Assembly (NCBI GenBank): GCA_039804165.1
Contig: JBDRZZ010000002.1
Span: 1 to 64,000, forward strand
Length of the DNA stretch: 64,000 nucleotides
DNA from: a candidate division WOR-3 bacterium
Lineage (GTDB): Bacteria > Hydrothermota > UBA3072
Direction: 5' to 3'
Part shown: positions 1-64,000 of the stretch, piece after piece
Position numbering within the stretch: position 1 is the first letter of the stretch
How the letters are laid out: every line of letters starts with the position of its first letter
The notes under the pieces: generated by a model
What the model saw: only the letters and a program-made list of their open reading frames with translations
The model's database searches: none
Told to the model about the DNA's origin: nothing
Program-made: the position numbers and the translations under genes

Positions 1-382
1 ATATTCTACCTGTTCGAAAGCATTAAAAGCCATCCTTTTCCTTCTCTCTTTTCTCTAGGTAATTCCTCTCGCATGTAAAATCCTTCTGGCGGTTTCATGG
101 GAAACAGGAACTTAGAAATCTCTAACCAATACCTTTATTGACATTTTACCCTTCTCTTTGCGTTTTTCTAAAGATCCTCTATGTGTTTGGGTGTCTTATT
201 ATGGACTCCCTGATGAGCTCTGGAAGGGTTATATAAGCCTTCTATGCCATATTTATCAAATTTTAAGCCATTTGTAAACGGTAGGTCTTCCTGTATTAAA
301 AATACGGGCTACATCTCTATAGAGTCTTCTTTCGCATTTTTACCATCTCAAAACGAATTTTTACCTTATCAAAGGGTTGCAT
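1..382 (-). pseudogene. Degraded integrase-type transposase, N-terminal part
   Basis: Reading the minus strand from an ATG at 382 gives a recognisable transposase N-terminus spread over several frames. The first piece begins MQPFDKVKIRFEMVK. A helix-turn-helix follows (DVARIFNTGRPTVYKWLK), then in a shifted frame FDKYGIEGLYNPSRAHQG with HNKTPKHIEDL, ending at a stop near 168. The last piece, VPVSHETARRILHARGIT, then RKERRKRMAFNAFEQVEY after another stop, runs to the window edge. This order (HTH, the 'GLEGL..RSR' hinge, an Arg/Lys-rich linker before the DDE core) is typical of HTH plus integrase-core transposases. At least two frameshifts and three stops show it is dead. The catalytic domain, if any remains, lies left of the window. 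Confidence 0.7.
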
Positions 383-599
383 ATTTTTATAACCTCGTCC
401 TTATTGATAATAAGAACGTGTTTCCTCCTTTTTTTGTTTGTCTTTAAAAGGAAGAGATTTATTTTAACAATCATTGCAACTCCTTAATTCTTCTAACCAA
501 CAATTTTTAGGTTTATATTTAAATCTACCCTCTTTATTCCCAGAACCTCCACAAAGTGTCCCCCTGCTTTGGATTTAACAAGAGAGGAGAAAAAGCAAC

Positions 600-627
600 T
601 TGACATAGAAAGTTTTTGATGTAGATT
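600..627 (+). promoter_or_regulatory. Candidate promoter of the GH5 gene
   Basis: TTGACA at 600-605, 16-bp spacer, TAGATT at 622-627. It lies 36 bp before the GH5 start codon, which has its own strong AGGAGG ribosome site. Confidence 0.5.
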
Positions 628-663
628 TTTTTACTTCATTACAAAATATTAGGAGGTGGAAAA

Positions 664-1767
664 ATGATTGAGAAGAGTATGAGGTTTTTAATGCTTGTCG
701 GATTCTTTTTTTGGGCATGCTCCTCTAATATAAGGCAGGATGAAGCGAAAGAAGAATTTTCAATCAGAGCCGGGGTTAATGTCAGCCACTGGCTATCGCA
801 AAGTGATAAAAGAGGTGAAGAGAGAAAAAGTTATATTACAAAAGCTGATTTCGAGAAAATTGCATCTTTAGGATTTGACCATGTAAGGATCCCTATAGAC
901 GAGGTTCAGCTTTGGGATGAAGAAGGAAATAAGGAAAAAGAAGCTTTTGAATTACTTCATAGTGCAATTAAATGGGCGATTGAAAATAATTTGAGAGTCA
1001 TTGTAGATTTACACATTATTCGTTCCCATCATTTCATTACAGAAAGAAACCTTTTATGGACCGAACCAAAGGAGCAGGAAAAATTAGTAGGTTTGTGGAG
1101 AGAGCTTTCAGAAGAACTCTCGGGATACCCAACAAGTATGGTGGCTTATGAAATTTTAAATGAAGCTGTGGCAGAAGACCCTGGGGATTGGAACAATCTC
1201 CTTAGAAAGGTGATATCAGCAATTAGAGTCAAAGAGCCAGAAAGAAAAATAGTGGTGGGGTCAAATAAATGGCAGATCCCTTCAACTTTTCCTGACTTAG
1301 AAATTCCTGAGAACGATAAAAATATTATTTTAAGCTTCCATTTCTACACTCCAATGGCTCTTACCCATCACTTAGCTCCATGGTCCCCTATTGCCGAATA
1401 TAAGGGGGAGGTAAATTATCCAGGACAAATTGTAGATACATTACATTATAAAGATCTTTCTGAACCTACAGTTAAGGCAATGAGAGAATATGCAAATGGA
1501 TATTTCACAAAAGACTCTTTGGAAAAAGAAATGGCTCCTGCGATAAAGGTGGCAAAAGATAAAAATTTGCCTTTATACTGTGGAGAATTTGGAATTTATC
1601 CAACAATTCCCGAGGAGATTGCTCTTCGCTGGTATAAGGATATTTGTGATATTTTTAAAGCAAATGGCATTGCATATTCCCACTGGTGCTATAAAGGAGA
1701 TTTCCCAATCTTCGAGAAAGATGGTTCTCCTAAGAAAAGGCTTATTTCAATTTTAACGGCTAAATGA
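664..1767 (+). CDS. Glycoside hydrolase family 5 lipoprotein (cellulase-like)
   Basis: Probable surface- or periplasm-anchored endo-glycosidase of the GH5 TIM-barrel family, acting on beta-glucan or beta-mannan type chains; the exact substrate cannot be read. The N-terminus is a lipoprotein signal (hydrophobic run, then FFWAC with the lipidated Cys at residue 19). The barrel starts with GVNVSHWLS, the general acid is Glu167 in YEILNEAV, and the nucleophile is Glu308 in YCGEFGIYP. The length of 367 aa fits a single catalytic domain without a binding module. The start is supported by AGGAGGTGG just upstream. A small lipoprotein gene follows 38 bp later. With GH3 and GH67 elsewhere in the window it suggests polysaccharide feeding. 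Confidence 0.9.
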   Translation: MIEKSMRFLMLVGFFFWACSSNIRQDEAKEEFSIRAGVNVSHWLSQSDKRGEERKSYITKADFEKIASLGFDHVRIPIDEVQLWDEEGNKEKEAFELLHSAIKWAIENNLRVIVDLHIIRSHHFITERNLLWTEPKEQEKLVGLWRELSEELSGYPTSMVAYEILNEAVAEDPGDWNNLLRKVISAIRVKEPERKIVVGSNKWQIPSTFPDLEIPENDKNIILSFHFYTPMALTHHLAPWSPIAEYKGEVNYPGQIVDTLHYKDLSEPTVKAMREYANGYFTKDSLEKEMAPAIKVAKDKNLPLYCGEFGIYPTIPEEIALRWYKDICDIFKANGIAYSHWCYKGDFPIFEKDGSPKKRLISILTAK

Positions 1768-1805
1768 TGGAGAAATTTTTAAAAAATGAAGAGGAGGTAG
1801 AGGAT

Positions 1806-2417
1806 ATGAAAAGATTTATTTTTTTATCCGTGGTGCTCTTCCTTAGCGTTTTTGCATCAATAGGTTGTGGGAAGAAAAAAGAAAAAACAAAGGGAACCGA
1901 AGAAACACGGATATACGAGAAAAAAGGACAAAAAGCTGAGACTAAAGACTTGCTATTAACCGAAAAGGAAGTGGAGTTATTTATTAAAGCTTGTCCAACC
2001 TTTATTGAGATTTGTAAAAGGCATGGAAAAAAGATTGAGAATTGGGCAGAAGCAGGAGATAAAAACTTATTTGCTGATATGAGAATTCTTGAAGAATGGA
2101 GGGAATATAAGGATGAGATTGATAGAGAGTTAAAAGGATATGGTTTCACTTTTGAGAGTTTCTTTGAAACTTATTCTAAAATTATAAGTTCCTTCTTTTA
2201 TGGACAGATGGGGCAGTCTATGGGAATGGTAAGAGAAGAGATGAAGAAAATGCTTGAAAATCCTAATATACCGGAAGAACAGAAACAAGAGATAAGAGAA
2301 AGCCTAAAAAATTTGGAAAAAGAGGAAGAGACAGAGGAAACAAAAGCCTTAAGAAAGAACTGGGAAGTGGTGAAGAAATATGAGAAAGAGATAAAGAAGA
2401 TATTTGAGCAAGAATAA
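1806..2417 (+). CDS. Small charged lipoprotein of unknown function
   Basis: Not recognised as a named family. From the ATG at 1806 the protein is 203 aa and starts with a clear lipoprotein signal (MKRFIFLSVVLF...ASIGC, lipid Cys about residue 20) followed by a Lys/Glu-rich linker. The rest is highly charged and looks helical, with possible coiled coil in the last 70 residues. The start at 1806 is chosen over an in-frame ATG at 1764 because GAGGAGG precedes it and only this start puts the signal peptide at the N-terminus. It follows the GH5 lipoprotein gene by 38 bp and is probably co-transcribed. A role beside the GH5 enzyme is a guess. Confidence 0.75.
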   Translation: MKRFIFLSVVLFLSVFASIGCGKKKEKTKGTEETRIYEKKGQKAETKDLLLTEKEVELFIKACPTFIEICKRHGKKIENWAEAGDKNLFADMRILEEWREYKDEIDRELKGYGFTFESFFETYSKIISSFFYGQMGQSMGMVREEMKKMLENPNIPEEQKQEIRESLKNLEKEEETEETKALRKNWEVVKKYEKEIKKIFEQE

Positions 2418-2570
2418 AAGAGGTGATATTTGAAAGTTTTTCTATATCAAAATATACTTCCTGATAAATTTTGGTAAACTCAGCAAACATTACAATATAG
2501 GATCCATGAGGAATAATCTCCAAAAATTTATAAGGTAAAGGCTAAAAAAAAACAAGTTTTTTATCAAGAT

Positions 2571-3368
2571 TTAAAATCCCGCCATTAAACCTTTGATGTA
2601 TTTTTTACTAAGTTCATTAAGAGGATTATTAAAAAACTTTTCGCTAGGAGAAGCTTCTATTACTTCTCCAAGATACATAAAAACAACGTAATCTGCCAAT
2701 CTCTTCGCTTGCCTTAAAACATGGGTTACCATAATAACTGTATATCTTTCTTTCAAAGAAAGCAACAAATTTTCTACTTTTTCAGAAGATATTGGGTCAA
2801 GAGCAGAGGTAATTTCGTCACAAAGGATAATTTCTGGCTCAACCGAAAGTGTCCTTGCGAGACATAAACGTTGCTGCTGGCCTATCGAAAGACTAGCTGC
2901 AGGAAAATCAAGTCTATCTTTTACTTCTTCCCATAGATGAACAACTCTTAAATATTTTTCTACAATTCGATCAAGTTCTGCTTTTTTTAACCTCCGATGA
3001 AGCCTAGGCCCATAAGCTACATTATCATAAATAGAAGCAGGAAGAGGGAAGGGTTTCTGATCTACCAATCCTATATTTTTCCTTATTTCATAAACTGGCT
3101 TTTTGCTATCATATATGTTTTCTCCTCCGATATAAACCGCACCTTTTATCTCTATATCAGCTCTTTCTTCAAGAAGTCTATTAAGGGCTTTTAAAAGAGT
3201 GCTTTTACCACATCCTGAAGGACCTATTATTGCTGTTAACTCATTCTCAGGAATATCAAGATTTATATTTTTTAATGCAACAATTCCTTTATCTAAACCA
3301 AGATTCATTGTGTCTTTATAAGATATACTCAAATTTCTTACCTTAATACCAATTTTAGATTTTTGCAT
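2571..3368 (-). CDS. pstB: Phosphate ABC transporter ATP-binding protein PstB
   Basis: ATPase of the high-affinity phosphate importer; it sits on the cytoplasmic face and powers the PstCA channel. Seen: Walker [10 protein letters not shown] near residue 51, Q-loop (VDQKPFPLP), ABC signature LSIGQQQR, Walker B and catalytic Glu in [13 protein letters not shown], and the switch His in VTHVLRQA. The 265-aa length is normal. It is the last gene of a minus-strand pstS-pstC-pstA-pstB operon, one base after pstA. No phoU follows, although phoU commonly ends such operons. Confidence 0.95.
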
Positions 3369-3369
3369 C

Positions 3370-4227
3370 TTACTTTCCTTTTGGAATATATTTAGAGAAA
3401 TGTTTTGTAAGAAAACGAGAGGTTAGATTTAATATTCCCACAATAACCACAAGAATGAAAGCTGCAGCATAAGCGTGCTCTCTCACAGAAGGATAGCAGG
3501 AGCTAGCTTGTTGAAAAATTATTATTGGTAAAGCTGTTACAGAATCAAAAAGTCCTTTAGGTATTGTATTGCTTGTTCCTGAAGTAAATATAATAGAAGC
3601 AGCATCTCCTATTCCTCTTCCCATCCCAATTAAAATTCCTGCGACAATCCCAGAGAGAGCATACTTACTTACCATTAGCAAAGTTTCAAACTTATTGGCA
3701 CCTATTGAATAAGTAGCGTTTTTCAACTCTACAGGAACTGCTATTAGAGCCTCATCTATATATCTTGTTATAATGGGTAATTCAAGTAAAGTAAGGGCTG
3801 GAATTCCGGCAAAAAGACAACCTTTACCTTGGATGAATATTAAAATTGTCAAGACAAACACCCCATATACAATAGAAGGAATTCCCCACAAAATATCTAA
3901 AATCATTCTTATGAGTTCCGAGATTTTAGGAGTTGAGTAATCAGGCTGTAGAAAAACTGCAATCCCAAGCCCAATTACGCTTGCAATTAAGGTGGCAGGT
4001 ATAACAAGATATAGACTCCCAAGGATTGCATGAACGAAGCCTCCTTTTCCCCCTAATAAATATTTTGGACCTGGAGTTGTTATTAAAATCTTAGGGTCAC
4101 TAATTAGAACCTTTCCTCCTTTTAATAGAACAATGCTTATTATACTTAAAAGAGGGAAAATAACTAATAAAACGGAAGCCCTAATTAGAATCTTAAAGAA
4201 AAGTTCTTCTAATTTTCTTAACTTCAT
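3370..4227 (-). CDS. pstA: Phosphate ABC transporter permease PstA
   Basis: Inner-membrane permease forming the phosphate channel with PstC. It has about six hydrophobic segments, and the conserved permease loop is visible as [17 protein letters not shown], which docks on PstB. The start at 4227 (285 aa) is preferred to an upstream in-frame ATG at 4263: it gives a four-base ATGA overlap with the pstC stop and is preceded by GGTGGGG. The operon order PstS-PstC-PstA-PstB supports the assignment as PstA rather than PstC. Confidence 0.93.
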
Positions 4228-5138
4228 ACCCCCCACCTTTTCTTCAGTTTTATTTTTATCCATCTTGCAAGAAAGTTGAAAATAGTGACAACAAAGAAAA
4301 GTTGTAATGCAGCAAAAGCAAGAGCTGATTGCTCTATTGGGATTGACATCATCTCACCAAAACTGCTTACAATAAGACTTGGCAGTGTCTGTCCTGCAGA
4401 AAAAGGAGAAGAAGGAATTTGATTTTTACCTCCAATCACCATTGCCACAGCCATTGTTTCGCCAAAAGCTCTTCCAAACCCTAAAAGAATTGCAGAAAAT
4501 ATTCCAGGAGCAGCCCCTTTTAAAAGGACTTTTTTTATCGTCTCCCACTTTGTTGCTCCTAAAGAGAGAGAAGCTTCTCTTAACTCCACAGGCAAAGATT
4601 TAAGACTTTCAGTGGATAGAGAAATGATCACAGGTAAAACCATTACAGAAAGAACTAAACTTGCCGTAAAAATACACATTCCTGTGGTTTCAACACCTAT
4701 TAAAGGTCCAATATAATTAGAAACCAAAGGAACAAGAACTAAAAGAGCACAAACACCAAAAACAACAGAAGGAATACCTGCAAGGATATCTATAAAGGAA
4801 GAGATAAGAATTCTCTTCTGAGAAGAAGCAAATTCAGAGATGTATATTGCAGATAAAACCGCTATAGGGGTAGCTAAAACCATTGAAAGAATAGTTACAT
4901 AAATGGTCCCAATAATGGCAGGCAAAAATCCAAAAGAGTATTTTTCGGGATTCCATTTAGAAGAAAAAAGAAGCTCTTTTAAGGAATATTTAGAAAGTAA
5001 TAAAGTTGACTCAACTAGCAAACTTAAAAATATTAAGAGAAACAAGATACATACAAGGAAAGTAAAGGTAGACATCCATCTTCTTGTTGTTTTTTCTTTT
5101 AATAGCCTTAAAATTATTCTTCTTTTTTCTAAATTCAT
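4224..5138 (-). CDS. pstC: Phosphate ABC transporter permease PstC
   Basis: Second channel subunit of the phosphate importer, an inner-membrane protein of 304 aa with about six membrane spans. The coupling loop is ELREASLSLGATKWETI, typical of PstC. A cytoplasmic positively charged N-terminus precedes the first span. Its ATG overlaps the pstS stop (TAATG), so the two are translationally coupled. Its stop overlaps the pstA start (ATGA). Confidence 0.94.
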   Translation of the reverse strand: MNLEKRRIILRLLKEKTTRRWMSTFTFLVCILFLLIFLSLLVESTLLLSKYSLKELLFSSKWNPEKYSFGFLPAIIGTIYVTILSMVLATPIAVLSAIYISEFASSQKRILISSFIDILAGIPSVVFGVCALLVLVPLVSNYIGPLIGVETTGMCIFTASLVLSVMVLPVIISLSTESLKSLPVELREASLSLGATKWETIKKVLLKGAAPGIFSAILLGFGRAFGETMAVAMVIGGKNQIPSSPFSAGQTLPSLIVSSFGEMMSIPIEQSALAFAALQLFFVVTIFNFLARWIKIKLKKRWGV

Positions 5139-6094
5139 TATTTTCTTCTTCCACGATTTAAAGTCTCGATCTCTTCTTGAAGTTTTTCTGGAGAAAGCTT
5201 AATATAACCACTTTCTTCAATAAATTTCTGCCCTTCATTTAATATCCACTCCACAAATTTTTTCGCCTCCCCCTTAAAAGGGCCCTTAGAGACCAGATAT
5301 TCGAATCTGGCTGGAGGAGAAGGATACTTTCCAATTGACACGTTATAAACGAATTTTTCTCTATTACTATAAAAATCTTCATCGGGGTCTAAAGTTCCGT
5401 TTTCGTTCAGGTCTATTGGCACAGGGCGAATTCCTTCTGCAAAAGAGCCAGTCTCTATATTGTATGCATAATTCAAATTGTTAAAACCTATAGAGTTTTT
5501 CTCTCTACTCACTGCAAGTGCAACAGCTTGATCTCCATCAAAATTTGCATGAGCTTTCTCTTTACAATCTCCCTGAGTATAATTCCCTAAAAATTCTGCC
5601 CACACCTGAGCCGCGCCTGAAGCATCAGATCTTCCATAAATAATTATTTTATCATCCTTAAGTTCCTTTCCCACAATTTCTCCCCATTCTTTGATCTCTC
5701 CCATAAATATTTTTCTTAATTCTTCTTTAGTTAAACCCCTTTTATATATCTCTTTTATAATTGGATTTTTCGAATTTATTGTCGCAACAACAGCATCTTT
5801 TGTCACGGCTACATAAAAAGCTCCTTCTTTTATTTCTTCTTCTCTTATAGGCCTTGATACCATACCTATATCCACCTGCCCACTCAAAACATCCGAAACT
5901 CCTTTTCCTGCTCCTCCTCCCGCGACTTCGACTTTAACACCGGAAACTTTCCCGTATTCTTCTGCCCAAACAAGCATCATTGGATATAAAGCCCAAGCCC
6001 CAGAAACCCTAATTTCTCTTCTTTCTTCTCTACCACTTTTACAACCACTTAAGAAAAGCAAAATAAGAATAAATCTAACCCACTTGTTGTTCAT
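5138..6094 (-). CDS. pstS: Phosphate-binding lipoprotein PstS
   Basis: Solute-binding protein that captures phosphate and delivers it to PstCA. A short signal ends in a lipobox (ILLFLSGCKSG, Cys at about residue 18), so it is lipid-anchored. The PstS-type fold is recognisable from GAWALYPMMLVWAEEY, the phosphate loop region AGGGAGKGVSDVLSG, VDIGMVSRPI and GRSDASGAAQVWAEFL. The 318-aa length is usual. First gene of the pst operon, with GGGAGGT before the ATG. The promoter upstream is overlain by a 26-bp palindrome. Confidence 0.95.
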   Translation of the reverse strand: MNNKWVRFILILLFLSGCKSGREERREIRVSGAWALYPMMLVWAEEYGKVSGVKVEVAGGGAGKGVSDVLSGQVDIGMVSRPIREEEIKEGAFYVAVTKDAVVATINSKNPIIKEIYKRGLTKEELRKIFMGEIKEWGEIVGKELKDDKIIIYGRSDASGAAQVWAEFLGNYTQGDCKEKAHANFDGDQAVALAVSREKNSIGFNNLNYAYNIETGSFAEGIRPVPIDLNENGTLDPDEDFYSNREKFVYNVSIGKYPSPPARFEYLVSKGPFKGEAKKFVEWILNEGQKFIEESGYIKLSPEKLQEEIETLNRGRRK

Positions 6095-6114
6095 AAAACC
6101 TCCCTTTATACTAC

Positions 6115-6140
6115 AATTTTACTATAATTATAGTAAAATT
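6115..6140. promoter_or_regulatory. 26-bp perfect palindrome, candidate operator of pst
   Basis: The half-site AATTTTACTATAA is followed immediately by its exact reverse complement, making a 26-bp palindrome centred between 6127 and 6128. It covers the putative -10 box of pstS and ends 21 bp upstream of the pstS start. A protein bound here would be expected to block transcription. Confidence 0.65.
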
Positions 6141-6153
6141 TAATTTTTGTCAA
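6127..6153 (-). promoter_or_regulatory. Candidate pst operon promoter
   Basis: On the minus strand TTGACA (6153-6148) is followed by a 15-bp spacer and TATAAT (6132-6127). Both boxes are perfect but the spacer is short, and the -10 box is inside the palindrome. This could suit a regulated promoter. Confidence 0.5.
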
Positions 6154-6202
6154 GGGTAAAATTTTTAATCTTTTCGAATTTAGGATCAAAATTCCTTCCT
6201 TT

Positions 6203-6412
6203 TTACAGGTATCCCAGTTTTTCTAATCGTTTCCTTATAATTTTAATTTCTTCACTTGAAAGTTCTTCTTTATTCCCTTCTGTAGAGGCCAGATCTCGGA
6301 GGACATATACCACAAACTCATTAACGCTACTAAATCCGGATTTCTGGATTATTTTCTTCAGCTTATTATATAAAGGTCTCGGTATCTTTAAGGTAACCTT
6401 ATCTGTTTTCAT
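6203..6412 (-). CDS. Ribbon-helix-helix (CopG-like) DNA-binding protein
   Basis: A 69-aa protein whose first 45 residues fit the ribbon-helix-helix fold: an N-terminal strand (KVTLKIPRPLYNKLKK), then a helix and turn (SGFSSVNEFVVYVLRDLAS). A short charged tail ends in ERLGYL-like residues (RKRLEKLGYL). Such proteins act as dimeric repressors on palindromes. It is transcribed toward pstS, whose start is 108 bp downstream, and the 26-bp palindrome lies between them. Regulation of pst is therefore plausible but not shown. It has no ribosome site; its promoter ends 5 bp before the ATG, so the mRNA is probably leaderless. Confidence 0.8.
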   Translation of the reverse strand: MKTDKVTLKIPRPLYNKLKKIIQKSGFSSVNEFVVYVLRDLASTEGNKEELSSEEIKIIRKRLEKLGYL

Positions 6413-6417
6413 AAGAT

Positions 6418-6446
6418 ATTTTAGCCATAAATAGCTTCAAAGTCAA
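6418..6446 (-). promoter_or_regulatory. Promoter of the ribbon-helix-helix gene (leaderless)
   Basis: Minus-strand TTGACT (6446-6441), 17-bp spacer, TAAAAT (6423-6418), then 5 bp to the ATG at 6412. Divergent from the promoter at 6465. Confidence 0.55.
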
Positions 6447-6464
6447 GTTTTCTTCTTTTTGTCC

Positions 6465-6492
6465 TTGACTTTTTCTTCTATTTTATGATTAT
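6465..6492 (+). promoter_or_regulatory. Promoter of the LpxB-like gene (leaderless)
   Basis: TTGACT at 6465-6470, 16-bp spacer, GATTAT at 6487-6492, then 7 bp to an ATG at 6500. An alternative ATG at 6485 would lie inside the promoter. Confidence 0.5.
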
Positions 6493-6499
6493 AAAAATA

Positions 6500-7594
6500 A
6501 TGAATGTTGCAATATTGAGTAATTCCTATGGAGAAGATAGAAGTGGAGCCTTAATTGGAAGGAACTTAAAGAAATTCAATAAAAATATAAACATTATAGG
6601 TTTTCCGCTAATCTCTCTTGGAGAAGAATACAAAAAGAGAAATATTAAAGTGATTGGAGGACATCCACCTCCTCCTTCAGGAGGGTTTTTTTTAAAAAGT
6701 TTAAAAGGACTTTTGTTGGATTTAATAAGAAACTTTTATATTCCTATCTCTTATATTACCAAGCTCCATAAATTAAAAAAAGATATCAATGTTGTGGTTG
6801 TAGTGGGAGATACCCCTCTACTTTTTCTCGGATATATAGCACTCCATAAGAAAGCTTACTTTCTTGACCAGTGTAAGTCCAATCTTAAAGCTCCTCATCT
6901 TCCGATTGAGAGGTTCTTTATAAAGAGGTTAACAAAAGCTATTTTTGTTCACGACCAAATTACCTCAGAGTTCCTGAAAAAATTTGGAATCAATGCTCAA
7001 TTTTTAGGCAATCCAATGATGGATGAGCTCTTAGAAGAAAGGAAATATAACCCCCCAAGAGGAAAAATTTTAATAGGGTTACTTCCGGGTTCAAGAAAAG
7101 AAGCGTATAAAAATATGGAGTTGATTTTGAAAGTTGTGTTGGAGCTCTTAAAAGAAGATGAAAAACTCCACTTCGCTGTTGCGCTATCTGAAACTATAGA
7201 GAAGGAGAAACTCCCAAAACTTTCAAAAGAACTAAAAGGGAAAATAGACTTTTGTTATGGAAGTTTTGTTGATATTGTAAAAAAGTCAAAAATTGTTATA
7301 AGTCTTGCAGGAACAGCAAGTGAACAAGCTCTTTATCTCGGAACCCCTGTGGTTTCATTCAAAGGAGGGGGGGCACAAAATTCAAGAAGAAGGATTAAAG
7401 CGCAGAAGAAATTACTTGGAGAGGCTTTTTTGGTTTTTAAATATAACCCCAAAAAAATTGCTAAGAAAATTTTAGAAATAATTCAAGACAAAGAGTTATT
7501 AGATAGCCTGATTTTAAAAGGAAGAAAGAGAGCTGGTCCAGAAGGAGGAGCAAGAAATATAGCCAAATTTATATATTTAATGGAATCAGCTTAA
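6500..7594 (+). CDS. Lipid-A-disaccharide synthase-related glycosyltransferase
   Basis: GT-B fold protein related to LpxB (GT19), most like the 'lipid-A-disaccharide synthase-related' family; it probably transfers a sugar to an envelope lipid at the inner membrane. The N-terminal domain begins MNVAILSNSYGED. The C-terminal donor-binding half shows LLPGSRKEAYKNMELIL and the acceptor/donor loop SLAGTASEQALYLGTPVVSF. The start at 6500 (364 aa) is chosen because family members start with this strand and because the ATG at 6485 falls in the promoter. True LpxB activity is uncertain: no lpxA/lpxD neighbours are present. Confidence 0.8.
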   Translation: MNVAILSNSYGEDRSGALIGRNLKKFNKNINIIGFPLISLGEEYKKRNIKVIGGHPPPPSGGFFLKSLKGLLLDLIRNFYIPISYITKLHKLKKDINVVVVVGDTPLLFLGYIALHKKAYFLDQCKSNLKAPHLPIERFFIKRLTKAIFVHDQITSEFLKKFGINAQFLGNPMMDELLEERKYNPPRGKILIGLLPGSRKEAYKNMELILKVVLELLKEDEKLHFAVALSETIEKEKLPKLSKELKGKIDFCYGSFVDIVKKSKIVISLAGTASEQALYLGTPVVSFKGGGAQNSRRRIKAQKKLLGEAFLVFKYNPKKIAKKILEIIQDKELLDSLILKGRKRAGPEGGARNIAKFIYLMESA

Positions 7595-7603
7595 GACTTT
7601 ATC

Positions 7604-7631
7604 TTGACTTAATCTTTCTTTAAGTTAAATT
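7604..7631 (+). promoter_or_regulatory. Promoter of polA (leaderless)
   Basis: TTGACT at 7604-7609, 16-bp spacer, TAAATT at 7626-7631, then 7 bp to the polA ATG. No ribosome-binding sequence fits between. Confidence 0.55.
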
Positions 7632-7638
7632 TAGATTT

Positions 7639-10122
7639 ATGAAAAGGTTAGTGTTAATTGATGGTTCCTCTCTTTCGTATCGTTCTTACTATGCTTTCAT
7701 TAACAATCCCCTAAAAACTTCTAAAGGAGAACCGACCTCAGCCATTTTCGGTTTTGCAAGAGCTATAAAAAAAATATCAAGGGAATTAAAGCCAGACTAT
7801 GCTGCAGTTTGTTTTGATCTTCCTCATCCAACATTTAGAAAAGAAGAATTTAGTGCTTATAAGGCTCATAGAAAGAAAACCCCAGAAGATCTTGTTGTTC
7901 AACTTCCTTATATAAAAGAACTCTGCGAAGCGGCTGGTTTTCCAGTAATAACTAAAGAAGGATATGAAGCAGATGACATAATAGCAACCCTTGTAGAACA
8001 GGTTAAAGGGGAAGACTTAGAAACAATTATATTTACTTTAGATAAAGATTTAACACAACTTGTTTCAGATAAAGTTAAAGTTCTTAATATGCATAAGTCA
8101 GAAGAAGAACTTTATGATAGGAATAAGGTAGAAGAAAAATTTGGGGTTCCTCCAGAGAAAATAAAGGACCTCCTTGCCCTTTCTGGGGATTCTTCCGACA
8201 ATATTCCTGGCATAAAAGGAATTGGAGAAAAAACAGCAGCTTCTTTATTGAAAAAATTTGGAAGTCTTGAGAATATTTTTTTAAATATAGAAGAGATAGA
8301 AAACTCTGCCATCCGGAATAAATTAAAAGGAAAAGAGGAAGAGGCAAAAAAATGGAAGAGTTTAATAGAACTTAATAAAAATGTGCCAATACAGAAGGAG
8401 ATTTCAGAACTTAAATATAGAGGAGAAAATGTAGAAAAGCTTAGAAGTCTTTTACAGTCTCTTGAATTTTATTCTTTGATAAAAGAATGGGTTGGAGAAA
8501 TAAAAGGAAGAACAAATTATCAGATAGTGAGCTCTCTAAAAATAAAGAAGGAATATCCTTTATGCGTTTACTTAGAGCCTATTAAAAATCAAATTTTTGT
8601 TTCCTCAGGTGAAGAAGTAGAAATTATGAATAAAAATAGATTAAGAGAATCCATTAAAGAAGGAAAGGAAACAATCCTTGTTACTGAAGATGTGAAAAGG
8701 CTTGCGCATTTAATTGGTTTTTACCCTAAAAATGAAGTTTTTGATCTCTCCATAGCTCATTATTTACTTTATCCTAATAGAAGAGACCACTCTCTTCCAA
8801 GAATTATGATTGAGGAAGGATTAAATATTGGACCTTCTGAAGAGATTTCTGTTTCAATTTATGAAGTTTACGTAAAGCTAAAAAACAGATTGGAAGAAAA
8901 TGAACTTTTAGAAATCTACAAAGAAATAGAAAAACCTCTAATACCCGTCCTTTTTAAGATGGAAGAAAATGGAATTCTTGTTGACAAAAATTTATTAGAA
9001 GAACTTAAAGAATCTATGGAGAAAGAATTAAAAGAAATTGAACAATCTATTTACAGGCTTGCTGGAGTTGAATTTAACATCCGTTCTCCAAAACAACTTA
9101 GAGAAATATTATTTGGAAGGCTTGGGTTGCCTCCTTTAAAGAAAATAAAAACAGGTTTTTCTACAGATTTAGAGGTTCTTTCCCTTCTCTCTTCTTACCA
9201 TTCAATAGTTCCCGAATTGATAAATTTTAGAGAACTTGATAAGCTTATAACGGCTTACATAATTCCTCTTATAAATTCAATAAACAAGGAAAATGGGCGA
9301 ATTCATCCTGAATTTCAACAGACAGTTGCTGCAACCGGAAGGCTGACAACAATAAATCCAAATCTCCAAACCTTACCTATAAGAACAGAAAAAGGTAAGA
9401 AAATAAGGGAAGCGGTTATAGCACCGAAGGAATGTCAAATCCTTTCCTGTGATTATTCCCAGATTGAACTTAGAATTCTTGCTTATCTTTCAAAAGACGA
9501 AAAATTAATAGAAGATTTTGAAAATAATCTTGACATCCATCTACAAACCGCATCAAGAATATTTGGAATAGAAGGAGAGAAAGTTTCAGAAGAACTAAGA
9601 AGAAGGGCAAAAGCGGTAAATTTTGGAATCATTTATGGTATAAGCCCATTTGGTCTTTCAAAGCAGCTTGGGATTACGAATCTTGAGGCAAGTGCGATAA
9701 TAGAGAAATACTATGCTTCCCATCCTGGAGTTGCAAAATGGCAAAAGGAAATTGTAGAGAAAGCAATGGAAAGAGGTTTTGTTAAGACAATTTTTGGTAG
9801 AAAGAGACTAATTCCTGAACTTAAAAATCCAAAAGAGGTAGAGTACGGAAAGAGGATAGCAATAAACACTCCGATTCAAGGAAGCGCGGCTGACATAATA
9901 AAAAAAGCAATGATAGAGATAAACAAAGAATTAGAAAAAAGAGAATTAAAAACAAAAATGATTCTTCAGATCCATGATGAACTCCTTTTTGAAGTCCCAA
10001 GCTTTGAGAAGGAAGAGGTGAAAGAACTTGTAATATCCGCAATGGAAAATGCAGGTAAAGTTGTTGGAATTCCTCTAAAAGTAGATTATTCTTTTGGAAA
10101 GAATTGGAATGAGGCGCATTGA
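7639..10122 (+). CDS. polA: DNA polymerase I
   Basis: Family A repair and Okazaki-fragment polymerase, 827 aa, close to Taq polymerase in length. Residues 1-285 form the 5'-3' exonuclease (IDGSSLSYRSYYA, GYEADDIIATL, LSGDSSDNIPGIKGIGEKTA). The middle region has lost the DxE of a proofreading exonuclease, so 3'-5' activity is probably absent. The polymerase domain has motif A DYSQIELR from residue 605, the O-helix RRAKAVNFGIIYG from about 655 (Phe at the nucleotide-discriminating position) and motif C QIHDELLFEVP from 777. It is monocistronic, with its own leaderless promoter, and converges on the gene at 10129. Confidence 0.97.
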   Translation: MKRLVLIDGSSLSYRSYYAFINNPLKTSKGEPTSAIFGFARAIKKISRELKPDYAAVCFDLPHPTFRKEEFSAYKAHRKKTPEDLVVQLPYIKELCEAAGFPVITKEGYEADDIIATLVEQVKGEDLETIIFTLDKDLTQLVSDKVKVLNMHKSEEELYDRNKVEEKFGVPPEKIKDLLALSGDSSDNIPGIKGIGEKTAASLLKKFGSLENIFLNIEEIENSAIRNKLKGKEEEAKKWKSLIELNKNVPIQKEISELKYRGENVEKLRSLLQSLEFYSLIKEWVGEIKGRTNYQIVSSLKIKKEYPLCVYLEPIKNQIFVSSGEEVEIMNKNRLRESIKEGKETILVTEDVKRLAHLIGFYPKNEVFDLSIAHYLLYPNRRDHSLPRIMIEEGLNIGPSEEISVSIYEVYVKLKNRLEENELLEIYKEIEKPLIPVLFKMEENGILVDKNLLEELKESMEKELKEIEQSIYRLAGVEFNIRSPKQLREILFGRLGLPPLKKIKTGFSTDLEVLSLLSSYHSIVPELINFRELDKLITAYIIPLINSINKENGRIHPEFQQTVAATGRLTTINPNLQTLPIRTEKGKKIREAVIAPKECQILSCDYSQIELRILAYLSKDEKLIEDFENNLDIHLQTASRIFGIEGEKVSEELRRRAKAVNFGIIYGISPFGLSKQLGITNLEASAIIEKYYASHPGVAKWQKEIVEKAMERGFVKTIFGRKRLIPELKNPKEVEYGKRIAINTPIQGSAADIIKKAMIEINKELEKRELKTKMILQIHDELLFEVPSFEKEEVKELVISAMENAGKVVGIPLKVDYSFGKNWNEAH

Positions 10123-10128
10123 GAGTAA

Positions 10129-11166
10129 TTAAAAAGAAAAAAAGGTTTCTATACCCCAGAACTGTTTATTATAATTCCCATCATATTTAAGTCCGGTAAG
10201 TTCATAAAAAAATCTTACTTCGAGAATCTTTAACCCTATTTTAAGATCAAGATCTTCTTTACAAAAAGTTATCTGAGCTTCAGGGGTAATTCTTCTATTA
10301 TATAAAGGATATCTAAGATTCAGAAGTAAAGCACCCTCAAATGAATAATCTTTAAACGAATAATTAATAAATGCTTTTAGGAAATCGTTATTTATCGCCA
10401 AAAGACAGTTATTCTTACTAAATTCAAAATCTCCATACTTTGACTTAAAACCTATTGCAGGGTCTCTTTGAAAAAGGAAATAAATTGAATTATTAAGAGA
10501 AAAAATGTAAATAGGAGCAATGGAGAAACTTTTCACTTTAACCCTCCCCTCTTTAAAAAAGCCTTCTCCTACAAAATTAATCATGACTAAAAATATTGGG
10601 TCTTTTACTCGAACCAAATAAGAAAAGAACGCCCTATCGTCATAGGTTAATCCTAATCTTCCATCTCCAATTTTCAAATATCCCCACCAATTTTCTTTAG
10701 TTGTTTCAAAATACAGATAATCAGAGGAAAGAGAGAAATTTAACACATCCCCATATATAGAAGTAACTATTTGAGTTTTACATAAAAAGGGAAATGAAAT
10801 AGAGCCAAAACCTCTAAGAATTTCTCCAGAACCAAATATTCCTCCAGAATATCCTATCTTGGTTAATTTTCTCTCAAAATAAAACTGAAGCAATTTATAA
10901 TCACCATTTACAATTCTAAGACAGGAATAAGGAATTGTATCATATTCTTCTTTAAGAGAAATTAGGAAAATATCATCTTCTCCAAGGATTGTTCGATTAA
11001 TGTATCTTTGAACAGGAAACTGAGATATAAAATCACTTTTGTAAGAATATAAACCAATGGAAGGGGTGTTGTTAACCCAACTAAATTCTCTTAAATCTTT
11101 TTGAGGAAATTCAAAAATAATTAAAGGGATCTGAACATATAAAAGATGATAAGCTAAAAATCCCAT
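10129..11166 (-). CDS. Unknown protein, possible outer-membrane beta-barrel
   Basis: I do not recognise this 345-aa protein. It is rich in aromatic residues alternating with polar ones in many short strands (for example GYSGGIFGSGEILRGFG and FSLSSDYLYFETTKENWWG) and ends in FSF. A terminal Phe and alternating strands suggest an outer-membrane barrel or a large beta-structure. The N-terminus is short and hydrophobic (MGFLAYHLLYVQIPLIIFEF) and could be a weak signal peptide. It is the last gene of the TPR-ileS-DksA-lspA run, 30 bp after lspA, and ends only 6 bp from the convergent polA end. Confidence 0.6.
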   Translation of the reverse strand: MGFLAYHLLYVQIPLIIFEFPQKDLREFSWVNNTPSIGLYSYKSDFISQFPVQRYINRTILGEDDIFLISLKEEYDTIPYSCLRIVNGDYKLLQFYFERKLTKIGYSGGIFGSGEILRGFGSISFPFLCKTQIVTSIYGDVLNFSLSSDYLYFETTKENWWGYLKIGDGRLGLTYDDRAFFSYLVRVKDPIFLVMINFVGEGFFKEGRVKVKSFSIAPIYIFSLNNSIYFLFQRDPAIGFKSKYGDFEFSKNNCLLAINNDFLKAFINYSFKDYSFEGALLLNLRYPLYNRRITPEAQITFCKEDLDLKIGLKILEVRFFYELTGLKYDGNYNKQFWGIETFFSF

Positions 11167-11196
11167 CCTTTTAACAAAATTGTAAGATTTTGGGGA

Positions 11197-11712
11197 TCAG
11201 AGTGTTCTTTCATTATTAATAGATTTTTTATAAGAAGACTCAATTAATACAAAATAAATAATGAGTAAAATTAAACCAATAGTTACAAAAGAATCCGCAA
11301 CATTAAAGGTCGGCCAGCGCCAATTTCCAACCCCTACATCTATAAAATCTATCACCTCCATATAAAGGAATCTATCAGTAAGGTTACCAAGGGCCCCTCC
11401 TATTATAAAAGATAAACTGGTAAGAGAAAATTTTGAATCGCTTTTCCAGAAGAGGAATAATACAAATATAAATGCAATTATAGTAAGTGTTGTAGAGACA
11501 ACAGCTCCTCCAAAATTAAGACCAAAAACAGAATTTGGATTTCTTATATAGGTAAATTTAACCACATTTCCAATTACCATCTTTGAATCTCCATATAACA
11601 TAGATTTAATAATCAATTTCTTTGTAACCTGATCTAATAGAAGAACAGAAATAAAAATTGGTGAAAAAAACAATTTGTGCTTAAAACTTATAGAATTTCT
11701 TCCTCTTTCCAA
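11197..11712 (-). CDS. lspA: Lipoprotein signal peptidase (signal peptidase II)
   Basis: Inner-membrane aspartyl protease that cleaves lipoprotein signal peptides. It has four hydrophobic segments. The two catalytic Asp are in GNLTDRF and FNVADSF, and the early DQVTK motif is present. 171 aa is typical. The ATG at 11712 overlaps the end of the DksA-like gene by 25 bp; a TTG a little further in is an alternative start. Needed here because several lipoproteins (GH5, PstS, 1806 gene) are encoded nearby. Confidence 0.93.
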   Translation of the reverse strand: MERGRNSISFKHKLFFSPIFISVLLLDQVTKKLIIKSMLYGDSKMVIGNVVKFTYIRNPNSVFGLNFGGAVVSTTLTIIAFIFVLFLFWKSDSKFSLTSLSFIIGGALGNLTDRFLYMEVIDFIDVGVGNWRWPTFNVADSFVTIGLILLIIYFVLIESSYKKSINNERTL

Positions 11713-12083
11713 CTTATTCTTTCCTTATTTTCTGCGCAGGTTTTACAATATCTTGTGTAAGGGATGGCTTTTAATCTTTCCTTTTTTATTTGAATCCCAC
11801 AATTTTCACAAAATCCATATTCTTTATCTGCAATTTTTTGTAAGGCAATATCAATGTCTTTCAATTTCTGTGTTAGTTGACTCATTATGTAAGAATCTCT
11901 ATCAATCCTGCTTTCTACATCAGCAATATCTGCTATATGGGTAGGGAAAGGAGTATTTTCTTCTCCGTCCTCCAAGGGATTAATTTCTACCTTAGCTTCT
12001 AAGGCTTTAATCTCTTCAATAACCTCTTTTCTCTCTTTTCTCAACTTTCTCTCAAAATATTCATAATCAATCTTCCAGCTCAA
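11688..12083 (-). CDS. DksA/TraR C4 zinc-finger protein
   Basis: A 131-aa DksA/TraR family protein. An N-terminal helical coiled coil (about residues 5-75, with KLRKERKEVIEEIKALEAK) is followed by the C4 zinc finger CENCG...YCKTC near residues 90-115. Family members bind the RNA polymerase secondary channel and modulate initiation. The gene overlaps the 3' end of ileS by 17 bp and the 5' end of lspA by 25 bp, so it is embedded in that operon. The DksA coiled-coil tip is not clearly conserved, so an exact DksA role is not claimed. Confidence 0.88.
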   Translation of the reverse strand: MSWKIDYEYFERKLRKERKEVIEEIKALEAKVEINPLEDGEENTPFPTHIADIADVESRIDRDSYIMSQLTQKLKDIDIALQKIADKEYGFCENCGIQIKKERLKAIPYTRYCKTCAENKERISWKEEEIL

Positions 12084-14790
12084 AATTTCCTCCTTTTATT
12101 ATATTGACACATCTTTCACAAAGGTTCTCAAATTCTTTATCTCTACCTACACTTGTAGAGAACATCCAACATCTTGCACATTTTTTTCCTTCTGCTTTAT
12201 CTATCCCATATACTCCAAGTTTTCCTTCATATATATATTTTGAATTCACCAGAGTTGTAAGCTCCACATCGGAAACAATAAAAATCTCCTTTAAATATTC
12301 CTTCATCTCTTCAAGCTCATTTATATTACTTTTTATAAAAACTTTTGCTTCAAGAGAATTTCCAATAAAACCATCTTCTTGAGTCTTCTCTAAAATTTTG
12401 TGAAATTCTTCTCTTACTTCCAGAATCTTCTCAAACTTCTCTAAGAGTTCTTTATCTTCTTCTGTCTCTTCTCCGGGTTCTGGAAAATCAGCGAGGAATA
12501 TTGAATCTTCTCCATATAAATTCTGCCAGACTTCCTCTGCGGTAAAAGATAAAATAGGGGCAATAATTATAGCAAGGTCTTTAGCTAATTTAAATAGAAC
12601 AGTCTGAGCACTTCTTCTTTTTTTACTATCCTTTGCTTCTACATACAATCGATCTTTAATAATGTCCATATAAAAAGAAGAAAGAGTTGTAACCACAAAA
12701 TCGTAAAATTTCCTATAAACTTTATAGTAATGAAGAGATTCGTAATTCTTTGTGACTTCTTTTATCAATCTATTTAGTTTTATTAAAATAAAACGGTCTA
12801 CAGGTAACAAATCTTCTTTCTTAAGGGAATAAGATTCCTTAAAATCATAAGTATTACCCAACATAAATCTAAAAGTATTTCTTATCTTCCTATAAGCGTC
12901 AACAGTTCTCTGTATTATTTCTCTTCCATATCTAACATCTAACGTCCAGTTGACAGAGGCAATCCATAATCTTAAGACATCCGCTCCAAATTCCTCTATG
13001 ATTTCAGAGGGAGTTGTAACATTCCCAAGAGACTTATGCATAGATTGTCCTTCACTATCCAACATCCAGCCATGCGTCACTACTTTTCTGTAAGGAGGAG
13101 CGTCTTTTATAGCAAGAGAAAGAACTAAGGAAGAATTAAACCAACCTCTATGTTGATCCGGCCCTTCAAGATACACATCGGCTGGCCAAAATTCTTCCTC
13201 TAAAGCCCCAAAAGAAGAAATTCCCGAATCAAACCAAACGTCCAAAATGTCCGTTCCTTTCTCCCATTCCAATCCCCCACATTTCTCGCATTTATAACCC
13301 TTACCCAAAATCTCCTCAGGTGTTAATTGGAACCAGAAGTCTGCGGAATTCTTTTTGAATAGTTCGGCAACTTTTAAGATAAAGTCTTTTTTAAGAAGTG
13401 CTTCTTTACACTTCTTACAAAAGAAAGCAGGAATATTCACCCCCCATTTTCTTTGTCTTGAAATACACCAATCAGGTCTATCACTAACTGCAGCAAACAT
13501 TCGCTCTTCACTTTGAGGAGGATACCATTCTGTGTTTCTCACAACTTCTAATGCTTTTTTTCTTAGGTCTCTGTGTTCAATTGAAATGAACCATTGTTCT
13601 GTGGCACGAAAAATGAGTGGAGTTTTACATCTCCAACAAATTGGATAATTATGTTCTATTTTATTAAAGTGAATTAAACTTCCTTTTTCTTTTAATATAT
13701 CTAAAACTTTAATTGAAGCTTCTTCCGTTGATAACCCCTTGAATATTCCAGCTTCTTCTGTAAATCGCCCTTTTTCATCTAAAGGAGAATAAATAGGAAG
13801 GCCGACTTCTCTTCCGAGGACATAATCTTCTCTTCCATGCCCTGGAGCTATATGAACTATTCCTGTCCCTTCGTTCATCGTGACAAATTTTGCAGGATGA
13901 ATAGAAGATTTTCTATCAAGAAAAGGATGTTTAAAAGCAATTCCTTTTAATTCTTCCCCTTTAAACTCTTTAATAATTTCATAATTACTCCATATTCCCT
14001 TTTCAACATTTTCTTTAAGAAGTTCTTTGGCAAGCAGAAACTTTTTCTTATTAACCTCAATGACAACATAGGAGTATTCAGGATGAACAGCCAAAGCAAG
14101 ATTGGAAATAATGGTCCAAGGTGTTGTAGTCCATATTAGAGCATCAAACTCCTCTCCTTCCATTTTAAAAGTTAAAGAAGGAGACTCCATCATTTTATAT
14201 TCAATCTCAGAGATCGCCAAAGCTGTTTCACAGATTGGACACCAATGAACTGGCATATAACCACGATAGACATAACCCTTTTCTACAACCTTTGCTAAAA
14301 GTTCTAATTCAAGTCCTTCATATTCTTTACTCATAGTTATATAGGGATTCTCCCAATCTCCTAAAACCCCAAGACGCTTAAAATCTTTCTTCTGTTCTTC
14401 AATCCACTTTGAGGCGAATTCCCTACAAGCCTTTCTTATAGTAAGAATATCTTCATCTTCTTTGAAGTCTTTTATAACAATGTTTTCAATAGGCATCCCA
14501 TGAGCATCCCAACCTGGCCTAAAGGGAGTGTAGAAACCCTTTAGCATTTTGTATTTAACAGTAATATCTTTAACAATTTTATTCATTGCTTGCCCAAGAT
14601 GAATGTGTCCATTAGCATAAGGAGGCCCATCATGGAGAATGAAAAATTTCCCATTCTTTCTCTTTTGGATTGCTCTTTCGTAGACCTTCCTTTCTTCCCA
14701 AAATTGAACAAATAAAGGTTCTCTTTTGGGAAGATCCCCTTTCATTGAAAAATTTGTTTCTGGTAGATTTATGGTGTCTTTAAGCTTCAC
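12067..14790 (-). CDS. ileS: Isoleucyl-tRNA synthetase
   Basis: Class I synthetase charging tRNA-Ile, 907 aa. The HIGH-type motif is GPPYANGHIHLG near residue 57. The CP1 editing domain follows (LIWTTTPWTI...GTGIVHIAPGHGREDY). The tryptophan-rich WFDSG region and the KMSKS-type loop SMHKSLGN (Met-His variant) are visible. A C-terminal zinc finger, CARCW...CERC, ends the protein. Domain order is bacterial type with the Zn finger. It starts 16 bp after the TPR gene and overlaps the DksA-like gene. Confidence 0.97.
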   Translation of the reverse strand: MKLKDTINLPETNFSMKGDLPKREPLFVQFWEERKVYERAIQKRKNGKFFILHDGPPYANGHIHLGQAMNKIVKDITVKYKMLKGFYTPFRPGWDAHGMPIENIVIKDFKEDEDILTIRKACREFASKWIEEQKKDFKRLGVLGDWENPYITMSKEYEGLELELLAKVVEKGYVYRGYMPVHWCPICETALAISEIEYKMMESPSLTFKMEGEEFDALIWTTTPWTIISNLALAVHPEYSYVVIEVNKKKFLLAKELLKENVEKGIWSNYEIIKEFKGEELKGIAFKHPFLDRKSSIHPAKFVTMNEGTGIVHIAPGHGREDYVLGREVGLPIYSPLDEKGRFTEEAGIFKGLSTEEASIKVLDILKEKGSLIHFNKIEHNYPICWRCKTPLIFRATEQWFISIEHRDLRKKALEVVRNTEWYPPQSEERMFAAVSDRPDWCISRQRKWGVNIPAFFCKKCKEALLKKDFILKVAELFKKNSADFWFQLTPEEILGKGYKCEKCGGLEWEKGTDILDVWFDSGISSFGALEEEFWPADVYLEGPDQHRGWFNSSLVLSLAIKDAPPYRKVVTHGWMLDSEGQSMHKSLGNVTTPSEIIEEFGADVLRLWIASVNWTLDVRYGREIIQRTVDAYRKIRNTFRFMLGNTYDFKESYSLKKEDLLPVDRFILIKLNRLIKEVTKNYESLHYYKVYRKFYDFVVTTLSSFYMDIIKDRLYVEAKDSKKRRSAQTVLFKLAKDLAIIIAPILSFTAEEVWQNLYGEDSIFLADFPEPGEETEEDKELLEKFEKILEVREEFHKILEKTQEDGFIGNSLEAKVFIKSNINELEEMKEYLKEIFIVSDVELTTLVNSKYIYEGKLGVYGIDKAEGKKCARCWMFSTSVGRDKEFENLCERCVNIIKGGNFELED

Positions 14791-14806
14791 TGTCTCTTAA
14801 AAATTC

Positions 14807-15505
14807 CTAAGGCAAGTCAAGATACATCTTAAGGCTCTTGTTATCAGGGTCTAATTCTAAGGCCTTTGCCCATATCTCTCTTGCCATTTCTTTATCGTTT
14901 TCTTTATAATAGCAAAAACCAAGCTTTACAGCGGCAGGGACAAAATCTCCACTCCTTCTTAAGACTTCTTTTAACTCTTTTTTTGCATTTTCATAATCTT
15001 TTTTCTTTATATAAATATCTCCCAACATTGTTCTTATATCGTGAAAATTAGGTGCAAACCGAAGGGCTTTTTTTAGTTCCTCTATCGCCTCATCATATCT
15101 TTCTATGCTCGCATACAAAACAGCAGCTTCTTTGTGGACATTTGCGATTCTCGCTCTAATTGAAAATTCAACCTTTTCCTCTTCTAAGTCTCGTTCTTTT
15201 TCCAGCCTTTCAGCTATTTCAAATTCTTTATTTGCTTCTTCAATTTCTCCTAATTGATTAAGAGTTAACGCATAATTTATATGTCCTTCAATATATTCAG
15301 GGTTACTTTCAACTGCTCTTTTAAAATATGTCACTGCATCTTTATATCTGCCTGAAAGAGATAGGGCCACCCCCATTAGGTTATTTATATCAGGGTAATC
15401 TGGGTTTTTCTCAAGAGCCTTTTGTAGAAAAAATGTGGCTTTTTGATAACTCCCTATTTCTATTAATCTCTTGCCTTCTTCCAAAAAATCTTTTTCTTCA
15501 GACAT
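14807..15505 (-). CDS. Tetratricopeptide-repeat protein
   Basis: A 232-aa protein made almost wholly of TPR units, about five to six helix pairs (such as YKDAVTYFKRAVESNPEY and YDEAIEELKKALRFAPNF, LMGVALSLSGRY). TPR proteins are scaffolds for protein contacts; no enzymatic domain is seen and no signal peptide, so it is likely cytoplasmic. The start at 15505 is chosen because AGGAGA precedes it by the right distance, whereas an upstream ATG (15547) lies in the promoter spacer. First gene of the ileS operon. Confidence 0.85.
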   Translation of the reverse strand: MSEEKDFLEEGKRLIEIGSYQKATFFLQKALEKNPDYPDINNLMGVALSLSGRYKDAVTYFKRAVESNPEYIEGHINYALTLNQLGEIEEANKEFEIAERLEKERDLEEEKVEFSIRARIANVHKEAAVLYASIERYDEAIEELKKALRFAPNFHDIRTMLGDIYIKKKDYENAKKELKEVLRRSGDFVPAAVKLGFCYYKENDKEMAREIWAKALELDPDNKSLKMYLDLP

Positions 15506-15525
15506 AATATCTCCTATTTTTAATT

Positions 15526-15554
15526 TTAATATATATAAACTTCTCATATGTCAA
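15526..15554 (-). promoter_or_regulatory. Candidate promoter of the TPR-ileS operon
   Basis: Minus-strand TTGACA (15554-15549), 17-bp spacer, TATTAA (15531-15526). About 20 bp lie between the -10 box and the TPR start, with AGGAGA inside. Confidence 0.5.
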
Positions 15555-15620
15555 GGGCAAAAAGTAAAAATATTTAGAGAGTTTATTCATCCATAATATG
15601 AAAGTTTAATCTTCCTCCCC

Positions 15621-15648
15621 TTGCAAGTGGATTTTTTTTTAGTATATT
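15621..15648 (+). promoter_or_regulatory. Candidate tRNA-Pro promoter
   Basis: TTGCAA at 15621-15626, 16-bp spacer containing a T9 run, TATATT at 15643-15648. The tRNA starts 10 bp downstream of the -10 box. Confidence 0.5.
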
Positions 15649-15657
15649 CAAGTATAC

Positions 15658-15732
15658 CGGGGCGTAGCGCAGCCTGGTTAGCGCGCCAGCTTGGGGTGCT
15701 GGAGGTCGGTGGTTCAAATCCACTCGCCCCGA
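15658..15732 (+). tRNA. tRNA-Pro (anticodon GGG)
   Basis: A full cloverleaf is visible: acceptor CGGGGCG pairs with CGCCCCG, then discriminator A. The anticodon arm CCAGC-TTGGGGT-GCTGG reads GGG, and the T arm has GGTTCAAATCC. CCA is not encoded. It differs from the tRNA at 18633 at four positions, all in the anticodon arm. The acyltransferase gene begins 26 bp later without a ribosome site and may share the transcript. Confidence 0.95.
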
Positions 15733-15757
15733 ATAAAATATGTTCTTTAATTTTTGA

Positions 15758-16591
15758 ATGAATTTCTTTTTTCTGCTTTTTAAGTTTTTGGCATTTTCTT
15801 TACCTAAGGGGTTAGGAGACCTTCTTGCGAGAGGGTTCGCTCGTTTTTCTTATACTTTTATATATAGAAAAGGTATAAAAAATCACCTTTCTAATCTTAA
15901 GGAGATTTTTAAGGATAAAACCGAAAAAGAATTACTATATATATCAAAGAAAGCAGGAATTAACCTCTCTCTCTGTTTATATGAACAACTTTTAATGGGA
16001 GGTTTTTTAAACAAAAGAAATTTCAGAAAATTTTTGAAAGGAGAAAATATTTACAACCTTTATAAAGCATTTAAAGAAAGGAAAGGAGTGGTAATATTAA
16101 CAGGCCATTTGGGAAACTACGAATGGGGTGCGGCTCTTATGTGTTATCTTGGCTTTCCTGTTGCAGGGATTTCCATAGAATATAGAACAGAACTTATAAA
16201 AAATATTTATGAAAAAAATAGAAAAAAAGTTGGGATGAAGGTTTTCTATGTAAAAAAAAGTTTTGCTAATCTCGTTAGATTTTTAAAAGAAGGAGGTGTT
16301 CTCGCCTTAGCAGGTGATAGAAGATTTAATGGTTCTCCTATTAAGGTTAAAATGTTTGGTAAAGAAATTGAGATTCCAAAAGGAGCTTTCTTCTTAGCTT
16401 CAAAATTAGGATCCCCAATAATACCTGCTTTCTCTGTAAGAGAAAAGGACAAGCTTTATCATGTTTATTTTGAAGAACCTTATAAAATTAAGGAAGGAGA
16501 AATCGAAGAGGGGGCAAAAAGATATGTTGAGATTTTTGAAAAGTATATAAGAAAATATCCAGACCAATGGTTTCTTTTTGAAAAATTATGA
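15758..16591 (+). CDS. LpxL/HtrB-family lysophospholipid acyltransferase
   Basis: Membrane-bound acyltransferase of the lipid A biosynthesis family, expected to add an acyl chain to a glycolipid or lipid A precursor. Catalytic HX4E motif in TGHLGNYEWGA near residue 121, then AGDRRFNGSPIKVKMFGKEI and a GAFFLASKLGSPIIPAF block. 277 aa is close to the family norm of 290-310, with a short N-terminal hydrophobic anchor. It lies between a tRNA-Pro gene and a GT2 gene that overlaps its stop by four bases (ATGA). The acyl donor and acceptor are not known. Confidence 0.88.
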   Translation: MNFFFLLFKFLAFSLPKGLGDLLARGFARFSYTFIYRKGIKNHLSNLKEIFKDKTEKELLYISKKAGINLSLCLYEQLLMGGFLNKRNFRKFLKGENIYNLYKAFKERKGVVILTGHLGNYEWGAALMCYLGFPVAGISIEYRTELIKNIYEKNRKKVGMKVFYVKKSFANLVRFLKEGGVLALAGDRRFNGSPIKVKMFGKEIEIPKGAFFLASKLGSPIIPAFSVREKDKLYHVYFEEPYKIKEGEIEEGAKRYVEIFEKYIRKYPDQWFLFEKL

Positions 16592-17265
16592 GCCAAAAAA
16601 TACTAATAGTTATTCCGGCTTATAATGAAGAAAAAAATATTGGAAATTTACTAAAGAAAATAAAAAAAATTTCCCCCTTAAAAGATGTGTTAGTCGTAGA
16701 TGATGGTTCAAAAGATAATACGAGTCTTATTGCAAAAAAAATAGGATGTAAAGTTTTAAGTTTTGAAAGAAATCAAGGTAAAGGAGCCGCTCTTAAAAGA
16801 GGCTTTGATTTTGCTATCCGTAATGGGTATGATTTGGTTATTACAATGGATGGAGATGGACAACACGATCCTTCTGAGATACCAAAATTCCTTAAAACGT
16901 ATGAGTTAACAAGAGCTGATTTAATCATTGGAACAAGAGAACACAATCTTGCTGAAATGCCTTTTTTACGTTTTATGGTTAATAACCTTACTTCTTTTAT
17001 AACTTCTATTCTGTGTAGAATTAGGGTACACGATAGCCAGTCAGGGTTTCGTCTTATAAGTAAAAAAGTCCTTACAACGGTTACTTTAAAAACAGGTAAA
17101 TTTCAGATGGAAACTGAAATAATAATTGAAGCTGCGAGAAGAGGGTTTTTAATAAAAGAAATCCCAATTAAAATTATATATTTTGAAAAGTTTAAAAGTC
17201 ATATAAATCCTTTAATTGATACATTGAGATTTATTAAACTTGCTATAGGAATGTTATGGCGTTAA
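16588..17265 (+). CDS. Family 2 glycosyltransferase (polyprenyl-phosphate sugar type)
   Basis: GT-A fold enzyme of the DPM1-like group, transferring a sugar from a nucleotide donor to a lipid phosphate carrier. Seen: VVDDGSKDNT near residue 37, TMDGDGQHDPSEI with the DxD metal site, and the acceptor region DSQSGFRLISKKV followed by a basic KEIPIKIIY segment. There is no C-terminal membrane domain. 225 aa. Start and stop both overlap neighbours (ATGA with the acyltransferase, 10 bp with surE), so the four genes 15758-18642 form one operon. Confidence 0.88.
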   Translation: MSQKILIVIPAYNEEKNIGNLLKKIKKISPLKDVLVVDDGSKDNTSLIAKKIGCKVLSFERNQGKGAALKRGFDFAIRNGYDLVITMDGDGQHDPSEIPKFLKTYELTRADLIIGTREHNLAEMPFLRFMVNNLTSFITSILCRIRVHDSQSGFRLISKKVLTTVTLKTGKFQMETEIIIEAARRGFLIKEIPIKIIYFEKFKSHINPLIDTLRFIKLAIGMLWR

Positions 17266-18005
17266 TACTTATTTCTAATGATGATGGAATAGATGCATTG
17301 GGATTGAAAATTCTAAGGGCAGCAGTGAAAGATTTAGGGAGGACGATTGTCTTTGCTCCTATTGGAGAAAGAAGCGGAGCAAGTCATTCCTTAACTATTC
17401 ATAAAAGTATAAAAGTAAAAAAAATTGAAGAAGACACTTATGTTACTGATGGAACTCCTACGGATTGCATTCTTTATAGTGTTCGAGGGATTTTGGAGGA
17501 GAAACCCGCTCTTGTTCTTGGGGGAATTAATCATGGTGCTAATCTTGGCTGTGATGTTTCTTACTCAGGAACTGTGGCAATAGCGATGGAAGGAACACTC
17601 CTTGGGATTCCTTCAATTGCTTTTTCTCAAGTGGACTTTCAAAACTCATTTAATCCACAGTTTGCGGAAAAAGTGGTCCGTTGGATAGCAAGAAAAATAC
17701 TTAAAAATAAATTGCCTGAGGGGGTTTTTTTAAATATTAACCTCCCTCCAAAACCGAATGGAAAGATAAAGATTACGAGTTTAGGCAATAGAGTTTATAG
17801 AGATAAGGTTATAAAATGTATGGAGAATGAAAATGAATTTGTCTATTCTCTTAAAGGAGAAGAACCAACCTGGATTCCAAGTTCAAACTCTGATTTTGAT
17901 GCAATAGAAAATGGATTTGTATCTATAACACCTATTCATATGGAATATACTGATTTTGATATGATAAAAAAACTTAAGGATTGGGAAGATGAGTGTCAAT
18001 TATAA
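17256..18005 (+). CDS. surE: 5'-nucleotidase SurE
   Basis: Metal-dependent nucleoside 5'-phosphatase acting in the cytoplasm, linked to survival in stationary phase. The metal-binding ISNDDGIDALG motif is at residues 6-16, Ser near GERSGASHSLT, and GGINHGANLGCDVSYSGTVAIAMEG completes the site. 249 aa is standard. As in many bacteria it is paired with pcm, which overlaps its last 17 bases. Confidence 0.96.
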   Translation: MALILISNDDGIDALGLKILRAAVKDLGRTIVFAPIGERSGASHSLTIHKSIKVKKIEEDTYVTDGTPTDCILYSVRGILEEKPALVLGGINHGANLGCDVSYSGTVAIAMEGTLLGIPSIAFSQVDFQNSFNPQFAEKVVRWIARKILKNKLPEGVFLNINLPPKPNGKIKITSLGNRVYRDKVIKCMENENEFVYSLKGEEPTWIPSSNSDFDAIENGFVSITPIHMEYTDFDMIKKLKDWEDECQL

Positions 18006-18642
18006 ACATCAAAGAGAAAGAATGGTGGAAGAACAAATAATAAGTAGAGGAATTAGTGACGAAAGGGTTCTTAAGGCAATGAGAGAAGTTCCAAGACATA
18101 AATTTGTAGAGGAAGGATTAAGAAGCGCAGCTTATCAAGATAATCCCCTTCCTATTGGATGGGAACAGACTATCTCTCAACCTTATATTGTAGCTCTTAT
18201 GACAGAGCTTCTTGATGTGGATAAAACTCATAAGGTTCTTGAAGTAGGAACAGGAAGTGGTTATCAGGCTGCTATTCTTTCTTTACTTGCAATGAGCGTT
18301 ATAACAATTGAAAGGATACCAGAACTTTATAAAAGAGCAAAAGAGACCTTGCGTAAATTAGGTTACAATAATATAACTGTTGTGTTAGGAGACGGAAGTA
18401 TCGGCTATAAAGAATATGCTCCTTATGACAGAATTATGGTAACTGCTGCTGCTCCTTCAGTGCCTGAAGAATTAATTCAACAGTTAAAAGAGAATGGAAA
18501 GATTGTTATCCCTGTAGGTAATATTATTACTCAGGAACTTATTGTTTTAAGAAAAGAAAAAGATAAAATAGTTACAACTAAAAGTATAGGAGTAAGATTC
18601 GTTCCTCTTAAAGGGAAAGGAGGTTGGCAAAACGGGGCGTAG
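17989..18642 (+). CDS. pcm: Protein-L-isoaspartate O-methyltransferase
   Basis: SAM-dependent methyltransferase that starts repair of isoaspartyl residues in aged proteins. Conserved blocks: VPRHKFVEEGLRSAAYQDNPLPI, TISQPYIVALMTELL, SAM loop LEVGTGSGYQAAIL, and APYDRIMVTAAAPSVPEEL. 217 aa, standard. The stop codon TAG is at nucleotides 8-10 of the following tRNA-Pro gene (18640-18642), so gene and tRNA overlap by 10 bp. Confidence 0.96.
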   Translation: MSVNYKHQRERMVEEQIISRGISDERVLKAMREVPRHKFVEEGLRSAAYQDNPLPIGWEQTISQPYIVALMTELLDVDKTHKVLEVGTGSGYQAAILSLLAMSVITIERIPELYKRAKETLRKLGYNNITVVLGDGSIGYKEYAPYDRIMVTAAAPSVPEELIQQLKENGKIVIPVGNIITQELIVLRKEKDKIVTTKSIGVRFVPLKGKGGWQNGA

Positions 18643-18707
18643 CGCAGCCTGGTTAGCGCGCCTGCTTCGGGAGCAGGAGGTCGGTGGTTCAAATCCACTC
18701 GCCCCGA
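18633..18707 (+). tRNA. tRNA-Pro (anticodon CGG)
   Basis: Same cloverleaf as the tRNA at 15658, with anticodon arm CCTGC-TTCGGGA-GCAGG giving CGG. The stem change (A-U to U-A) is compensatory, so both are functional in appearance. CCA is not encoded. Its 5' end is inside the pcm reading frame and no separate promoter is obvious, so it is probably released by processing of the operon transcript. Confidence 0.95.
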
Positions 18708-18749
18708 GATTATAAGAAGGATAATTTTCTATAGGAAGAGGAGGACATT

Positions 18750-19922
18750 ATGTCTGAGTTTTCTCTAAATCTTTCTACTAAAATTTTTTTTGGGAAAGGC
18801 AAGGTAAAAGAACTTGGAGAAGCAATCAAGCCATTTGGGAAAAAGGTGATGGTTGTGACTGGAGGCGGTTCGATTAAGAAATATGGAATTTTTAATGAGG
18901 TTGCTAATGAACTCAATAGATCCGGATTTGAATGGTTTGAGTATTCGGGAGTTGTTCCAAATCCTAGACTTAGCCATTGTATCTCTGGTGCGAAAATAGC
19001 AATTGAGGAAAAGGTAGATTTCCTTCTTGCTGTTGGTGGTGGTTCTGTTTTAGACGCAACCAAAGCTATATCTTTTCTTGGTTTTACAAAAGGAAATGTT
19101 TGGGAAGATTATTTTGTAAATAATAAGGATATAGAAAAAGCTTTACCAATCGGAGTCGTTCTTACACTATCTGCCACAGGCTCAGAGATGAATGGAAATG
19201 CTGTGATAACCAATGAAGAGAAAAAACAAAAAATAGCTGCTCGTTCTGAAAATCTCAAACCAAAATTTGCCATTCTTGATCCGACTTATACCTTTTCTGT
19301 TCCAAAGGAACATACTGCAAATGGTATTGCAGATATCTTCTCCCATCTCTTCGAGCAATATTTTTCTCCAGAAGAAATAGATTGGTGGGTTCCTGATAGA
19401 ATGGCGGAAGGTGTAATGAAAACGTTGATTAAATGGGGCCCTGTGGCTTGTGAAGAAGGAAATAATTATTTTGCAAGGGCAAACATAATGTGGGCATCTA
19501 CAGTAGGGCTAAATGGACTTCTTGGGGTAGGAAAATCTGGGGATTGGGCAACCCATAAGATAGAACACGAGCTTTCAGCTTATTATGACATTCCTCATGG
19601 GGCCGGTCTTGCTGTTTTACATCCTACTTGGATGGAGTATGTTCTGGATGAAAACACAAAGGAAAGATTTGCGAATTATGGAAGAAATGTTTGGGGAATA
19701 GAAGGGAAAAGCGAAATGGAAGTGGCTAAAAAAGCAATTGAGAAAACAAGGTTTTTTTTCAAATCCTTAGGATTACCCTCAAAACTGAGAGAGCTTAAAA
19801 TAGATGATAAATATTTCTCTAATATGGCGGAAGAGGTAATAAGTATATATAAAGGAGAAGTTGGAAGATTGAAAAAGCTAACAAAAGAAGATATTGAGAA
19901 TATTCTTAAATTGGCAGAATGA
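18750..19922 (+). CDS. Iron-containing alcohol dehydrogenase (butanol dehydrogenase-like)
   Basis: NAD(P)H-dependent aldehyde/alcohol oxidoreductase of the YqhD/BDH branch of family III ADHs; it could reduce fermentation aldehydes. Seen: the nucleotide loop AVGGGSVLDATKAIS near residue 95, TLSATGSEMNG, and the metal ligands in GIADIFSHLFEQYF and KIEHELSAYYDIPHGAGLAVLHP. 390 aa is normal. A ribosome site (GGAAGAGGAGG) precedes the ATG. It overlaps murJ by four bases although the functions are unrelated. Confidence 0.93.
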   Translation: MSEFSLNLSTKIFFGKGKVKELGEAIKPFGKKVMVVTGGGSIKKYGIFNEVANELNRSGFEWFEYSGVVPNPRLSHCISGAKIAIEEKVDFLLAVGGGSVLDATKAISFLGFTKGNVWEDYFVNNKDIEKALPIGVVLTLSATGSEMNGNAVITNEEKKQKIAARSENLKPKFAILDPTYTFSVPKEHTANGIADIFSHLFEQYFSPEEIDWWVPDRMAEGVMKTLIKWGPVACEEGNNYFARANIMWASTVGLNGLLGVGKSGDWATHKIEHELSAYYDIPHGAGLAVLHPTWMEYVLDENTKERFANYGRNVWGIEGKSEMEVAKKAIEKTRFFFKSLGLPSKLRELKIDDKYFSNMAEEVISIYKGEVGRLKKLTKEDIENILKLAE

Positions 19923-21403
19923 AGTTAAAAAAGATTGGTGGATTTAGCATAGGGACTTTAATCTCAAGAGTCACCGGAATGGGTAGAGAAATTGTGTATG
20001 CTTATCTTTTCGGCTCCTCTTTATGGATGGATGCTTTCCAAGTGGCTTTCAATATTCCAAATCTCCTTAGAGATTTCTTCGGTGAAGGTGGAATGAATGC
20101 TGCGTTTGTTCCTGTGTTTTCAGAGTTTTATACAAAGGAAGGTAAAGAAGGTGCTAACAAATATTTATCTTCTTTCTTCCTTCCTTTAATTTTAGTTCTT
20201 TTTTTTATAGTCTTCTTAGGGATCATTTTTTCCCCTCATATAATTTCTATTCTTGCAAAAGGTTTTACTAAAAATCCCTTACAATTTGAAGTTGCAGTTA
20301 AACTTACAAGAATGATGTTTCCTTTTTTAATTCTAATTTCTCTTGCCTCTGTAGTTATGGGAATTTTGATTTATTTTGATCTTTTTTTTGTAACGGGTTT
20401 TTATACAGTCTTTTTTAATATTTCAGTTGTTATGTGTTCCTTTTTGCTTTACAAATCTTTGGGTATTTTTGGTGTAGCGGTTGGCGTTTTAATTGGAGGA
20501 ATTCTTCAACTTCTTTTTCTTCTTTTTTTTCTACCAAAGGTTGGAGTAAAATTAAGGAAACCAGAATGGGGTCATCCTGGGGTAAAGCAGTCTTTTAAAC
20601 TATTAATCCCTGTCTTCTTTTCTTTTGCCGCGGGTAAGATAAATGTAAGTGTAACTCTTTTTCTCGCTTCTCTACTCCCAACAGGAAACATTTCTCATCT
20701 TACCTATGCTTATAGAATAATGCAACTACCTTTAGGAATGTTTGGTGTTGCTGTTGCAGCAGTATCTCTTCCCGAGTTTTCAAGAAAAGCAGCTGAGAAT
20801 GTTGAGCAATATCCTTATATATTATCCGCTCTAAGAGCAGTTTTCTTCCTTTCTGTCCCTGCTGTTTTTCTATCGATTTCTCTTCGTGTCCCTATTGTCC
20901 GTATTTTATATGAACGTGGCGCTTTTCTTTTCGAAGACTCCCTTAAAACCGCCTCTCTTCTATTATCTTATCTTCTTGGTATGCCTTTTCTTGCAGGAAG
21001 TAAAGTTATAGGAAATGTATATTTTTCAAAAAAGGATACAAAAACCCCTATGGTAATGAGTTATATTTCAATGATATTTAATGTAATTTTATCAATAATT
21101 ATGATGGGAGCCTTTGGAGCTATGGGATTGGCCCTTGCGGTTTCTATATCAGCTTTGATTCAATTCTTTCTTCTAATGAAACCTTATTTGAAAATATTTA
21201 AAGATTTAAAATCATTCTTTATAAAGATAATTATTGCCTCTTGTTTAGGAGGAGTTCCTTCAATATTCCTAGGGAGAGATTTTAACTATCTTTTTGCTTT
21301 CTTTTTTGGTCTTATCTCTTTCACCTTGATTTTTATATTAATAGGTTATATATTAAAAATTGAGGAAATATGGAAATTGATAAAAGTATTAAAAAGGCAA
21401 TAG
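19919..21403 (+). CDS. murJ: Lipid II flippase MurJ (MviN)
   Basis: Polytopic inner-membrane flippase of the MOP superfamily moving lipid II outward for peptidoglycan synthesis. It begins with the conserved SIGTLISRVTGMGREIVYAYLFG, then DAFQVAFNIPNLLRDFFGEGGMNAAFVPVF; about 13-14 membrane segments follow, with YERGAF conserved late. 494 aa, typical. The start overlaps the ADH stop (ATGA) and the 3' end overlaps scpB by 34 bp. Confidence 0.94.
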   Translation: MKLKKIGGFSIGTLISRVTGMGREIVYAYLFGSSLWMDAFQVAFNIPNLLRDFFGEGGMNAAFVPVFSEFYTKEGKEGANKYLSSFFLPLILVLFFIVFLGIIFSPHIISILAKGFTKNPLQFEVAVKLTRMMFPFLILISLASVVMGILIYFDLFFVTGFYTVFFNISVVMCSFLLYKSLGIFGVAVGVLIGGILQLLFLLFFLPKVGVKLRKPEWGHPGVKQSFKLLIPVFFSFAAGKINVSVTLFLASLLPTGNISHLTYAYRIMQLPLGMFGVAVAAVSLPEFSRKAAENVEQYPYILSALRAVFFLSVPAVFLSISLRVPIVRILYERGAFLFEDSLKTASLLLSYLLGMPFLAGSKVIGNVYFSKKDTKTPMVMSYISMIFNVILSIIMMGAFGAMGLALAVSISALIQFFLLMKPYLKIFKDLKSFFIKIIIASCLGGVPSIFLGRDFNYLFAFFFGLISFTLIFILIGYILKIEEIWKLIKVLKRQ

Positions 21404-21918
21404 AGGCCTTATTATTTGCTTCGGCAGAACCTTTAAGCACGAAAAGAATTGCAGGTGTTTTAGGATGTTCAAATAGTGTTGTAGAGCAAGCCCTTGTTCT
21501 TTTAGAGAGAGAATATGAAGAAACAGAAAGAGCTTTTACTGTAAAAAAAGTAAATAAGGGTTATAAACTTTTCACAAGACCAGAATTTTCTGAAATTATA
21601 AAGGAGGTTACGGGAAGAAAGGAATTATATCTCTCAAGGGCAGCTCTTACCACTCTTGCAATAATTGCATATGAGCAACCCATAACAAGAAGAGAGATAG
21701 ATAGAATAAGAGGGGTTGATAGCTCAGGGGTTATAAACACTCTAATGGATGCAGGTCTTGTGAAAGTTGTTGGGAAAGAAGAAAGTTTTGGGCATCCATT
21801 TTTATATGGAACTACCAATAAATTTCTGGAAACTTTTCATCTAAATTCTATTAAGGATCTTCCTCCATTAGAAGATGAGGATTCAGCTTTTTCTATCAAG
21901 AGCGGGAGTGAGTTCTAG
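21370..21918 (+). CDS. scpB: Segregation and condensation protein B
   Basis: Winged-helix partner of the SMC-ScpA condensin complex that organises chromosomes. The N-terminal wing starts KKAIEALLFASAEPLS; the second contains LTTLAIIAYEQPITRREIDRIRGVDSSGVI with TLMDAGLVKVVGK. 182 aa, normal. No scpA is adjacent in this window, which is uncommon. The gene overlaps murJ (34 bp) and the pseudouridine synthase gene (44 bp). Confidence 0.94.
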   Translation: MEIDKSIKKAIEALLFASAEPLSTKRIAGVLGCSNSVVEQALVLLEREYEETERAFTVKKVNKGYKLFTRPEFSEIIKEVTGRKELYLSRAALTTLAIIAYEQPITRREIDRIRGVDSSGVINTLMDAGLVKVVGKEESFGHPFLYGTTNKFLETFHLNSIKDLPPLEDEDSAFSIKSGSEF

Positions 21919-22582
21919 AAGAAAAGCAGCTGAACTCATTAAAAAGGGTCTTGTAAAAGTTAACGGTAAAACAATTTATGAACCTTTTTATAATGTTCAG
22001 GAAAATAAAGACGTTGTTGAGGTTAAAGGGAAGGAGGTTAAGTTACCAGAGGAATTTACTTATATAATTTTGTATAAACCTAAAGGTGTTATTACAACTG
22101 TTTCTGACGAGTTGGGGAGAAAGACGGTTATGGATCTTATTTCTATAAAGAAAAGGGGACTATTCCCTATTGGAAGACTGGATGCAAACTCAGAGGGTCT
22201 TCTTATTATCACAAATGATGGAATTTTGGCAAACAGATTAACACATCCATCCTTCCAAATAGAAAAGGAATATGAGGTAATTCTCTCGAATGAAATAAGA
22301 GAGGATATTAAAAAATTAGAAGAAGGGATAAGAGTAGGGAAAGATTTCCTCAAGGTGAGTAAACTCGCTATTAAAAGCAAAAAGAGCATTTTTGTGGTTC
22401 TAAAAGAAGGGAAAAATAGAGAGATAAGAAGAATGCTTGGAGCTTTAGGATATGGAATAGAAAAACTTAAGAGAATAAGAATTGGGAGTCTTAAACTTTC
22501 TGGTCTTTCTCCTGGAGAATGGAGAGAGCTTAAAGAGGAAGAAATTCGTAAATTGAAAGAGGATGCCTTTGGAGCAATTTGA
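21875..22582 (+). CDS. rRNA pseudouridine synthase, RsuA/RluB family
   Basis: Converts a uridine in rRNA to pseudouridine. An N-terminal S4 RNA-binding domain (residues 1-50, LFLSRAGVSSRRKAAELI) precedes the catalytic domain with the diagnostic GRLDANSEGLLI, where Asp is the nucleophile, and a C-terminal REIRRMLGALGYGIEKLKRI block. 235 aa. The gene is commonly found next to scpB, as here. RluB or RsuA target specificity cannot be told from sequence alone. It overlaps both neighbours. Confidence 0.93.
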   Translation: MRIQLFLSRAGVSSRRKAAELIKKGLVKVNGKTIYEPFYNVQENKDVVEVKGKEVKLPEEFTYIILYKPKGVITTVSDELGRKTVMDLISIKKRGLFPIGRLDANSEGLLIITNDGILANRLTHPSFQIEKEYEVILSNEIREDIKKLEEGIRVGKDFLKVSKLAIKSKKSIFVVLKEGKNREIRRMLGALGYGIEKLKRIRIGSLKLSGLSPGEWRELKEEEIRKLKEDAFGAI

Positions 22583-25157
22583 ATCTTTTGTGAGTTTGGA
22601 TCTTGAAACAACGGGGTTAGATTTTAATCATGAAAAAATAATGGAGATCGGATTGGTTCTCTTTGAGAAAGGGGATATTTCTTATAAGTTTTCCAAAACA
22701 ATAAATCCCGGAAAAACAGTTTCTGATAATGTTTTAATTCTTACCGGGATAACTCAAGAAGAACTTAATGGAAGCGAGCCCTTGGAAGAGTTAATCCCTA
22801 CAATAAAAGATTTTATTAAAGATAAGCCTATAGTTGGCCATAATATAGATTTTGATATTAATTTTCTGAGAAAACATATACCAATAGAAAATCCAATTTA
22901 CGATACGCTTGTCTTAAGCAAAATTTACCTACCTTTTGCTCCTAGCCATAAGCTATTAAATCTTGCCGAATATCTAAATATTCCCTATGAAGAAGGGCAC
23001 AGAGCTTTGGCAGATGCAGAAATTGCAGGAAATGTTTTCTTGAGAATTTTTGAGTTAATGACAGAACTTGATCCATATCTTTTAAAAACTCAATTGGATT
23101 TACTGAGCTATAAATATCCTGAATCAGAAATTATAAAAAAGGCTCTCGAGATTTCTTTACATAAAGGGTTAAATAGAAAGCCCTATCCTTATAACATTCC
23201 TGTTAATTTTCGTGAGAATAGAAAAAAAGGGGAGGTGAAAAAACTTCCTTCCGTTAAAGATTATTTTAATTATGAAGGTTTAGAAACAAGACCTTCACAA
23301 GTTAAAATGGCTGAGTTGGTAGATGCTACCCTCAGGGGAAACGAATTTCTCTTAATTGAATCATCCTCAGGAACGGGTAAATCTTTGGCTTATTTAATAC
23401 CTAGCATATTAATTTCCAGAATGGAAAAGAAGCCTATCTATATTTCAAGTTATACAAAGACTCTTCAAGATCAGCTCTTTACTAAAGACATCCCTTTTGC
23501 GGAAAAAATCACAGGTTGTGGAGTCAACACTGTTTTAAGAAAGGGACGTTCAAATTATCTTTGTTTAAAGAAACTAAAAGAATTACCTAAGAATCTTGAC
23601 CCTGTATCTCTTTGTTCTCTTTTTTTCTGGAGTTCTATCACAAAAACTGGGGATCTATCAGAAATCTCATACCTTTTTAGAGATATAAATAAGGCTTTAA
23701 TCTCGATGGATGAGAGTTGTAATAAAGAGTCTTGTCCTTACTATGATGTTTGTTTTTACTATAAAATGAAAAATAGGTTGGGTAATGCTGATCTTATTCT
23801 TGTTAATCATGCATTGTTTTTTACCGGAAAACCAGATGCAAAAAAAGTAATTTTTGATGAAGCTCATGAACTTGAAAGTGCTGCTACCTCGGGTTTCTCT
23901 ACAACAATAAGTTTTGGAGAAATTCAAGGAGTTTTGAGTAATATAATAAGAGGAACAAAAGACAGAAAAATTTCTAAAAAGATTGTTGAGATAATTGATA
24001 AGACAAAAGAAATCTTTCAGAGCATATCTGCGAAAGTCCCAGATAGAGATTCTCAAGAGGGCTTCTATAATAGAGAACAAATTTCCTCGTTATTGTTTAT
24101 ATGCGAAGAGCTTGAAGAAGTTTATAAACTGTTTGAAGCTATAGAAGAGGAGGAAAAATATCTGGGTGACCAATTACAGGAAATCATTCGGAAACTTAAG
24201 ATTATAATTGAACAAGATGAAGAAGATAGGGTCTTTTATTATAGACTTCCAAATAAAGATCGACCATTATCTATAGAATTGATAGCAGCTCCTCTTGATA
24301 TTTCTTCTTATCTTAGAGAAGCTCTTTATCCGGAATTGGATTCTTTTGTTATGACTTCAGCTACCCTTACAGTGGGAGAGTCTTTTGATTTTATAAAAGA
24401 AGTTTTGGGGCTTAGAAATCTCGGAGAACGACTTAAGGAAATCTCGCTTCCCGAAACTTATAGATATAAAGAACAAGCTCTAACAATTATTCCTACCTAT
24501 CTCTCGGACCCAGGAGAAGAGATTTTCATAGAAGAAGTGGGACAATTTTTAGTGGATGTCATTCTTCCTTCAGAGAGAGGAACTTTAGTTTTATTTACTT
24601 CTTATAAACATATGAAAGGAGTTTATCAAAAAGTTTTAGGAGAATTTGACAAAGCTGGAAGAGAGCTTCTAATCCAAACCCCTGGAAAGTCAAGGAAAAA
24701 ATTACTTAAACTTTTTGAAGAAAATCGTTCTTCTGTTCTTTTGGGGACAGGTTCCTTCTGGCAAGGTATTGATGTGCCGGGAGAGTCTCTTGAAATAGTA
24801 ATTATAGAGAAACTCCCCTTTCCTAATCCTTCCGAGCCAATTATTGGTGCCAGAGCAGAATATTTTGAAAAAAGAGGTTTGGGAGGTTTTTCTTCTTATA
24901 TCTTACCTCTTTCGGTTTTAAGACTTAAACAGGGATTTGGTAGACTGATTCGTTCTACGAAAGACACAGGCGTTGTTTTTATTCTTGATAAAAGAGTGCT
25001 TGATAAATTTTATGGTTCAATTTTTTTGGAGTCACTCCCAACAGAAATTTCCATTGTTCATTCAAGTCTTGAAGCTAAAAATGCTCTTAGATTATGGTTT
25101 GAGGAAGGAAAGATTTATAGAAATTTTTCTGAGGAATTTGGATGGGAGTCTTTTTAA
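22563..25157 (+). CDS. dinG: DnaQ-type exonuclease fused to DinG-type helicase
   Basis: An 864-aa fusion of an N-terminal DEDDh 3'-5' exonuclease (SLDLETTGLDF near residue 11, GHNIDFDINFL, HRALADAEIAG) with an XPD/DinG superfamily 2 helicase. The helicase has Walker A SSSGTGKSLAY, an iron-sulphur cluster region with four Cys (LCLK, then CNKESCPYYDVC), the DEAH box VIFDEAHELE, motif V GSFWQGIDVPGE and motif VI QGFGRLIRS. The same architecture is known in Firmicutes DinG, where nuclease and helicase functions differ from E. coli DinG. It overlaps its neighbours by 20 and 16 bp. Confidence 0.94.
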   Translation: MPLEQFESFVSLDLETTGLDFNHEKIMEIGLVLFEKGDISYKFSKTINPGKTVSDNVLILTGITQEELNGSEPLEELIPTIKDFIKDKPIVGHNIDFDINFLRKHIPIENPIYDTLVLSKIYLPFAPSHKLLNLAEYLNIPYEEGHRALADAEIAGNVFLRIFELMTELDPYLLKTQLDLLSYKYPESEIIKKALEISLHKGLNRKPYPYNIPVNFRENRKKGEVKKLPSVKDYFNYEGLETRPSQVKMAELVDATLRGNEFLLIESSSGTGKSLAYLIPSILISRMEKKPIYISSYTKTLQDQLFTKDIPFAEKITGCGVNTVLRKGRSNYLCLKKLKELPKNLDPVSLCSLFFWSSITKTGDLSEISYLFRDINKALISMDESCNKESCPYYDVCFYYKMKNRLGNADLILVNHALFFTGKPDAKKVIFDEAHELESAATSGFSTTISFGEIQGVLSNIIRGTKDRKISKKIVEIIDKTKEIFQSISAKVPDRDSQEGFYNREQISSLLFICEELEEVYKLFEAIEEEEKYLGDQLQEIIRKLKIIIEQDEEDRVFYYRLPNKDRPLSIELIAAPLDISSYLREALYPELDSFVMTSATLTVGESFDFIKEVLGLRNLGERLKEISLPETYRYKEQALTIIPTYLSDPGEEIFIEEVGQFLVDVILPSERGTLVLFTSYKHMKGVYQKVLGEFDKAGRELLIQTPGKSRKKLLKLFEENRSSVLLGTGSFWQGIDVPGESLEIVIIEKLPFPNPSEPIIGARAEYFEKRGLGGFSSYILPLSVLRLKQGFGRLIRSTKDTGVVFILDKRVLDKFYGSIFLESLPTEISIVHSSLEAKNALRLWFEEGKIYRNFSEEFGWESF

Positions 25158-26275
25158 GAAAAAAAATTAAAAATATACTTTTTGTTACTGTGGGCTATAC
25201 CTTTGGCGGAACAGAAAAGATGATCGCAAGAATTTCTCCAATTTTAAGAGATAGAGGTTATGAAATTAAGGTTCTTGCTTTTAAAGGATGGGGGCCTATG
25301 GTAGAAGAATTAAAAAAAGAAAAGATTAAATGTATATCTCTTTTTGGAAAAGGTAAGTTTGACTTAAGAGTTCTGTGGAGATATTTTTTTTATTTATTAG
25401 AATTCCGGCCTGATCTAGTAATTGCGTTTCTTTATAGAGCTTATATCCCAACAAGGATTTTCTGTTTTCTCTTAGGAATTCCAAACATTTCTTCTGTTCA
25501 AGGAGTTCCAGGAAGGGTAAGCCTAATTCAGAAAGTCATTGAGAGAATAACAGCTCCTTTAAGTTGCGGTTTATATTCTTGTTCTAATGCTGTTACAGAA
25601 TTTTTAATCAAAGTTATTGGTATCAGAAAAGAATTTATTACAACCATCAATAACGGAGTTGACATAAAATTCTTTTCCCGGAAAATTAATAGAGAGAAGA
25701 AGATTAAAGAACTGGGGTTAAACCCTGATTCTAAAGTTGTAGGGACTATTAGCAGATTAGAGGAACCGACTAAAGGAATAAAGATTTTGTTAGAAGCATT
25801 TAGAGTAGTCCAAGAGAAAATAAATTCTCAACTGCTTATTGTCGGTAGCGGAAAGGATGAATTTTGGCTTAAAGAAATGGCTAAAGATTTAAAAATTAAA
25901 GCTATATTTTTAGGAGAACGAAGTGACGTTCCTGAAATCCTTCAAGTAATGGATGTTTTTGTCCTTTCTTCTTTTTACGAAGGATTACCCATTGCTATTC
26001 TAGAAGCAATGGCCTCTCAACTTCCTATCGTTACTACAAGTGCAGGAAGTTGTGGAGAAGTAGTTTTAGATGGAAAAACAGGCTTTGTTGTAGAACCGGG
26101 AAATCCTTCGGAGTTAGCTAAAAGAATTGAAATGCTTCTTAAAGATGATAAAAAACGGAGGAAATTTGGAGAGGAAGGATTTAAAAGAGTGAGAGAGAAT
26201 TTTACAATAGATAAAACCGTAAGTGGAATTGAAGGTTTATGGAAAAAACATTTGGGATCAAGTCTTCTTTTTTGA
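25142..26275 (+). CDS. Family 4 glycosyltransferase
   Basis: GT-B retaining glycosyltransferase, probably making a cell-surface glycan. The N-terminal acceptor domain has VGYTFGGTEKMIARISPIL. The C-terminal donor domain has VVGTISRLEEPTKGI, LLIVGSGKDE and the donor-sugar motif SSFYEGLPIAILEAMA (E-x7-E), ending with FTIDKTV. 377 aa. Last gene of the overlapping run beginning at 18750; 133 bp separate it from the convergent protease pseudogene. Confidence 0.9.
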   Translation: MGVFLRKKIKNILFVTVGYTFGGTEKMIARISPILRDRGYEIKVLAFKGWGPMVEELKKEKIKCISLFGKGKFDLRVLWRYFFYLLEFRPDLVIAFLYRAYIPTRIFCFLLGIPNISSVQGVPGRVSLIQKVIERITAPLSCGLYSCSNAVTEFLIKVIGIRKEFITTINNGVDIKFFSRKINREKKIKELGLNPDSKVVGTISRLEEPTKGIKILLEAFRVVQEKINSQLLIVGSGKDEFWLKEMAKDLKIKAIFLGERSDVPEILQVMDVFVLSSFYEGLPIAILEAMASQLPIVTTSAGSCGEVVLDGKTGFVVEPGNPSELAKRIEMLLKDDKKRRKFGEEGFKRVRENFTIDKTVSGIEGLWKKHLGSSLLF

Positions 26276-26408
26276 AGTTTATCAAATTTTACCATTTCTA
26301 GCCTTAAACCTACTTAATAGAGAAAGTACCCTTTTCTTTAATTCAATTTAAAAACCAAAAATTCAAAGAAGCCCTGCCCCCAATTTTTAACTTATCTTGT
26401 GGAGCTAC

Positions 26409-28932
26409 CTAAACAGAAATCACAATTATCGTATCCAACATATGCGCATGGGAAAGAGTGGGGAACCCCACCATATTGGCTTTAGACATTTTGTTTATCC
26501 ATTTGCATCCTTTTTTATGAACCTCTTTAGATTTTGAAGGTATTTTCAGGTAAAGAACTATTTCTGACTTATCTTGATTCTGAAAAGGTATCCCTCTCAT
26601 ATAACAAACTCTTCCAGGAGTTAGTTTGTAGTAAGAATATCGAGTATTCACTTTTTCAAATTGCATTTCAATTAATTCTGCTCCTTCGGCAAGACGGCGA
26701 AGAATTCTAACATATACTTCAGTATCTTTAGGGAGTTTTTCTAGTTCAAATCTCACTTCTGAATATTCGTTGGCATTACCTCCAATAAAAAATTCCATAT
26801 CTATTAACCCTTCTGGTAGGACATCAACAACATTGATATTCTTCCAGGCAAAGTTATTGCTTTCCGAAATGAATTTACTATAAAGAGTGCCTGAGGTAAT
26901 TAAGGTTTTGTCAGGAGCAGGATCTATTGGATGATCGCGTTCACAAACCGGGCAAAAATGTCCAAGAGGTGGAAGAGCATCTTCGGGCCAGATAATCTCT
27001 CCAAAAGAAACAGAACCAGGCTGAACGTTATAAACCATTTTTGTTCTTACTAAATGCCAAGAAGAAGGATTTGCAAAAGTGCTTGGTTCTGCCCAATAAA
27101 CACTCACTTTTACATCACCTGGGACTGCTCCTCTATTCTGAAGACGCACATAAATATAATTATCTTATCCCAACTCCACATTCTCTGAGAGATTCTCATC
27201 ATTCATATCTCCTAAAGTTAAAGGAGGATTAGTGACCTTTCCCGTGCGAGTTATAATATCAGGACTCATCCAAAGATGACCAATTGAAGGGATCGTTCCA
27301 ACATCTGTCAAACTATCCCGCACATAGATATCCGGTCCAATACCCACAGCCGTAAATGCATTTTTTACAGAATCTAAAATTAGGAGATAGTTTGGATCTG
27401 TCTTAAAAAGAGCATTTACTGCATTTAGAGCTGCCTCACGGCATTCAAGAAATGGGGCGTTAGAGTTTCCAAGTAATCCGATAGACTGAATGTGCCAGAA
27501 TATCTCCTATGTTTTGGTGTAACCGATACCAGTTACAGAAATACCACTGTTTGGATGGATGCCGCCCATTAACATAAAATATGCGGCATAAATAACCGGA
27601 CCACAGTTTACATGAGGGGCTCCTTCTTTTATTGTTCCGTCAAGATTACAGGTTGTGTCCTTATAACCAATACTCATAGTATCTAAAAGCTGCAGCAACA
27701 TGGTTTGGAATTCTGAAATTTGCACCAAGAGCAGGATCCAAAGGATTGTTCATTCTTCTTAGACAATCTCCCGGAATAGATGGTTGGTCATCAGGATACC
27801 CAAGATTTGAAGTATGGTCAGTAACCGCATGGGTGAATTCGTGGGCCACTACATCCCTTGTTGTAAGGTAACTAAAGAGAACATTATTTCCATCACCAAA
27901 GTAAAATTTTTTTGAGATGGAGAATAAAAGACATTATTTTAGTCAGTGCCTCTGTGTGCTCCTGCATAAATGGTCGCTCCTCCACCGTCAAAACTATTCC
28001 ACCCAAACCTGGTTCTGTAATAATCTACAATTTCTCCAAAATACCGATGAATATCAACTTCTGCTTCTTGATTGTCTTTCCTTGGGGTTGTTGTGCTATT
28101 AATTCCAGTTATTGTCACTGTCTTCGCTGATATTGGCATCACTGCAATTATTAGTGGTGCCGTCTAAATCACAAGTTCTTATTTCTGGTCCTCCAGAAGA
28201 CATTCGGATATTGTGAATTAACTTATAGATAGTCCCATCTAGAACAGTACTTAGAGAACCACTTCCTGAATATACACCGACCCCACTTCCAATGTTTCTC
28301 AACGCATTTTTATGGATAATTTTACCATTGTGAGTATCTATATAGTAGTGAAGCTCTCTTTCATGCTCTAAGTCATCAATATGAACATTATAAGCGAGAT
28401 AAGTTTTATCTTTTCGTTGATAAATACAAAGTTTTGGAGAGTACCCTTCTTCGGGCTTCCCATCCTTAGCATCTTTTAGAGCAATTTGAATTGCATCTTC
28501 AACTTCGATCTTGGGTTTGGTATCTATCTCAATCTCAGGCTGATACTTATTGGTAAGTAAATTGATTGCACGGTTAGGATCAAATTGGACTCGAGCTATG
28601 CCTCCTTCTACTGGTATTCCATTATGCATCTGTTGCATAACAACGCAGGTATTTCCTTTAGAGTCTCTCACCTTTTTTATAAGCTTGAGCTCTTCTTTGG
28701 GATCTTTCATTCTTAAGAGCGATTTGTTTTCATCAAGGAATTCAAGGGCTGCTCCTATAATCATTCGTTCGGGCTTTCCTTCAAAAGGCTCGGCAATTTT
28801 CCTAGAGATAAAAGCAGATGCTTTTAACTTGTGATCCCATCTCATTCGCAATTTAGAATCCAACTGTCTAAACTTCTTCATAATAAACTCTTACCTTGGG
28901 GTCATAACTTTCTCTTTTTCTTCTTTTTTCAT
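26409..28932 (-). pseudogene. Broken thermolysin-like (M4) metalloprotease gene
   Basis: A single gene, decayed, read from a strong ribosome site (AAGGAGGG) and ATG at 28932. The order is: FTP/PepSY-type propeptide (PVEGGIARVQFD), M4 N-domain (VDYYRTRFGWNSFDGGG), zinc motif VVAHEFTHAVTD, GANFRIPNHVAAAF-type region, then NCGPVIYAAYFMLMGG and SVTGIGYTKT, and a C-terminal beta domain (DNYIYVRLQNRGA) ending at 26409. Four in-frame stops are at 28891-28893 (TAA), 27939-27941 (TAA), 27507-27509 (TAG) and 27165-27167 (TAA). Frameshifts lie near 28100-28140, in the T7 run 27907-27913, and near 27660-27700. No signal peptide is evident. The intact protein would be about 840 aa. Not a working gene unless heavily recoded. 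Confidence 0.85.
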
Positions 28933-29472
28933 TTTTCCCTCCTTTTGTTTTTAATTAAAATAACCTTATACCCACTTAGAGAGATTAAATACACAACACT
29001 TATTCACTTAGAGGCAAACCAACATTGGTTATATTCCTAAAAAGCTCCAGTGTTTTTCCATGTCAATTTTTTAAGCCTAAAATCACTTTTTACCCCCTTA
29101 TTAAACAAAACCCCCTCCCAAAATGAACAATTTCTGGAGCCCATTTCTTAAACATCAAAAAAATCCTACTTCACAGAAAATTCAGAGATGAATGTTAAAA
29201 ATTGAACATCTTAAAGATAACCTCCAAGAAGTATTGATGTAGCATAAATAACAAGTTGTATTTGCCAAGTTTTTTATTTAATATTTAAAAAATATTGAAT
29301 TATAAGAATTTTTATCGAATTTTTAAATAATAAAATTTTTAATTTTGATAAATTCTATTAAATTTGGAATAGGGATTAGGTATAGAGATTAATTGTCAAG
29401 GGTTTAGGAGTTCTTTAATAAAGAAAAATTTACCTCTTGACATTTATCTTATGATTTTTATTTTGGTTAAGG
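28933..29472. other. Gene-free AT-rich interval
   Basis: 540 bp without a credible reading frame on either strand. It holds the 5' region of the broken protease gene on one side, and a TTGACA at 29437-29442 that may serve the gene at 29473. A short A/T inverted repeat (AATATTT, 3 bp, AAATATT) lies around 29280-29297. I see no RNA gene or clear terminator. Confidence 0.5.
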
Positions 29473-30501
29473 ATGACTGATAAGCAGTGGGAAATATTAT
29501 TAAGGGTTATAGAAGGAGAAGAGATAAGGCCTTTACCTATTGGATTTATAATAGATAGTCCTTGGTTGCCAAATTGGTATGGAATCTCTATCCTTGATTA
29601 TTACTCTTCGCCTGAACTCTGGTTTAAAGCGAATATGAAGGCAATAAATGATTTCCCCTCTGTGATTTTTTTTCCTGGTTTTTGGGCAGAATATGGAATG
29701 TGTAGTGAACCCTCGGCTTTTGGAGCAAAATGCTCTTTTCCTGAAAATGCTTTTCCAAATCCTAAAAAAATTATTCTTTCTTCTTCTGAAATTGAAGATT
29801 TAGAAATACCTGATCCAAAGGAAGATGGATTTCTTCCCTTTATACTAAATCGTTTAAAACTTTTCCAAACGAAGATAGAGAAAGAGGGTCATAAGATAAA
29901 ATTTTCTGTTTCAAGAGGCCCTTTGAATATAGCAAGCTTCCTAATGGGAATTACGGAGTTTTTAATCCTTATAAAAACAGAGCCTGAGAAAGCTCATTCT
30001 TTGCTGAGAAAAGTGACAGATTTCTTAAAGAAATGGCATTACATTCAAAAGGAGACTTTTCCGACAATTGAAGGGATATTCATTTTGGACGATATTATAG
30101 GTTTTATGGGGGAAGAAGATTTTAAAACTTTCGGGTTACCTTACTTTAAAGAATTATATGATATTGAAGCAAAGGTGAAATTCCTTCATAATGATGCCTC
30201 TTGTAAGGCTTCAATTAAATTCTTGCCCGAGTTGGGGGTTAATCTTTTCAATATGGGTTTTGATACAGACATTAACGAGTTGAAAAACCAAACAAGTAAC
30301 CAAGTAGTAATGCTTGGGAATATTCCTCCAAGGGATGTTCTTGCAAAAGGAACTCCTTGTGATGTAAAAAATGCTGTTATAGAATTAATAGATTCACTTC
30401 AAGATAAGAAAAGAGTGATTCTTTCCTGTGGTGGTGGTATGCCTCCCGGTGTTTCTTCGGAAAATATTAAAGCTTTTATTGATACTGTTAATTATTATTA
30501 A
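29473..30501 (+). CDS. Uroporphyrinogen decarboxylase-family protein (methyltransferase-like)
   Basis: TIM-barrel protein of the URO-D superfamily, 342 aa. It lacks the hallmarks of true HemE and looks like the corrinoid/coenzyme M methyltransferase side of the family (MtaA/MtbA/CmuC-like). Visible blocks: SRGPLNIASFLMGI, IFILDDIIGFMGEEDF, FLHNDASC (possible metal ligands His and Cys), GNIPPRDVLAKGTP and ILSCGGGMPPGVSSENI with another Cys. The substrate is unknown. It stands alone with AAGGATG at the start, and no corrinoid protein gene is adjacent. Confidence 0.8.
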   Translation: MTDKQWEILLRVIEGEEIRPLPIGFIIDSPWLPNWYGISILDYYSSPELWFKANMKAINDFPSVIFFPGFWAEYGMCSEPSAFGAKCSFPENAFPNPKKIILSSSEIEDLEIPDPKEDGFLPFILNRLKLFQTKIEKEGHKIKFSVSRGPLNIASFLMGITEFLILIKTEPEKAHSLLRKVTDFLKKWHYIQKETFPTIEGIFILDDIIGFMGEEDFKTFGLPYFKELYDIEAKVKFLHNDASCKASIKFLPELGVNLFNMGFDTDINELKNQTSNQVVMLGNIPPRDVLAKGTPCDVKNAVIELIDSLQDKKRVILSCGGGMPPGVSSENIKAFIDTVNYY

Positions 30502-30540
30502 ATTTTTTTAAATGAAAATATAAACTGTTTTTAAGAAGAC

Positions 30541-30568
30541 TTGACTTAATATTTTGTTTTGGTATTAT
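30541..30568 (+). promoter_or_regulatory. Promoter of nfeD (leaderless)
   Basis: TTGACT at 30541-30546, 16-bp spacer, TATTAT at 30563-30568, then 6 bp to the ATG at 30575. An in-frame ATG at 30554 falls within the spacer. Confidence 0.55.
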
Positions 30569-30574
30569 AAAAGT

Positions 30575-31837
30575 ATGAACTTGATCTTATGGTTGTTGGG
30601 AAGCTTTGTCATTTTAGGAAAGGTGGAAGGGGTTATTGGTCCGGCCACAGCAAGTTATGTTCATAGGGTAATAGAACTTTCGGAGAAAGAAGAAGCAGAG
30701 GCTCTTATCCTTTTACTTGATACCCCGGGTGGTTTAGATGAAGCCATGAGAGAAATAGTCAAAGATGAGTTAAATTCCAAAATTCCAATTGTGGTTTACG
30801 TGCATCCCTCAGGGGCAAGAGATGCTTCAGCTGGAGTCTTCATTACTCTTGCTGCCCATATAGCAGCGATGACTCCAGGAACAAATATAGGAGCCGCTCA
30901 TCCTGTAGCTATTTCTCCTGGAAGGGAGGATAGAGAAGGGAAAACAGAAGAAACAATGATAAAAAAAGCACGAGAAGATGCAGCAGCTTATATTCGCTCA
31001 ATAGCAGAGAAGAGAAATAGAAATGCAAGATGGGCAGAGAAAGCCGTAAGAGAATCCGCTTCTGTTACCGCAGAAGAAGCCTTAAGACTAAAAATAATTG
31101 ATCTTGTAGTTCCAACGGTAGATGAATTATTAGAGAAAATCCATGGCAAAGAGGTAAGTTTACCTATGGGAACAAAAAAATTAAACACAAAAAATGCAGA
31201 GAAGAAAAACGTTCCGATGAGCCCAAGAGAAGAATTCTTAAAAATAATTTCAAATCCAAATGTTGCTTATATTCTATTCATCGTTGGTTTATATGGACTT
31301 ATTTTTGAAATAAGGAGTCCTGGAGGTATATTTCCGGGACTTTTAGGAGCTCTTTGTCTTATTCTTGCTTTTTATTCTTTTCAAACTCTTCCAATAAATT
31401 ATGCGGGTGTTGCTCTTATAATCCTTGGAATTGCCATGTTTGTAATGGAGGTTTTAACCCCAACGTATGGACCTTTAACAATAGGAGGTATAGTTTCAAT
31501 GTCATTAGGATCAATGATGTTAATAAAATCAGAAGCAAATTTTCTTCAGATCTCAAAACCAATAATCTTTGCGGTTGTTGGAACAACAGCTTTATTTCTT
31601 CTTTTCGCTCTGGGAGCGGTTGCTAAGGTAATGAGGAAGAAACCAACAACAGGAAAAGAAGGACTTATTGGAGGAATAGGAAAAGCTTTAAGTGACATAA
31701 CCCAAGAAGAAGGGAAAGTTTTTATAAGGGGAGAATATTGGAATGCTGTTGCAGAAGAGAAAATAAAGAAAGGAAGTTTAGTAGAGGTTATAGAAGTGAA
31801 AGGTCTTACCCTAAAAGTCAAAAAAAAGGAGGTATAA
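30575..31837 (+). CDS. NfeD-family membrane-bound serine protease
   Basis: Long-form NfeD (NfeD1b/STOPP type), 420 aa from the ATG at 30575. The N-terminal signal or anchor (MNLILWLLGSFVILG) is followed by a ClpP/SppA-like protease domain with LLLDTPGG and the catalytic Ser in GARDASAGVF, plus NIGAAHPV. Four to five membrane spans lie at about residues 220-350 and a C-terminal OB-fold NfeD domain ends the protein. It is paired with the slipin gene starting on the very next base, as in many prokaryotes; the protease cleaves slipin in Pyrococcus. Membrane quality control is the likely role. Confidence 0.92.
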   Translation: MNLILWLLGSFVILGKVEGVIGPATASYVHRVIELSEKEEAEALILLLDTPGGLDEAMREIVKDELNSKIPIVVYVHPSGARDASAGVFITLAAHIAAMTPGTNIGAAHPVAISPGREDREGKTEETMIKKAREDAAAYIRSIAEKRNRNARWAEKAVRESASVTAEEALRLKIIDLVVPTVDELLEKIHGKEVSLPMGTKKLNTKNAEKKNVPMSPREEFLKIISNPNVAYILFIVGLYGLIFEIRSPGGIFPGLLGALCLILAFYSFQTLPINYAGVALIILGIAMFVMEVLTPTYGPLTIGGIVSMSLGSMMLIKSEANFLQISKPIIFAVVGTTALFLLFALGAVAKVMRKKPTTGKEGLIGGIGKALSDITQEEGKVFIRGEYWNAVAEEKIKKGSLVEVIEVKGLTLKVKKKEV

Positions 31838-32632
31838 ATGCCAATTGGTGTTATTATAGCAATATTTGTTGTTCTTCTAATTCTTCTCGCGAATGCAATA
31901 AACATCCTTCAGGAATATGAGAGAGCTGTTACTTTTCGTCTTGGAAGGTTCGTTGGAGTTAGAGGTCCGGGGCTTGTTCTTATAATCCCATTTTTCGAGA
32001 AAATCATTAGAGTAAGCCTACGAGTTGTGACCTTAGATGTTCCGGCACAAGATGTGATTACTAAGGACAACGTCTCCGTTAAAGTTAATGCTGTGGTTTA
32101 TTTCAGAGTTATGGAGCCAGAAAAAGCTATAATTGAGGTGGAGGATTACAAATTTGCAACTTCACAAATTTCTCAAACAACTTTAAGAAGTGTGGTTGGA
32201 AGCGCCGAATTGGATGAACTTTTGTCCCAAAGAGAAAAACTAAATAAAGAACTCCAAACCGTTATTGACAAAGAGACTGATCCTTGGGGGATAAAAGTTA
32301 CAACCGTGGAGATAAAGCACGTAGACCTTCCTCAGGAAATGCAAAGAGCAATGGCTCGTCAGGCTGAATCAGAAAGAGATAGAAGGGCAAAGATAATAAA
32401 CGCAATGGGTGAATATCAAGCTGCAGAAAAACTTGTCTCGGCAGCAAAATTAATGGAACAATCCCCAATTACAATACAACTTAGGTATTTACAGACCTTA
32501 AGAGAAATTGCTACAGAAAACAACTCTACAACCATATTCCCTCTTCCAATAGAATTATTTAAACCCTTCTTAGAATTAGCGAAAGTTATAGGAGAGAAAG
32601 GTAAAGTTACTCCGGAAGATTTTATGGAGTAA
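31838..32632 (+). CDS. Slipin / SPFH-domain (stomatin-like) protein
   Basis: Membrane-anchored SPFH protein that oligomerises at the inner membrane. One N-terminal span ([18 protein letters not shown]), then [25 protein letters not shown], the SPFH core ([21 protein letters not shown]) and a helical region with [16 protein letters not shown] before a C-terminal hydrophobic stretch. 264 aa is typical. A GGAGG site precedes the start. It partners the adjacent NfeD protease. Confidence 0.94.
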
Positions 32633-32697
32633 AAAAATAGAATAGGAGTTGTAAAGTAAAGCGAAGAGTTTCGTGGATCACTTATTACTTTCCCCCG

Positions 32698-33831
32698 ATG
32701 GGAATGGGGGGAATAGGAAGAGTATATAATATCCCGAAAGTTTTAAAAGAACTTGGGTGGGAAGTAGATATTTATACACCTTATCCTCCAAGAAATTACC
32801 CAAAGGATGAAGAAAGCTTTAATACAAAAAACTTAAACATTATAAGAACCCCTTCCTTAGATCCATTTCACATTTTACCAAGCAAAATACTTAAGTCTGG
32901 GAGTGGGAAAAGAGATTATCTATCTTTCCCAGATAATAAAGTTTTGTGGTTGCCTTTTCTTTTAAAAAAGATAAAAAAAACAAATGTTATAGTAATCTCC
33001 TGTCCTCCTTTTTCCCTAATGTTATTGCTTTTTTTTGTTAAAAATACTCCTTGTGTAATTGATTATAGGGACTTATGGGTAGGAAGTTACCTTGGAGAAT
33101 ATCTGTTTAAGTGGGAAGAAGCCCTTGCAAAGAGAATAGAAAAATATTGCATTCAAAAAGCCTCTCTTATTATCACTGTAACAGATGGAATCCGAAAAAT
33201 TCTAATTTCAGAGTATCCTGAGGCTAAAAATAAAATTCACTTAATAAGAAACGGCTTTGATAAGAACTATCCATTTACAACTAAAAAGAAAAAAAAAGAG
33301 AAACTCATTTTTACTTATATGGGTTCATTTAGTGATATCTTTAATCCGGAAATTGTTTTTGAGGGATTTGAGGAGCTATTTGCCTTAAACCCTGAATTGA
33401 AAGAAAGAATTGCTTTTAAATATATAGGACCCTCTATGAGAGAGGGTTTAGTAAAAAGGGCAAGAGAAATTGGCTTAAGCCTTATTTCCAAAGGATACTT
33501 GCCTTACAAAAGGGCTTTTTATGAACTAAGAAATTCAGATATACTCATTTTAATAGGAGGAGGGAAAGAAGATTCTTGGCTAATTCCTTCAAAACTATAC
33601 CAATATATTGCGGCTGGACAGCCAATTATTGCAATAACCAGAAATGAAGAAATAAAAGATTTAATAGGCTCTTCTGGTGTAATTTGTGAGCCAACACCTC
33701 TTAGTATTGCAACCTCTATTGTTGAGGTTCTTAAGAATTTGAGTAAATTTAAACCTACTTCTAATTACTTAAAATACTCTTGGGAAAATCTTGGAAAGGA
33801 ATATTCTGAGCTTCTTATGAAGATTTTATAG
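32698..33831 (+). CDS. Glycosyltransferase (GT4-like), start codon unclear
   Basis: GT-B glycosyltransferase. The first in-frame ATG (32698) gives 377 aa beginning MGMGGIGRVYNIPKVLKELG. The same frame continues upstream to a stop at 32638-32640 and encodes KRRVSWITYYFPP, the first strand and loop expected of this family. So the real protein probably starts near 32656, where only GTA lies about 7 bp after AGGAG. The donor domain is less classical (YMGSFSDIFNPEIVFEGFEEL, IPSKLYQYIAAGQPIIAI). It lies between the slipin and ECF sigma genes, and its acceptor is unknown. Confidence 0.8.
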   Translation: MGMGGIGRVYNIPKVLKELGWEVDIYTPYPPRNYPKDEESFNTKNLNIIRTPSLDPFHILPSKILKSGSGKRDYLSFPDNKVLWLPFLLKKIKKTNVIVISCPPFSLMLLLFFVKNTPCVIDYRDLWVGSYLGEYLFKWEEALAKRIEKYCIQKASLIITVTDGIRKILISEYPEAKNKIHLIRNGFDKNYPFTTKKKKKEKLIFTYMGSFSDIFNPEIVFEGFEELFALNPELKERIAFKYIGPSMREGLVKRAREIGLSLISKGYLPYKRAFYELRNSDILILIGGGKEDSWLIPSKLYQYIAAGQPIIAITRNEEIKDLIGSSGVICEPTPLSIATSIVEVLKNLSKFKPTSNYLKYSWENLGKEYSELLMKIL

Positions 33832-33838
33832 AAGAAAT

Positions 33839-33864
33839 GGAACATATAACAAAACCCTAACGTC
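33839..33864 (+). promoter_or_regulatory. ECF-sigma-type promoter, probably autoregulatory
   Basis: GGAAC at 33839-33843, exactly 17 bp, then CGTC at 33861-33864. This matches the GGAAC-N16/17-CGTC pattern recognised by many ECF sigma factors. It ends 7 bp before the ATG of the ECF sigma gene, so the gene probably drives itself and has a leaderless mRNA. Confidence 0.65.
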
Positions 33865-33871
33865 TTTAAAG

Positions 33872-34333
33872 ATGGATAACATAAATATAGAACAGATATT
33901 TTTGGATTATAATGAGTATATTTATAAATATATATATGGGATGGTTCAAAATCGAGCGGAAGCCGAAGATCTATTGCAAGATACTTTTATAAAAGTGATA
34001 AAGGCTCAGAATACGGATGTAAAAAATTGGAAAAATTATTTACTTACGATTGCGAGAAACACAGTTTATGATCATTGGAGAAAAAAGAAAAATAAAATAA
34101 GCTTGGATTTTCTAAAATTAAAGGAGAGGAAAAAAGATATTGAATTACGGCTTGATATTGAGAAGGGAATAAGAAAATTATCTCCAAAATTAAAGGAGGT
34201 CCTTGTTTTAAGAGAAATAAACCAATTAGAGTATAAAGAAATTGCAGAGATTTTAGGAATTGAAAAGGGTACTGTAAAATCACGCTTAAATAGGGCAAGA
34301 GAAGAATTAAAAAACTTTTTGGAGGGCAAATGA
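33872..34333 (+). CDS. ECF RNA polymerase sigma factor
   Basis: Group 4 sigma-70 factor, 153 aa, with only regions 2 and 4. Region 2 spans about 10-70 (YIYGMVQNRAEAEDLLQDTF, then YLLTIARNTVYDHWRKKK). Region 4 spans about 100-150 (LKEVLVLREINQLEYKEIAE, GIEKGTVKSRLNRAREEL helix-turn-helix). No ribosome site precedes the ATG. The next gene is a zinc-finger anti-sigma factor overlapping by ATGA, then an inactive HtrA-like protein, so an envelope-stress signalling unit is likely. Confidence 0.94.
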   Translation: MDNINIEQIFLDYNEYIYKYIYGMVQNRAEAEDLLQDTFIKVIKAQNTDVKNWKNYLLTIARNTVYDHWRKKKNKISLDFLKLKERKKDIELRLDIEKGIRKLSPKLKEVLVLREINQLEYKEIAEILGIEKGTVKSRLNRAREELKNFLEGK

Positions 34334-34773
34334 GTTGTGAATCTATTAAAGAGTTAATCTCAGCTTATATTGATGCAGAGTTAGAGAGAATTGATATAAC
34401 TAAAGTAGAGAATCACATTAAGAAATGTGATGAATGTAATAAACTACTCCACAGTTATCAAAGTATAAGATATAGCATTCGTAGTATTGAAATTCCAAAG
34501 CCTTCTGATGAAATTCTTAAACGAATTGTGAGATTTCCAAGAAGAAATCTATACAGACTTAGAAAAGTTGCTTTGAGTTTTTCTTTTTTAAGCTTACTGG
34601 CTATCTCTCTTTTACCGTTCCTTAAAAATGAGGAAAGATATATCTCCGAAGAAGTGAGAGAGGAATATAAAAATTATTATATTATTAGAGAAGAAAAAAA
34701 TCCATATGTAGAAGTTTATTATGAAAAAGAAGGTAATTTTCTTCTCACAAATTATTCTGGAGGGAGTTTTTAA
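34330..34773 (+). CDS. Membrane anti-sigma factor with HC2 zinc finger
   Basis: A 147-aa anti-sigma factor for the preceding sigma. The N-terminal ZAS-type zinc finger is HIKKCDEC (His-x3-Cys-x2-Cys) near residues 28-38, inside ELISAYIDAEL...LLHSYQSI. One membrane span follows (ALSFSFLSLLAISLLPFL, about residues 78-96), then a short 50-residue outer segment rich in Tyr/Glu. The topology fits a sensor held at the inner membrane. Coupled to the sigma gene by ATGA. Confidence 0.9.
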   Translation: MSCESIKELISAYIDAELERIDITKVENHIKKCDECNKLLHSYQSIRYSIRSIEIPKPSDEILKRIVRFPRRNLYRLRKVALSFSFLSLLAISLLPFLKNEERYISEEVREEYKNYYIIREEKNPYVEVYYEKEGNFLLTNYSGGSF

Positions 34774-34779
34774 GGTTAA

Positions 34780-35829
34780 ATGATTTCCTTATTTATTTTG
34801 CTTTCTTCTTATCTTTCTCAAATAGAAAAAGAAGTGATGCAACTTGAGAACAGTATTTCTTCTTTTGTCGTTTCTATTGGAGTCGAAAAGAGTGAACTTT
34901 CTATGACCGGAACAGTGGTAGGAAAGAATCACATTGTAACTGTAGGTTTCATTGAAGTGGGAGAGAAAGTAAGTATAGAAGATAGATTTGGAAATATAAC
35001 AAAAGGGGAAGTTATTGGAAGAGATCCAAGCACAGGAATTCACTTAATAAAAACGGAAAAAGATTTCTCTCCCCCCTCCTTTCAAACAAAAATAAATAAA
35101 GGGCAACTCTGTTATATTTATGGAAACTCATTTGGATGTTTGGGAATGATTGGTATGGGTTTCCTTCAGAGCCCAGAAGGAATTTCTTTTAACGTGTCCG
35201 TTCCCCTCTCTCCGGGCAATAATGGGTCTGGAGTTTTTGATTCTGAAGGCAAACTTTTGGGCATCTTAGGAGGGAAAGTTCATTCTCCAATTTCTCTTCT
35301 ATATTCTCTAAGAACCAGCAATAATTTTGCAGAGGTAATTAAAGTTAATTATATTTTAAATACGGTTGAACAAATAAAGAAAACAGGGGTTGTAAAAAAA
35401 GCATGGCTTGGGGTTAAAATAGAAAAGAATGTTCCCTTAGACAGAATGGGAGTAATTGTGAAGGAAGTAATAAAAGGGTCTCCAGCAGCTTCGGTTGGTA
35501 TAAAGGAAGGAGATATTATCCTGGCCCTTAATGGTAATAATATATCTAATATAGAAAGACTTAAAGAATTAATCCTCATTGAAGAGCCTGGAAATACAGT
35601 TGTTCTTACTATTATAAGAGGAGAAAAAAGAATGGAAGTTCCTGTAAAACTTGGAGAAGAGAAAGAGAAAAGGTTGGAGATTCCTTTAGATTTAAAAATA
35701 GAAAAAATTATTCCAAAAGAACTTATTGAAGAAAATAAAGAAGATTTAAAAGAAATCTTGAATGAAAAAATCTTACGACTTTCTGAAGAATTAGAAGAGT
35801 TGAAAAAAGAATTAGAAGAATTAAAATAA
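34780..35829 (+). CDS. HtrA/DegP-like protein lacking the catalytic triad, with PDZ domain
   Basis: A trypsin-fold plus PDZ protein, 349 aa. It aligns with HtrA, but all three catalytic positions are changed. The His slot is Phe57 in HIVTVGFIEV, the Asp slot is Gly86 in GRDPSTGIHLIK, and the Ser slot is Asn148 in SPGNNGSGVFD. PDZ domain at about 205-290 (AWLGVKIEKN, GSPAASVGIKEGDIILALNG); the C-terminus is a Leu/Glu/Lys coiled coil. A short signal (MISLFILLSSYLS) suggests export. Probably a non-catalytic peptide-binding sensor or scaffold for the sigma/anti-sigma pair. It is inactive as a protease if the alignment holds. Confidence 0.85.
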   Translation: MISLFILLSSYLSQIEKEVMQLENSISSFVVSIGVEKSELSMTGTVVGKNHIVTVGFIEVGEKVSIEDRFGNITKGEVIGRDPSTGIHLIKTEKDFSPPSFQTKINKGQLCYIYGNSFGCLGMIGMGFLQSPEGISFNVSVPLSPGNNGSGVFDSEGKLLGILGGKVHSPISLLYSLRTSNNFAEVIKVNYILNTVEQIKKTGVVKKAWLGVKIEKNVPLDRMGVIVKEVIKGSPAASVGIKEGDIILALNGNNISNIERLKELILIEEPGNTVVLTIIRGEKRMEVPVKLGEEKEKRLEIPLDLKIEKIIPKELIEENKEDLKEILNEKILRLSEELEELKKELEELK

Positions 35830-35892
35830 ATTTAATTTTTATAAATCTTACTAAAAAACTAACCAAAATTTCTCCTATTCTATAAAATAGTC

Positions 35893-35921
35893 TTGACTAT
35901 TTTATCTTTTGACTCTATGTT
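35893..35921 (+). promoter_or_regulatory. Promoter of the GGDEF gene (leaderless)
   Basis: TTGACT at 35893-35898, 17-bp spacer, TATGTT at 35916-35921, then 6 bp to the ATG at 35928. No ribosome site precedes the ATG. Confidence 0.55.
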
Positions 35922-35927
35922 TTTTTT

Positions 35928-37175
35928 ATGCATAAAAAACGAAAAGAGAGAAACATTAAATATGAGGGGAGATGGGGTTTTAGTTTATTTTTCCTCAGTT
36001 TGATGTTTTTATTCTTTGGGCTCTGGTTCTCTAACTTTCTTCCAAAAAATTTAAATCCAGAGAATTTAGGAAGGATATTTTTTTATATTGGGATTTTAGA
36101 AGGGATAGGGGTTCTTTCTATTGGTTATTTTTCTTATCCAAGATTTCACAATTCAAAAGTGTTTCTCTGCTCTCATCTTACAGGTATCTCTGTTTTAGCC
36201 TTTTCTTTTTCAGGGCTAGGCCTTTTTTCTTTTAAGGACTCCCAATTTTTCATTTCAGGACTTTATTTATTAGCCCTTTTCGGAATTTTTATAAGCACTT
36301 TAACCCCAACATTTTTAAAATATCGTTTGGCAAAGAGAATCACAATCACTGCTGTTATTCTTGAATTATTTCTTCTTTCTCTTTTTTTGGAGAAATCTCA
36401 CAAAATTCTTTATATATTCGAAGGGAAATATGACATTATATTTTGGGTAAACTTTATCCCAGGCTTAATTACGCTTCTCAATTTAGTTTTTTCTCTCCTA
36501 ATGTTAAAACACCAGTTCTTTTTAGGAGGAATTTTTGGAGGCATGGGATTACTTTTGGGAGGAGGATGGTATCTCAATAGGTTAGAAGTAAATACATTTC
36601 TTCTAAACTCTTATATATTCACTGTAGCTCCTTTTTTCTTCTTAATTGGAATTTTTATTCATTGGGTGGCAAGATTAGAACATCGCTCTTTTTATGATCC
36701 TCTGCTTTTGGTGTATAACCGAAGTTATTGTGAGCAAATCCTTAAAGAACAAACAAAAATTGATACCTCTCCCCCTTTTGTAATCGCAATTGTTGATGTT
36801 GACCGATTCAAAGATATTAATGATAAATATGGGCATAGAATAGGAGACCAGGTCCTAATTCACACAATTAGAATCTTAAGAAACGAAGTCGGAGGAGGTG
36901 TTGTTTGCCGTTATGGAGGAGAAGAATTCGTGGTGTTATTCCCCCAAAACACTCTGAAAAAGGTAAAGGCAATTATGGAAGCTGCACGAAGAGCAATTCA
37001 AAAATCTAAAATAAAAATAGGAAATAAGGAGATAAAAGTGACAGTATCTATTGGTATTTCACAAAGAGAAGAGATAAAACAAGATCTTTATAAGGTTTTA
37101 AGTTTTGCAGATAAAGCCCTTTATAGAGCGAAAAAAAGCGGTAGGAATCAAATAAGGTTTTCTAAGACAGAATAA
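35928..37175 (+). CDS. Membrane diguanylate cyclase (GGDEF)
   Basis: Inner-membrane protein of 415 aa that should make cyclic di-GMP. Eight hydrophobic segments fill residues 15-245, then a GGDEF domain occupies 255-412: YDPLLLVYNRSYCEQIL, DVDRFKDINDKYGHRIGDQ, and the active-site RYGGEEF. The upstream RxxD inhibitory site is not present (RNEV there), so product inhibition may be lost. The N-terminal domain is an unnamed multi-span sensor. Single gene with its own promoter, ending at the base before convergent argR. Confidence 0.92.
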   Translation: MHKKRKERNIKYEGRWGFSLFFLSLMFLFFGLWFSNFLPKNLNPENLGRIFFYIGILEGIGVLSIGYFSYPRFHNSKVFLCSHLTGISVLAFSFSGLGLFSFKDSQFFISGLYLLALFGIFISTLTPTFLKYRLAKRITITAVILELFLLSLFLEKSHKILYIFEGKYDIIFWVNFIPGLITLLNLVFSLLMLKHQFFLGGIFGGMGLLLGGGWYLNRLEVNTFLLNSYIFTVAPFFFLIGIFIHWVARLEHRSFYDPLLLVYNRSYCEQILKEQTKIDTSPPFVIAIVDVDRFKDINDKYGHRIGDQVLIHTIRILRNEVGGGVVCRYGGEEFVVLFPQNTLKKVKAIMEAARRAIQKSKIKIGNKEIKVTVSIGISQREEIKQDLYKVLSFADKALYRAKKSGRNQIRFSKTE

Positions 37176-37625
37176 TTATTCTATATATTTTCTAAGCTCT
37201 TTTACAATCCGATTGGTAAAATTTTTGTTTTTTACAACAGCAAAAATTGTGTCATCTCCCGCTATAGTTCCTACAATTCCTTCAATTCTTGCCTTATCTA
37301 AAGCTGTGCATACAGCTGGGGCATTACCAGATTTTGTCTTAATTACAATAATATTGTTTACAGGGGTGATCTCAACAAGACCAAGTTTAAAAAGCAAGTC
37401 AAGCCTCTCCTCCCCACTTTCTTCTATCTTTATAAGTCTGTAAGAACCATCTCCGATTGGAGCCCTAATATATCCAAGTTCTTTGAGATCCCTTGAAAGT
37501 GTTGATTGAGAAGTTTTTATTCCCCTTTGTTTTAGTTTTTCTTTAAGTTCAATTTGTGTGTGTATTTTTTCTTCTTCCAGAATCTTTTTAATAAACTCTA
37601 TCCGGCGGGTTTTATTTTTAGACAT
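37176..37625 (-). CDS. argR: Arginine repressor
   Basis: ArgR/AhrC regulator, 149 aa. N-terminal winged helix (RRIEFIKKILEEEKIHTQ, QSTLSRDLKELGYIR) followed by the hexamerising arginine-binding domain with KSGNAPAVCTALDK and GTIAGDDTIFAV, where the GTIAGDD loop contacts arginine. It sits 41 bp after argH but has its own leaderless promoter. It probably controls the argGH operon; an ARG box could not be picked out by eye. Confidence 0.95.
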   Translation of the reverse strand: MSKNKTRRIEFIKKILEEEKIHTQIELKEKLKQRGIKTSQSTLSRDLKELGYIRAPIGDGSYRLIKIEESGEERLDLLFKLGLVEITPVNNIIVIKTKSGNAPAVCTALDKARIEGIVGTIAGDDTIFAVVKNKNFTNRIVKELRKYIE

Positions 37626-37631
37626 ATTTAA

Positions 37632-37658
37632 ATATTAAAAACAAAAGTTATTTGTCAA
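37632..37658 (-). promoter_or_regulatory. Promoter of argR (leaderless)
   Basis: Minus-strand TTGACA (37658-37653), 15-bp spacer, TAATAT (37637-37632), then 6 bp to the ATG at 37625. Confidence 0.5.
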
Positions 37659-37665
37659 CCACATT

Positions 37666-39060
37666 TCATAAATTTATGTGAGAGCTTCTTATGATTTTTT
37701 CTGCTTGCTTTATTTGTTCTTTTACCGAACTCTTAGCTGTTCCTCCTTTTATACTTCTACGCTGAATAGCTCTTTCAAAATCAAGCCATTTATATATATC
37801 CTTCTCAAAAAATGGAGAAAATTCTTTAAGTTTATCTAAGGGGATTTCTTTTATAGAAAGATTATTTTTGTTTGACCATTTTAGGATTTCTCCTGTAATT
37901 TCATGAGCTTCCCTGAAAGGCACTCCTTTAATCGTTAGATAATCTGCAATCTCTGTGGCAAGTAAATCTGGTAAAAGAGCTTTTTTTATCCTATCGGAAT
38001 TAAGAATCAGAGTTTTTAGAATCCCTGTGAATATATCAAGAGATCCATCTACTATCTCAATAATCTGGAAGAGGTGTTTTTTATCCTCCTGGAGGTCTCT
38101 ATTGTATCCATGGGGGAGACCATGACAAAGAGAAAAAAGAGCGGTAAGGTGTCCAATAGCAGAAGCTGACTTACCTCTTATAAGCTCTAACCCATCAGGA
38201 TTCCTCTTTTGAGGCATAATACTGCTACCAGTTGCATATTCCTCGTCTATTTCAACGAATCCAAATTCACTCGTTGCCCAATTTATAAAATCTGAAGCGT
38301 AACGACCCAGATGTAATGCAATCATTGTAAGACCAAAAGCGAAAGAAATTGGTATATCCCTATGAGATGTAATATCAAGGCTATTCCAACTAATTTCTTT
38401 AAAACCCAAATCCTGAGCGAGAGACTTTCTTTCAATTTTAAAACCACTTCCTCCCAAAGCTCCAGAACCTAACGGCATTATATCACAATTTTTTAGACAC
38501 AAAAGCAAGAGATTTTTATCTCTTTCTATAACCCAGAATAGAGATAATAAATAATGGGAGAAAAGAATTGGCTGAGCTTGCTGGAGATGAGTGTAACCAG
38601 GGATTATCAAATCTAACTCCTCTTTTGCTTTCTCAATGATGACTATCTGAAGTTTCAGAATTTTTTTGATTATATCCCCACCTTTTTTCTTTAAATAAAG
38701 AAAGAGGTCTGTTATAACCTGATCGTTCCTACTCCGTCCAGTATGAATCTTCTTTCCGGTTTCTCCTATAAGCTCAGTTAGCCTTCTTTCTATTGCGGAA
38801 TGAATATCTTCGTCCTCTTCAGAAATCTTGAAACTTCCTTCTTTAAATTCTTCCTTAATTTTCTCTAGCCCGGTAAGGATTTTCTTGAGTTCCTCTTTAT
38901 TTAAAATTCCTATTTTCTTTAAGCTTTTAGCCCAGGCTCTATTGACAGCAATGTCTTCTTCGTAGAGAATTCTATCAAAATCTATAGAATGACTAAACTT
39001 CTCCATTTCTCGGGCGGTTTCTTTAGAAAAACGCCCTTTCCAAATTTTCCCTTTTCCCAT
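37666..39060 (-). CDS. argH: Argininosuccinate lyase
   Basis: Splits argininosuccinate to arginine and fumarate, last step of arginine synthesis. Fumarase/aspartase superfamily, 464 aa. Seen: SRNDQVITDLFLYL near residue 110, HTGRSRND, GYTHLQQAQPILFSHYL (catalytic His region) and the signature loop GSSIMPQKRNPDGLELIRGK. It starts 3 bp after the argG stop and so is in the same operon. Confidence 0.97.
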   Translation of the reverse strand: MGKGKIWKGRFSKETAREMEKFSHSIDFDRILYEEDIAVNRAWAKSLKKIGILNKEELKKILTGLEKIKEEFKEGSFKISEEDEDIHSAIERRLTELIGETGKKIHTGRSRNDQVITDLFLYLKKKGGDIIKKILKLQIVIIEKAKEELDLIIPGYTHLQQAQPILFSHYLLSLFWVIERDKNLLLLCLKNCDIMPLGSGALGGSGFKIERKSLAQDLGFKEISWNSLDITSHRDIPISFAFGLTMIALHLGRYASDFINWATSEFGFVEIDEEYATGSSIMPQKRNPDGLELIRGKSASAIGHLTALFSLCHGLPHGYNRDLQEDKKHLFQIIEIVDGSLDIFTGILKTLILNSDRIKKALLPDLLATEIADYLTIKGVPFREAHEITGEILKWSNKNNLSIKEIPLDKLKEFSPFFEKDIYKWLDFERAIQRRSIKGGTAKSSVKEQIKQAEKIIRSSHINL

Positions 39061-39063
39061 TTT

Positions 39064-40287
39064 TCATCTAAGATTTGTTTTTTCTTTTAATCTATTTAAT
39101 CCTTTAATTGTCAATTGTAATCCAAATAAATTAATAAACCCTTCAGCATCTTTTTGGTTATAAATTTTGTCTTCTCCAAAAGTAGCAAAGTCTTTTCTAT
39201 AGATTGAGTATGGAGATTTTCTACCCAGGGTAATTATATTACCTTTATAAAGTTTTAATCGGACAACGCCTGTGACCTTATCTTGAGTTTTATCTATAAA
39301 GGCATCTAAAGCTTCTTTCAATTCTGAAAACCACAATCCGTAATAAACCAACCGAGCGTAGAGATTAGCCACCTCCATCTTAAAATGTAATGTATTAGCC
39401 TCCAGAACTAAACTCTCAAGCTGTCTATGTGCTTCATAAAGGATTGTTCCTCCAGGAGTTTCATAAACTCCTCTTGATTTTATTCCTACTAGGCGATCCT
39501 CAACTATATCTACCATTCCTATTCCATGTTTTTTCCCCAATTTATTGAGATAAAGAATTAAATTTACAGGAGAAAGTTTCTTCCCATCCACCGCTATAGG
39601 TATTCCTTTCCTAAATTCTATTTCCACAAAACCTGGTTCATCAGAAGCCTTTTCAGGTGGAGTAGTATAAGAGTAAGCATCTTCTGGAAAACTCTGCCAA
39701 GGATCTTCAAGAATTCCGCCTTCAATACTTCTATGCCAAAGGTTTGTATCCGTGCTATAAATTTTTTCTTTTGTGCTTGTTACAGGTATTCCGTGAGCTT
39801 TTGCATACTCAATTTCGTCTTCTCTTGATTTTAGATCCCATTCTCTCCAAGGGGCTATTATCTTTAGTTTTGGATTTAAGGCCTTATAGGTCAACTCAAA
39901 CCGAACCTGATCGTTTCCCTTTCCTGTGCACCCATGAGCGACCGCATCCGCTTTTTCTTTTTCTGCAATTTCAACTTGTTTTTTGGCAGCTATTGGTCTT
40001 GCGAAAGATGTCCCTAAAAGGTATTTCCCTTCATACATTGCTCCAGATTTAAGAACAGGAAAGACATACTCCTTAACAAATTCCTCTTTTAGATCCACAA
40101 CATAAGCCTTATCAGCTCCAGAAGCAAGAGCTTTTTCTTTAATTCCTTTTAAATCCTCCTCCTGTCCAAGATCTGCAGTGAAAGTTATAACCTTACATCC
40201 ATAATTTTTTTTAATCCAATGTAAAATCACAGAAGTATCCAATCCTCCAGAATATGCAAGGACAACTTTTTTAATTTTGTGTTTCAT
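39064..40287 (-). CDS. argG: Argininosuccinate synthase
   Basis: ATP-dependent joining of citrulline and aspartate. 407 aa, N-type ATP pyrophosphatase loop [10 protein letters not shown] at residues 10-19; further conserved [32 protein letters not shown] and [15 protein letters not shown]. First gene of argG-argH. GGGAGGG precedes the ATG, and a clear promoter lies upstream in the region shared with thi4. Confidence 0.97.
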
Positions 40288-40315
40288 CTTTTTGCCCTCC
40301 CTCTTAAATATAAAA

Positions 40316-40343
40316 ATAATAACCTTTTTACTTTTCTTGTCAA
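40316..40343 (-). promoter_or_regulatory. Promoter of argGH
   Basis: Minus-strand TTGACA (40343-40338), 16-bp spacer, TATTAT (40321-40316), then a leader of about 20 nt with GGGAGGG before argG. Divergent from the thi4 promoter. Confidence 0.6.
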
Positions 40344-40365
40344 GTTTAAAATTTTTAAGTTAAGC

Positions 40366-40394
40366 TTGACAAAATTAATATTTTTCTTTAATAT
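40366..40394 (+). promoter_or_regulatory. Promoter of thi4-thiE
   Basis: TTGACA at 40366-40371, 17-bp spacer, TAATAT at 40389-40394. The remaining leader before thi4 is only about 10-15 nt with GGGAGG, too short for a TPP riboswitch. Confidence 0.6.
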
Positions 40395-40411
40395 GAAAAA
40401 AGGGAGGTTAA

Positions 40412-41215
40412 ATGAAACTTGATGATCTAGAGATATCAAAAGGAATTATTGATAGTTTTTTTAATAAATTTCTTGGAGCCTTAGAATTAGATGTAGCGCT
40501 TGTGGGAGCTGGTCCTTCTAATCTAACAGCAGGAATAATTTTTGGAGAAAATGGTGTTAAAGCAGCTATCTTTGAATCTAAACTTGCTCCAGGAGGAGGG
40601 ATTTGGGGAGGAGGAATGATGTTTAATGAAGTGGTGTTCCAAGAAAAGGCATTGCATCTTTTAGATAAATTCGAAATAAAATATAAAGAGAAAGGAAAAG
40701 GTTATTATCTTGTAGATAGTATTGAACTAGCTTCCACATTAATCTCAAAGTGTGTTAAAAGTGGAGTAAAAATATTTAATTTAATTAAGGTGGTGGATGT
40801 TCTCTTCAAAGAAGAAAAGAAAAGAAAAAGAGTTAATGGTCTTGTTTTACAATGGTCACCAGTAGAAAATTTGAATTTACATGTAGATCCTTTAGCAATA
40901 AGAGCTAAGTTTGTTGTGGATGGAACAGGACATCCAGCAGAGGTTTGTTCTCTTGTTTCACAAAAAATGAATGTGAGATTAAAAACAAGAACTGGAAAAG
41001 TTGTTGGAGAAATGTCTATGTGGGCTCTAAAAGGAGAAGAGATGACTGTAGAAAATACTTCTGAGGTTTTCCCAGGGTTATTTGTAGCAGGGATGGCTGC
41101 AAATGCGGTAAAGGGAGCTCCAAGAATGGGACCTATTTTTGGAGGAATGCTCCTTTCGGGGGAAAAATTAGCAAAAGAAATTCTAAAAAAATTGAATGGT
41201 AGAAGTGAATTTTAA
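40412..41215 (+). CDS. thi4: Thi4-family thiazole synthase, His type
   Basis: Makes the thiamine thiazole phosphate from NAD and glycine. FAD/NAD-fold protein, 267 aa: ALVGAGPSNLTAGI dinucleotide loop near 30, APGGGIWGGGMMF, VDGTGHPAEV and a C-terminal GMAANAVKGAPRMGPIFGGM. The residue aligned with the sacrificial Cys of yeast/plant Thi4 appears to be His157 (NLHVDPL), as in methanogen enzymes that use free sulfide and turn over many times. That fits a sulfidic anoxic habitat. The alignment is by eye. Overlaps thiE by 20 bp. Confidence 0.92.
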   Translation: MKLDDLEISKGIIDSFFNKFLGALELDVALVGAGPSNLTAGIIFGENGVKAAIFESKLAPGGGIWGGGMMFNEVVFQEKALHLLDKFEIKYKEKGKGYYLVDSIELASTLISKCVKSGVKIFNLIKVVDVLFKEEKKRKRVNGLVLQWSPVENLNLHVDPLAIRAKFVVDGTGHPAEVCSLVSQKMNVRLKTRTGKVVGEMSMWALKGEEMTVENTSEVFPGLFVAGMAANAVKGAPRMGPIFGGMLLSGEKLAKEILKKLNGRSEF

Positions 41216-41798
41216 TTTTGGTGCCTATGTTATAACAAGTGGAAACCATCTTAAAGTAGCCCAAGAGGCTTGCGAGGGTGGCGTTAGAATTGTTCAATAT
41301 AGGGATAAAGAATCCTCAAGGAAAAATATGCTTACTATTGCGGAAGAGATAAGAAAAATAACTAGAAAGTATAATTCTTTATTTATTGTTAATGATTTTA
41401 TTGATATTGCTCTTTTGTCTAAAGCTGATGGAGTCCATCTTGGACAGGACGATATTCCTATTACCCGCGCAAGAGAAATAACTCCATCTCACTTCATAAT
41501 TGGGATCTCCACTCATTCTTTAGAAGAAGCTCTTCAAGCGGAAAAAGAGGGAGCTTCCTATATTGGGATAGGACCTGTCTTTTCTACCCCAACTAAAAAT
41601 TATTTACCTATTGGACTTTCAGTGGTTAAGAAGGTGATAGAAAAAGTTAATATCCCTGTTGTTGCAATCGGTGGAATAAATCTTGAAAACATTAATACTC
41701 TTATAAGAATTGGTGTAAAAAACGTTGCAATGTTAAGAGCTTTTCAGGAAAACACAAGGGAGAAAGTAAAAAAAGTTAATTCCTTACTAAATAATTAA
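41196..41798 (+). CDS. thiE: Thiamine-phosphate synthase
   Basis: Joins the thiazole phosphate with HMP-PP to give thiamine phosphate. TIM barrel of 200 aa with VQYRDKESSRKNML, IVNDFIDIALLSKADGVHLGQDD and GIGPVFSTPTKN, VVAIGGINLENI. It is translationally coupled to thi4, so the two genes give the thiazole branch and the coupling step. thiC and thiD are not in the window. Confidence 0.95.
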   Translation: MVEVNFNFGAYVITSGNHLKVAQEACEGGVRIVQYRDKESSRKNMLTIAEEIRKITRKYNSLFIVNDFIDIALLSKADGVHLGQDDIPITRAREITPSHFIIGISTHSLEEALQAEKEGASYIGIGPVFSTPTKNYLPIGLSVVKKVIEKVNIPVVAIGGINLENINTLIRIGVKNVAMLRAFQENTREKVKKVNSLLNN

Positions 41799-41858
41799 GA
41801 AGAAAACCCTTGACTTTAGGGAAATCCTGTATAGATTTTTTGTAAGAAAGGAGAAAAA

Positions 41859-42449
41859 ATGGGTAAGGAATTGGTTGAGATTAGGTGGCATGGGAGAGGA
41901 GGACAGGGGGCAAAAACTGCTGCGTTACTCTTTGGGGAAGCTGCAATTGACACAGGAATGTATATTCAGGCTTTTCCGGAATATGGACCTGAAAGAACAG
42001 GGGCTCCTGTTAGAGCTTTTAATCGTTTAAGTAAAAAGCCAATTAGACTCCATAGTGGGATTAATAATCCCGATATAGTTTTAGTCCTTGATCCAAGCTT
42101 GCTTAATTCTCCGGATATTCTTGAAGGACTTATGGATGGTGGAATTATTATCATAAACACCTCAGAAACTCCTGAAAAAATAAGAGAAAGGCTTTCTATA
42201 AGCTCGAAAATCAAAGTTTATACTGTTAATGCATCAAAAATTGCAATGGATACAATAGGGCTAAACAAACCAAACACTCCAATGCTTGGAGCTTTAGCAA
42301 GGGTGACAGACATTTTAGATTATAAAAAAATGTTAAAAAGTATTGAACATAAACTGAGAGAAAAGTTTAGAGGAAAGCAGGAAGAAATCATTCTGAAGAA
42401 TATGGAAGCAATAAAAAAAGCTTACGAAGAAACAAAAGGAGAAGAGTAA
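41859..42449 (+). CDS. porG: Pyruvate:ferredoxin oxidoreductase gamma subunit
   Basis: Gamma subunit of the four-subunit 2-oxoacid:ferredoxin oxidoreductase. 196 aa with RWHGRGGQGAKTAALLFGEA near residue 8 and AFPEYGPERTGAPVRAFNRL, the typical PorG pattern. First gene of porG-porD-porA-porB, with AAGGAG before the start. The complex oxidises pyruvate to acetyl-CoA and reduces ferredoxin under anoxia. The next gene follows without a gap. Confidence 0.94.
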   Translation: MGKELVEIRWHGRGGQGAKTAALLFGEAAIDTGMYIQAFPEYGPERTGAPVRAFNRLSKKPIRLHSGINNPDIVLVLDPSLLNSPDILEGLMDGGIIIINTSETPEKIRERLSISSKIKVYTVNASKIAMDTIGLNKPNTPMLGALARVTDILDYKKMLKSIEHKLREKFRGKQEEIILKNMEAIKKAYEETKGEE

Positions 42450-42737
42450 ATGCAAAAAAAAGAGAGTTGGAAGGAGCTTCCAATAGGTGCTATTATTGTG
42501 GAGCCTGGTTCAAGTAAAAAGTTCAAAACAGGTGACTGGAGAGAAGGGAAAAAACCAGTTGTAAATAAAGAGAAATGCACAAATTGTTTAATTTGTTGGA
42601 TTTATTGTCCAGATTCATCAATTATTGTAGAAAATGGGGAAATGAAAGGAATTGATTTAGATTATTGTAAGGGTTGTGGAATTTGTGCAAATCAATGTCC
42701 TATAAAAGCAATAGAAATGGTGGAGGAGGAAAAATGA
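42450..42737 (+). CDS. porD: Pyruvate:ferredoxin oxidoreductase delta subunit (2[4Fe-4S] ferredoxin)
   Basis: A 95-aa ferredoxin-like subunit carrying two [4Fe-4S] clusters. The first site is CTNCLICWIYCPD and the second CKGCGICANQCPI, between residues 43 and 86. The N-terminal extension (residues 1-40, ELPIGAIIVEPGSSKKFKTG) is characteristic of PorD/VorD. It passes electrons from the TPP/Fe-S core to ferredoxin. Overlaps porA by four bases. Confidence 0.95.
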   Translation: MQKKESWKELPIGAIIVEPGSSKKFKTGDWREGKKPVVNKEKCTNCLICWIYCPDSSIIVENGEMKGIDLDYCKGCGICANQCPIKAIEMVEEEK

Positions 42738-43903
42738 AGGTTGTAGCCAAGACTGCAAATGAAGCAATGGCTGAAGCAATGAGACAGATAAACCCTGATG
42801 TTGTTGCAGCTTATCCAATAACTCCTTCAACGGAAATTGTTCAGATTTTTTCTCAATTTGTTGCTGATGGACTCGTTCACACAGAATTTATTCCTGTTGA
42901 ATCAGAACATTCAGCTATAAGTGCTTGTATTGGAGCTTGTGCGGCTGGAGCAAGGGTTATGACTGCAACTTCTTCCCAAGGTCTTGCTCTAATGAATGAA
43001 GCTCTTTTTGTGGCTGCAGGTCTAAGACTCCCAATTGTTATCTGTGAAATAAATAGAGCTTTATCTGCTCCTATTAATATACATTGCGATCATTCCGATA
43101 CGATGAATGAAAGAGATTCGGGATGGCTCCAATTTTATGCCGAGAATTCTCAAGAAGCTTATGACCTTGTAATCCAAGCAATGAAGATTGCAGAAGGAGT
43201 TTTTCTGCCAGTTATGGTAACTGCTGATGGTTTTATTTTATCACATTCTCTTGAAAGAATTGAAATTTTAGAGGACAAAGAAGTTCAGGGTTTTATTGGG
43301 GAAAACAAGACACCTTATTTCCTTTTAGATACAGAAAATCCAATAACAGTGGGCCCCCTTGATTTACAAGATTACTATTTTGAACATAAAAGAGGAGAGG
43401 CTGAGGCAATGAGAGAGTCTTATGGAGTGATAAAAAAAGTGTTTAAAGAATTTGGAGAAAAGTTTGGAAGGAATTATGATTTTGTAGAAGAGTATAAGAT
43501 GGAAGATGCAGAGAGAGCTATTGTTTTAATGGGTTCTACTGCTGGAACCGCAAAGGAAGTTGTGGATGAACTTAGAGAGAATGGCGAAAAAGTTGGTCTT
43601 GTAAAGGTTAGAGTTTTTAGACCCTGGCCAGTTGAGGAAATTAATAAAACCTTAAGTAAAGCTCGTTTCGTCGCAATAATGGATAGAGCGGAAGGAATGA
43701 GTGGTTTTGGAGCTCCTCTTTTTACAGAGGTTAGATCTTCTCTTTATGATGAAAATAAAAAACCCGATGTATATGGATATGTTTATGGTCTGGGAGGAAG
43801 AGAAGTGACTCCTATTGACATTAAAAATGTTTTTGATGATCTTAAGAGAATAGAAGAAGGAGAAAAGTTAGAAAGAATCAAATATTTAGGAGTAAGAGAA
43901 TAA
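42734..43903 (+). CDS. porA: Pyruvate:ferredoxin oxidoreductase alpha subunit
   Basis: Alpha subunit, 389 aa, with domain I and domain II of the 2-oxoacid oxidoreductases: AAYPITPSTEIVQIFSQF near residue 25, PVESEHSAISACIGACAAGA, TATSSQGLALMNE, and later VGLVKVRVFRPWP. The start at 42734 is chosen from GGAGGAGG just upstream and the ATGA overlap with porD; an in-frame ATG at 42674 lies well inside porD. Pyruvate preference is inferred from the split order and overall resemblance; 2-oxoisovalerate is an alternative. Confidence 0.94.
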   Translation: MKVVAKTANEAMAEAMRQINPDVVAAYPITPSTEIVQIFSQFVADGLVHTEFIPVESEHSAISACIGACAAGARVMTATSSQGLALMNEALFVAAGLRLPIVICEINRALSAPINIHCDHSDTMNERDSGWLQFYAENSQEAYDLVIQAMKIAEGVFLPVMVTADGFILSHSLERIEILEDKEVQGFIGENKTPYFLLDTENPITVGPLDLQDYYFEHKRGEAEAMRESYGVIKKVFKEFGEKFGRNYDFVEEYKMEDAERAIVLMGSTAGTAKEVVDELRENGEKVGLVKVRVFRPWPVEEINKTLSKARFVAIMDRAEGMSGFGAPLFTEVRSSLYDENKKPDVYGYVYGLGGREVTPIDIKNVFDDLKRIEEGEKLERIKYLGVRE

Positions 43904-44832
43904 TGGGTATTAATTTGAAAGAACTTTCAAAACAAGAGGATTTATTTACATCAGGACATCGTGCATGTGCGGGTTGTGGTCCTGCAATAGCAATAAGGCA
44001 GGCTCTTTTAGTTTCAGGAAAAGACACTGTTGTAGGTTTTGCAACTGGTTGTATGGAAGTTGTCTCTACAATATTCCCTTATACTGCATGGAAAGTTCCT
44101 TATATCCATTCACTCTTTGAGAATGTAGCTGCTACAATTAGTGGAGTAGAAAGGGCTTATGAGGCTTTAAAGAAAAAAGGGAAAATAAAAAAAGAGATAA
44201 ATTTCATTGCCTTTGGGGGAGATGGTGGAACCTATGATATAGGGTTACAATCCCTCTCTGGAGCGATGGAAAGAGGACACAATATGCTCTATATTTGTTA
44301 TGATAACGAGGCTTATATGAATACAGGAATACAACGTTCAGGGGCAACCCCTTATGGAGCAAGCACAACAACATCTCCAAATGGAAAGAAAATACCCGGG
44401 AAAATTCAATGGAGAAAAGATATCACAGAAATTATGGCTGCACACAATATCCCATATGTAGCTCAGGCTTCTATTTCCGAATGGAAAGATTATATGGAAA
44501 AAGTCCAGAAGGCTCTTTCTATAAAAGGACCAAAGTTCATTGTTGTGTTTGCCCCTTGTCAACTTGGTTGGTATTATCCAAAAGAAGATACGATTAAAAT
44601 TGCAGATCTTGCAGTAAGGTCTAAGTTTTGGCCTCTTTATGAGGTGGAAAATGGAGTTCATAGAATAACAAAAGAACCTAAGAAAGTTGTCCCTATTGAG
44701 GAATGGTTGAAATTACAAGGTAGATTCAGGCATTTATTTAAAGAAGAAAATAGAGGAATAATAGAAGAGATTCAAAGAGAAGTTGATAAAAGATGGGAAA
44801 AACTCAAAAAATTAGAGGAGGCAGGAGTTTAA
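43903..44832 (+). CDS. porB: Pyruvate:ferredoxin oxidoreductase beta subunit
   Basis: TPP-binding beta subunit, 309 aa. HRACAGCGPAIAIRQALL carries two of the Cys for a [4Fe-4S] cluster, another Cys is in GFATGCMEV, and the fourth is in VVFAPCQLGW. The TPP/Mg motif is FGGDGGTYDIGLQSLSGAMERGHN...YDNEAYMNTGIQ. Starts on the porA stop (TAATG). The next gene, a roadblock protein, begins on the base after its stop. Confidence 0.95.
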   Translation: MGINLKELSKQEDLFTSGHRACAGCGPAIAIRQALLVSGKDTVVGFATGCMEVVSTIFPYTAWKVPYIHSLFENVAATISGVERAYEALKKKGKIKKEINFIAFGGDGGTYDIGLQSLSGAMERGHNMLYICYDNEAYMNTGIQRSGATPYGASTTTSPNGKKIPGKIQWRKDITEIMAAHNIPYVAQASISEWKDYMEKVQKALSIKGPKFIVVFAPCQLGWYYPKEDTIKIADLAVRSKFWPLYEVENGVHRITKEPKKVVPIEEWLKLQGRFRHLFKEENRGIIEEIQREVDKRWEKLKKLEEAGV

Positions 44833-45321
44833 ATGCCAAATGGAAAAGGAGCATCATTTGAAAAAGAGTTTCAAGCTATAAAAGAGTGTTTAGAAGAACT
44901 CTGTAGAGAGACAAAAGCTGTGACTGTTTTACTTATAGATAAAGCGGGGCAACTTATTACTTCTGCCGGAAATGTCTCTTCAATTGATGTTCCTTCCTTT
45001 GCAACTCTTTCTGCTGCGGATTTTGCTGCTACTTCTAATCTTGCAGATCTTATAGGAGAACACGATTTTTCTACTCTCTTTCATCAGGGTGTTCATAAGA
45101 GTATCTATGTTTCGTTAATAGCTGATAGGGTAATTCTTGCCGTGATCTTTACAAAAGAAACGACCTTAGGCTTAGTTCGTATTAAGGTAAAGAAAACAGC
45201 AGAAAAACTCTCGGAATTGTTTGGAAAAATTTTTGAGACTCTTGAAAGCGAATATGCTGGGACTGTAGATGATGAATTCATTAGTGAGGCAGAAACAGAA
45301 ATAGATAGTCTTTTTGAATAA
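44833..45321 (+). CDS. Roadblock/LC7 protein, MglB-like
   Basis: A 162-aa Roadblock/LC7 domain protein (VTVLLIDKAGQLITSAG, FATLSAADFAATSNLADLI, ILAVIFTKETTLGLVRIKVK) with an acidic C-terminal tail. Such proteins act as GTPase-activating partners of MglA-type GTPases in polarity and motility, and one is encoded right after this gene. It begins on the first base after porB, with GAGGAGGCAGG serving as ribosome site inside porB. The link to the oxidoreductase is positional only. Confidence 0.87.
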   Translation: MPNGKGASFEKEFQAIKECLEELCRETKAVTVLLIDKAGQLITSAGNVSSIDVPSFATLSAADFAATSNLADLIGEHDFSTLFHQGVHKSIYVSLIADRVILAVIFTKETTLGLVRIKVKKTAEKLSELFGKIFETLESEYAGTVDDEFISEAETEIDSLFE

Positions 45322-45332
45322 GGAGAAAGAAT

Positions 45333-45911
45333 ATGGCTCTTATAAATTATTCCTCAAAAGAGATAAACTGTAAGATTGTTTATTATGGACCGGGTTTGGG
45401 CGGGAAGACCACGAACATAAAACACATATATTCAAAAGTCAATCCTGAAAATAGAGGGAAATTGATGAGTTTAGATACGGAATTGGATAGAACACTATTC
45501 TTTGATTTTTTGCCTGTGGATCTTGGAAAAGTCAAAGGATTCTCTGTACATTTTCATCTTTATACGGTTCCAGGTCAGGTTTACTATAACGCTTCCAGAA
45601 GGCTAATTTTAAAAGGTGTGGATGGAATTATATTTGTTGCAGATTCTCAAATAGAAAGATTTGAAGATAACATTGAGTCTATGGAAAATCTAATTGATAA
45701 TCTGAGAGAATACAATAGAAAGCTTGAAGAAATACCTTTAGCCATTCAGTATAACAAAAGAGATCTACCAAACATTGTTTCTATTAGCGAGTTAGAAGAA
45801 GCTTTGAATCCTCGGGGAGTTTTCTCCTGTGAAGGTGTAGCTGTAGAAGGGATAGGAGTTTTTGAACCTCTTAAAGAAGTCTCTAAGAAGGTTTTAAGAA
45901 ATCTTAGGTAG
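45333..45911 (+). CDS. Ras-like small GTPase, MglA family
   Basis: A 192-aa MglA-type GTPase. P-loop GPGLGGKTT at residues 19-27, the switch II region has TVPGQVYY, where Thr replaces the usual Asp as in MglA, and the guanine motif is NKRD. MglA switches cell-pole identity in gliding and twitching bacteria. It forms a pair with the roadblock gene 11 bp upstream. The gene ends overlapping the convergent purB by 8 bp. Confidence 0.93.
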   Translation: MALINYSSKEINCKIVYYGPGLGGKTTNIKHIYSKVNPENRGKLMSLDTELDRTLFFDFLPVDLGKVKGFSVHFHLYTVPGQVYYNASRRLILKGVDGIIFVADSQIERFEDNIESMENLIDNLREYNRKLEEIPLAIQYNKRDLPNIVSISELEEALNPRGVFSCEGVAVEGIGVFEPLKEVSKKVLRNLR

Positions 45912-47196
45912 AAAGAACTCTTTTAAAAATCTTCTCTTCGTTTTTTATATAACCTTTGGGATCAAATAGAGTTTCTAACTCTTTCTTGTTTATATATTTT
46001 TTAACTGTTTTATCGTTTTCTATTCTCTCTTTAAAACTCCCGCCATTTTTCCAAGTTTCCATTGCATGTTCTTGGACAATATTATAAGCTTCCATTCTGT
46101 TTAACCCTTTATTAAGCAAAGCAATAAGAACCTTTTGGGAAAAGACAAGGCCATTTGTTAGCCAGATATTTTTTTCTATGTTTTCTTTGTATATATTTAA
46201 ATTTTTTATCACAAAAATTAGTTTTCTTAACATATATACCGTAAGAGTAATAGCATCAGGGAAATATATCCTTTCGGTAGAAGAATGAGATATGTCCCTT
46301 TCATTCCAAAGATTTATGTTTTCTATCGCTGTTATTAAGTATGAACGCAAAAGGCGACTCATCCCAGAAAGACGTTCGCAAAGGATTGGATTTCTTTTGT
46401 GAGGCATAGCTGAAGAACCCTTTTGCCCTTCTCTAAAAGGTTCTTCTAATTCTCTGATTTCTGTTCGCTGGAGGTGACGAATTTCGGTTGCTATATGCTC
46501 TATAGTAGTGCCAATAGTTGCAAGTGAAAAAACATACTCTGCATATCTATCACGTGGGACAATTTGAGTTGATATTGGTTCTGGCTTTAATTTCAATTTT
46601 TTTAAAGCAAGTTCTTCCACTTCAGGATCAAGATGAGCAAAATTACCCATTGCTCCTGAAATTTTCCCGTAATTAATTTCTTTAAGAGCTCTATTAAATC
46701 GATCCCTTGCTCTTTTCATTTCTGAATACCAGGAAAGAATCTTAAGACCCAGAGAGGTTGGTTCTCCATGGACTCCATGGGTTCTCCCTATTATTGGAAT
46801 TCCCTTACACTGTAGGGCTTTCTCTCTTAAAACTCTTAGAATGTTTTCTAATTCTTTTTTTATAATTAAAGAAGATTCTTTAAGTTGGAGAGCAAACGCA
46901 GTATCCACAATATCTGAAGATGTAAGCCCTTCATGGAAAAAACGAGCTGCATCCCCTCCTTTTTCTACAACAGAGGTAATAAAAGCTACTACATCATGAT
47001 GGGTTTCTTTTTCAATTTCTCTTATTCTTTCTGGAGATATTTCTATTTTCAAAAGAGATTTAGTCACCCCTTTAGGTATTTGATTTAGTTCTTCCCTTGC
47101 AGATAATACAGCTAACTCCACCTCAAACCACTTACGGAATTTGTTTTCTTCGGACCAGATTTTTTCAATTTCTTCAACTCTATATCTTGGGATCAT
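45904..47196 (-). CDS. purB: Adenylosuccinate lyase
   Basis: Purine pathway enzyme (steps forming AICAR and AMP), 430 aa, fumarase superfamily. Seen: ETHHDVVAFITSVVE, EGLTSSDIVDTAFALQL, IGRTHGVHGEPTSLGLK and the flexible signature loop GSSAMPHKRNPILCERLSG. Single gene with a strong promoter, divergent from the GH3 gene. Confidence 0.96.
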   Translation of the reverse strand: MIPRYRVEEIEKIWSEENKFRKWFEVELAVLSAREELNQIPKGVTKSLLKIEISPERIREIEKETHHDVVAFITSVVEKGGDAARFFHEGLTSSDIVDTAFALQLKESSLIIKKELENILRVLREKALQCKGIPIIGRTHGVHGEPTSLGLKILSWYSEMKRARDRFNRALKEINYGKISGAMGNFAHLDPEVEELALKKLKLKPEPISTQIVPRDRYAEYVFSLATIGTTIEHIATEIRHLQRTEIRELEEPFREGQKGSSAMPHKRNPILCERLSGMSRLLRSYLITAIENINLWNERDISHSSTERIYFPDAITLTVYMLRKLIFVIKNLNIYKENIEKNIWLTNGLVFSQKVLIALLNKGLNRMEAYNIVQEHAMETWKNGGSFKERIENDKTVKKYINKKELETLFDPKGYIKNEEKIFKRVLST

Positions 47197-47211
47197 AAAA
47201 ATCTCAAGTGA

Positions 47212-47239
47212 ATTATAAGTTTATCTTTTAAAATGTCAA
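47212..47239 (-). promoter_or_regulatory. Promoter of purB
   Basis: Minus-strand TTGACA (47239-47234), 16-bp spacer, perfect TATAAT (47217-47212). The leader would be only about 8-10 nt and has no clear ribosome site. Confidence 0.6.
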
Positions 47240-47257
47240 GATAAGATAATCTTTTGC

Positions 47258-47285
47258 TTGACTTTTAAAAATTTTCTTATATTAT
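47258..47285 (+). promoter_or_regulatory. Promoter of the GH3 gene
   Basis: TTGACT at 47258-47263, 16-bp spacer, TATTAT at 47280-47285, then a short leader with AAGGAAG before the ATG at 47312. Confidence 0.55.
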
Positions 47286-47311
47286 TAAAGAAGATTTAAA
47301 AAGGAAGAAAA

Positions 47312-49735
47312 ATGGTCAAAAATAAATCATTTATCAAAAAGATCTTTATTGTTTTTTTTCTTATATTCCATTTATTAGCTCGTTATCCAAAATACTTAGA
47401 CTCTACAGCAACAATTGAAGAAAGAGTAGAAGATTTATTAAATCAAATGACATTAGAAGAAAAAATAGGCCAAATGATTCAAGCAGAGAGATCAAGTTCT
47501 ACAATTCTAAGCGATATAAAAAAATACTATTTAGGTTCTGTTTTAAGTGGGGGTGGCTCTGTTCCTTCTCCAAACACTCCGGAGAAATGGGCAGATATGT
47601 ATGATACTCTCCAAGGGAGAGCTCTCTCCACCCGTCTTGGTATTCCGATAATTTATGGGATTGACGCAGTTCATGGACACAACAATGTTTATGGTGCAGT
47701 TATATTTCCACACAATATTGGCTTAGGTTGTACTAGAGATTCTATTCTTGCTGAAAAAATAGGTAGAATCACTGCAATTGAAGTAAATGCTACAGGTTTA
47801 GATTGGACGTTTGCTCCCTGCATTGCAGTTGCAAGAAACGAACGTTGGGGAAGAACCTATGAAAGTTTTGGAGAAACTCCCGAATTGGTGAAGATGATGG
47901 GAGCAGCTCTTGTGAGAGGTTTTCAAGGTGATTCCCTTTCAAGCCCTTGTAGTATCTTAGCTTGTGCTAAGCATTTTATCGCAGATGGTGGAACCAAAGA
48001 CGGTAAAGATAGAGGAAATGCAGAAATAGACGAAGAAACCTTAAGGGCTATCCATTTACCAGGTTATATTGAAGCGATTAAAAACAAGGTCGGTTCCATA
48101 ATGATTTCCTACAGCAGTTGGAATGGAATCAAATGCCATGAGAATGCTTATTTGATAGACACTCTACTAAAAGGAGAATTAGGTTTTGAAGGTTTTGTTA
48201 TCTCTGACTGGGATGGAATTGAGCAATTGGGAGGCTCTTATGGGCAGAAAATTAGAAAAGCAATAAATGCTGGAATAGATATGGCAATGGTTCCTTTTAA
48301 TTATGCTAAATTTTATGATACTCTAAAAAGCTGCGTTGAAAAAGGCTATATTAGTGAGGAAAGAATTAACGATGCAGTAAAACGAATTTTAAGGATTAAA
48401 TTTAAAATGGGTTTATTTGAAAGACCTTATGCAAACAGAGACTTTTTAGATTCTCTTGGAACAATTGCCCATAGGGAGGTAGCCAGAGAAGCTGTTCGTA
48501 AATCTTTAGTTTTACTGAAGAAAAAAGATGGAATATTACCCTTACCGAAAGAAAACATTCACATTTTTGTTGCAGGAGAACACGCTGATAATCTTGGTTA
48601 TCAATGTGGAGGATGGACAATTAGTTGGCAGGGAGGAAGTGGTGATATTACGATTGGGACCACAATTTTGGAAGCCTTAAAGGAAGCAGCACCTGAAGCA
48701 GAAATTACTTATTCAAAAGATGGAATTCTAAGTGATTCTTCAATGGATGTTTCTATTGTGGTGATAGGCGAAAAGCCTTACGCTGAATTTTTTGGAGATA
48801 GAAATGATTTAAGCTTGCCAAGTTCATCAATTAACTTAATCAGAAATATCAAAAATGCAGGAATCCCTGTTATTGGTATCTTAATTTCAGGAAGACCTTT
48901 GATAATTGAGCCTATTATTCCATTCACAGATGTCCTTATAGCAGCTTGGCTCCCAGGAACGGAAGGACGAGGAATAACAGATATATTATTTGGAGACTAT
49001 AACCCAATAGGGCTTCTCTCTCATAGCTGGCCAAGAACAATGAGCGACATACCTATTAATTTTGGGGATAGCCTATATGAACCATTGTTTGCATATGGAT
49101 ACGGAATTACAGATCTTTCTGATTCTCCTTCTGGGTCTCCTCCTATTTTTTATTCTGCAGCGGTCAATTTTGATGGAACTCAAGTTTGTGTGGCTTTCAA
49201 TAAAAAGATGGAGAAACCGGAAGGTGCCGATTTGGGATTTCTTTTAACAAGAAATGGTATAAGTGATATTCCAATAAGCAATATAGAAGTTGCTTCTTAC
49301 GACTCTACAACACTTATATTGGAACTCTCAGAAACTATCCAGCCTTTAGATGAGATTACAATTTCTTATGAAGGAGAATCAGTTTTTTCAAAAGATGGAG
49401 GCAAATTAGAGCCATTCGGCCCAGAAATAGTTTATAATACTTTGAATGAAAACTTTGGTGTTCCCGAAAAAGAAAAAGTAGCCTTAGAAATTCAGCATTC
49501 TACCCTTTTTAATAAAATAGCCTATATTGAATTTCGTTTATTTGAAAGGGGAAAAGTTTCTCTGCGTATTTATAATATACAAGGTCAAGAAATAGAAACC
49601 ATTATTAATAATGAACTTTCTCCAGGAAAGTATAAGTATAAGTGGGACGGAAGTAAATATCCCAATGGTATTTATTTTTATGAGTTTATAGGAGGAAGTT
49701 CCAAATTCTATGGGAAAATGGTATTGCTTAAATAG
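47312..49735 (+). CDS. Secreted GH3 beta-glucosidase with C-terminal sorting-like domain
   Basis: Glycoside hydrolase family 3, 807 aa, most like barley ExoI-type exo-beta-glucanases. Signal peptide at residues 1-23. Barrel: IIYGIDAVHGHNNVYGA, ACAKHFIADGGTKDG, catalytic nucleophile Asp299 in VISDWDG. The second domain has GGWTISWQGG and YAEFFGDR with the likely acid/base Glu. Then come a SwmB-like Ig domain (about 610-720) and a C-terminal FlgD/T9SS-type domain (LRIYNIQGQEI, YPNGIYFYEF, ending MVLLK). The last part suggests export across the outer membrane or surface attachment. Glucan side-product use with GH5 is inferred. Confidence 0.93.
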   Translation: MVKNKSFIKKIFIVFFLIFHLLARYPKYLDSTATIEERVEDLLNQMTLEEKIGQMIQAERSSSTILSDIKKYYLGSVLSGGGSVPSPNTPEKWADMYDTLQGRALSTRLGIPIIYGIDAVHGHNNVYGAVIFPHNIGLGCTRDSILAEKIGRITAIEVNATGLDWTFAPCIAVARNERWGRTYESFGETPELVKMMGAALVRGFQGDSLSSPCSILACAKHFIADGGTKDGKDRGNAEIDEETLRAIHLPGYIEAIKNKVGSIMISYSSWNGIKCHENAYLIDTLLKGELGFEGFVISDWDGIEQLGGSYGQKIRKAINAGIDMAMVPFNYAKFYDTLKSCVEKGYISEERINDAVKRILRIKFKMGLFERPYANRDFLDSLGTIAHREVAREAVRKSLVLLKKKDGILPLPKENIHIFVAGEHADNLGYQCGGWTISWQGGSGDITIGTTILEALKEAAPEAEITYSKDGILSDSSMDVSIVVIGEKPYAEFFGDRNDLSLPSSSINLIRNIKNAGIPVIGILISGRPLIIEPIIPFTDVLIAAWLPGTEGRGITDILFGDYNPIGLLSHSWPRTMSDIPINFGDSLYEPLFAYGYGITDLSDSPSGSPPIFYSAAVNFDGTQVCVAFNKKMEKPEGADLGFLLTRNGISDIPISNIEVASYDSTTLILELSETIQPLDEITISYEGESVFSKDGGKLEPFGPEIVYNTLNENFGVPEKEKVALEIQHSTLFNKIAYIEFRLFERGKVSLRIYNIQGQEIETIINNELSPGKYKYKWDGSKYPNGIYFYEFIGGSSKFYGKMVLLK

Positions 49736-49791
49736 CCTCAATCCTACTTTTATTTTTAATCTCTCTTATTAAACAAAGTAAAATTTACCCC

Positions 49792-49838
49792 TTGACAACC
49801 TATAATTTTTGTTTTTATTAGTTAATTAAATTAACTAA
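49792..49838 (+). promoter_or_regulatory. Promoter with overlapping 21-bp palindrome, candidate operator
   Basis: TTGACA at 49792-49797, then a weak -10 around 49815-49820 (TTATTA). A palindrome at 49818-49838 has half-site TTAGTTAATT, one A, and AATTAACTAA; it covers the -10 and likely start site of the 49854 gene. A repressor site is likely. Confidence 0.55.
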
Positions 49839-49853
49839 AAACGTAAAGGGTAT

Positions 49854-52061
49854 ATGATATATTTATTAAATTTATATTTTTTTATTTTTTCTTTGGATTC
49901 CACTAATTGGAGTCCGAATTCAGGAGAAGTTCTTGTAATAAATTTACCTTATTTAAAGGTTCCTCCCAAAATTGATGGGGTAATAGATGAACATGAATAC
50001 CTTGAAGCAGAAATATTAACAAATTTCACAGAATTTGACCCTATAGAGAACGCAAAGCCACCTGTTGAAACAGAAGTCCTAATTGGTTGTGATGAAGATA
50101 ATCTTTATGTTGCTTTTAAATGTTATGATGATATAAGAGGACTTAGGGCCAATTTAATGCAACGAGACAAATGCTATGGTGATGACCTCGTTGGATTGTT
50201 GATAGATCCTTATGGAGACTTAAAGGATGCTTATGAGGTTTTATCAAATCCTATGGGAGTCCAGGTGGATGCAATTATGAAGACAGACGAAGGTGGTGAT
50301 GATCTTTCATACGATGCTGATTGGAATGTTTCTACAAAGATATTTGATAAATTCTGGATAGCAGAGTTTGCGATTCCCTTTTCTTCTTTGAAATTTGAGG
50401 GAGAGGGAGAAAAGAAATGGAGAATTAATTTTTTCAGAATTAGACCCCGTGAAAGTATGGCTAAATACGCTTGGGCTCCCATTTCTCGGGATAAACCGGG
50501 ATTTATCTCTCAGAGTGGAATATTGATTATTGGTGAAGATATTTTATTGAAAAGTAAAAATCTAACTTTTCTTCCATATCTCTCCTCTGCTCAGAGAGGA
50601 AGTAGAATAGAAAAATATGAACAGGATAAAGTTAATTATAAAGGTGGGGCTTCCCTAAGATATACTCCTTCTTCCAATATTAATATTGACCTCGCCTTAA
50701 ATCCAGATTTCGCGGAAATTGAAGCAGATGCTCCACAGCTCCAAACCAACAATCCTTTTGCCCTTTATTATTCTGAAAAAAGGCCTTTTTTCTATGAGGG
50801 GAAATCTCTTCTTGAGAGTAAAATTGAAATTATTTACACAAGAAGTATTAACAATCCTCTTTATGCTGCAAAAGCAATGGGAAACTTAGGCGGGAATGAT
50901 TTCATCTTTCTCTCGGCAAGAGACGAAAACACCCCCTGGATAATTCCTTTTAAAGATTATAGCAAGGAGATTCCTTCCTCAAAAAGTTCTATATCAAATA
51001 TTTTTAAAGTAGAGAGGAGTATATTCGATAACACCAAACTCGCGGCTTCTTTAAGTGACAGAAGAGTAGAGGAAGGATTTAACACTGTTTACAATTTAGA
51101 GGGGAGTTCACGTTTTCTTGATCACTATATAATTCTCTATCAGGGAGCTTATTCCAACACAAAGGAACCTTCTGATACATTGTTAAGTAGAAATATAAAT
51201 AAAGATAATTTTGGAGATTATACTGGTGCTTTTGATGGAGAAGAGTTCAGGGGATATACTCAATTGTTTAGTGGAGGCTTATACTTTCGAAATTTTGGAG
51301 GTGGCGGAAGATATGAAGTTTGCTCTCCTACTTTCCGAAGCGATCTTGGATTTATTCAAAAAAATGATTTCAAGAAAGGATATATATGGTTTCAGCCAAG
51401 AATATATCCAAATAAATTTGGTTTTGAACAAGTGGATTTTCAATTTTCAACTGGTAAAGCTTTTGATTTTGATGGCTTTAGGGAAGAAAAGTATTATATA
51501 GCTAAGTTATTTATTACACTTATGAAACAAACCGAACTTAACATTTATCATTGTGGCTGGGATGAGAGATTCCTTGGTCAAGATTTTTATAGATTATGGT
51601 TTTACCAACTTGAGTTCTCAACCTCCCCTATTAAGACTCTTAACTTCTATGGTAATTTGTTTATCAGTAGAACTGTTAATCATCGGGAATCTAACTATGG
51701 ATATGAGAGAAATTTCTATATATCTACAACACTTAAGCCTTTCCCTTTCTTACAAATGGAGGGTTCTTACGGAAGATACCGCCTTTTCCGGGAAAAGTGG
51801 TTTGATGAAGTATACGATGAATCGGTTCTATACACAAAAATTGAGTACTTTTTCTCATCTGCTTTTTCTTTAAGATTAACTGTTGATTACAATGGAGAGT
51901 CAAAGAATTTAAGAATAATGCCTTTGTTAAAATATCAACCTTCTCCTTTTACGATATTCTTTATTGGAGCAAATTCATCCACTCTTTATAATAGTTACCG
52001 CGATTTTGAGCTTATGAGCCATCAGATTTTTATGAAAGTTCAATATGAATTTAATTTATAG
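49854..52061 (+). CDS. CBM9-like / DUF5916 outer-membrane protein
   Basis: A 735-aa exported protein. After a short signal (residues 1-16) a family 9 carbohydrate-binding-like beta sandwich runs to about residue 210 (PPKIDGVIDEHEYLEAE, DNLYVAFKCYDD, AEFAIPFSSLKF). A DUF5916 region follows (NPDFAEIEADAPQ, LYYSEKRPFFYEG), rich in aromatic beta strands to the end (QIFMKVQYEFNL), like an outer-membrane barrel. It probably binds or admits oligosaccharides; the family has no proven function. AAAGGG precedes the ATG. It follows GH3 by 118 bp but has its own promoter and palindrome. Confidence 0.85.
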   Translation: MIYLLNLYFFIFSLDSTNWSPNSGEVLVINLPYLKVPPKIDGVIDEHEYLEAEILTNFTEFDPIENAKPPVETEVLIGCDEDNLYVAFKCYDDIRGLRANLMQRDKCYGDDLVGLLIDPYGDLKDAYEVLSNPMGVQVDAIMKTDEGGDDLSYDADWNVSTKIFDKFWIAEFAIPFSSLKFEGEGEKKWRINFFRIRPRESMAKYAWAPISRDKPGFISQSGILIIGEDILLKSKNLTFLPYLSSAQRGSRIEKYEQDKVNYKGGASLRYTPSSNINIDLALNPDFAEIEADAPQLQTNNPFALYYSEKRPFFYEGKSLLESKIEIIYTRSINNPLYAAKAMGNLGGNDFIFLSARDENTPWIIPFKDYSKEIPSSKSSISNIFKVERSIFDNTKLAASLSDRRVEEGFNTVYNLEGSSRFLDHYIILYQGAYSNTKEPSDTLLSRNINKDNFGDYTGAFDGEEFRGYTQLFSGGLYFRNFGGGGRYEVCSPTFRSDLGFIQKNDFKKGYIWFQPRIYPNKFGFEQVDFQFSTGKAFDFDGFREEKYYIAKLFITLMKQTELNIYHCGWDERFLGQDFYRLWFYQLEFSTSPIKTLNFYGNLFISRTVNHRESNYGYERNFYISTTLKPFPFLQMEGSYGRYRLFREKWFDEVYDESVLYTKIEYFFSSAFSLRLTVDYNGESKNLRIMPLLKYQPSPFTIFFIGANSSTLYNSYRDFELMSHQIFMKVQYEFNL

Positions 52062-52164
52062 AAAGAGAAAATTATCGCCCTTAAACTTCTAATCCCAAAT
52101 ATCTTTTAAAAATAACTCTTGACAATTGGCTTTATAAACACAATTATTACTATTTCTTCTTTAT

Positions 52165-53040
52165 ATGGAAGTAAATAATAAAGTTAATAAGGTTATAAAG
52201 GCCCTTTTTAGATCTTATAAAAGAGATAAAGAACCTTTTATTATCTCACCTAATAAAAATTTCTCAAGCAGAATTTATCCTTTTGAAGAAATAAATTTAA
52301 TAAAACAACTCCTTTTCCCAAAATACTGGAATTGTGGTTATCTTACCAAGGAAGAGAATAAGAATGAGCTTGCTTTAAAAATTAAAGAATTAGCGCATTT
52401 ATTTTTCGAAGGGATAATGCCTTATTTTGAAAGGGAAAGAGAGGTAGAGAAAATTGTTTGGGAAGTTTTAAATAATTTTGGTAGAGTGAGAGAGCAGCTA
52501 AAAAAGGATGTGGAAGCTGCTTATGTAGGAGATCCAGCTGCAAGAACATATACCGAAATCATTCGGTCCTATCCAGGTTTTCTTGCAATAGAAATTCATC
52601 GTGTTTCCCATCTCTTTTATTCTTTAGGGGCAAGTGGATATGCAAGAGAGCTTTCAGAGGTTGTTCATTCGGAAACAGGGATTGACATCCACCCGGGAGC
52701 AAAAATTGGAGATTATTTCTTTATTGATCATGGAACAGGAGTGGTTATTGGAGAAACTTCAGTAATAGGGAATTGGGTAAGGATATACCAGAATGTGACT
52801 CTTGGCGTCCTCCATTTTGAAAAAGAAGATGATGGAAAGATCAGAAAGGGATATAAAAGGCATCCAGACATTGGAAATCATGTGGTTATAGGAGCTGGAG
52901 CTAAGATTCTAGGTCCCGTGAAAATTGGAGACTATGTGAATATTGGAGCCAATTCCTGGATCACTGAGGATATTCCAAGTTACACCTCTGTTTTTGTAGC
53001 TGAACACCCTCGCTTAGAAAAAAGAAAGAAAAAGAGATAA
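52165..53040 (+). CDS. cysE: Serine O-acetyltransferase
   Basis: Makes O-acetylserine for cysteine synthesis. 291 aa: an N-terminal helical region (1-140, with DPAARTYTEIIRSYPGFLAI), then a left-handed beta-helix of hexapeptide repeats (IDIHPGAKIGDYFFIDHGTG, VIGETSVIGNWVRIYQNVTLG, VVIGAGAKILGPVKIGDYVNIGA). Catalytic His in DHGTG. A TTGACA lies at 52119-52124 but the -10 is not clear. The RseC-like gene starts two bases after the stop. No cysK is adjacent. Confidence 0.94.
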   Translation: MEVNNKVNKVIKALFRSYKRDKEPFIISPNKNFSSRIYPFEEINLIKQLLFPKYWNCGYLTKEENKNELALKIKELAHLFFEGIMPYFEREREVEKIVWEVLNNFGRVREQLKKDVEAAYVGDPAARTYTEIIRSYPGFLAIEIHRVSHLFYSLGASGYARELSEVVHSETGIDIHPGAKIGDYFFIDHGTGVVIGETSVIGNWVRIYQNVTLGVLHFEKEDDGKIRKGYKRHPDIGNHVVIGAGAKILGPVKIGDYVNIGANSWITEDIPSYTSVFVAEHPRLEKRKKKR

Positions 53041-53041
53041 T

Positions 53042-53449
53042 ATGGAGAGAATAGGTAAAGTAATAAAAACAGATAAAAATATAGCAATTGTTTTTATAGA
53101 AACACCCGAAGAGTGTGAATCTTGCGAATTTGCAAGATTTTGCCATATAGGTGAAAGTGGAAGAGAGATTATTTGTAAAAATAATGTGGGGGCAAAAGTG
53201 GGTGATATTGTAAGCCTGGAGATAAGAGAGAGTAATTTTATTTTCGCCATTAGCTTAAACTTTCTTATTCCTCTTATTTTTCTTATATCTGGGATTTTAT
53301 TTGGGATTAAAATTTGGAAAAGCGAACTTTTCGGTTTTCTAACTGGGATAATTTTTATATCTTTTTACTTCCTTATATTTATTGTTATAGAGAAAAAGAG
53401 AAAAATTAATTCACTTCTTCCAGAAATAGGAAAGATAGAAAAAAGATAA
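53042..53449 (+). CDS. RseC/MucC-like membrane protein
   Basis: A 135-aa protein of the RseC family (positive regulator of sigma E in E. coli; related to RnfH/SoxR-reducing system partners). It has the N-terminal cysteine cluster CESCEFARFC (residues 21-30), two transmembrane helices at about 66-85 and 90-112, and a basic C-terminal tail. The Cys cluster may bind a metal or Fe-S. It lies directly after cysE and converges with nrdG with a 4-bp gap. Its partner in this genome is unknown. Confidence 0.82.
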   Translation: MERIGKVIKTDKNIAIVFIETPEECESCEFARFCHIGESGREIICKNNVGAKVGDIVSLEIRESNFIFAISLNFLIPLIFLISGILFGIKIWKSELFGFLTGIIFISFYFLIFIVIEKKRKINSLLPEIGKIEKR

Positions 53450-53453
53450 AGTT

Positions 53454-54143
53454 CTAATCCCTTACTTCTACTATTATAGCACAATCTTTAAGGAAGGAAG
53501 AAGCTTCCCATAGATATTCCTTAGGATAAGGTATAATTTTTGAAAATTCGGGAGAAACTGTTTTTACATTTTTAAAACCTTGTAAAACATACTTTTTTAC
53601 TTTACCAATCTTTTTGCATATCTCTTTAATGTCTTCTTTTTCTACAATACCAGGAACCATCGTGGTTCTAAATTCATAATTTTCCGTAGACTTAATTATA
53701 TCAATACTTTCTTCAACATCTTTGAAATTTGCCTTTTGCCCTGTGGCAAGGAAATATTTTTGAGGAGAACTTTTTATATCCATAGAAATATAATCAACAA
53801 AAGGGAGAGCTTCTCTAAGTTTATTGGGTAAAGTTCCATTTGTGTCAACTTTTATATAAATTCCAACTTCTTCTTTAATTCTTTTTAAAAAAGGAATTAT
53901 GCGATCGGGAAGTAAAGGTTCTCCCCCTGTAAAAGAAACTCCATCAATAAAACCTTTTCTTTCCTTCAATCTTTTTATGATTTCATCTTCTGGTATTTCA
54001 GGCAAATTTCTTAAAAGGTCTGGTAAAACAAGATCAGGATTATAACAAAAGGGACACCTTAAATTACACCCCCCAATAAAAACAACAGATGAGATTTTTT
54101 CTGGATATTCTATTAGGCTTGTCCCTAAGAAGGATTTAACCAC
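53454..54143 (-). CDS. nrdG: Anaerobic ribonucleotide reductase activating protein (radical SAM)
   Basis: Radical-SAM activase that forms the glycyl radical on class III ribonucleotide reductase. 229 aa; cluster motif CNLRCPFCYNPDLV near residue 27 (Cys-x3-Cys-x2-Cys), SFTGGEPLL, and KVDTNGTLP. It begins with GTG at 54143, inside the last codons of the small glycyl-radical gene (8-bp overlap), so their translation is coupled. Third in the order nrdD, radical domain, nrdG. Confidence 0.93.
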   Translation of the reverse strand: MVKSFLGTSLIEYPEKISSVVFIGGCNLRCPFCYNPDLVLPDLLRNLPEIPEDEIIKRLKERKGFIDGVSFTGGEPLLPDRIIPFLKRIKEEVGIYIKVDTNGTLPNKLREALPFVDYISMDIKSSPQKYFLATGQKANFKDVEESIDIIKSTENYEFRTTMVPGIVEKEDIKEICKKIGKVKKYVLQGFKNVKTVSPEFSKIIPYPKEYLWEASSFLKDCAIIVEVRD

Positions 54144-54306
54144 CTATTTTCAAATACTTTCTTTCTTTGAATTCTTCTCTCTTTCCTTCGTTCCAATCTT
54201 GAACAGGTCTATAATAACCAACCACTCGAGAGTAAACTTCTGTTTTTACAGCTACAATCTTTCTTTTATTTTCTTTTTTTTCTTTTTTACCTAATTCTTC
54301 AATCAC
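54136..54306 (-). CDS. Separate glycyl-radical domain of class III ribonucleotide reductase
   Basis: A 56-aa gene too small for ordinary calling, read on the minus strand from a GTG at 54306 preceded by GAAGGAGG. After a Lys/Glu-rich start (IEELGKKEKKENKRK) the sequence KTEVYSRVVGYYRPV then QDWNEGKREEFKERKYL matches the C-terminal glycyl-radical loop of NrdD (RVxGY with the radical Gly, here Gly30, then PVxxWNxGKxxEFxxR). The neighbouring NrdD ends before this segment, so the domain seems to be supplied in trans. It starts 26 bp after nrdD and overlaps nrdG by 8 bp. The match is by recognition of the motif. Confidence 0.85.
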   Translation of the reverse strand: MIEELGKKEKKENKRKIVAVKTEVYSRVVGYYRPVQDWNEGKREEFKERKYLKIGG

Positions 54307-54332
54307 AGAAGCCTCCTTCTATTATTTTTTAT

Positions 54333-56435
54333 TTAAAAAACTTTTAACCCTTCCTCTTCTATTTTCTCTTTCTCTTCAAATTCTCTGTAAGAACCTTCTT
54401 CCATCTTCAATAACTCTTCTTCATCTACTTCACAAACTTCCCCAAACGTCTCTATCTCTTCATCTGTGTGAGGATAGGGACAGTAAAATTTTTCACCCTT
54501 TATGTATCCATGAATAGGACATACAGAAAAGGTTGGAGTAAAACTGAAGTAGGGAAGAGAAAATCTATTTACAATTTTCCTTGTAAGTTCCCTAACCATC
54601 CTCCAATCACTAATTGCTTCTCCTAAAAAAAGATGAACAACAGTCCCACCTGTGAATAGAACCTGTAGGGGTTCTTGATGTTCGAGGAGAGTGAATATAT
54701 CATCCACCTCATCTACAGGAGGATGGACAGAATTTGTATAATATGGATAGTCTTTCCCTTTTGTGTAAATATCTGTGAATCTTTCCTTATCAGCCTTTGC
54801 CAAACGATACGAAGCACTCTCTGCAGGAGATGCTTCAAGATTATAGAGATTCCCTGTCTCTTCCTGGAATTCGGAGATTTTATCTCTCATAAATTTAAGC
54901 ACTTTTAGAGCCCATTCTCTTCCTTCTTTACTCATAATTCCTACCCCTAACATATTTATACAAGCTTCGTTCATTCCAATTAGACCTATTGTAGAAAAAT
55001 GATTTGCCCAGTAACGACCAAAGTTCTTTTTTATCTCCCTTAAATAGTATTTCGTATACGGATATAAACCTTCCTTTGTAAAATCTTCTATAATTTTTCT
55101 CTTAAGTTCTAAAGACTCTTTAGCAATTTCCATAATAGTGGCAAGTCGCTCGAAGAATTCTTCTTCGTCGCTTGAAAGATAACCAATTCTTGGGAGATTT
55201 ATTGTTACAACACCAATGCTTCCTGTTAGAGGATTGGATCCAAAAAGGCCTCCTCCTCTTTTCCTTAATTCCCTTTTGTCAAGACGAAGCCTACAGCACA
55301 TACTTCTTGCATCTTCAGGGTCCATATCTGAAGAGACAAAATTGCTGAAATAAGGAATTCCATATTTTCCTGTCATTTTCCAAATTGGTATAAGATCTTC
55401 ATTTTCCCAATCAAAATCTTTTGTTATATTATAAGTTGGAATAGGGAAAGTAAAGATTCTTCCTTTTGCATCTCCTTCCATCATCAATTCTGCAAAGGCC
55501 TTATTTATCATATTCATTTCTTCTTGAAAATCTCCATAAACTTCTTCTCTTTCTACTCCACCCAAAATTACCTTTCTATTAACTAGAGTCTTTGGAGGTT
55601 TTAGATCCATTGTTATATTTGAAAAAGGTGTTTGAAATCCAACTCTTGTAGGAACATTTATATTAAATAAAAATTCTTGTAAGGCTTGTTTTACCTCTTT
55701 ATAAGATAAGTTGTCATATCTAACAAAAGGAGCTAAAAGTGTATCGAAGTTAGAAAAAGCTTGAGCTCCTGCCGCTTCTCCTTGAAGGGTGTATATGAAA
55801 TTCACAACTTGACCAAGGGCGCTTCTTAAGTGTCTTGGAGGCGAAGATTCAACTTTCCCGCTCATACCTTTGAAGCCCTCTTTTAATAGGTCCAACAAAT
55901 CCCATCCAACACAATAAGGCCCAAGAATCCCAAGATCATGAATATGGAAATCGCCACTGCTATGAGCTTCTCTAATTCTTGGGCTATAAATCTTTCCAAG
56001 CCAATACCGAGCAGTAATTGAAGAAGAAACATAAAAATTTAATCCTTGAAGAGAAAAATTCATATTTGAATTTTCTTGAACTCTCCAATCTTCTTTCTTT
56101 AAATATTTACCCATAATTGTTTCAACATCCTTAAAGAGATCTTCAACTTTGCGAGCTTCGTTTCTTTTTTCTCTGTAAAGAATATATGCTCTTGCTACTT
56201 CGGGAAGTCTCCGAAACATTAGGGTCTCTTCTACATAGTTTTGAATCTCTTCTACGGTAGGAATATTCCCAACCCTAAAGAAGTGCATATAAAGGGAAGT
56301 TTCAACCTGATTTGTGATAGAATCTGCATCTTCTTTCACTCCTGTGGCTTTTAAAGCCTTGGAAATAGCATCTTTAATTTTCTTTTTGTTATAAGGAACT
56401 ATCTTTCCCGATCTTTTCCTAATAAGCCATTCCAT
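54333..56435 (-). CDS. nrdD: Anaerobic ribonucleoside-triphosphate reductase, large part (no glycyl-radical tail)
   Basis: Class III reductase making dNTPs without oxygen. 700 aa: N-terminal ATP cone (KRSGKIVPYNKKKIKDAISK, residues 5-95), then the ten-stranded barrel with GQVVNFIYTLQGEAAGAQAF, FPIPTYNITKDF, SMCCRLRLDKREL and GSIGVVTINLPRIGYL (active-site Cys region), VLFTGGTVVHLFLGE, and a C-terminal FSVCPIHGYIKGEKFYCPYP that is half of a zinc site. The protein then ends in an acidic tail (EEGLKVF) with no RVxGY radical loop. That loop lies in the next small gene. A frameshift is unlikely, since a ribosome site and new start follow. Confidence 0.93.
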   Translation of the reverse strand: MEWLIRKRSGKIVPYNKKKIKDAISKALKATGVKEDADSITNQVETSLYMHFFRVGNIPTVEEIQNYVEETLMFRRLPEVARAYILYREKRNEARKVEDLFKDVETIMGKYLKKEDWRVQENSNMNFSLQGLNFYVSSSITARYWLGKIYSPRIREAHSSGDFHIHDLGILGPYCVGWDLLDLLKEGFKGMSGKVESSPPRHLRSALGQVVNFIYTLQGEAAGAQAFSNFDTLLAPFVRYDNLSYKEVKQALQEFLFNINVPTRVGFQTPFSNITMDLKPPKTLVNRKVILGGVEREEVYGDFQEEMNMINKAFAELMMEGDAKGRIFTFPIPTYNITKDFDWENEDLIPIWKMTGKYGIPYFSNFVSSDMDPEDARSMCCRLRLDKRELRKRGGGLFGSNPLTGSIGVVTINLPRIGYLSSDEEEFFERLATIMEIAKESLELKRKIIEDFTKEGLYPYTKYYLREIKKNFGRYWANHFSTIGLIGMNEACINMLGVGIMSKEGREWALKVLKFMRDKISEFQEETGNLYNLEASPAESASYRLAKADKERFTDIYTKGKDYPYYTNSVHPPVDEVDDIFTLLEHQEPLQVLFTGGTVVHLFLGEAISDWRMVRELTRKIVNRFSLPYFSFTPTFSVCPIHGYIKGEKFYCPYPHTDEEIETFGEVCEVDEEELLKMEEGSYREFEEKEKIEEEGLKVF

Positions 56436-56540
56436 TTAATTACCCCCTTTACTTTGTTCTTTTATTAGAAAACTTTCTCGTTCTATCCTAAAGAAGAAAC
56501 TCTTATATTATCGGAGAACTTTAAAATATATATTTTTTAT

Positions 56541-56568
56541 ATATTAAAAAAGCTTATTAAAAAGTCAA
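56541..56568 (-). promoter_or_regulatory. Promoter of the nrdD operon
   Basis: Minus-strand TTGACT (56568-56563), 16-bp spacer, TAATAT (56546-56541). It would give a leader of about 100 nt, the longest leader I infer in the window, with an AT-rich inverted repeat at its start. No NrdR box was recognised. Confidence 0.5.
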
Positions 56569-56593
56569 GGGTTTTAAAATTTATAATTAACTT

Positions 56594-57310
56594 TTAATCA
56601 GCTAATGGTAATCCATCTAAGTTCTCTATCACTTCTTTATAGTGAGCCCATCCTACCAAACCTAATGCAGATTTTATCAAAAATATGTAATTATCCCATT
56701 CTCTATTTTTTGTATCACATAACAATATTTCGATCTCTGAGTTATTCGTAAGCCAGGCAACTTCCTCTTTTAAATCTTTATCTCTGAATATAGGGAAACT
56801 CTTTTTAACAGTAGCTTTAACCCCTACGTAATACGCAAATTGGGGAACAAGTTCTAATTTCCTTAACGAATTATTAAGAATATATTTGTCTATTTTTGTC
56901 CAGAATCCTTCCCAGTTTTTTACATAGACAATCCCATTACCAGGAAACTCCGGCCATCTTGAAAGATGAGCCATTTCTTTAATACTCTTCCCATCATACC
57001 AATAAATAAAATACTCATCATCATCACTTGGACCTGGAGAATGAACAGCAATTTCTTTATATTTATCATTTGTATTAATATCAACAATTTTAAACCCATC
57101 AGGGGACTCCTCGTTGGAAAATTTCCCTTTTATCTTTTGTCCGGAGATCTCTAAATAAAATTCCCCAACATCATTAATATTTATTAAGATTATATTTTCT
57201 ATTTCGTTATCACCATTAAGGTCAATAGAGGATCTAGAAACAAAATCTATAGCTCTTAAGGAAAGAGCCAAAAGAAAAATTAATAATAAATTTTTAAAAA
57301 GTTTTCTCAT
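56594..57310 (-). CDS. Secreted protein of unknown function
   Basis: A 238-aa protein with a signal peptide (KLFKNLLLIFLLALSLRA). The first part has calcium-loop or FG-GAP/VCBS-like stretches (DLNGDNEIENIIL, DINTNDKYKEIAVH, DDDEYFIYWYDGK). The last 60 residues resemble a bacterial SH3-like fold (FPIFRDKDLKEEVAWL, LVGWAHYKEV). I do not recognise the family. A leaderless promoter precedes the ATG. It is followed in the same direction by nrdD but separated by that operon's own promoter. Confidence 0.7.
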   Translation of the reverse strand: MRKLFKNLLLIFLLALSLRAIDFVSRSSIDLNGDNEIENIILININDVGEFYLEISGQKIKGKFSNEESPDGFKIVDINTNDKYKEIAVHSPGPSDDDEYFIYWYDGKSIKEMAHLSRWPEFPGNGIVYVKNWEGFWTKIDKYILNNSLRKLELVPQFAYYVGVKATVKKSFPIFRDKDLKEEVAWLTNNSEIEILLCDTKNREWDNYIFLIKSALGLVGWAHYKEVIENLDGLPLAD

Positions 57311-57317
57311 TTACAAA

Positions 57318-57345
57318 AATATAATTTTTTATTCTTTTCTGTCAA
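57318..57345 (-). promoter_or_regulatory. Promoter of the secreted-protein gene (leaderless)
   Basis: Minus-strand TTGACA (57345-57340), 16-bp spacer, TATATT (57323-57318), then 7 bp to the ATG at 57310. Confidence 0.55.
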
Positions 57346-57406
57346 GAAGAGAGAATTTTTAAGAATTATTATCTCATTTTATCTATTTCTAAAAGAACCA
57401 ATAATC

Positions 57407-58975
57407 TTATTTTCTTTTTATACACTTAAATACAAAGACTTTATTATCTGGTTCTATATAAACAAGCTTCCAATTATATTCTTCTTTAAGTCCATTCATT
57501 CCTTTTACAACAATAGGATAAGATTTGAAGAGGGGTGAAAGAACAATATAATCCACTTTTTTTGTTTCTATAATATTTTTCAATTCCTCTGGATTTTCTG
57601 TCTGGGGAACAGGAGCTGTAGGAAAATCAGTAAAATAGTGGAAAGCTGTTTGTTTTCTTACCATAAAGACAGAATTCTCTTGAATCTTCTCTCTTAGTGC
57701 CCAATTTTTAATATTTATATAATCTTTGAAATAAAAGGCTCTTCCCGAGGGAATTTTCTCCTTTATCCATTTCATATTATTTTTCCACAACTCATTAGAA
57801 CTAGTTAAAGCAATGAAAACACAATTAGCCACCAACAATCCTGTAATAAAAAAAGGAAACTTCTTCGCTATCCCTTTTTGGAAAAGCCTTGTAATTCTAA
57901 CTGAACCTTTAGCTAAACAAAAAGCAAGCCATGGTAGAATTGGAAGATAAAGCCTTTTATCTACAGTCCATATAACTGGCCAAGACCAAACTGTTAAAAG
58001 ATATAAAAACATATAAGTATTTATGAGATTTAAAGTTGAAAAAGAGGATTTTTTCTCTTCGTCGGTTTTTTTAAAAAATATTTTCTCTGAAACTACACCG
58101 AAAGATAAAAGAGAAAGAAGTATAATACTAATAGATAAGGAAATTAGAAGAATTTTAATTTCTCCAAAGAAGATATTGGGTAAAATTTTGAGGAACATCC
58201 TCAAGATATTTTTACCTATTCTAAATATTAAATTCAGAATACCAATATTACCCATGGAAGGATTATAAGGATCTTTTGAAATAAGTTGTTGGAAATATGA
58301 TCGCTGAAACTGGGAACCAAACACTTTTCCATAAATTATCCAAATGGGTATAAATAGTAGAGCGAGTAAAGGAATTATTGTTTTCTTTCTCTCTATCTTT
58401 GATTTCAAGATATAAAAACCAATCACAGCGATTAGTAAACTGATACCAGCGGTTCTCGTAAAAAAACCTATAATTGAAAAAAACAATGCGAGATTATATC
58501 TTTTTTTACTCCAGGATAGCAAAGATAAAACAGAGAATAGTAGATAAGGAATATCAGAAAGAACCCAATGGCTATATTCAAGGAGCCCTGGCGAAAAAGC
58601 AAGAAAAGCTAAAGCTACTATAGATATCATCTTTGAATTTGAGTAATCCAATTCCAGAAACAGGAGGTAAGAAAAGAACAATAAAAAAATGAAGCATAAA
58701 AAAACAATTAACTTAGCGAGTAAATAAGAATTTAGAAAAGCTGCTGGGATAAGGAGGATCGGAAATATAGGAGGATATTGGGTATGGAGTGGATGGCTTG
58801 GGTCCCACAACTCAATATATCCTTTCCCTTTAGCAAGTGCTCTTCCGAGAAGAAAATAAGTGAAATTATCTCCACCACTAAAGGGAACAAGAGAAAAAGT
58901 AACCAAAGCAAGGATAATTGAAAAAATTATGAGTATTATTGGAACTTTTTCTTTTTTAATTTTTATACCAACCAT
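57407..58975 (-). CDS. GT39-type membrane glycosyltransferase (ArnT/PMT-like)
   Basis: Polytopic GT-C enzyme that transfers sugars from a polyprenyl-phosphate donor. About 11-12 membrane spans. Conserved features: an acidic loop after span 1 (FSGGDNFTYFLLGRALAKGKGYI), HTQYPPIFPIL, LEYSHWVLSDIPYLLF and basic loops KKR/RKK. I use the ATG at 58975 (522 aa); a TTG at 58993 is also possible. It follows a GT2 gene of the DPM1 type, which would supply the lipid-linked sugar. The acceptor (glycan, protein or lipid A) is unknown. Confidence 0.8.
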   Translation of the reverse strand: MVGIKIKKEKVPIILIIFSIILALVTFSLVPFSGGDNFTYFLLGRALAKGKGYIELWDPSHPLHTQYPPIFPILLIPAAFLNSYLLAKLIVFLCFIFLLFFSYLLFLELDYSNSKMISIVALAFLAFSPGLLEYSHWVLSDIPYLLFSVLSLLSWSKKRYNLALFFSIIGFFTRTAGISLLIAVIGFYILKSKIERKKTIIPLLALLFIPIWIIYGKVFGSQFQRSYFQQLISKDPYNPSMGNIGILNLIFRIGKNILRMFLKILPNIFFGEIKILLISLSISIILLSLLSFGVVSEKIFFKKTDEEKKSSFSTLNLINTYMFLYLLTVWSWPVIWTVDKRLYLPILPWLAFCLAKGSVRITRLFQKGIAKKFPFFITGLLVANCVFIALTSSNELWKNNMKWIKEKIPSGRAFYFKDYINIKNWALREKIQENSVFMVRKQTAFHYFTDFPTAPVPQTENPEELKNIIETKKVDYIVLSPLFKSYPIVVKGMNGLKEEYNWKLVYIEPDNKVFVFKCIKRK

Positions 58976-59010
58976 CTTTAAACCGCAAAACAAATAAGGT
59001 TCTGACTCTC

Positions 59011-59649
59011 CTAAACCAATCTTTCCATGTAATCTTTTTGCCTTCTTTTTGAGAGCGTGGATAAATAATTTATAGGTATTTCTTTTATTTTCTTCTTTGA
59101 AAGAAGCAATTTAGCAGTGAGTTCGGCTTCAAGTTCAAAACCGGTTGAGGTTATTTTTAGGTTCTTAACAAAATCTCGTGGAAGAACTTTATAGCAAGTA
59201 TAAGCATCGGTTAAATTATTTTTAAATAGAGAATTTGCTACCCAGGTAATTAAAACTCTTCCAAAATAAAATAAACCATCTCTTTTATTAATTCTTTTAA
59301 GAAGTCTCGAGCCGAAAACAACCTCAGCTTCTTTATTCGGCAAAGGTTCAAGTAACTTTGGATATTCACCTGGATCGTATTCAAGATCCGCATTCTGAAT
59401 TATTACACCCTTAACCAATGAAAAACTTTCTTTAATCGCCTGTCCCTTTCCTACATTCTTATTAAGGTGTATAATTTTTATGTTGTTCTCTTTTTTGGCA
59501 AGCTCGTCTAATAAACTACTTGTTCCATCATTATAACCGTCATCAACAATAATTATTTCCTTCTCCACGGGAGAGAGTTTTACTTTTTCTATAACCTTTT
59601 TTATTGTTTTTCTTTCGTTATAAACAGGTATTACAACCGAAAGTTTCAC
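59011..59649 (-). CDS. GT2 dolichol-phosphate-sugar-synthase-like, frameshifted 3' end
   Basis: GT-A glycosyltransferase with GTG start (VKLSVVIPVYNERKTIK), IIIVDDGYNDGTSS and NADLEYDPGEYPKLL, 212 aa as read. After KEIPINY (codons near 59070) the frame gives LSTLSKRRQKDYMERLV and stops. One base out of phase, the next codons read YPRSQKEGKKITWKDWF then RRVRTLFVLRFK, the exact tail of this family, ending at 58956. One extra base in the AAA run at 59063-59065 explains it. The restored protein would be about 230 aa and overlap the next gene. Confidence 0.85.
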   Translation of the reverse strand: MKLSVVIPVYNERKTIKKVIEKVKLSPVEKEIIIVDDGYNDGTSSLLDELAKKENNIKIIHLNKNVGKGQAIKESFSLVKGVIIQNADLEYDPGEYPKLLEPLPNKEAEVVFGSRLLKRINKRDGLFYFGRVLITWVANSLFKNNLTDAYTCYKVLPRDFVKNLKITSTGFELEAELTAKLLLSKKKIKEIPINYLSTLSKRRQKDYMERLV

Positions 59650-59669
59650 TTTTTATTATTTTGATTTAA

Positions 59670-59697
59670 ATTATAAATAAATGGAGAAAATAATCAA
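59670..59697 (-). promoter_or_regulatory. Promoter of the GT2-GT39 pair
   Basis: Minus-strand TTGATT (59697-59692), 16-bp spacer, perfect TATAAT (59675-59670), 20 bp before the GTG at 59649. Confidence 0.55.
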
Positions 59698-59785
59698 GTG
59701 TGTGAATAGCCTAAATATTAAAGAGTTAAGGCAGGTAGTTATATAAATATTTCTATTTTGAAGCTAGTTAAGGAAATTTATCTTC

Positions 59786-59813
59786 TTGACAAGTTAATTT
59801 ATCAAAGTATAAT
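59786..59813 (+). promoter_or_regulatory. Promoter of glyA
   Basis: Perfect TTGACA at 59786-59791, 16-bp spacer, perfect TATAAT at 59808-59813. The leader then carries GAGAGGGG before the glyA ATG. One of the strongest promoters by sequence in the window. Confidence 0.7.
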
Positions 59814-59849
59814 TAGAAGCATAAAATCCAAATAAAAAGAGAGGGGAAA

Positions 59850-61112
59850 ATGGAAGAATTATACAAGGTGGATCCTGAAGTTTATAAAGCTATTATAGGG
59901 GAGGCGGAGAGAGAGCACGAGAACCTTGAATTAATAGCTTCAGAAAATTTTGTATCTCAAGCTGTTCTTGAAGCAATGGGCTCTGTATTGACAAATAAAT
60001 ACGCTGAGGGATATCCAGGAAGAAGATATTACGGTGGTTGTAAATGGATGGATGTTATTGAGAATCTTGCAATAGAAAGGGCAAAAAAATTATTTGGAGC
60101 CGAGCATGTAAATGTTCAGCCTTTGTCAGGAGTTCCTGCAAATATGGCTGTTTATTCAGCTCTAATGGAGCCAGGAGACTTATTTTTTGGACTTTCTTTG
60201 TCTCACGGAGGACACCTCTCCCATGGATATAAAGTGAGCTCCACAGGGATTTTCTGGAGAACTTTTCAATATACGGTTGATCCTGAAACAGAACAAATAA
60301 ATTACGATACCCTTTTGAGTCTTGCAAGAGAGAAGAAACCAAAGTTAATAATGGCAGGAGGCTCTGCCTATCCAAGGACTCTTCACTGGGATAAGTTTAA
60401 GGAGATTTGCGATGAGGTAGGTGCATATTTTGTTACTGATATTGCTCACATTGCAGGGCTTATCGTTGCAGGAGAGCATCCTTCACCTATCCCTTATGCA
60501 GATGCGGTCACAACAACAACTCATAAAACTTTAAGAGGTCCAAGAAGCGCAATAATATTATGCAAAGAAAAATGGGCTCAATTAATAGATAAAGCTGTTT
60601 TCCCTGGATTGCAAGGCGGTCCTCATATGCATACAATCGCAGCAAAAGCTGTGGCTTTCAAAGAAGCTCTTTCTCCTGAATTCAAAGAATACCAACATCA
60701 AATCGTATTAAACGCAAAAGCCTTAGAGGAAGAATTTAAGAAACTTGGATGGAGACTTGTTGCAGGGGGAACGGATACACACTTGCTTCTTATTGATGTC
60801 AAAAGTAAAGGAATTACAGGAAAGCTGGCAGAAGAGGCTCTTGATAAAGCGAAAATTACTGTGAATAAAAACACAATTCCTTTTGATAAAGAAAAACCTT
60901 TTATAGCGAGTGGAATAAGAATTGGTACCCCCGCTGTAACAACGAGAGGAATGAAAGAAGAGGAAATGAAAAGGATTGCTCGTTTAATTGACAGGGTTCT
61001 TACAAATATTGATAATGATAAAGTGATTGAGGAGGTAAAAGGAGAAGTTAAAGAACTTACAGAAGCATTTCCTCTTTATTCTGATATAAGGAAGAAAAAG
61101 GAGGTTTTTTAA
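59850..61112 (+). CDS. glyA: Serine hydroxymethyltransferase
   Basis: PLP enzyme interconverting serine and glycine with tetrahydrofolate. 420 aa; [33 protein letters not shown], and the PLP lysine in [18 protein letters not shown] near residue 230. Strong promoter and ribosome site. It is coupled to the class V aminotransferase by a TAATG overlap, suggesting a joint serine/glycine/glyoxylate module. Confidence 0.97.
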
Positions 61113-62182
61113 TGCATAAAAAACTTTTTATCCCAGGCCCAACCGAGGTTAGAGAAGACGTTCGTAAGGCAATGGATATACCAATGTTTGGACACAGAAT
61201 GCCAGAAACAACCATACTTATGGATGAAACTGTGTCAAAGCTTAAAAAGCTTCTCTTTACAGATAATTTTATAATAATTGGAACCTGCTCAGGAACAGGA
61301 TTAATGGAAGCGGCTGTTCGTAATTGTGTAAAAAAAGGAGCTCTTCACACAGTCTGCGGAGCTTTTAGTCAAAGATGGGCTGGAATATCGAAAAGTTGTA
61401 ATAAAAATTTTGAAGTCTTAGAATACGAATGGGGAAAGGGAATCTCTGTAGAAGACATAGAAGAAAAACTTAAAACAAATAAGTTTGATGCTCTCTTTTT
61501 GACCCATAATGAAACTTCCACAGGAGTAATGAATCCTTTAAAAGAAGTAGGAGAGATGCTAAGAGGTTATCCTGATGTAATTCTATGCGTTGATGCTGTA
61601 TCTTCCATGGGTGGAGTGGAAATAAAGGTGGATGATTGGAATATCGATGTGCTTATAACTTCGTCTCAGAAATGCCTTGCTCTTCCTCCAGGACTTGCAA
61701 TTGCTTCTGTGAGTGAGAAAGCGATGAATAGATCTACTGAAGTGGAAGATAAGGGATATTATTTTGATTTTCTTGAGTATAAGAAATACTGGGATAAGGC
61801 AAAACAACCTCCTACAACAGCAGCTCTTAATCTCATAAACGCTCTCAATTACCAGCTTGGTAAAATTATAAATGAAGAAGGAATAGAAAATCGTTTTAAG
61901 AGACATAAGGAAATGGCAGAAATTGTTCAGAACTGGGGAAGAGAAAATTTTGAACTTTTTGCGGATGAGAGATTCCTTTCTCTAACTGTAACCTGTATCA
62001 AAAATACAAAAGGGATCTCAATTAAAGGATTGAACGAAGAATTATCCAAAAGAGGAGCTTATATCTCTAACGGATACGGAAAACTGAAAGAGCTGACCTT
62101 TAGAATCGCCCATATGGGAGACCTAACCGTTGAAGAAATTAAATGGGTTTTGGGAGAAATTGAGGATATAATAGGACTTTAA
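61112..62182 (+). CDS. Class V aminotransferase (alanine-glyoxylate / serine-pyruvate type)
   Basis: PLP-dependent aminotransferase, 356 aa, of the AGXT/SgaA group. Begins LFIPGPTEVREDVRKAMD, HNETSTGVMNPLKEVGEML, VDAVSSMGG (Asp pairing with the PLP nitrogen) and PLP-Lys in ITSSQKCLALPPGLA. The operon with glyA suggests serine-to-hydroxypyruvate or glyoxylate-to-glycine transfer; other members use different donors, so the direction is not settled. Confidence 0.9.
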   Translation: MHKKLFIPGPTEVREDVRKAMDIPMFGHRMPETTILMDETVSKLKKLLFTDNFIIIGTCSGTGLMEAAVRNCVKKGALHTVCGAFSQRWAGISKSCNKNFEVLEYEWGKGISVEDIEEKLKTNKFDALFLTHNETSTGVMNPLKEVGEMLRGYPDVILCVDAVSSMGGVEIKVDDWNIDVLITSSQKCLALPPGLAIASVSEKAMNRSTEVEDKGYYFDFLEYKKYWDKAKQPPTTAALNLINALNYQLGKIINEEGIENRFKRHKEMAEIVQNWGRENFELFADERFLSLTVTCIKNTKGISIKGLNEELSKRGAYISNGYGKLKELTFRIAHMGDLTVEEIKWVLGEIEDIIGL

Positions 62183-62736
62183 TTACTTTTTTTAATTACA
62201 GGGAAGAGATCGAATCTAACAATACCAATAAAAATAGAGGTTAAAACAAAGGCTTCCGCAAGAACTCCTGGATAGGAATTATATATTATATTGTAAGTAA
62301 GCCATAGAGGTCTTGGGGAGAGAAGTCCAATTCTTATCTTCTTCGGTTCTTTCATCCATAAGGCGATTGTCTCAAAAGTCATACCAATAACGGGTAAAAT
62401 GCTAATCCATTTGTCCCAACATAAAATACCGGTAGCCCAGAATAACGCGATGAATAAAAACATTAAGATATTTTTCTCTAAATATTTTTTTCTTTCTCGT
62501 AAGATAAAAGAAAAGGTTCTAATAGCTCCTATCAAATTCATCCCGGAAGCAGTTTTTGCTCCTAAAAGGGCAAAATGAATCGCAAAAAATATCTGGCCTA
62601 TTCCTAAAAATACAAGAATTTTAATTCGCTTATTACTCTGAAAAGAAATTATAGCTGAGATGAGTCCTAAAACACCTATCCCTTGGACAAAAATGGCTTT
62701 TTTATAATAAATAAGCTGAAGGAAATTCAAAAACAT
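62179..62736 (-). CDS. YgjV-family inner-membrane protein
   Basis: A 185-aa protein with five to six membrane spans that resembles the YgjV family (LGLISAIISFQSNKRIKILV, GQIFFAIHFALLGAKTASGMNLIGAIR, SPRPLWLTYNIIYNSYPGVLAEA). The family has no firmly assigned function. It converges with the aminotransferase gene, their ends overlapping by four bases. No clear promoter or operon partner. Confidence 0.85.
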   Translation of the reverse strand: MFLNFLQLIYYKKAIFVQGIGVLGLISAIISFQSNKRIKILVFLGIGQIFFAIHFALLGAKTASGMNLIGAIRTFSFILRERKKYLEKNILMFLFIALFWATGILCWDKWISILPVIGMTFETIALWMKEPKKIRIGLLSPRPLWLTYNIIYNSYPGVLAEAFVLTSIFIGIVRFDLFPVIKKSN

Positions 62737-62796
62737 TTCGTTGGTTAAAATATGATAAAAAGATAAAAAAACAACCCTGAAAATTATAGATTCTAA

Positions 62797-64000
62797 CTAC
62801 CTATACCAGTGCCCCGGAACATATTTAAAATTAAGACTCTTATAATACTCAAGGGATTTGGATGGTTTTTCTAAACCTTCAGGGATTGGCTTTTTGGAGA
62901 AAGTCTGAAAATACAAAACACAAGCGTCTCGCCACCATTTCGCTTCTTTTTCCTGAATTTTTAGAAATTCTTCAACTTTATTATATCTTTCTTCGTCAAT
63001 TAACCCTTTGAGTTTTGCCCAAGTCTTTCGCATATTCTCTACAGATTTAACTCCTTCATAGTATCTATAACACAACTCTTCCCAAAGAGTCCTTCCATTT
63101 TTCATTTTGTAATCCCAAGGAAGATGGTGAAACCATAAAAGATATTCGTCGGGGCAGCTTTCTAAGTTAGAAAAAAAATTAGCCACAGGAGGATAATACT
63201 GACTTACAGCATTACTCCCTTTGGAAGTTCTATCAAAACCGATTCCCACTGAATCTGCTTTATGGTAATAAACAGAAGTCCAGTCAGGTCTTCCTTCACT
63301 AATCCATGGAGCAGGTCCGTAATGATGCCCCCATCCCATTATGTGATGTAATCCCAAAGGGGTCATGTAATTAACTGCTACTTCCCTGGAGGTAAGCATC
63401 ATCTCTTTTACTGATTTAACAAATTCAGGGTTGTTAGTAAAGGTCATCCTGATCCACTCTTCAGCTATCTCTTCGGAGCTTAGTCTATGATTCCAGCTAA
63501 GTCGTCCAAAAGCATACCAGTTAGCCTGATCAAAAGGACTTCCACACCAGTCTCTATCGGTTCCGATATTAGAAACTCCTGCGATTCCACTTATTGAGTG
63601 TCCAAAGAGAGAGCCGTCTACTACTTTAGAAACGTAAGAGCCTTTCCCTTTAGCATAGGTGTCAAAATCTAAGACTTCTTTATATAAAGGAGCAAGATAG
63701 ACCAAGTGAGTAGAGAATCCTAAATACTCCTTAGTAATTTGAAATTCCATCATTAAAGGTGTCTTTTTCATTGCGCCAAATAAGGGATGGAAGGGTTCTC
63801 TCGGTTGAAAATCTATTGGCCCATTTTTCACCTGAATTAATACATTTTTAAGAAAGTAACCATCAAGAGGTTTGAACTCATTATACGCTTGTTTAGCTCT
63901 ATCTTCTGGGATCTTAGAATCATAAACAAAAGCTCTCCACATTACAATTCCCCCATAAGGGACAAGAGCTTTTGCCAACATATTCGCTCCATCTGCATGT
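62797..64000 (-). CDS. Alpha-glucuronidase GH67, partial (cut by window edge)
   Basis: C-terminal part of a GH67 alpha-glucuronidase, which removes 4-O-methylglucuronic acid from xylan oligomers, usually inside the cell. The frame is open to the window end ([17 protein letters not shown]) and continues with [50 protein letters not shown] and [16 protein letters not shown]. These include the acidic residues (Asp and Glu of the [12 protein letters not shown] block and beyond) used by the family. At least 400 aa are here; a full enzyme is near 680-700 aa. It supports glucuronoxylan use. Confidence 0.93.

What the first reader, a model, noticed from the sequence alone, without database searches (positions are those of the whole stretch)
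54136..56435. Class III ribonucleotide reductase split: glycyl-radical domain on its own 56-aa gene
NrdD (700 aa) stops right after a half zinc site and has no RVxGY radical loop. The missing loop (SRVVGYYRPV then WNEGKREEFKER) lies in a separate 56-aa gene 26 bp downstream with its own GAAGGAGG site and GTG start, and it overlaps nrdG. The glycyl radical would have to be formed on a small protein and docked into the large one. Short NrdD-like proteins exist in databases as far as I recall, but this arrangement with nrdG coupling deserves study.
Basis: partly seen in the sequence, partly recalled or inferred. Interest (0 to 1): 0.72.

Follow-up and report, generated by a model that had tools for sequence, protein, structure and literature searches.

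The report
Split anaerobic ribonucleotide reductase, detachable radical subunit
The oxygen-free enzyme that makes DNA building blocks is built here from two proteins, a large body and a tiny 56-residue piece that carries the radical, and the same split recurs in many bacteria while many viruses carry the tiny piece alone, so the radical part may work as an exchangeable spare part.

Summary
NrdD (700 aa, 54333-56435, minus strand) lacks the glycyl-radical loop. The loop lies in a 56-aa gene 26 nt downstream, with its own Shine-Dalgarno and GTG start, overlapping nrdG2 by 8 nt. It is not an error or a recoding site: 53 split loci have the small gene in all three relative frames (14/17/22), gaps of -26 to +222 nt, and strong purifying selection. 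The genome has no class I/II reductase, so this split enzyme is its only visible RNR. The split occurs in at least 7 families of the window's phylum and in Fermentibacterota, Chloroflexota, Spirochaetota, Desulfuromonadales, Pseudomonadota (Cupriavidus necator pHG1, Paracoccus, Bradyrhizobium) and others. A tree of 104 cores needs at least 6 changes between split and continuous forms; one origin is rejected. In three genomes the only radical gene seen is unlinked to the core. Second copies occur, and at least 50 viral contigs carry the radical domain alone. Best reading: a two-subunit class III RNR whose radical domain docks in trans. Spare-part use, as with YfiD/GrcA and T4 Y06I for pyruvate formate-lyase, is plausible but untested. 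New variant of a known kind; the held literature does not describe it, although databases already annotate single cases.

The parts
54333..56435 (-). NrdD catalytic core, 700 aa, ATG; lacks the radical loop
   Evidence: NF006126 1015 bits, PF13597 1-535/562, ATP-cone PF03477 at residues 5-93
56058..56075 (-). NxN substrate flap motif ENSNMN (residues 121-126)
   Evidence: NxN flap described in PMC11226230
55902..55922 (-). active-site strand GPYCVGW with the conserved Cys (residue 175)
   Evidence: invariant in 26 homologues
55287..55304 (-). finger-loop motif SMCCRL (double-cysteine type MCCR)
   Evidence: invariant MCCR in A3; motif classes in PMC9669993
54468..54521 (-). zinc-site candidates CPIH (639-642) and CPYPH (652-656) at the core C-terminus
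   Evidence: conserved CPxH...CPYxH in split relatives
54307..54332 (-). 26-nt spacer between core stop and small gene, with AAGGAGG (54312-54318) ahead of the GTG
54136..54306 (-). stand-alone glycyl-radical-loop gene, 56 aa, GTG start
   Evidence: PF13597 533-560 E 2e-9; PRK08579 8.7e-10, TIGR02487 1.5e-8; conserved and under purifying selection
54217..54219 (-). radical glycine codon, Gly30 of the small protein, in YSRVVGYYRP
   Evidence: Gly invariant in stand-alone copies
53454..54143 (-). NrdG2 activase, radical SAM, GTG start, overlaps the small gene by 8 nt
   Evidence: TIGR02495 168.9 bits over cut-off 131; CNLRCPFC

Best explanation
This is a working class III (anaerobic) ribonucleotide reductase made of two chains. 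The 700-aa NrdD core carries the ATP-cone, barrel, finger-loop cysteines and the zinc-binding stub. The 56-aa protein carries the radical loop (Gly30) and the C-terminal tail. NrdG2 makes the glycyl radical on the small protein, either free or loosely bound; the loop then inserts into the barrel of the core next to the finger-loop cysteine and the normal cycle runs. Shown: gene structure, conservation, absence of another RNR, recurrence of the split, and unlinked copies. Inferred: the protein complex, radical formation on the small chain, and turnover. The likely advantage, also inferred, is that a radical loop cleaved by O2 can be exchanged without discarding the ~80-kDa core.
For: The genome (95% complete) has one NrdD core and no class I/II large subunit. 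Gene order core - small GRD - nrdG matches complete plasmids of Cupriavidus necator H16, Bradyrhizobium, Sulfuricurvum and Paracoccus; nrdDG of the H16 plasmid is reported essential for complete denitrification (PMC2864759). In 53 split loci the frames are 0/1/2 = 14/17/22 with separate SD sites, so two chains are made. Purifying selection on the small ORF: window vs L053 pS 0.67, pN 0.042. In G061/G062 the core has no GRD or nrdG beside it and the only GRD seen lies in an unrelated operon, as does that of G063, with pS 0.96, pN 0.027 between G061 and G063: it can act only in trans. AF2 on an in-frame read-through of relative L063 gives the radical part pLDDT 83-89 joined by a disordered linker (pLDDT about 40) exactly at the split point; class III RNRs are the top PDB matches. 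Known enzymology: the GRD flips out for activation (PMC12662201), is mobile and can be wholly disordered in P. copri NrdD (PMC11226230), and YfiD carrying a GRD restores oxygen-cleaved PFL in trans (PMC8683613).
Against: No biochemical or proteomic evidence for the complex. The genome is a draft (95%), so another RNR could be missed. The AF2 test used one covalent read-through chain of a relative, so it does not test docking of two chains. The fourth zinc ligand is a guess from sequence.
Confidence: 0.88

Rival explanations
1. The small protein is mainly a spare part (like YfiD/GrcA): it replaces an O2-cleaved radical loop of NrdD, and splitting is what remains after a fused copy was lost. This is compatible with the best explanation and concerns why the split exists.
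For: Second stand-alone copy in G000 in a nifU-nifS-GRD2-OAH sulfhydrylase-Rrf2 operon, and in G001 between sulfurtransferase/rhodanese genes. L110 keeps a continuous NrdD plus an extra GRD gene before nrdG, while its close kin L131 is only continuous and L114 is split: three steps in one 100*-supported clade. 50 viral contigs hold only a stand-alone GRD. The PFL precedent includes phage T4 Y06I.
Against: In the window's genome the small protein is obligatory, not a reserve. No oxygen response or repair was tested. Several split hosts look strictly anaerobic.
Confidence: 0.4
2. Sequencing or assembly error: a frameshift breaks a normal nrdD.
For: The two pieces are adjacent and out of frame.
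Against: Own SD and start; same split in dozens of independent assemblies and complete plasmids, in all frames and spacings; unlinked copies.
Confidence: 0.01
3. Programmed frameshift, stop read-through or trans-splicing fuses the two into one chain.
For: In a few loci (L039, L040) the stop is followed directly by an in-frame ATG.
Against: Frame and spacing not conserved, SD before nearly every small gene, unlinked genes in f29. The inteins found in some relatives lie inside the core, not at the junction.
Confidence: 0.02
4. The core is a relic or works without a glycyl radical, and another enzyme supplies dNTPs.
For: The core alone lacks the radical residue; the genome is a draft.
Against: No PF02867 RNR in the genome; active-site Cys, MCCR and NxN intact; GRD and NrdG2 in the same operon.
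Confidence: 0.04

Closest known systems
Class III ribonucleotide reductase NrdD/NrdG (PRK08270/NF006126 type; T4, E. coli, T. maritima, P. copri, S. thermophilus)
   Same: ATP-cone, barrel, MCCR finger loop, NxN flap, RVVGY radical loop, NrdG2 activase in the operon
   Different: Radical loop on a separate 56-aa chain; zinc pair CPxC replaced by CPYPH on the core stub
YfiD/GrcA of E. coli and Y06I of phage T4 (spare parts for pyruvate formate-lyase)
   Same: Small stand-alone protein with a glycyl-radical domain, expected to be activated by the parent enzyme's activase and to dock in trans; also found in phages
   Different: Belongs to NrdD, not PFL; 56 aa rather than ~14 kDa; here it is the normal and only radical subunit rather than a repair part for an intact enzyme
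C. necator H16 pHG1 nrdD/nrdG locus (H16_RS32680, RS32675, RS32670)
   Same: Core, small GRD gene (66 aa, labelled nrdD by NCBI) and overlapping nrdG in the same order
   Different: Keeps CPRC zinc pair; GRD is of the MGYHRP type; an independent split lineage in the tree
Split class II RNR NrdJab (Pseudomonas) and phage nrdD interrupted by introns, inteins or homing endonucleases
   Same: RNR encoded in pieces
   Different: Different class or different breakpoint; no small transferable radical subunit

Membership tests
Class III RNR (NrdD) | NRDD domain over the family cut-off with ATP-cone | tested here: met
   PF13597 605 bits (cut-off 26.2), PF03477 78 bits, NF006126 1015 bits (cut-off 548)
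Class III RNR (NrdD) | Glycyl-radical loop at the C-terminus of the same chain | tested here: not met
   Absent from the 700-aa chain; present on the 56-aa chain
Class III RNR (NrdD) | Finger-loop cysteine and active-site cysteine | tested here: met
   SMCCRL, GPYCVGW
Class III RNR (NrdD) | Four-ligand zinc site | tested here: inconclusive
   CPIH...CPYPH could give C,H,C,H; metal binding not measured
Class III RNR (NrdD) | Dedicated radical-SAM activase NrdG | tested here: met
   NrdG2 TIGR02495 over cut-off, CxxxCxxC, overlapping gene
Class III RNR (NrdD) | Glycyl radical by EPR and NTP reduction | not testable with these tools
   needs purified proteins
Autonomous glycyl radical cofactor (YfiD/GrcA) | Stand-alone GRD homologous to that of PFL | tested here: not met
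   The 56-aa protein matches NrdD models only
Autonomous glycyl radical cofactor (YfiD/GrcA) | Works in trans on a core lacking its own radical loop | tested here: inconclusive
   Only genomic evidence: unlinked genes in G061-G063

The most novel reading that the evidence does not exclude
The NrdD radical domain is a diffusible, exchangeable radical subunit. Bacteria swap it after oxygen damage, phages carry their own copy to keep or restart host dNTP synthesis, and split enzymes arise repeatedly by gaining a stand-alone copy (perhaps from phage) and then losing the fused one. NrdD would then have a spare-part system, so far shown only for pyruvate formate-lyase.
Probability: 0.35. Interest if true: 0.85.

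Novelty: new variant of a known kind. Interest (0 to 1): 0.72.

Why it matters
Class III RNR is taught as a single chain that carries its own radical. A recurrent two-chain form means the glycyl radical can be made on, and delivered by, a ~50-residue protein. That would be a minimal system for studying how NrdG reaches the buried glycine and how the loop docks. Andorfer et al. 2021 (PMC8683613) wrote that only YfiD and Y06I are validated spare parts, both for PFL, and that others may exist; stand-alone NrdD radical domains in bacteria and phages make that question directly testable. It also matters for annotation: the small genes are called 'nrdD' or 'hypothetical', or would be missed, and NrdD cores may look truncated.

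Tried and rejected
Frameshift or assembly error, programmed recoding and intein trans-splicing were rejected on frames, spacing, SD sites and unlinked copies. A second full-length nrdD or another RNR class in the genome was looked for and not found. A single origin of the split was tested and rejected. PDB search with the 56-aa protein gave only a chance hit to arginine kinase. No NCBIfam model exists for the small protein alone; PHROGs gives weak NrdD-like or unknown-function matches. Literature searches for split NrdD, stand-alone GRD or NrdD spare parts found no description. The term 'NrdDc' turned out to be a subclass name. My first automatic split/continuous labels were wrong for the window, L053 and L090, because the window's own tail was in the HMM; corrected before the tree. 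MT835493 (faecal phage) proved to have no stand-alone copy but an 810-aa ORF holding the motif.

Full report
Observation. On the minus strand the window holds nrdD (54333-56435, 700 aa), a 56-aa ORF (54136-54306, GTG start) and nrdG2 (53454-54143). The 700-aa protein matches PF13597 positions 1-535 of 562 and the 56-aa protein matches positions 533-560 (E 2e-9), so the two together make one complete NrdD. The spacer is 26 nt with AAGGAGG 5 nt before the GTG; the overlap with nrdG2 is 8 nt. The radical glycine is Gly30 of the small protein (54217-54219). One detail differs: the core ends CPIH...CPYPH, which may be a full C,H,C,H zinc site rather than half a site. In P. copri NrdD the glycyl-radical domain comprises a zinc site followed by the radical loop (PMC11226230), so the cut here runs between these two halves.

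Only reductase. The window's genome (G000, 49 contigs, 95% complete) has one NrdD core and two stand-alone radical domains, and no class I or II large subunit (the same search rings in 11 of 14 control genomes). The split enzyme is therefore the only visible source of dNTPs. Its catalytic motifs are intact: ENSNMN, GPYCVGW, SMCCRL.

Organism and spread. The nearest named relative is a candidate division WOR-3 genome (L053, core 85% identical). About 20 of the 89 genomes of the phylum that match PF13597 have a core without the loop, with a separate radical domain found in nearly all, in 7 to 8 families; the rest are continuous. The same arrangement occurs in Fermentibacteria, TA06, Chloroflexi, Thermodesulfobacterium, Spirochaetes, Desulfuromonadales, a micrarchaeote, a gracilibacterium, a verrucomicrobium and Burkholderiales. 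It also occurs on finished plasmids: C. necator pHG1, Bradyrhizobium pNK6c, Sulfuricurvum pSULKU01 and Paracoccus pFER4, where the small gene is labelled nrdD or hypothetical. Paracoccus even has the same 8-nt overlap with nrdG. The nrdDG genes of C. necator H16 are reported essential for complete denitrification (PMC2864759). The genome scan was seeded with split-type C-termini and capped at 80 loci, so it does not measure frequency.

Two chains, not one. In 53 split loci the small gene lies in relative frames 0/1/2 in 14/17/22 cases, 26 nt inside to 222 nt beyond the core stop, nearly always with a Shine-Dalgarno sequence. Codon comparison of the radical part shows strong purifying selection (window vs L053: pS 0.67, pN 0.042). 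In family f29 (G061, G062) the core stands without radical gene or nrdG, and the only radical gene seen is a 53-aa ORF in an unrelated operon; G063 has the same operon, with the core found only as a fragment. The G061 and G063 copies are nearly saturated at synonymous sites with almost no amino-acid change (pS 0.96, pN 0.027). Such a gene can act only in trans.

Evolution. A tree of 104 cores, with the radical columns left out, needs 8 changes between split and continuous, at least 6 forced by strongly supported branches (quick search). Holding all split rows in one clade is rejected (p 9e-37). The tree cannot tell gain from loss, so some changes may be re-fusions, for example the continuous Caldisericia pair L066/L067 inside a split clade. 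One 100*-supported clade shows three states: L131 continuous, L110 continuous plus an extra zinc-ribbon radical gene before nrdG, and L114 split with such a gene. This suggests that gain of a stand-alone copy came before loss of the fused one.

Second and viral copies. G000 has a second radical gene between nifS and an O-acetylhomoserine sulfhydrylase gene, near an Rrf2-family regulator; G001 has one between sulfurtransferase and MBL-rhodanese genes. In viral contigs, 55 of the best 80 loci have a stand-alone radical ORF without a core. In 50 of these, searching the whole contig (5.8-72 kb) found no core, only the radical domain (the contigs may be fragments). Neighbours sampled in five contigs are phage genes: Sak4, SSB, RusA, DnaB, portal, terminase. 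In L188 the gene sits between Sak4 and SSB genes. Four viral loci carry a split core plus a radical gene (L155, L160, L176, L198).

Structure. AlphaFold2 on the natural in-frame read-through of relative L063 (TAG read as Ser) gave mean pLDDT 84. The radical part (712-750) scores 83-89 and the junction (694-709) about 40. Class III RNRs lead the PDB matches. The model fits a domain on a flexible tether exactly where the stop falls. It is one covalent chain, so it is not a docking test.

Mechanism. From known enzymology, the radical domain flips out of the enzyme for activation by NrdG (PMC12662201) and can be wholly disordered when dATP is bound (PMC11226230). YfiD and phage T4 Y06I restore oxygen-cleaved PFL in trans (PMC8683613). 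A separate radical subunit therefore needs no new chemistry. I infer that NrdG2 makes the radical on the small protein, which then docks in the barrel. Why this is favoured is open; replacement of an O2-cleaved loop is the leading idea and is untested.

Novelty. Single cases are already annotated in NCBI, and class III RNR itself is well known. In the held library I found no description of the split, of unlinked radical subunits, or of phage-borne NrdD radical domains. Subscription papers, including the original pHG1 paper, could not be read. I therefore call it a new variant of a known kind.

Noticed in passing
L152-L231 (viral contigs), e.g. L188:3980-4144, L187:3983-4120, L201:4040-4189: Many phage contigs carry a stand-alone NrdD radical domain (mostly 41-92 aa) as their only NrdD-like gene; one contig (that of L189) has two. 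Possible phage spare part for host NrdD.
   Followed up: partly
G000 contig C6, about 27005-27178 (L151:7006-7179); G001 contig C9 (L149:5260-5445): Second stand-alone radical genes in sulfur/Fe-S gene neighbourhoods (nifU, nifS, OAH sulfhydrylase, Rrf2 regulator, cysK; or sulfurtransferase and MBL-rhodanese).
   Followed up: partly
L110:4353-4667, L114:4262-4594, L150:3780-4163, L214:3641-4111: A second type of stand-alone radical protein with its own zinc ribbon (CHDC...KCxxC); in L110 it sits beside a continuous NrdD. phrog_4132 (unknown function) weakly matches radical domains at its C-terminal end.
   Followed up: partly
L142, L143, L043, L037, L070, L072, L160: Several split NrdD cores have large insertions inside the core consistent with inteins (ORFs of about 1000-1470 aa, HMM match in two or three pieces).
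   Followed up: no
L134 (Allochromatium vinosum pALVIN01, 3501-3710): Radical gene annotated nrdD on a plasmid with no core or nrdG annotated within 3.5 kb.
   Followed up: no
window 53042-53449 and L146:3636-4052: A small cysteine-rich membrane protein, RseC-like by eye, lies near nrdG in both genomes; NCBIfam gave no match for the window copy.
   Followed up: no
G002, G003, G005: Three genomes of the window's own family have no NrdD at all; their ribonucleotide reductase was not looked for.
   Followed up: no
G053:C5:28806-28943 (L049): A degenerate second copy of the radical end with stop codons just downstream of a continuous NrdD, a tandem-duplication remnant.
   Followed up: no
L152:5330-6349 and window 57410-58993: The viral contig whose radical gene is closest to the window's also encodes a membrane protein 34% identical to a window protein, hinting at a related bacterial host.
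   Followed up: partly
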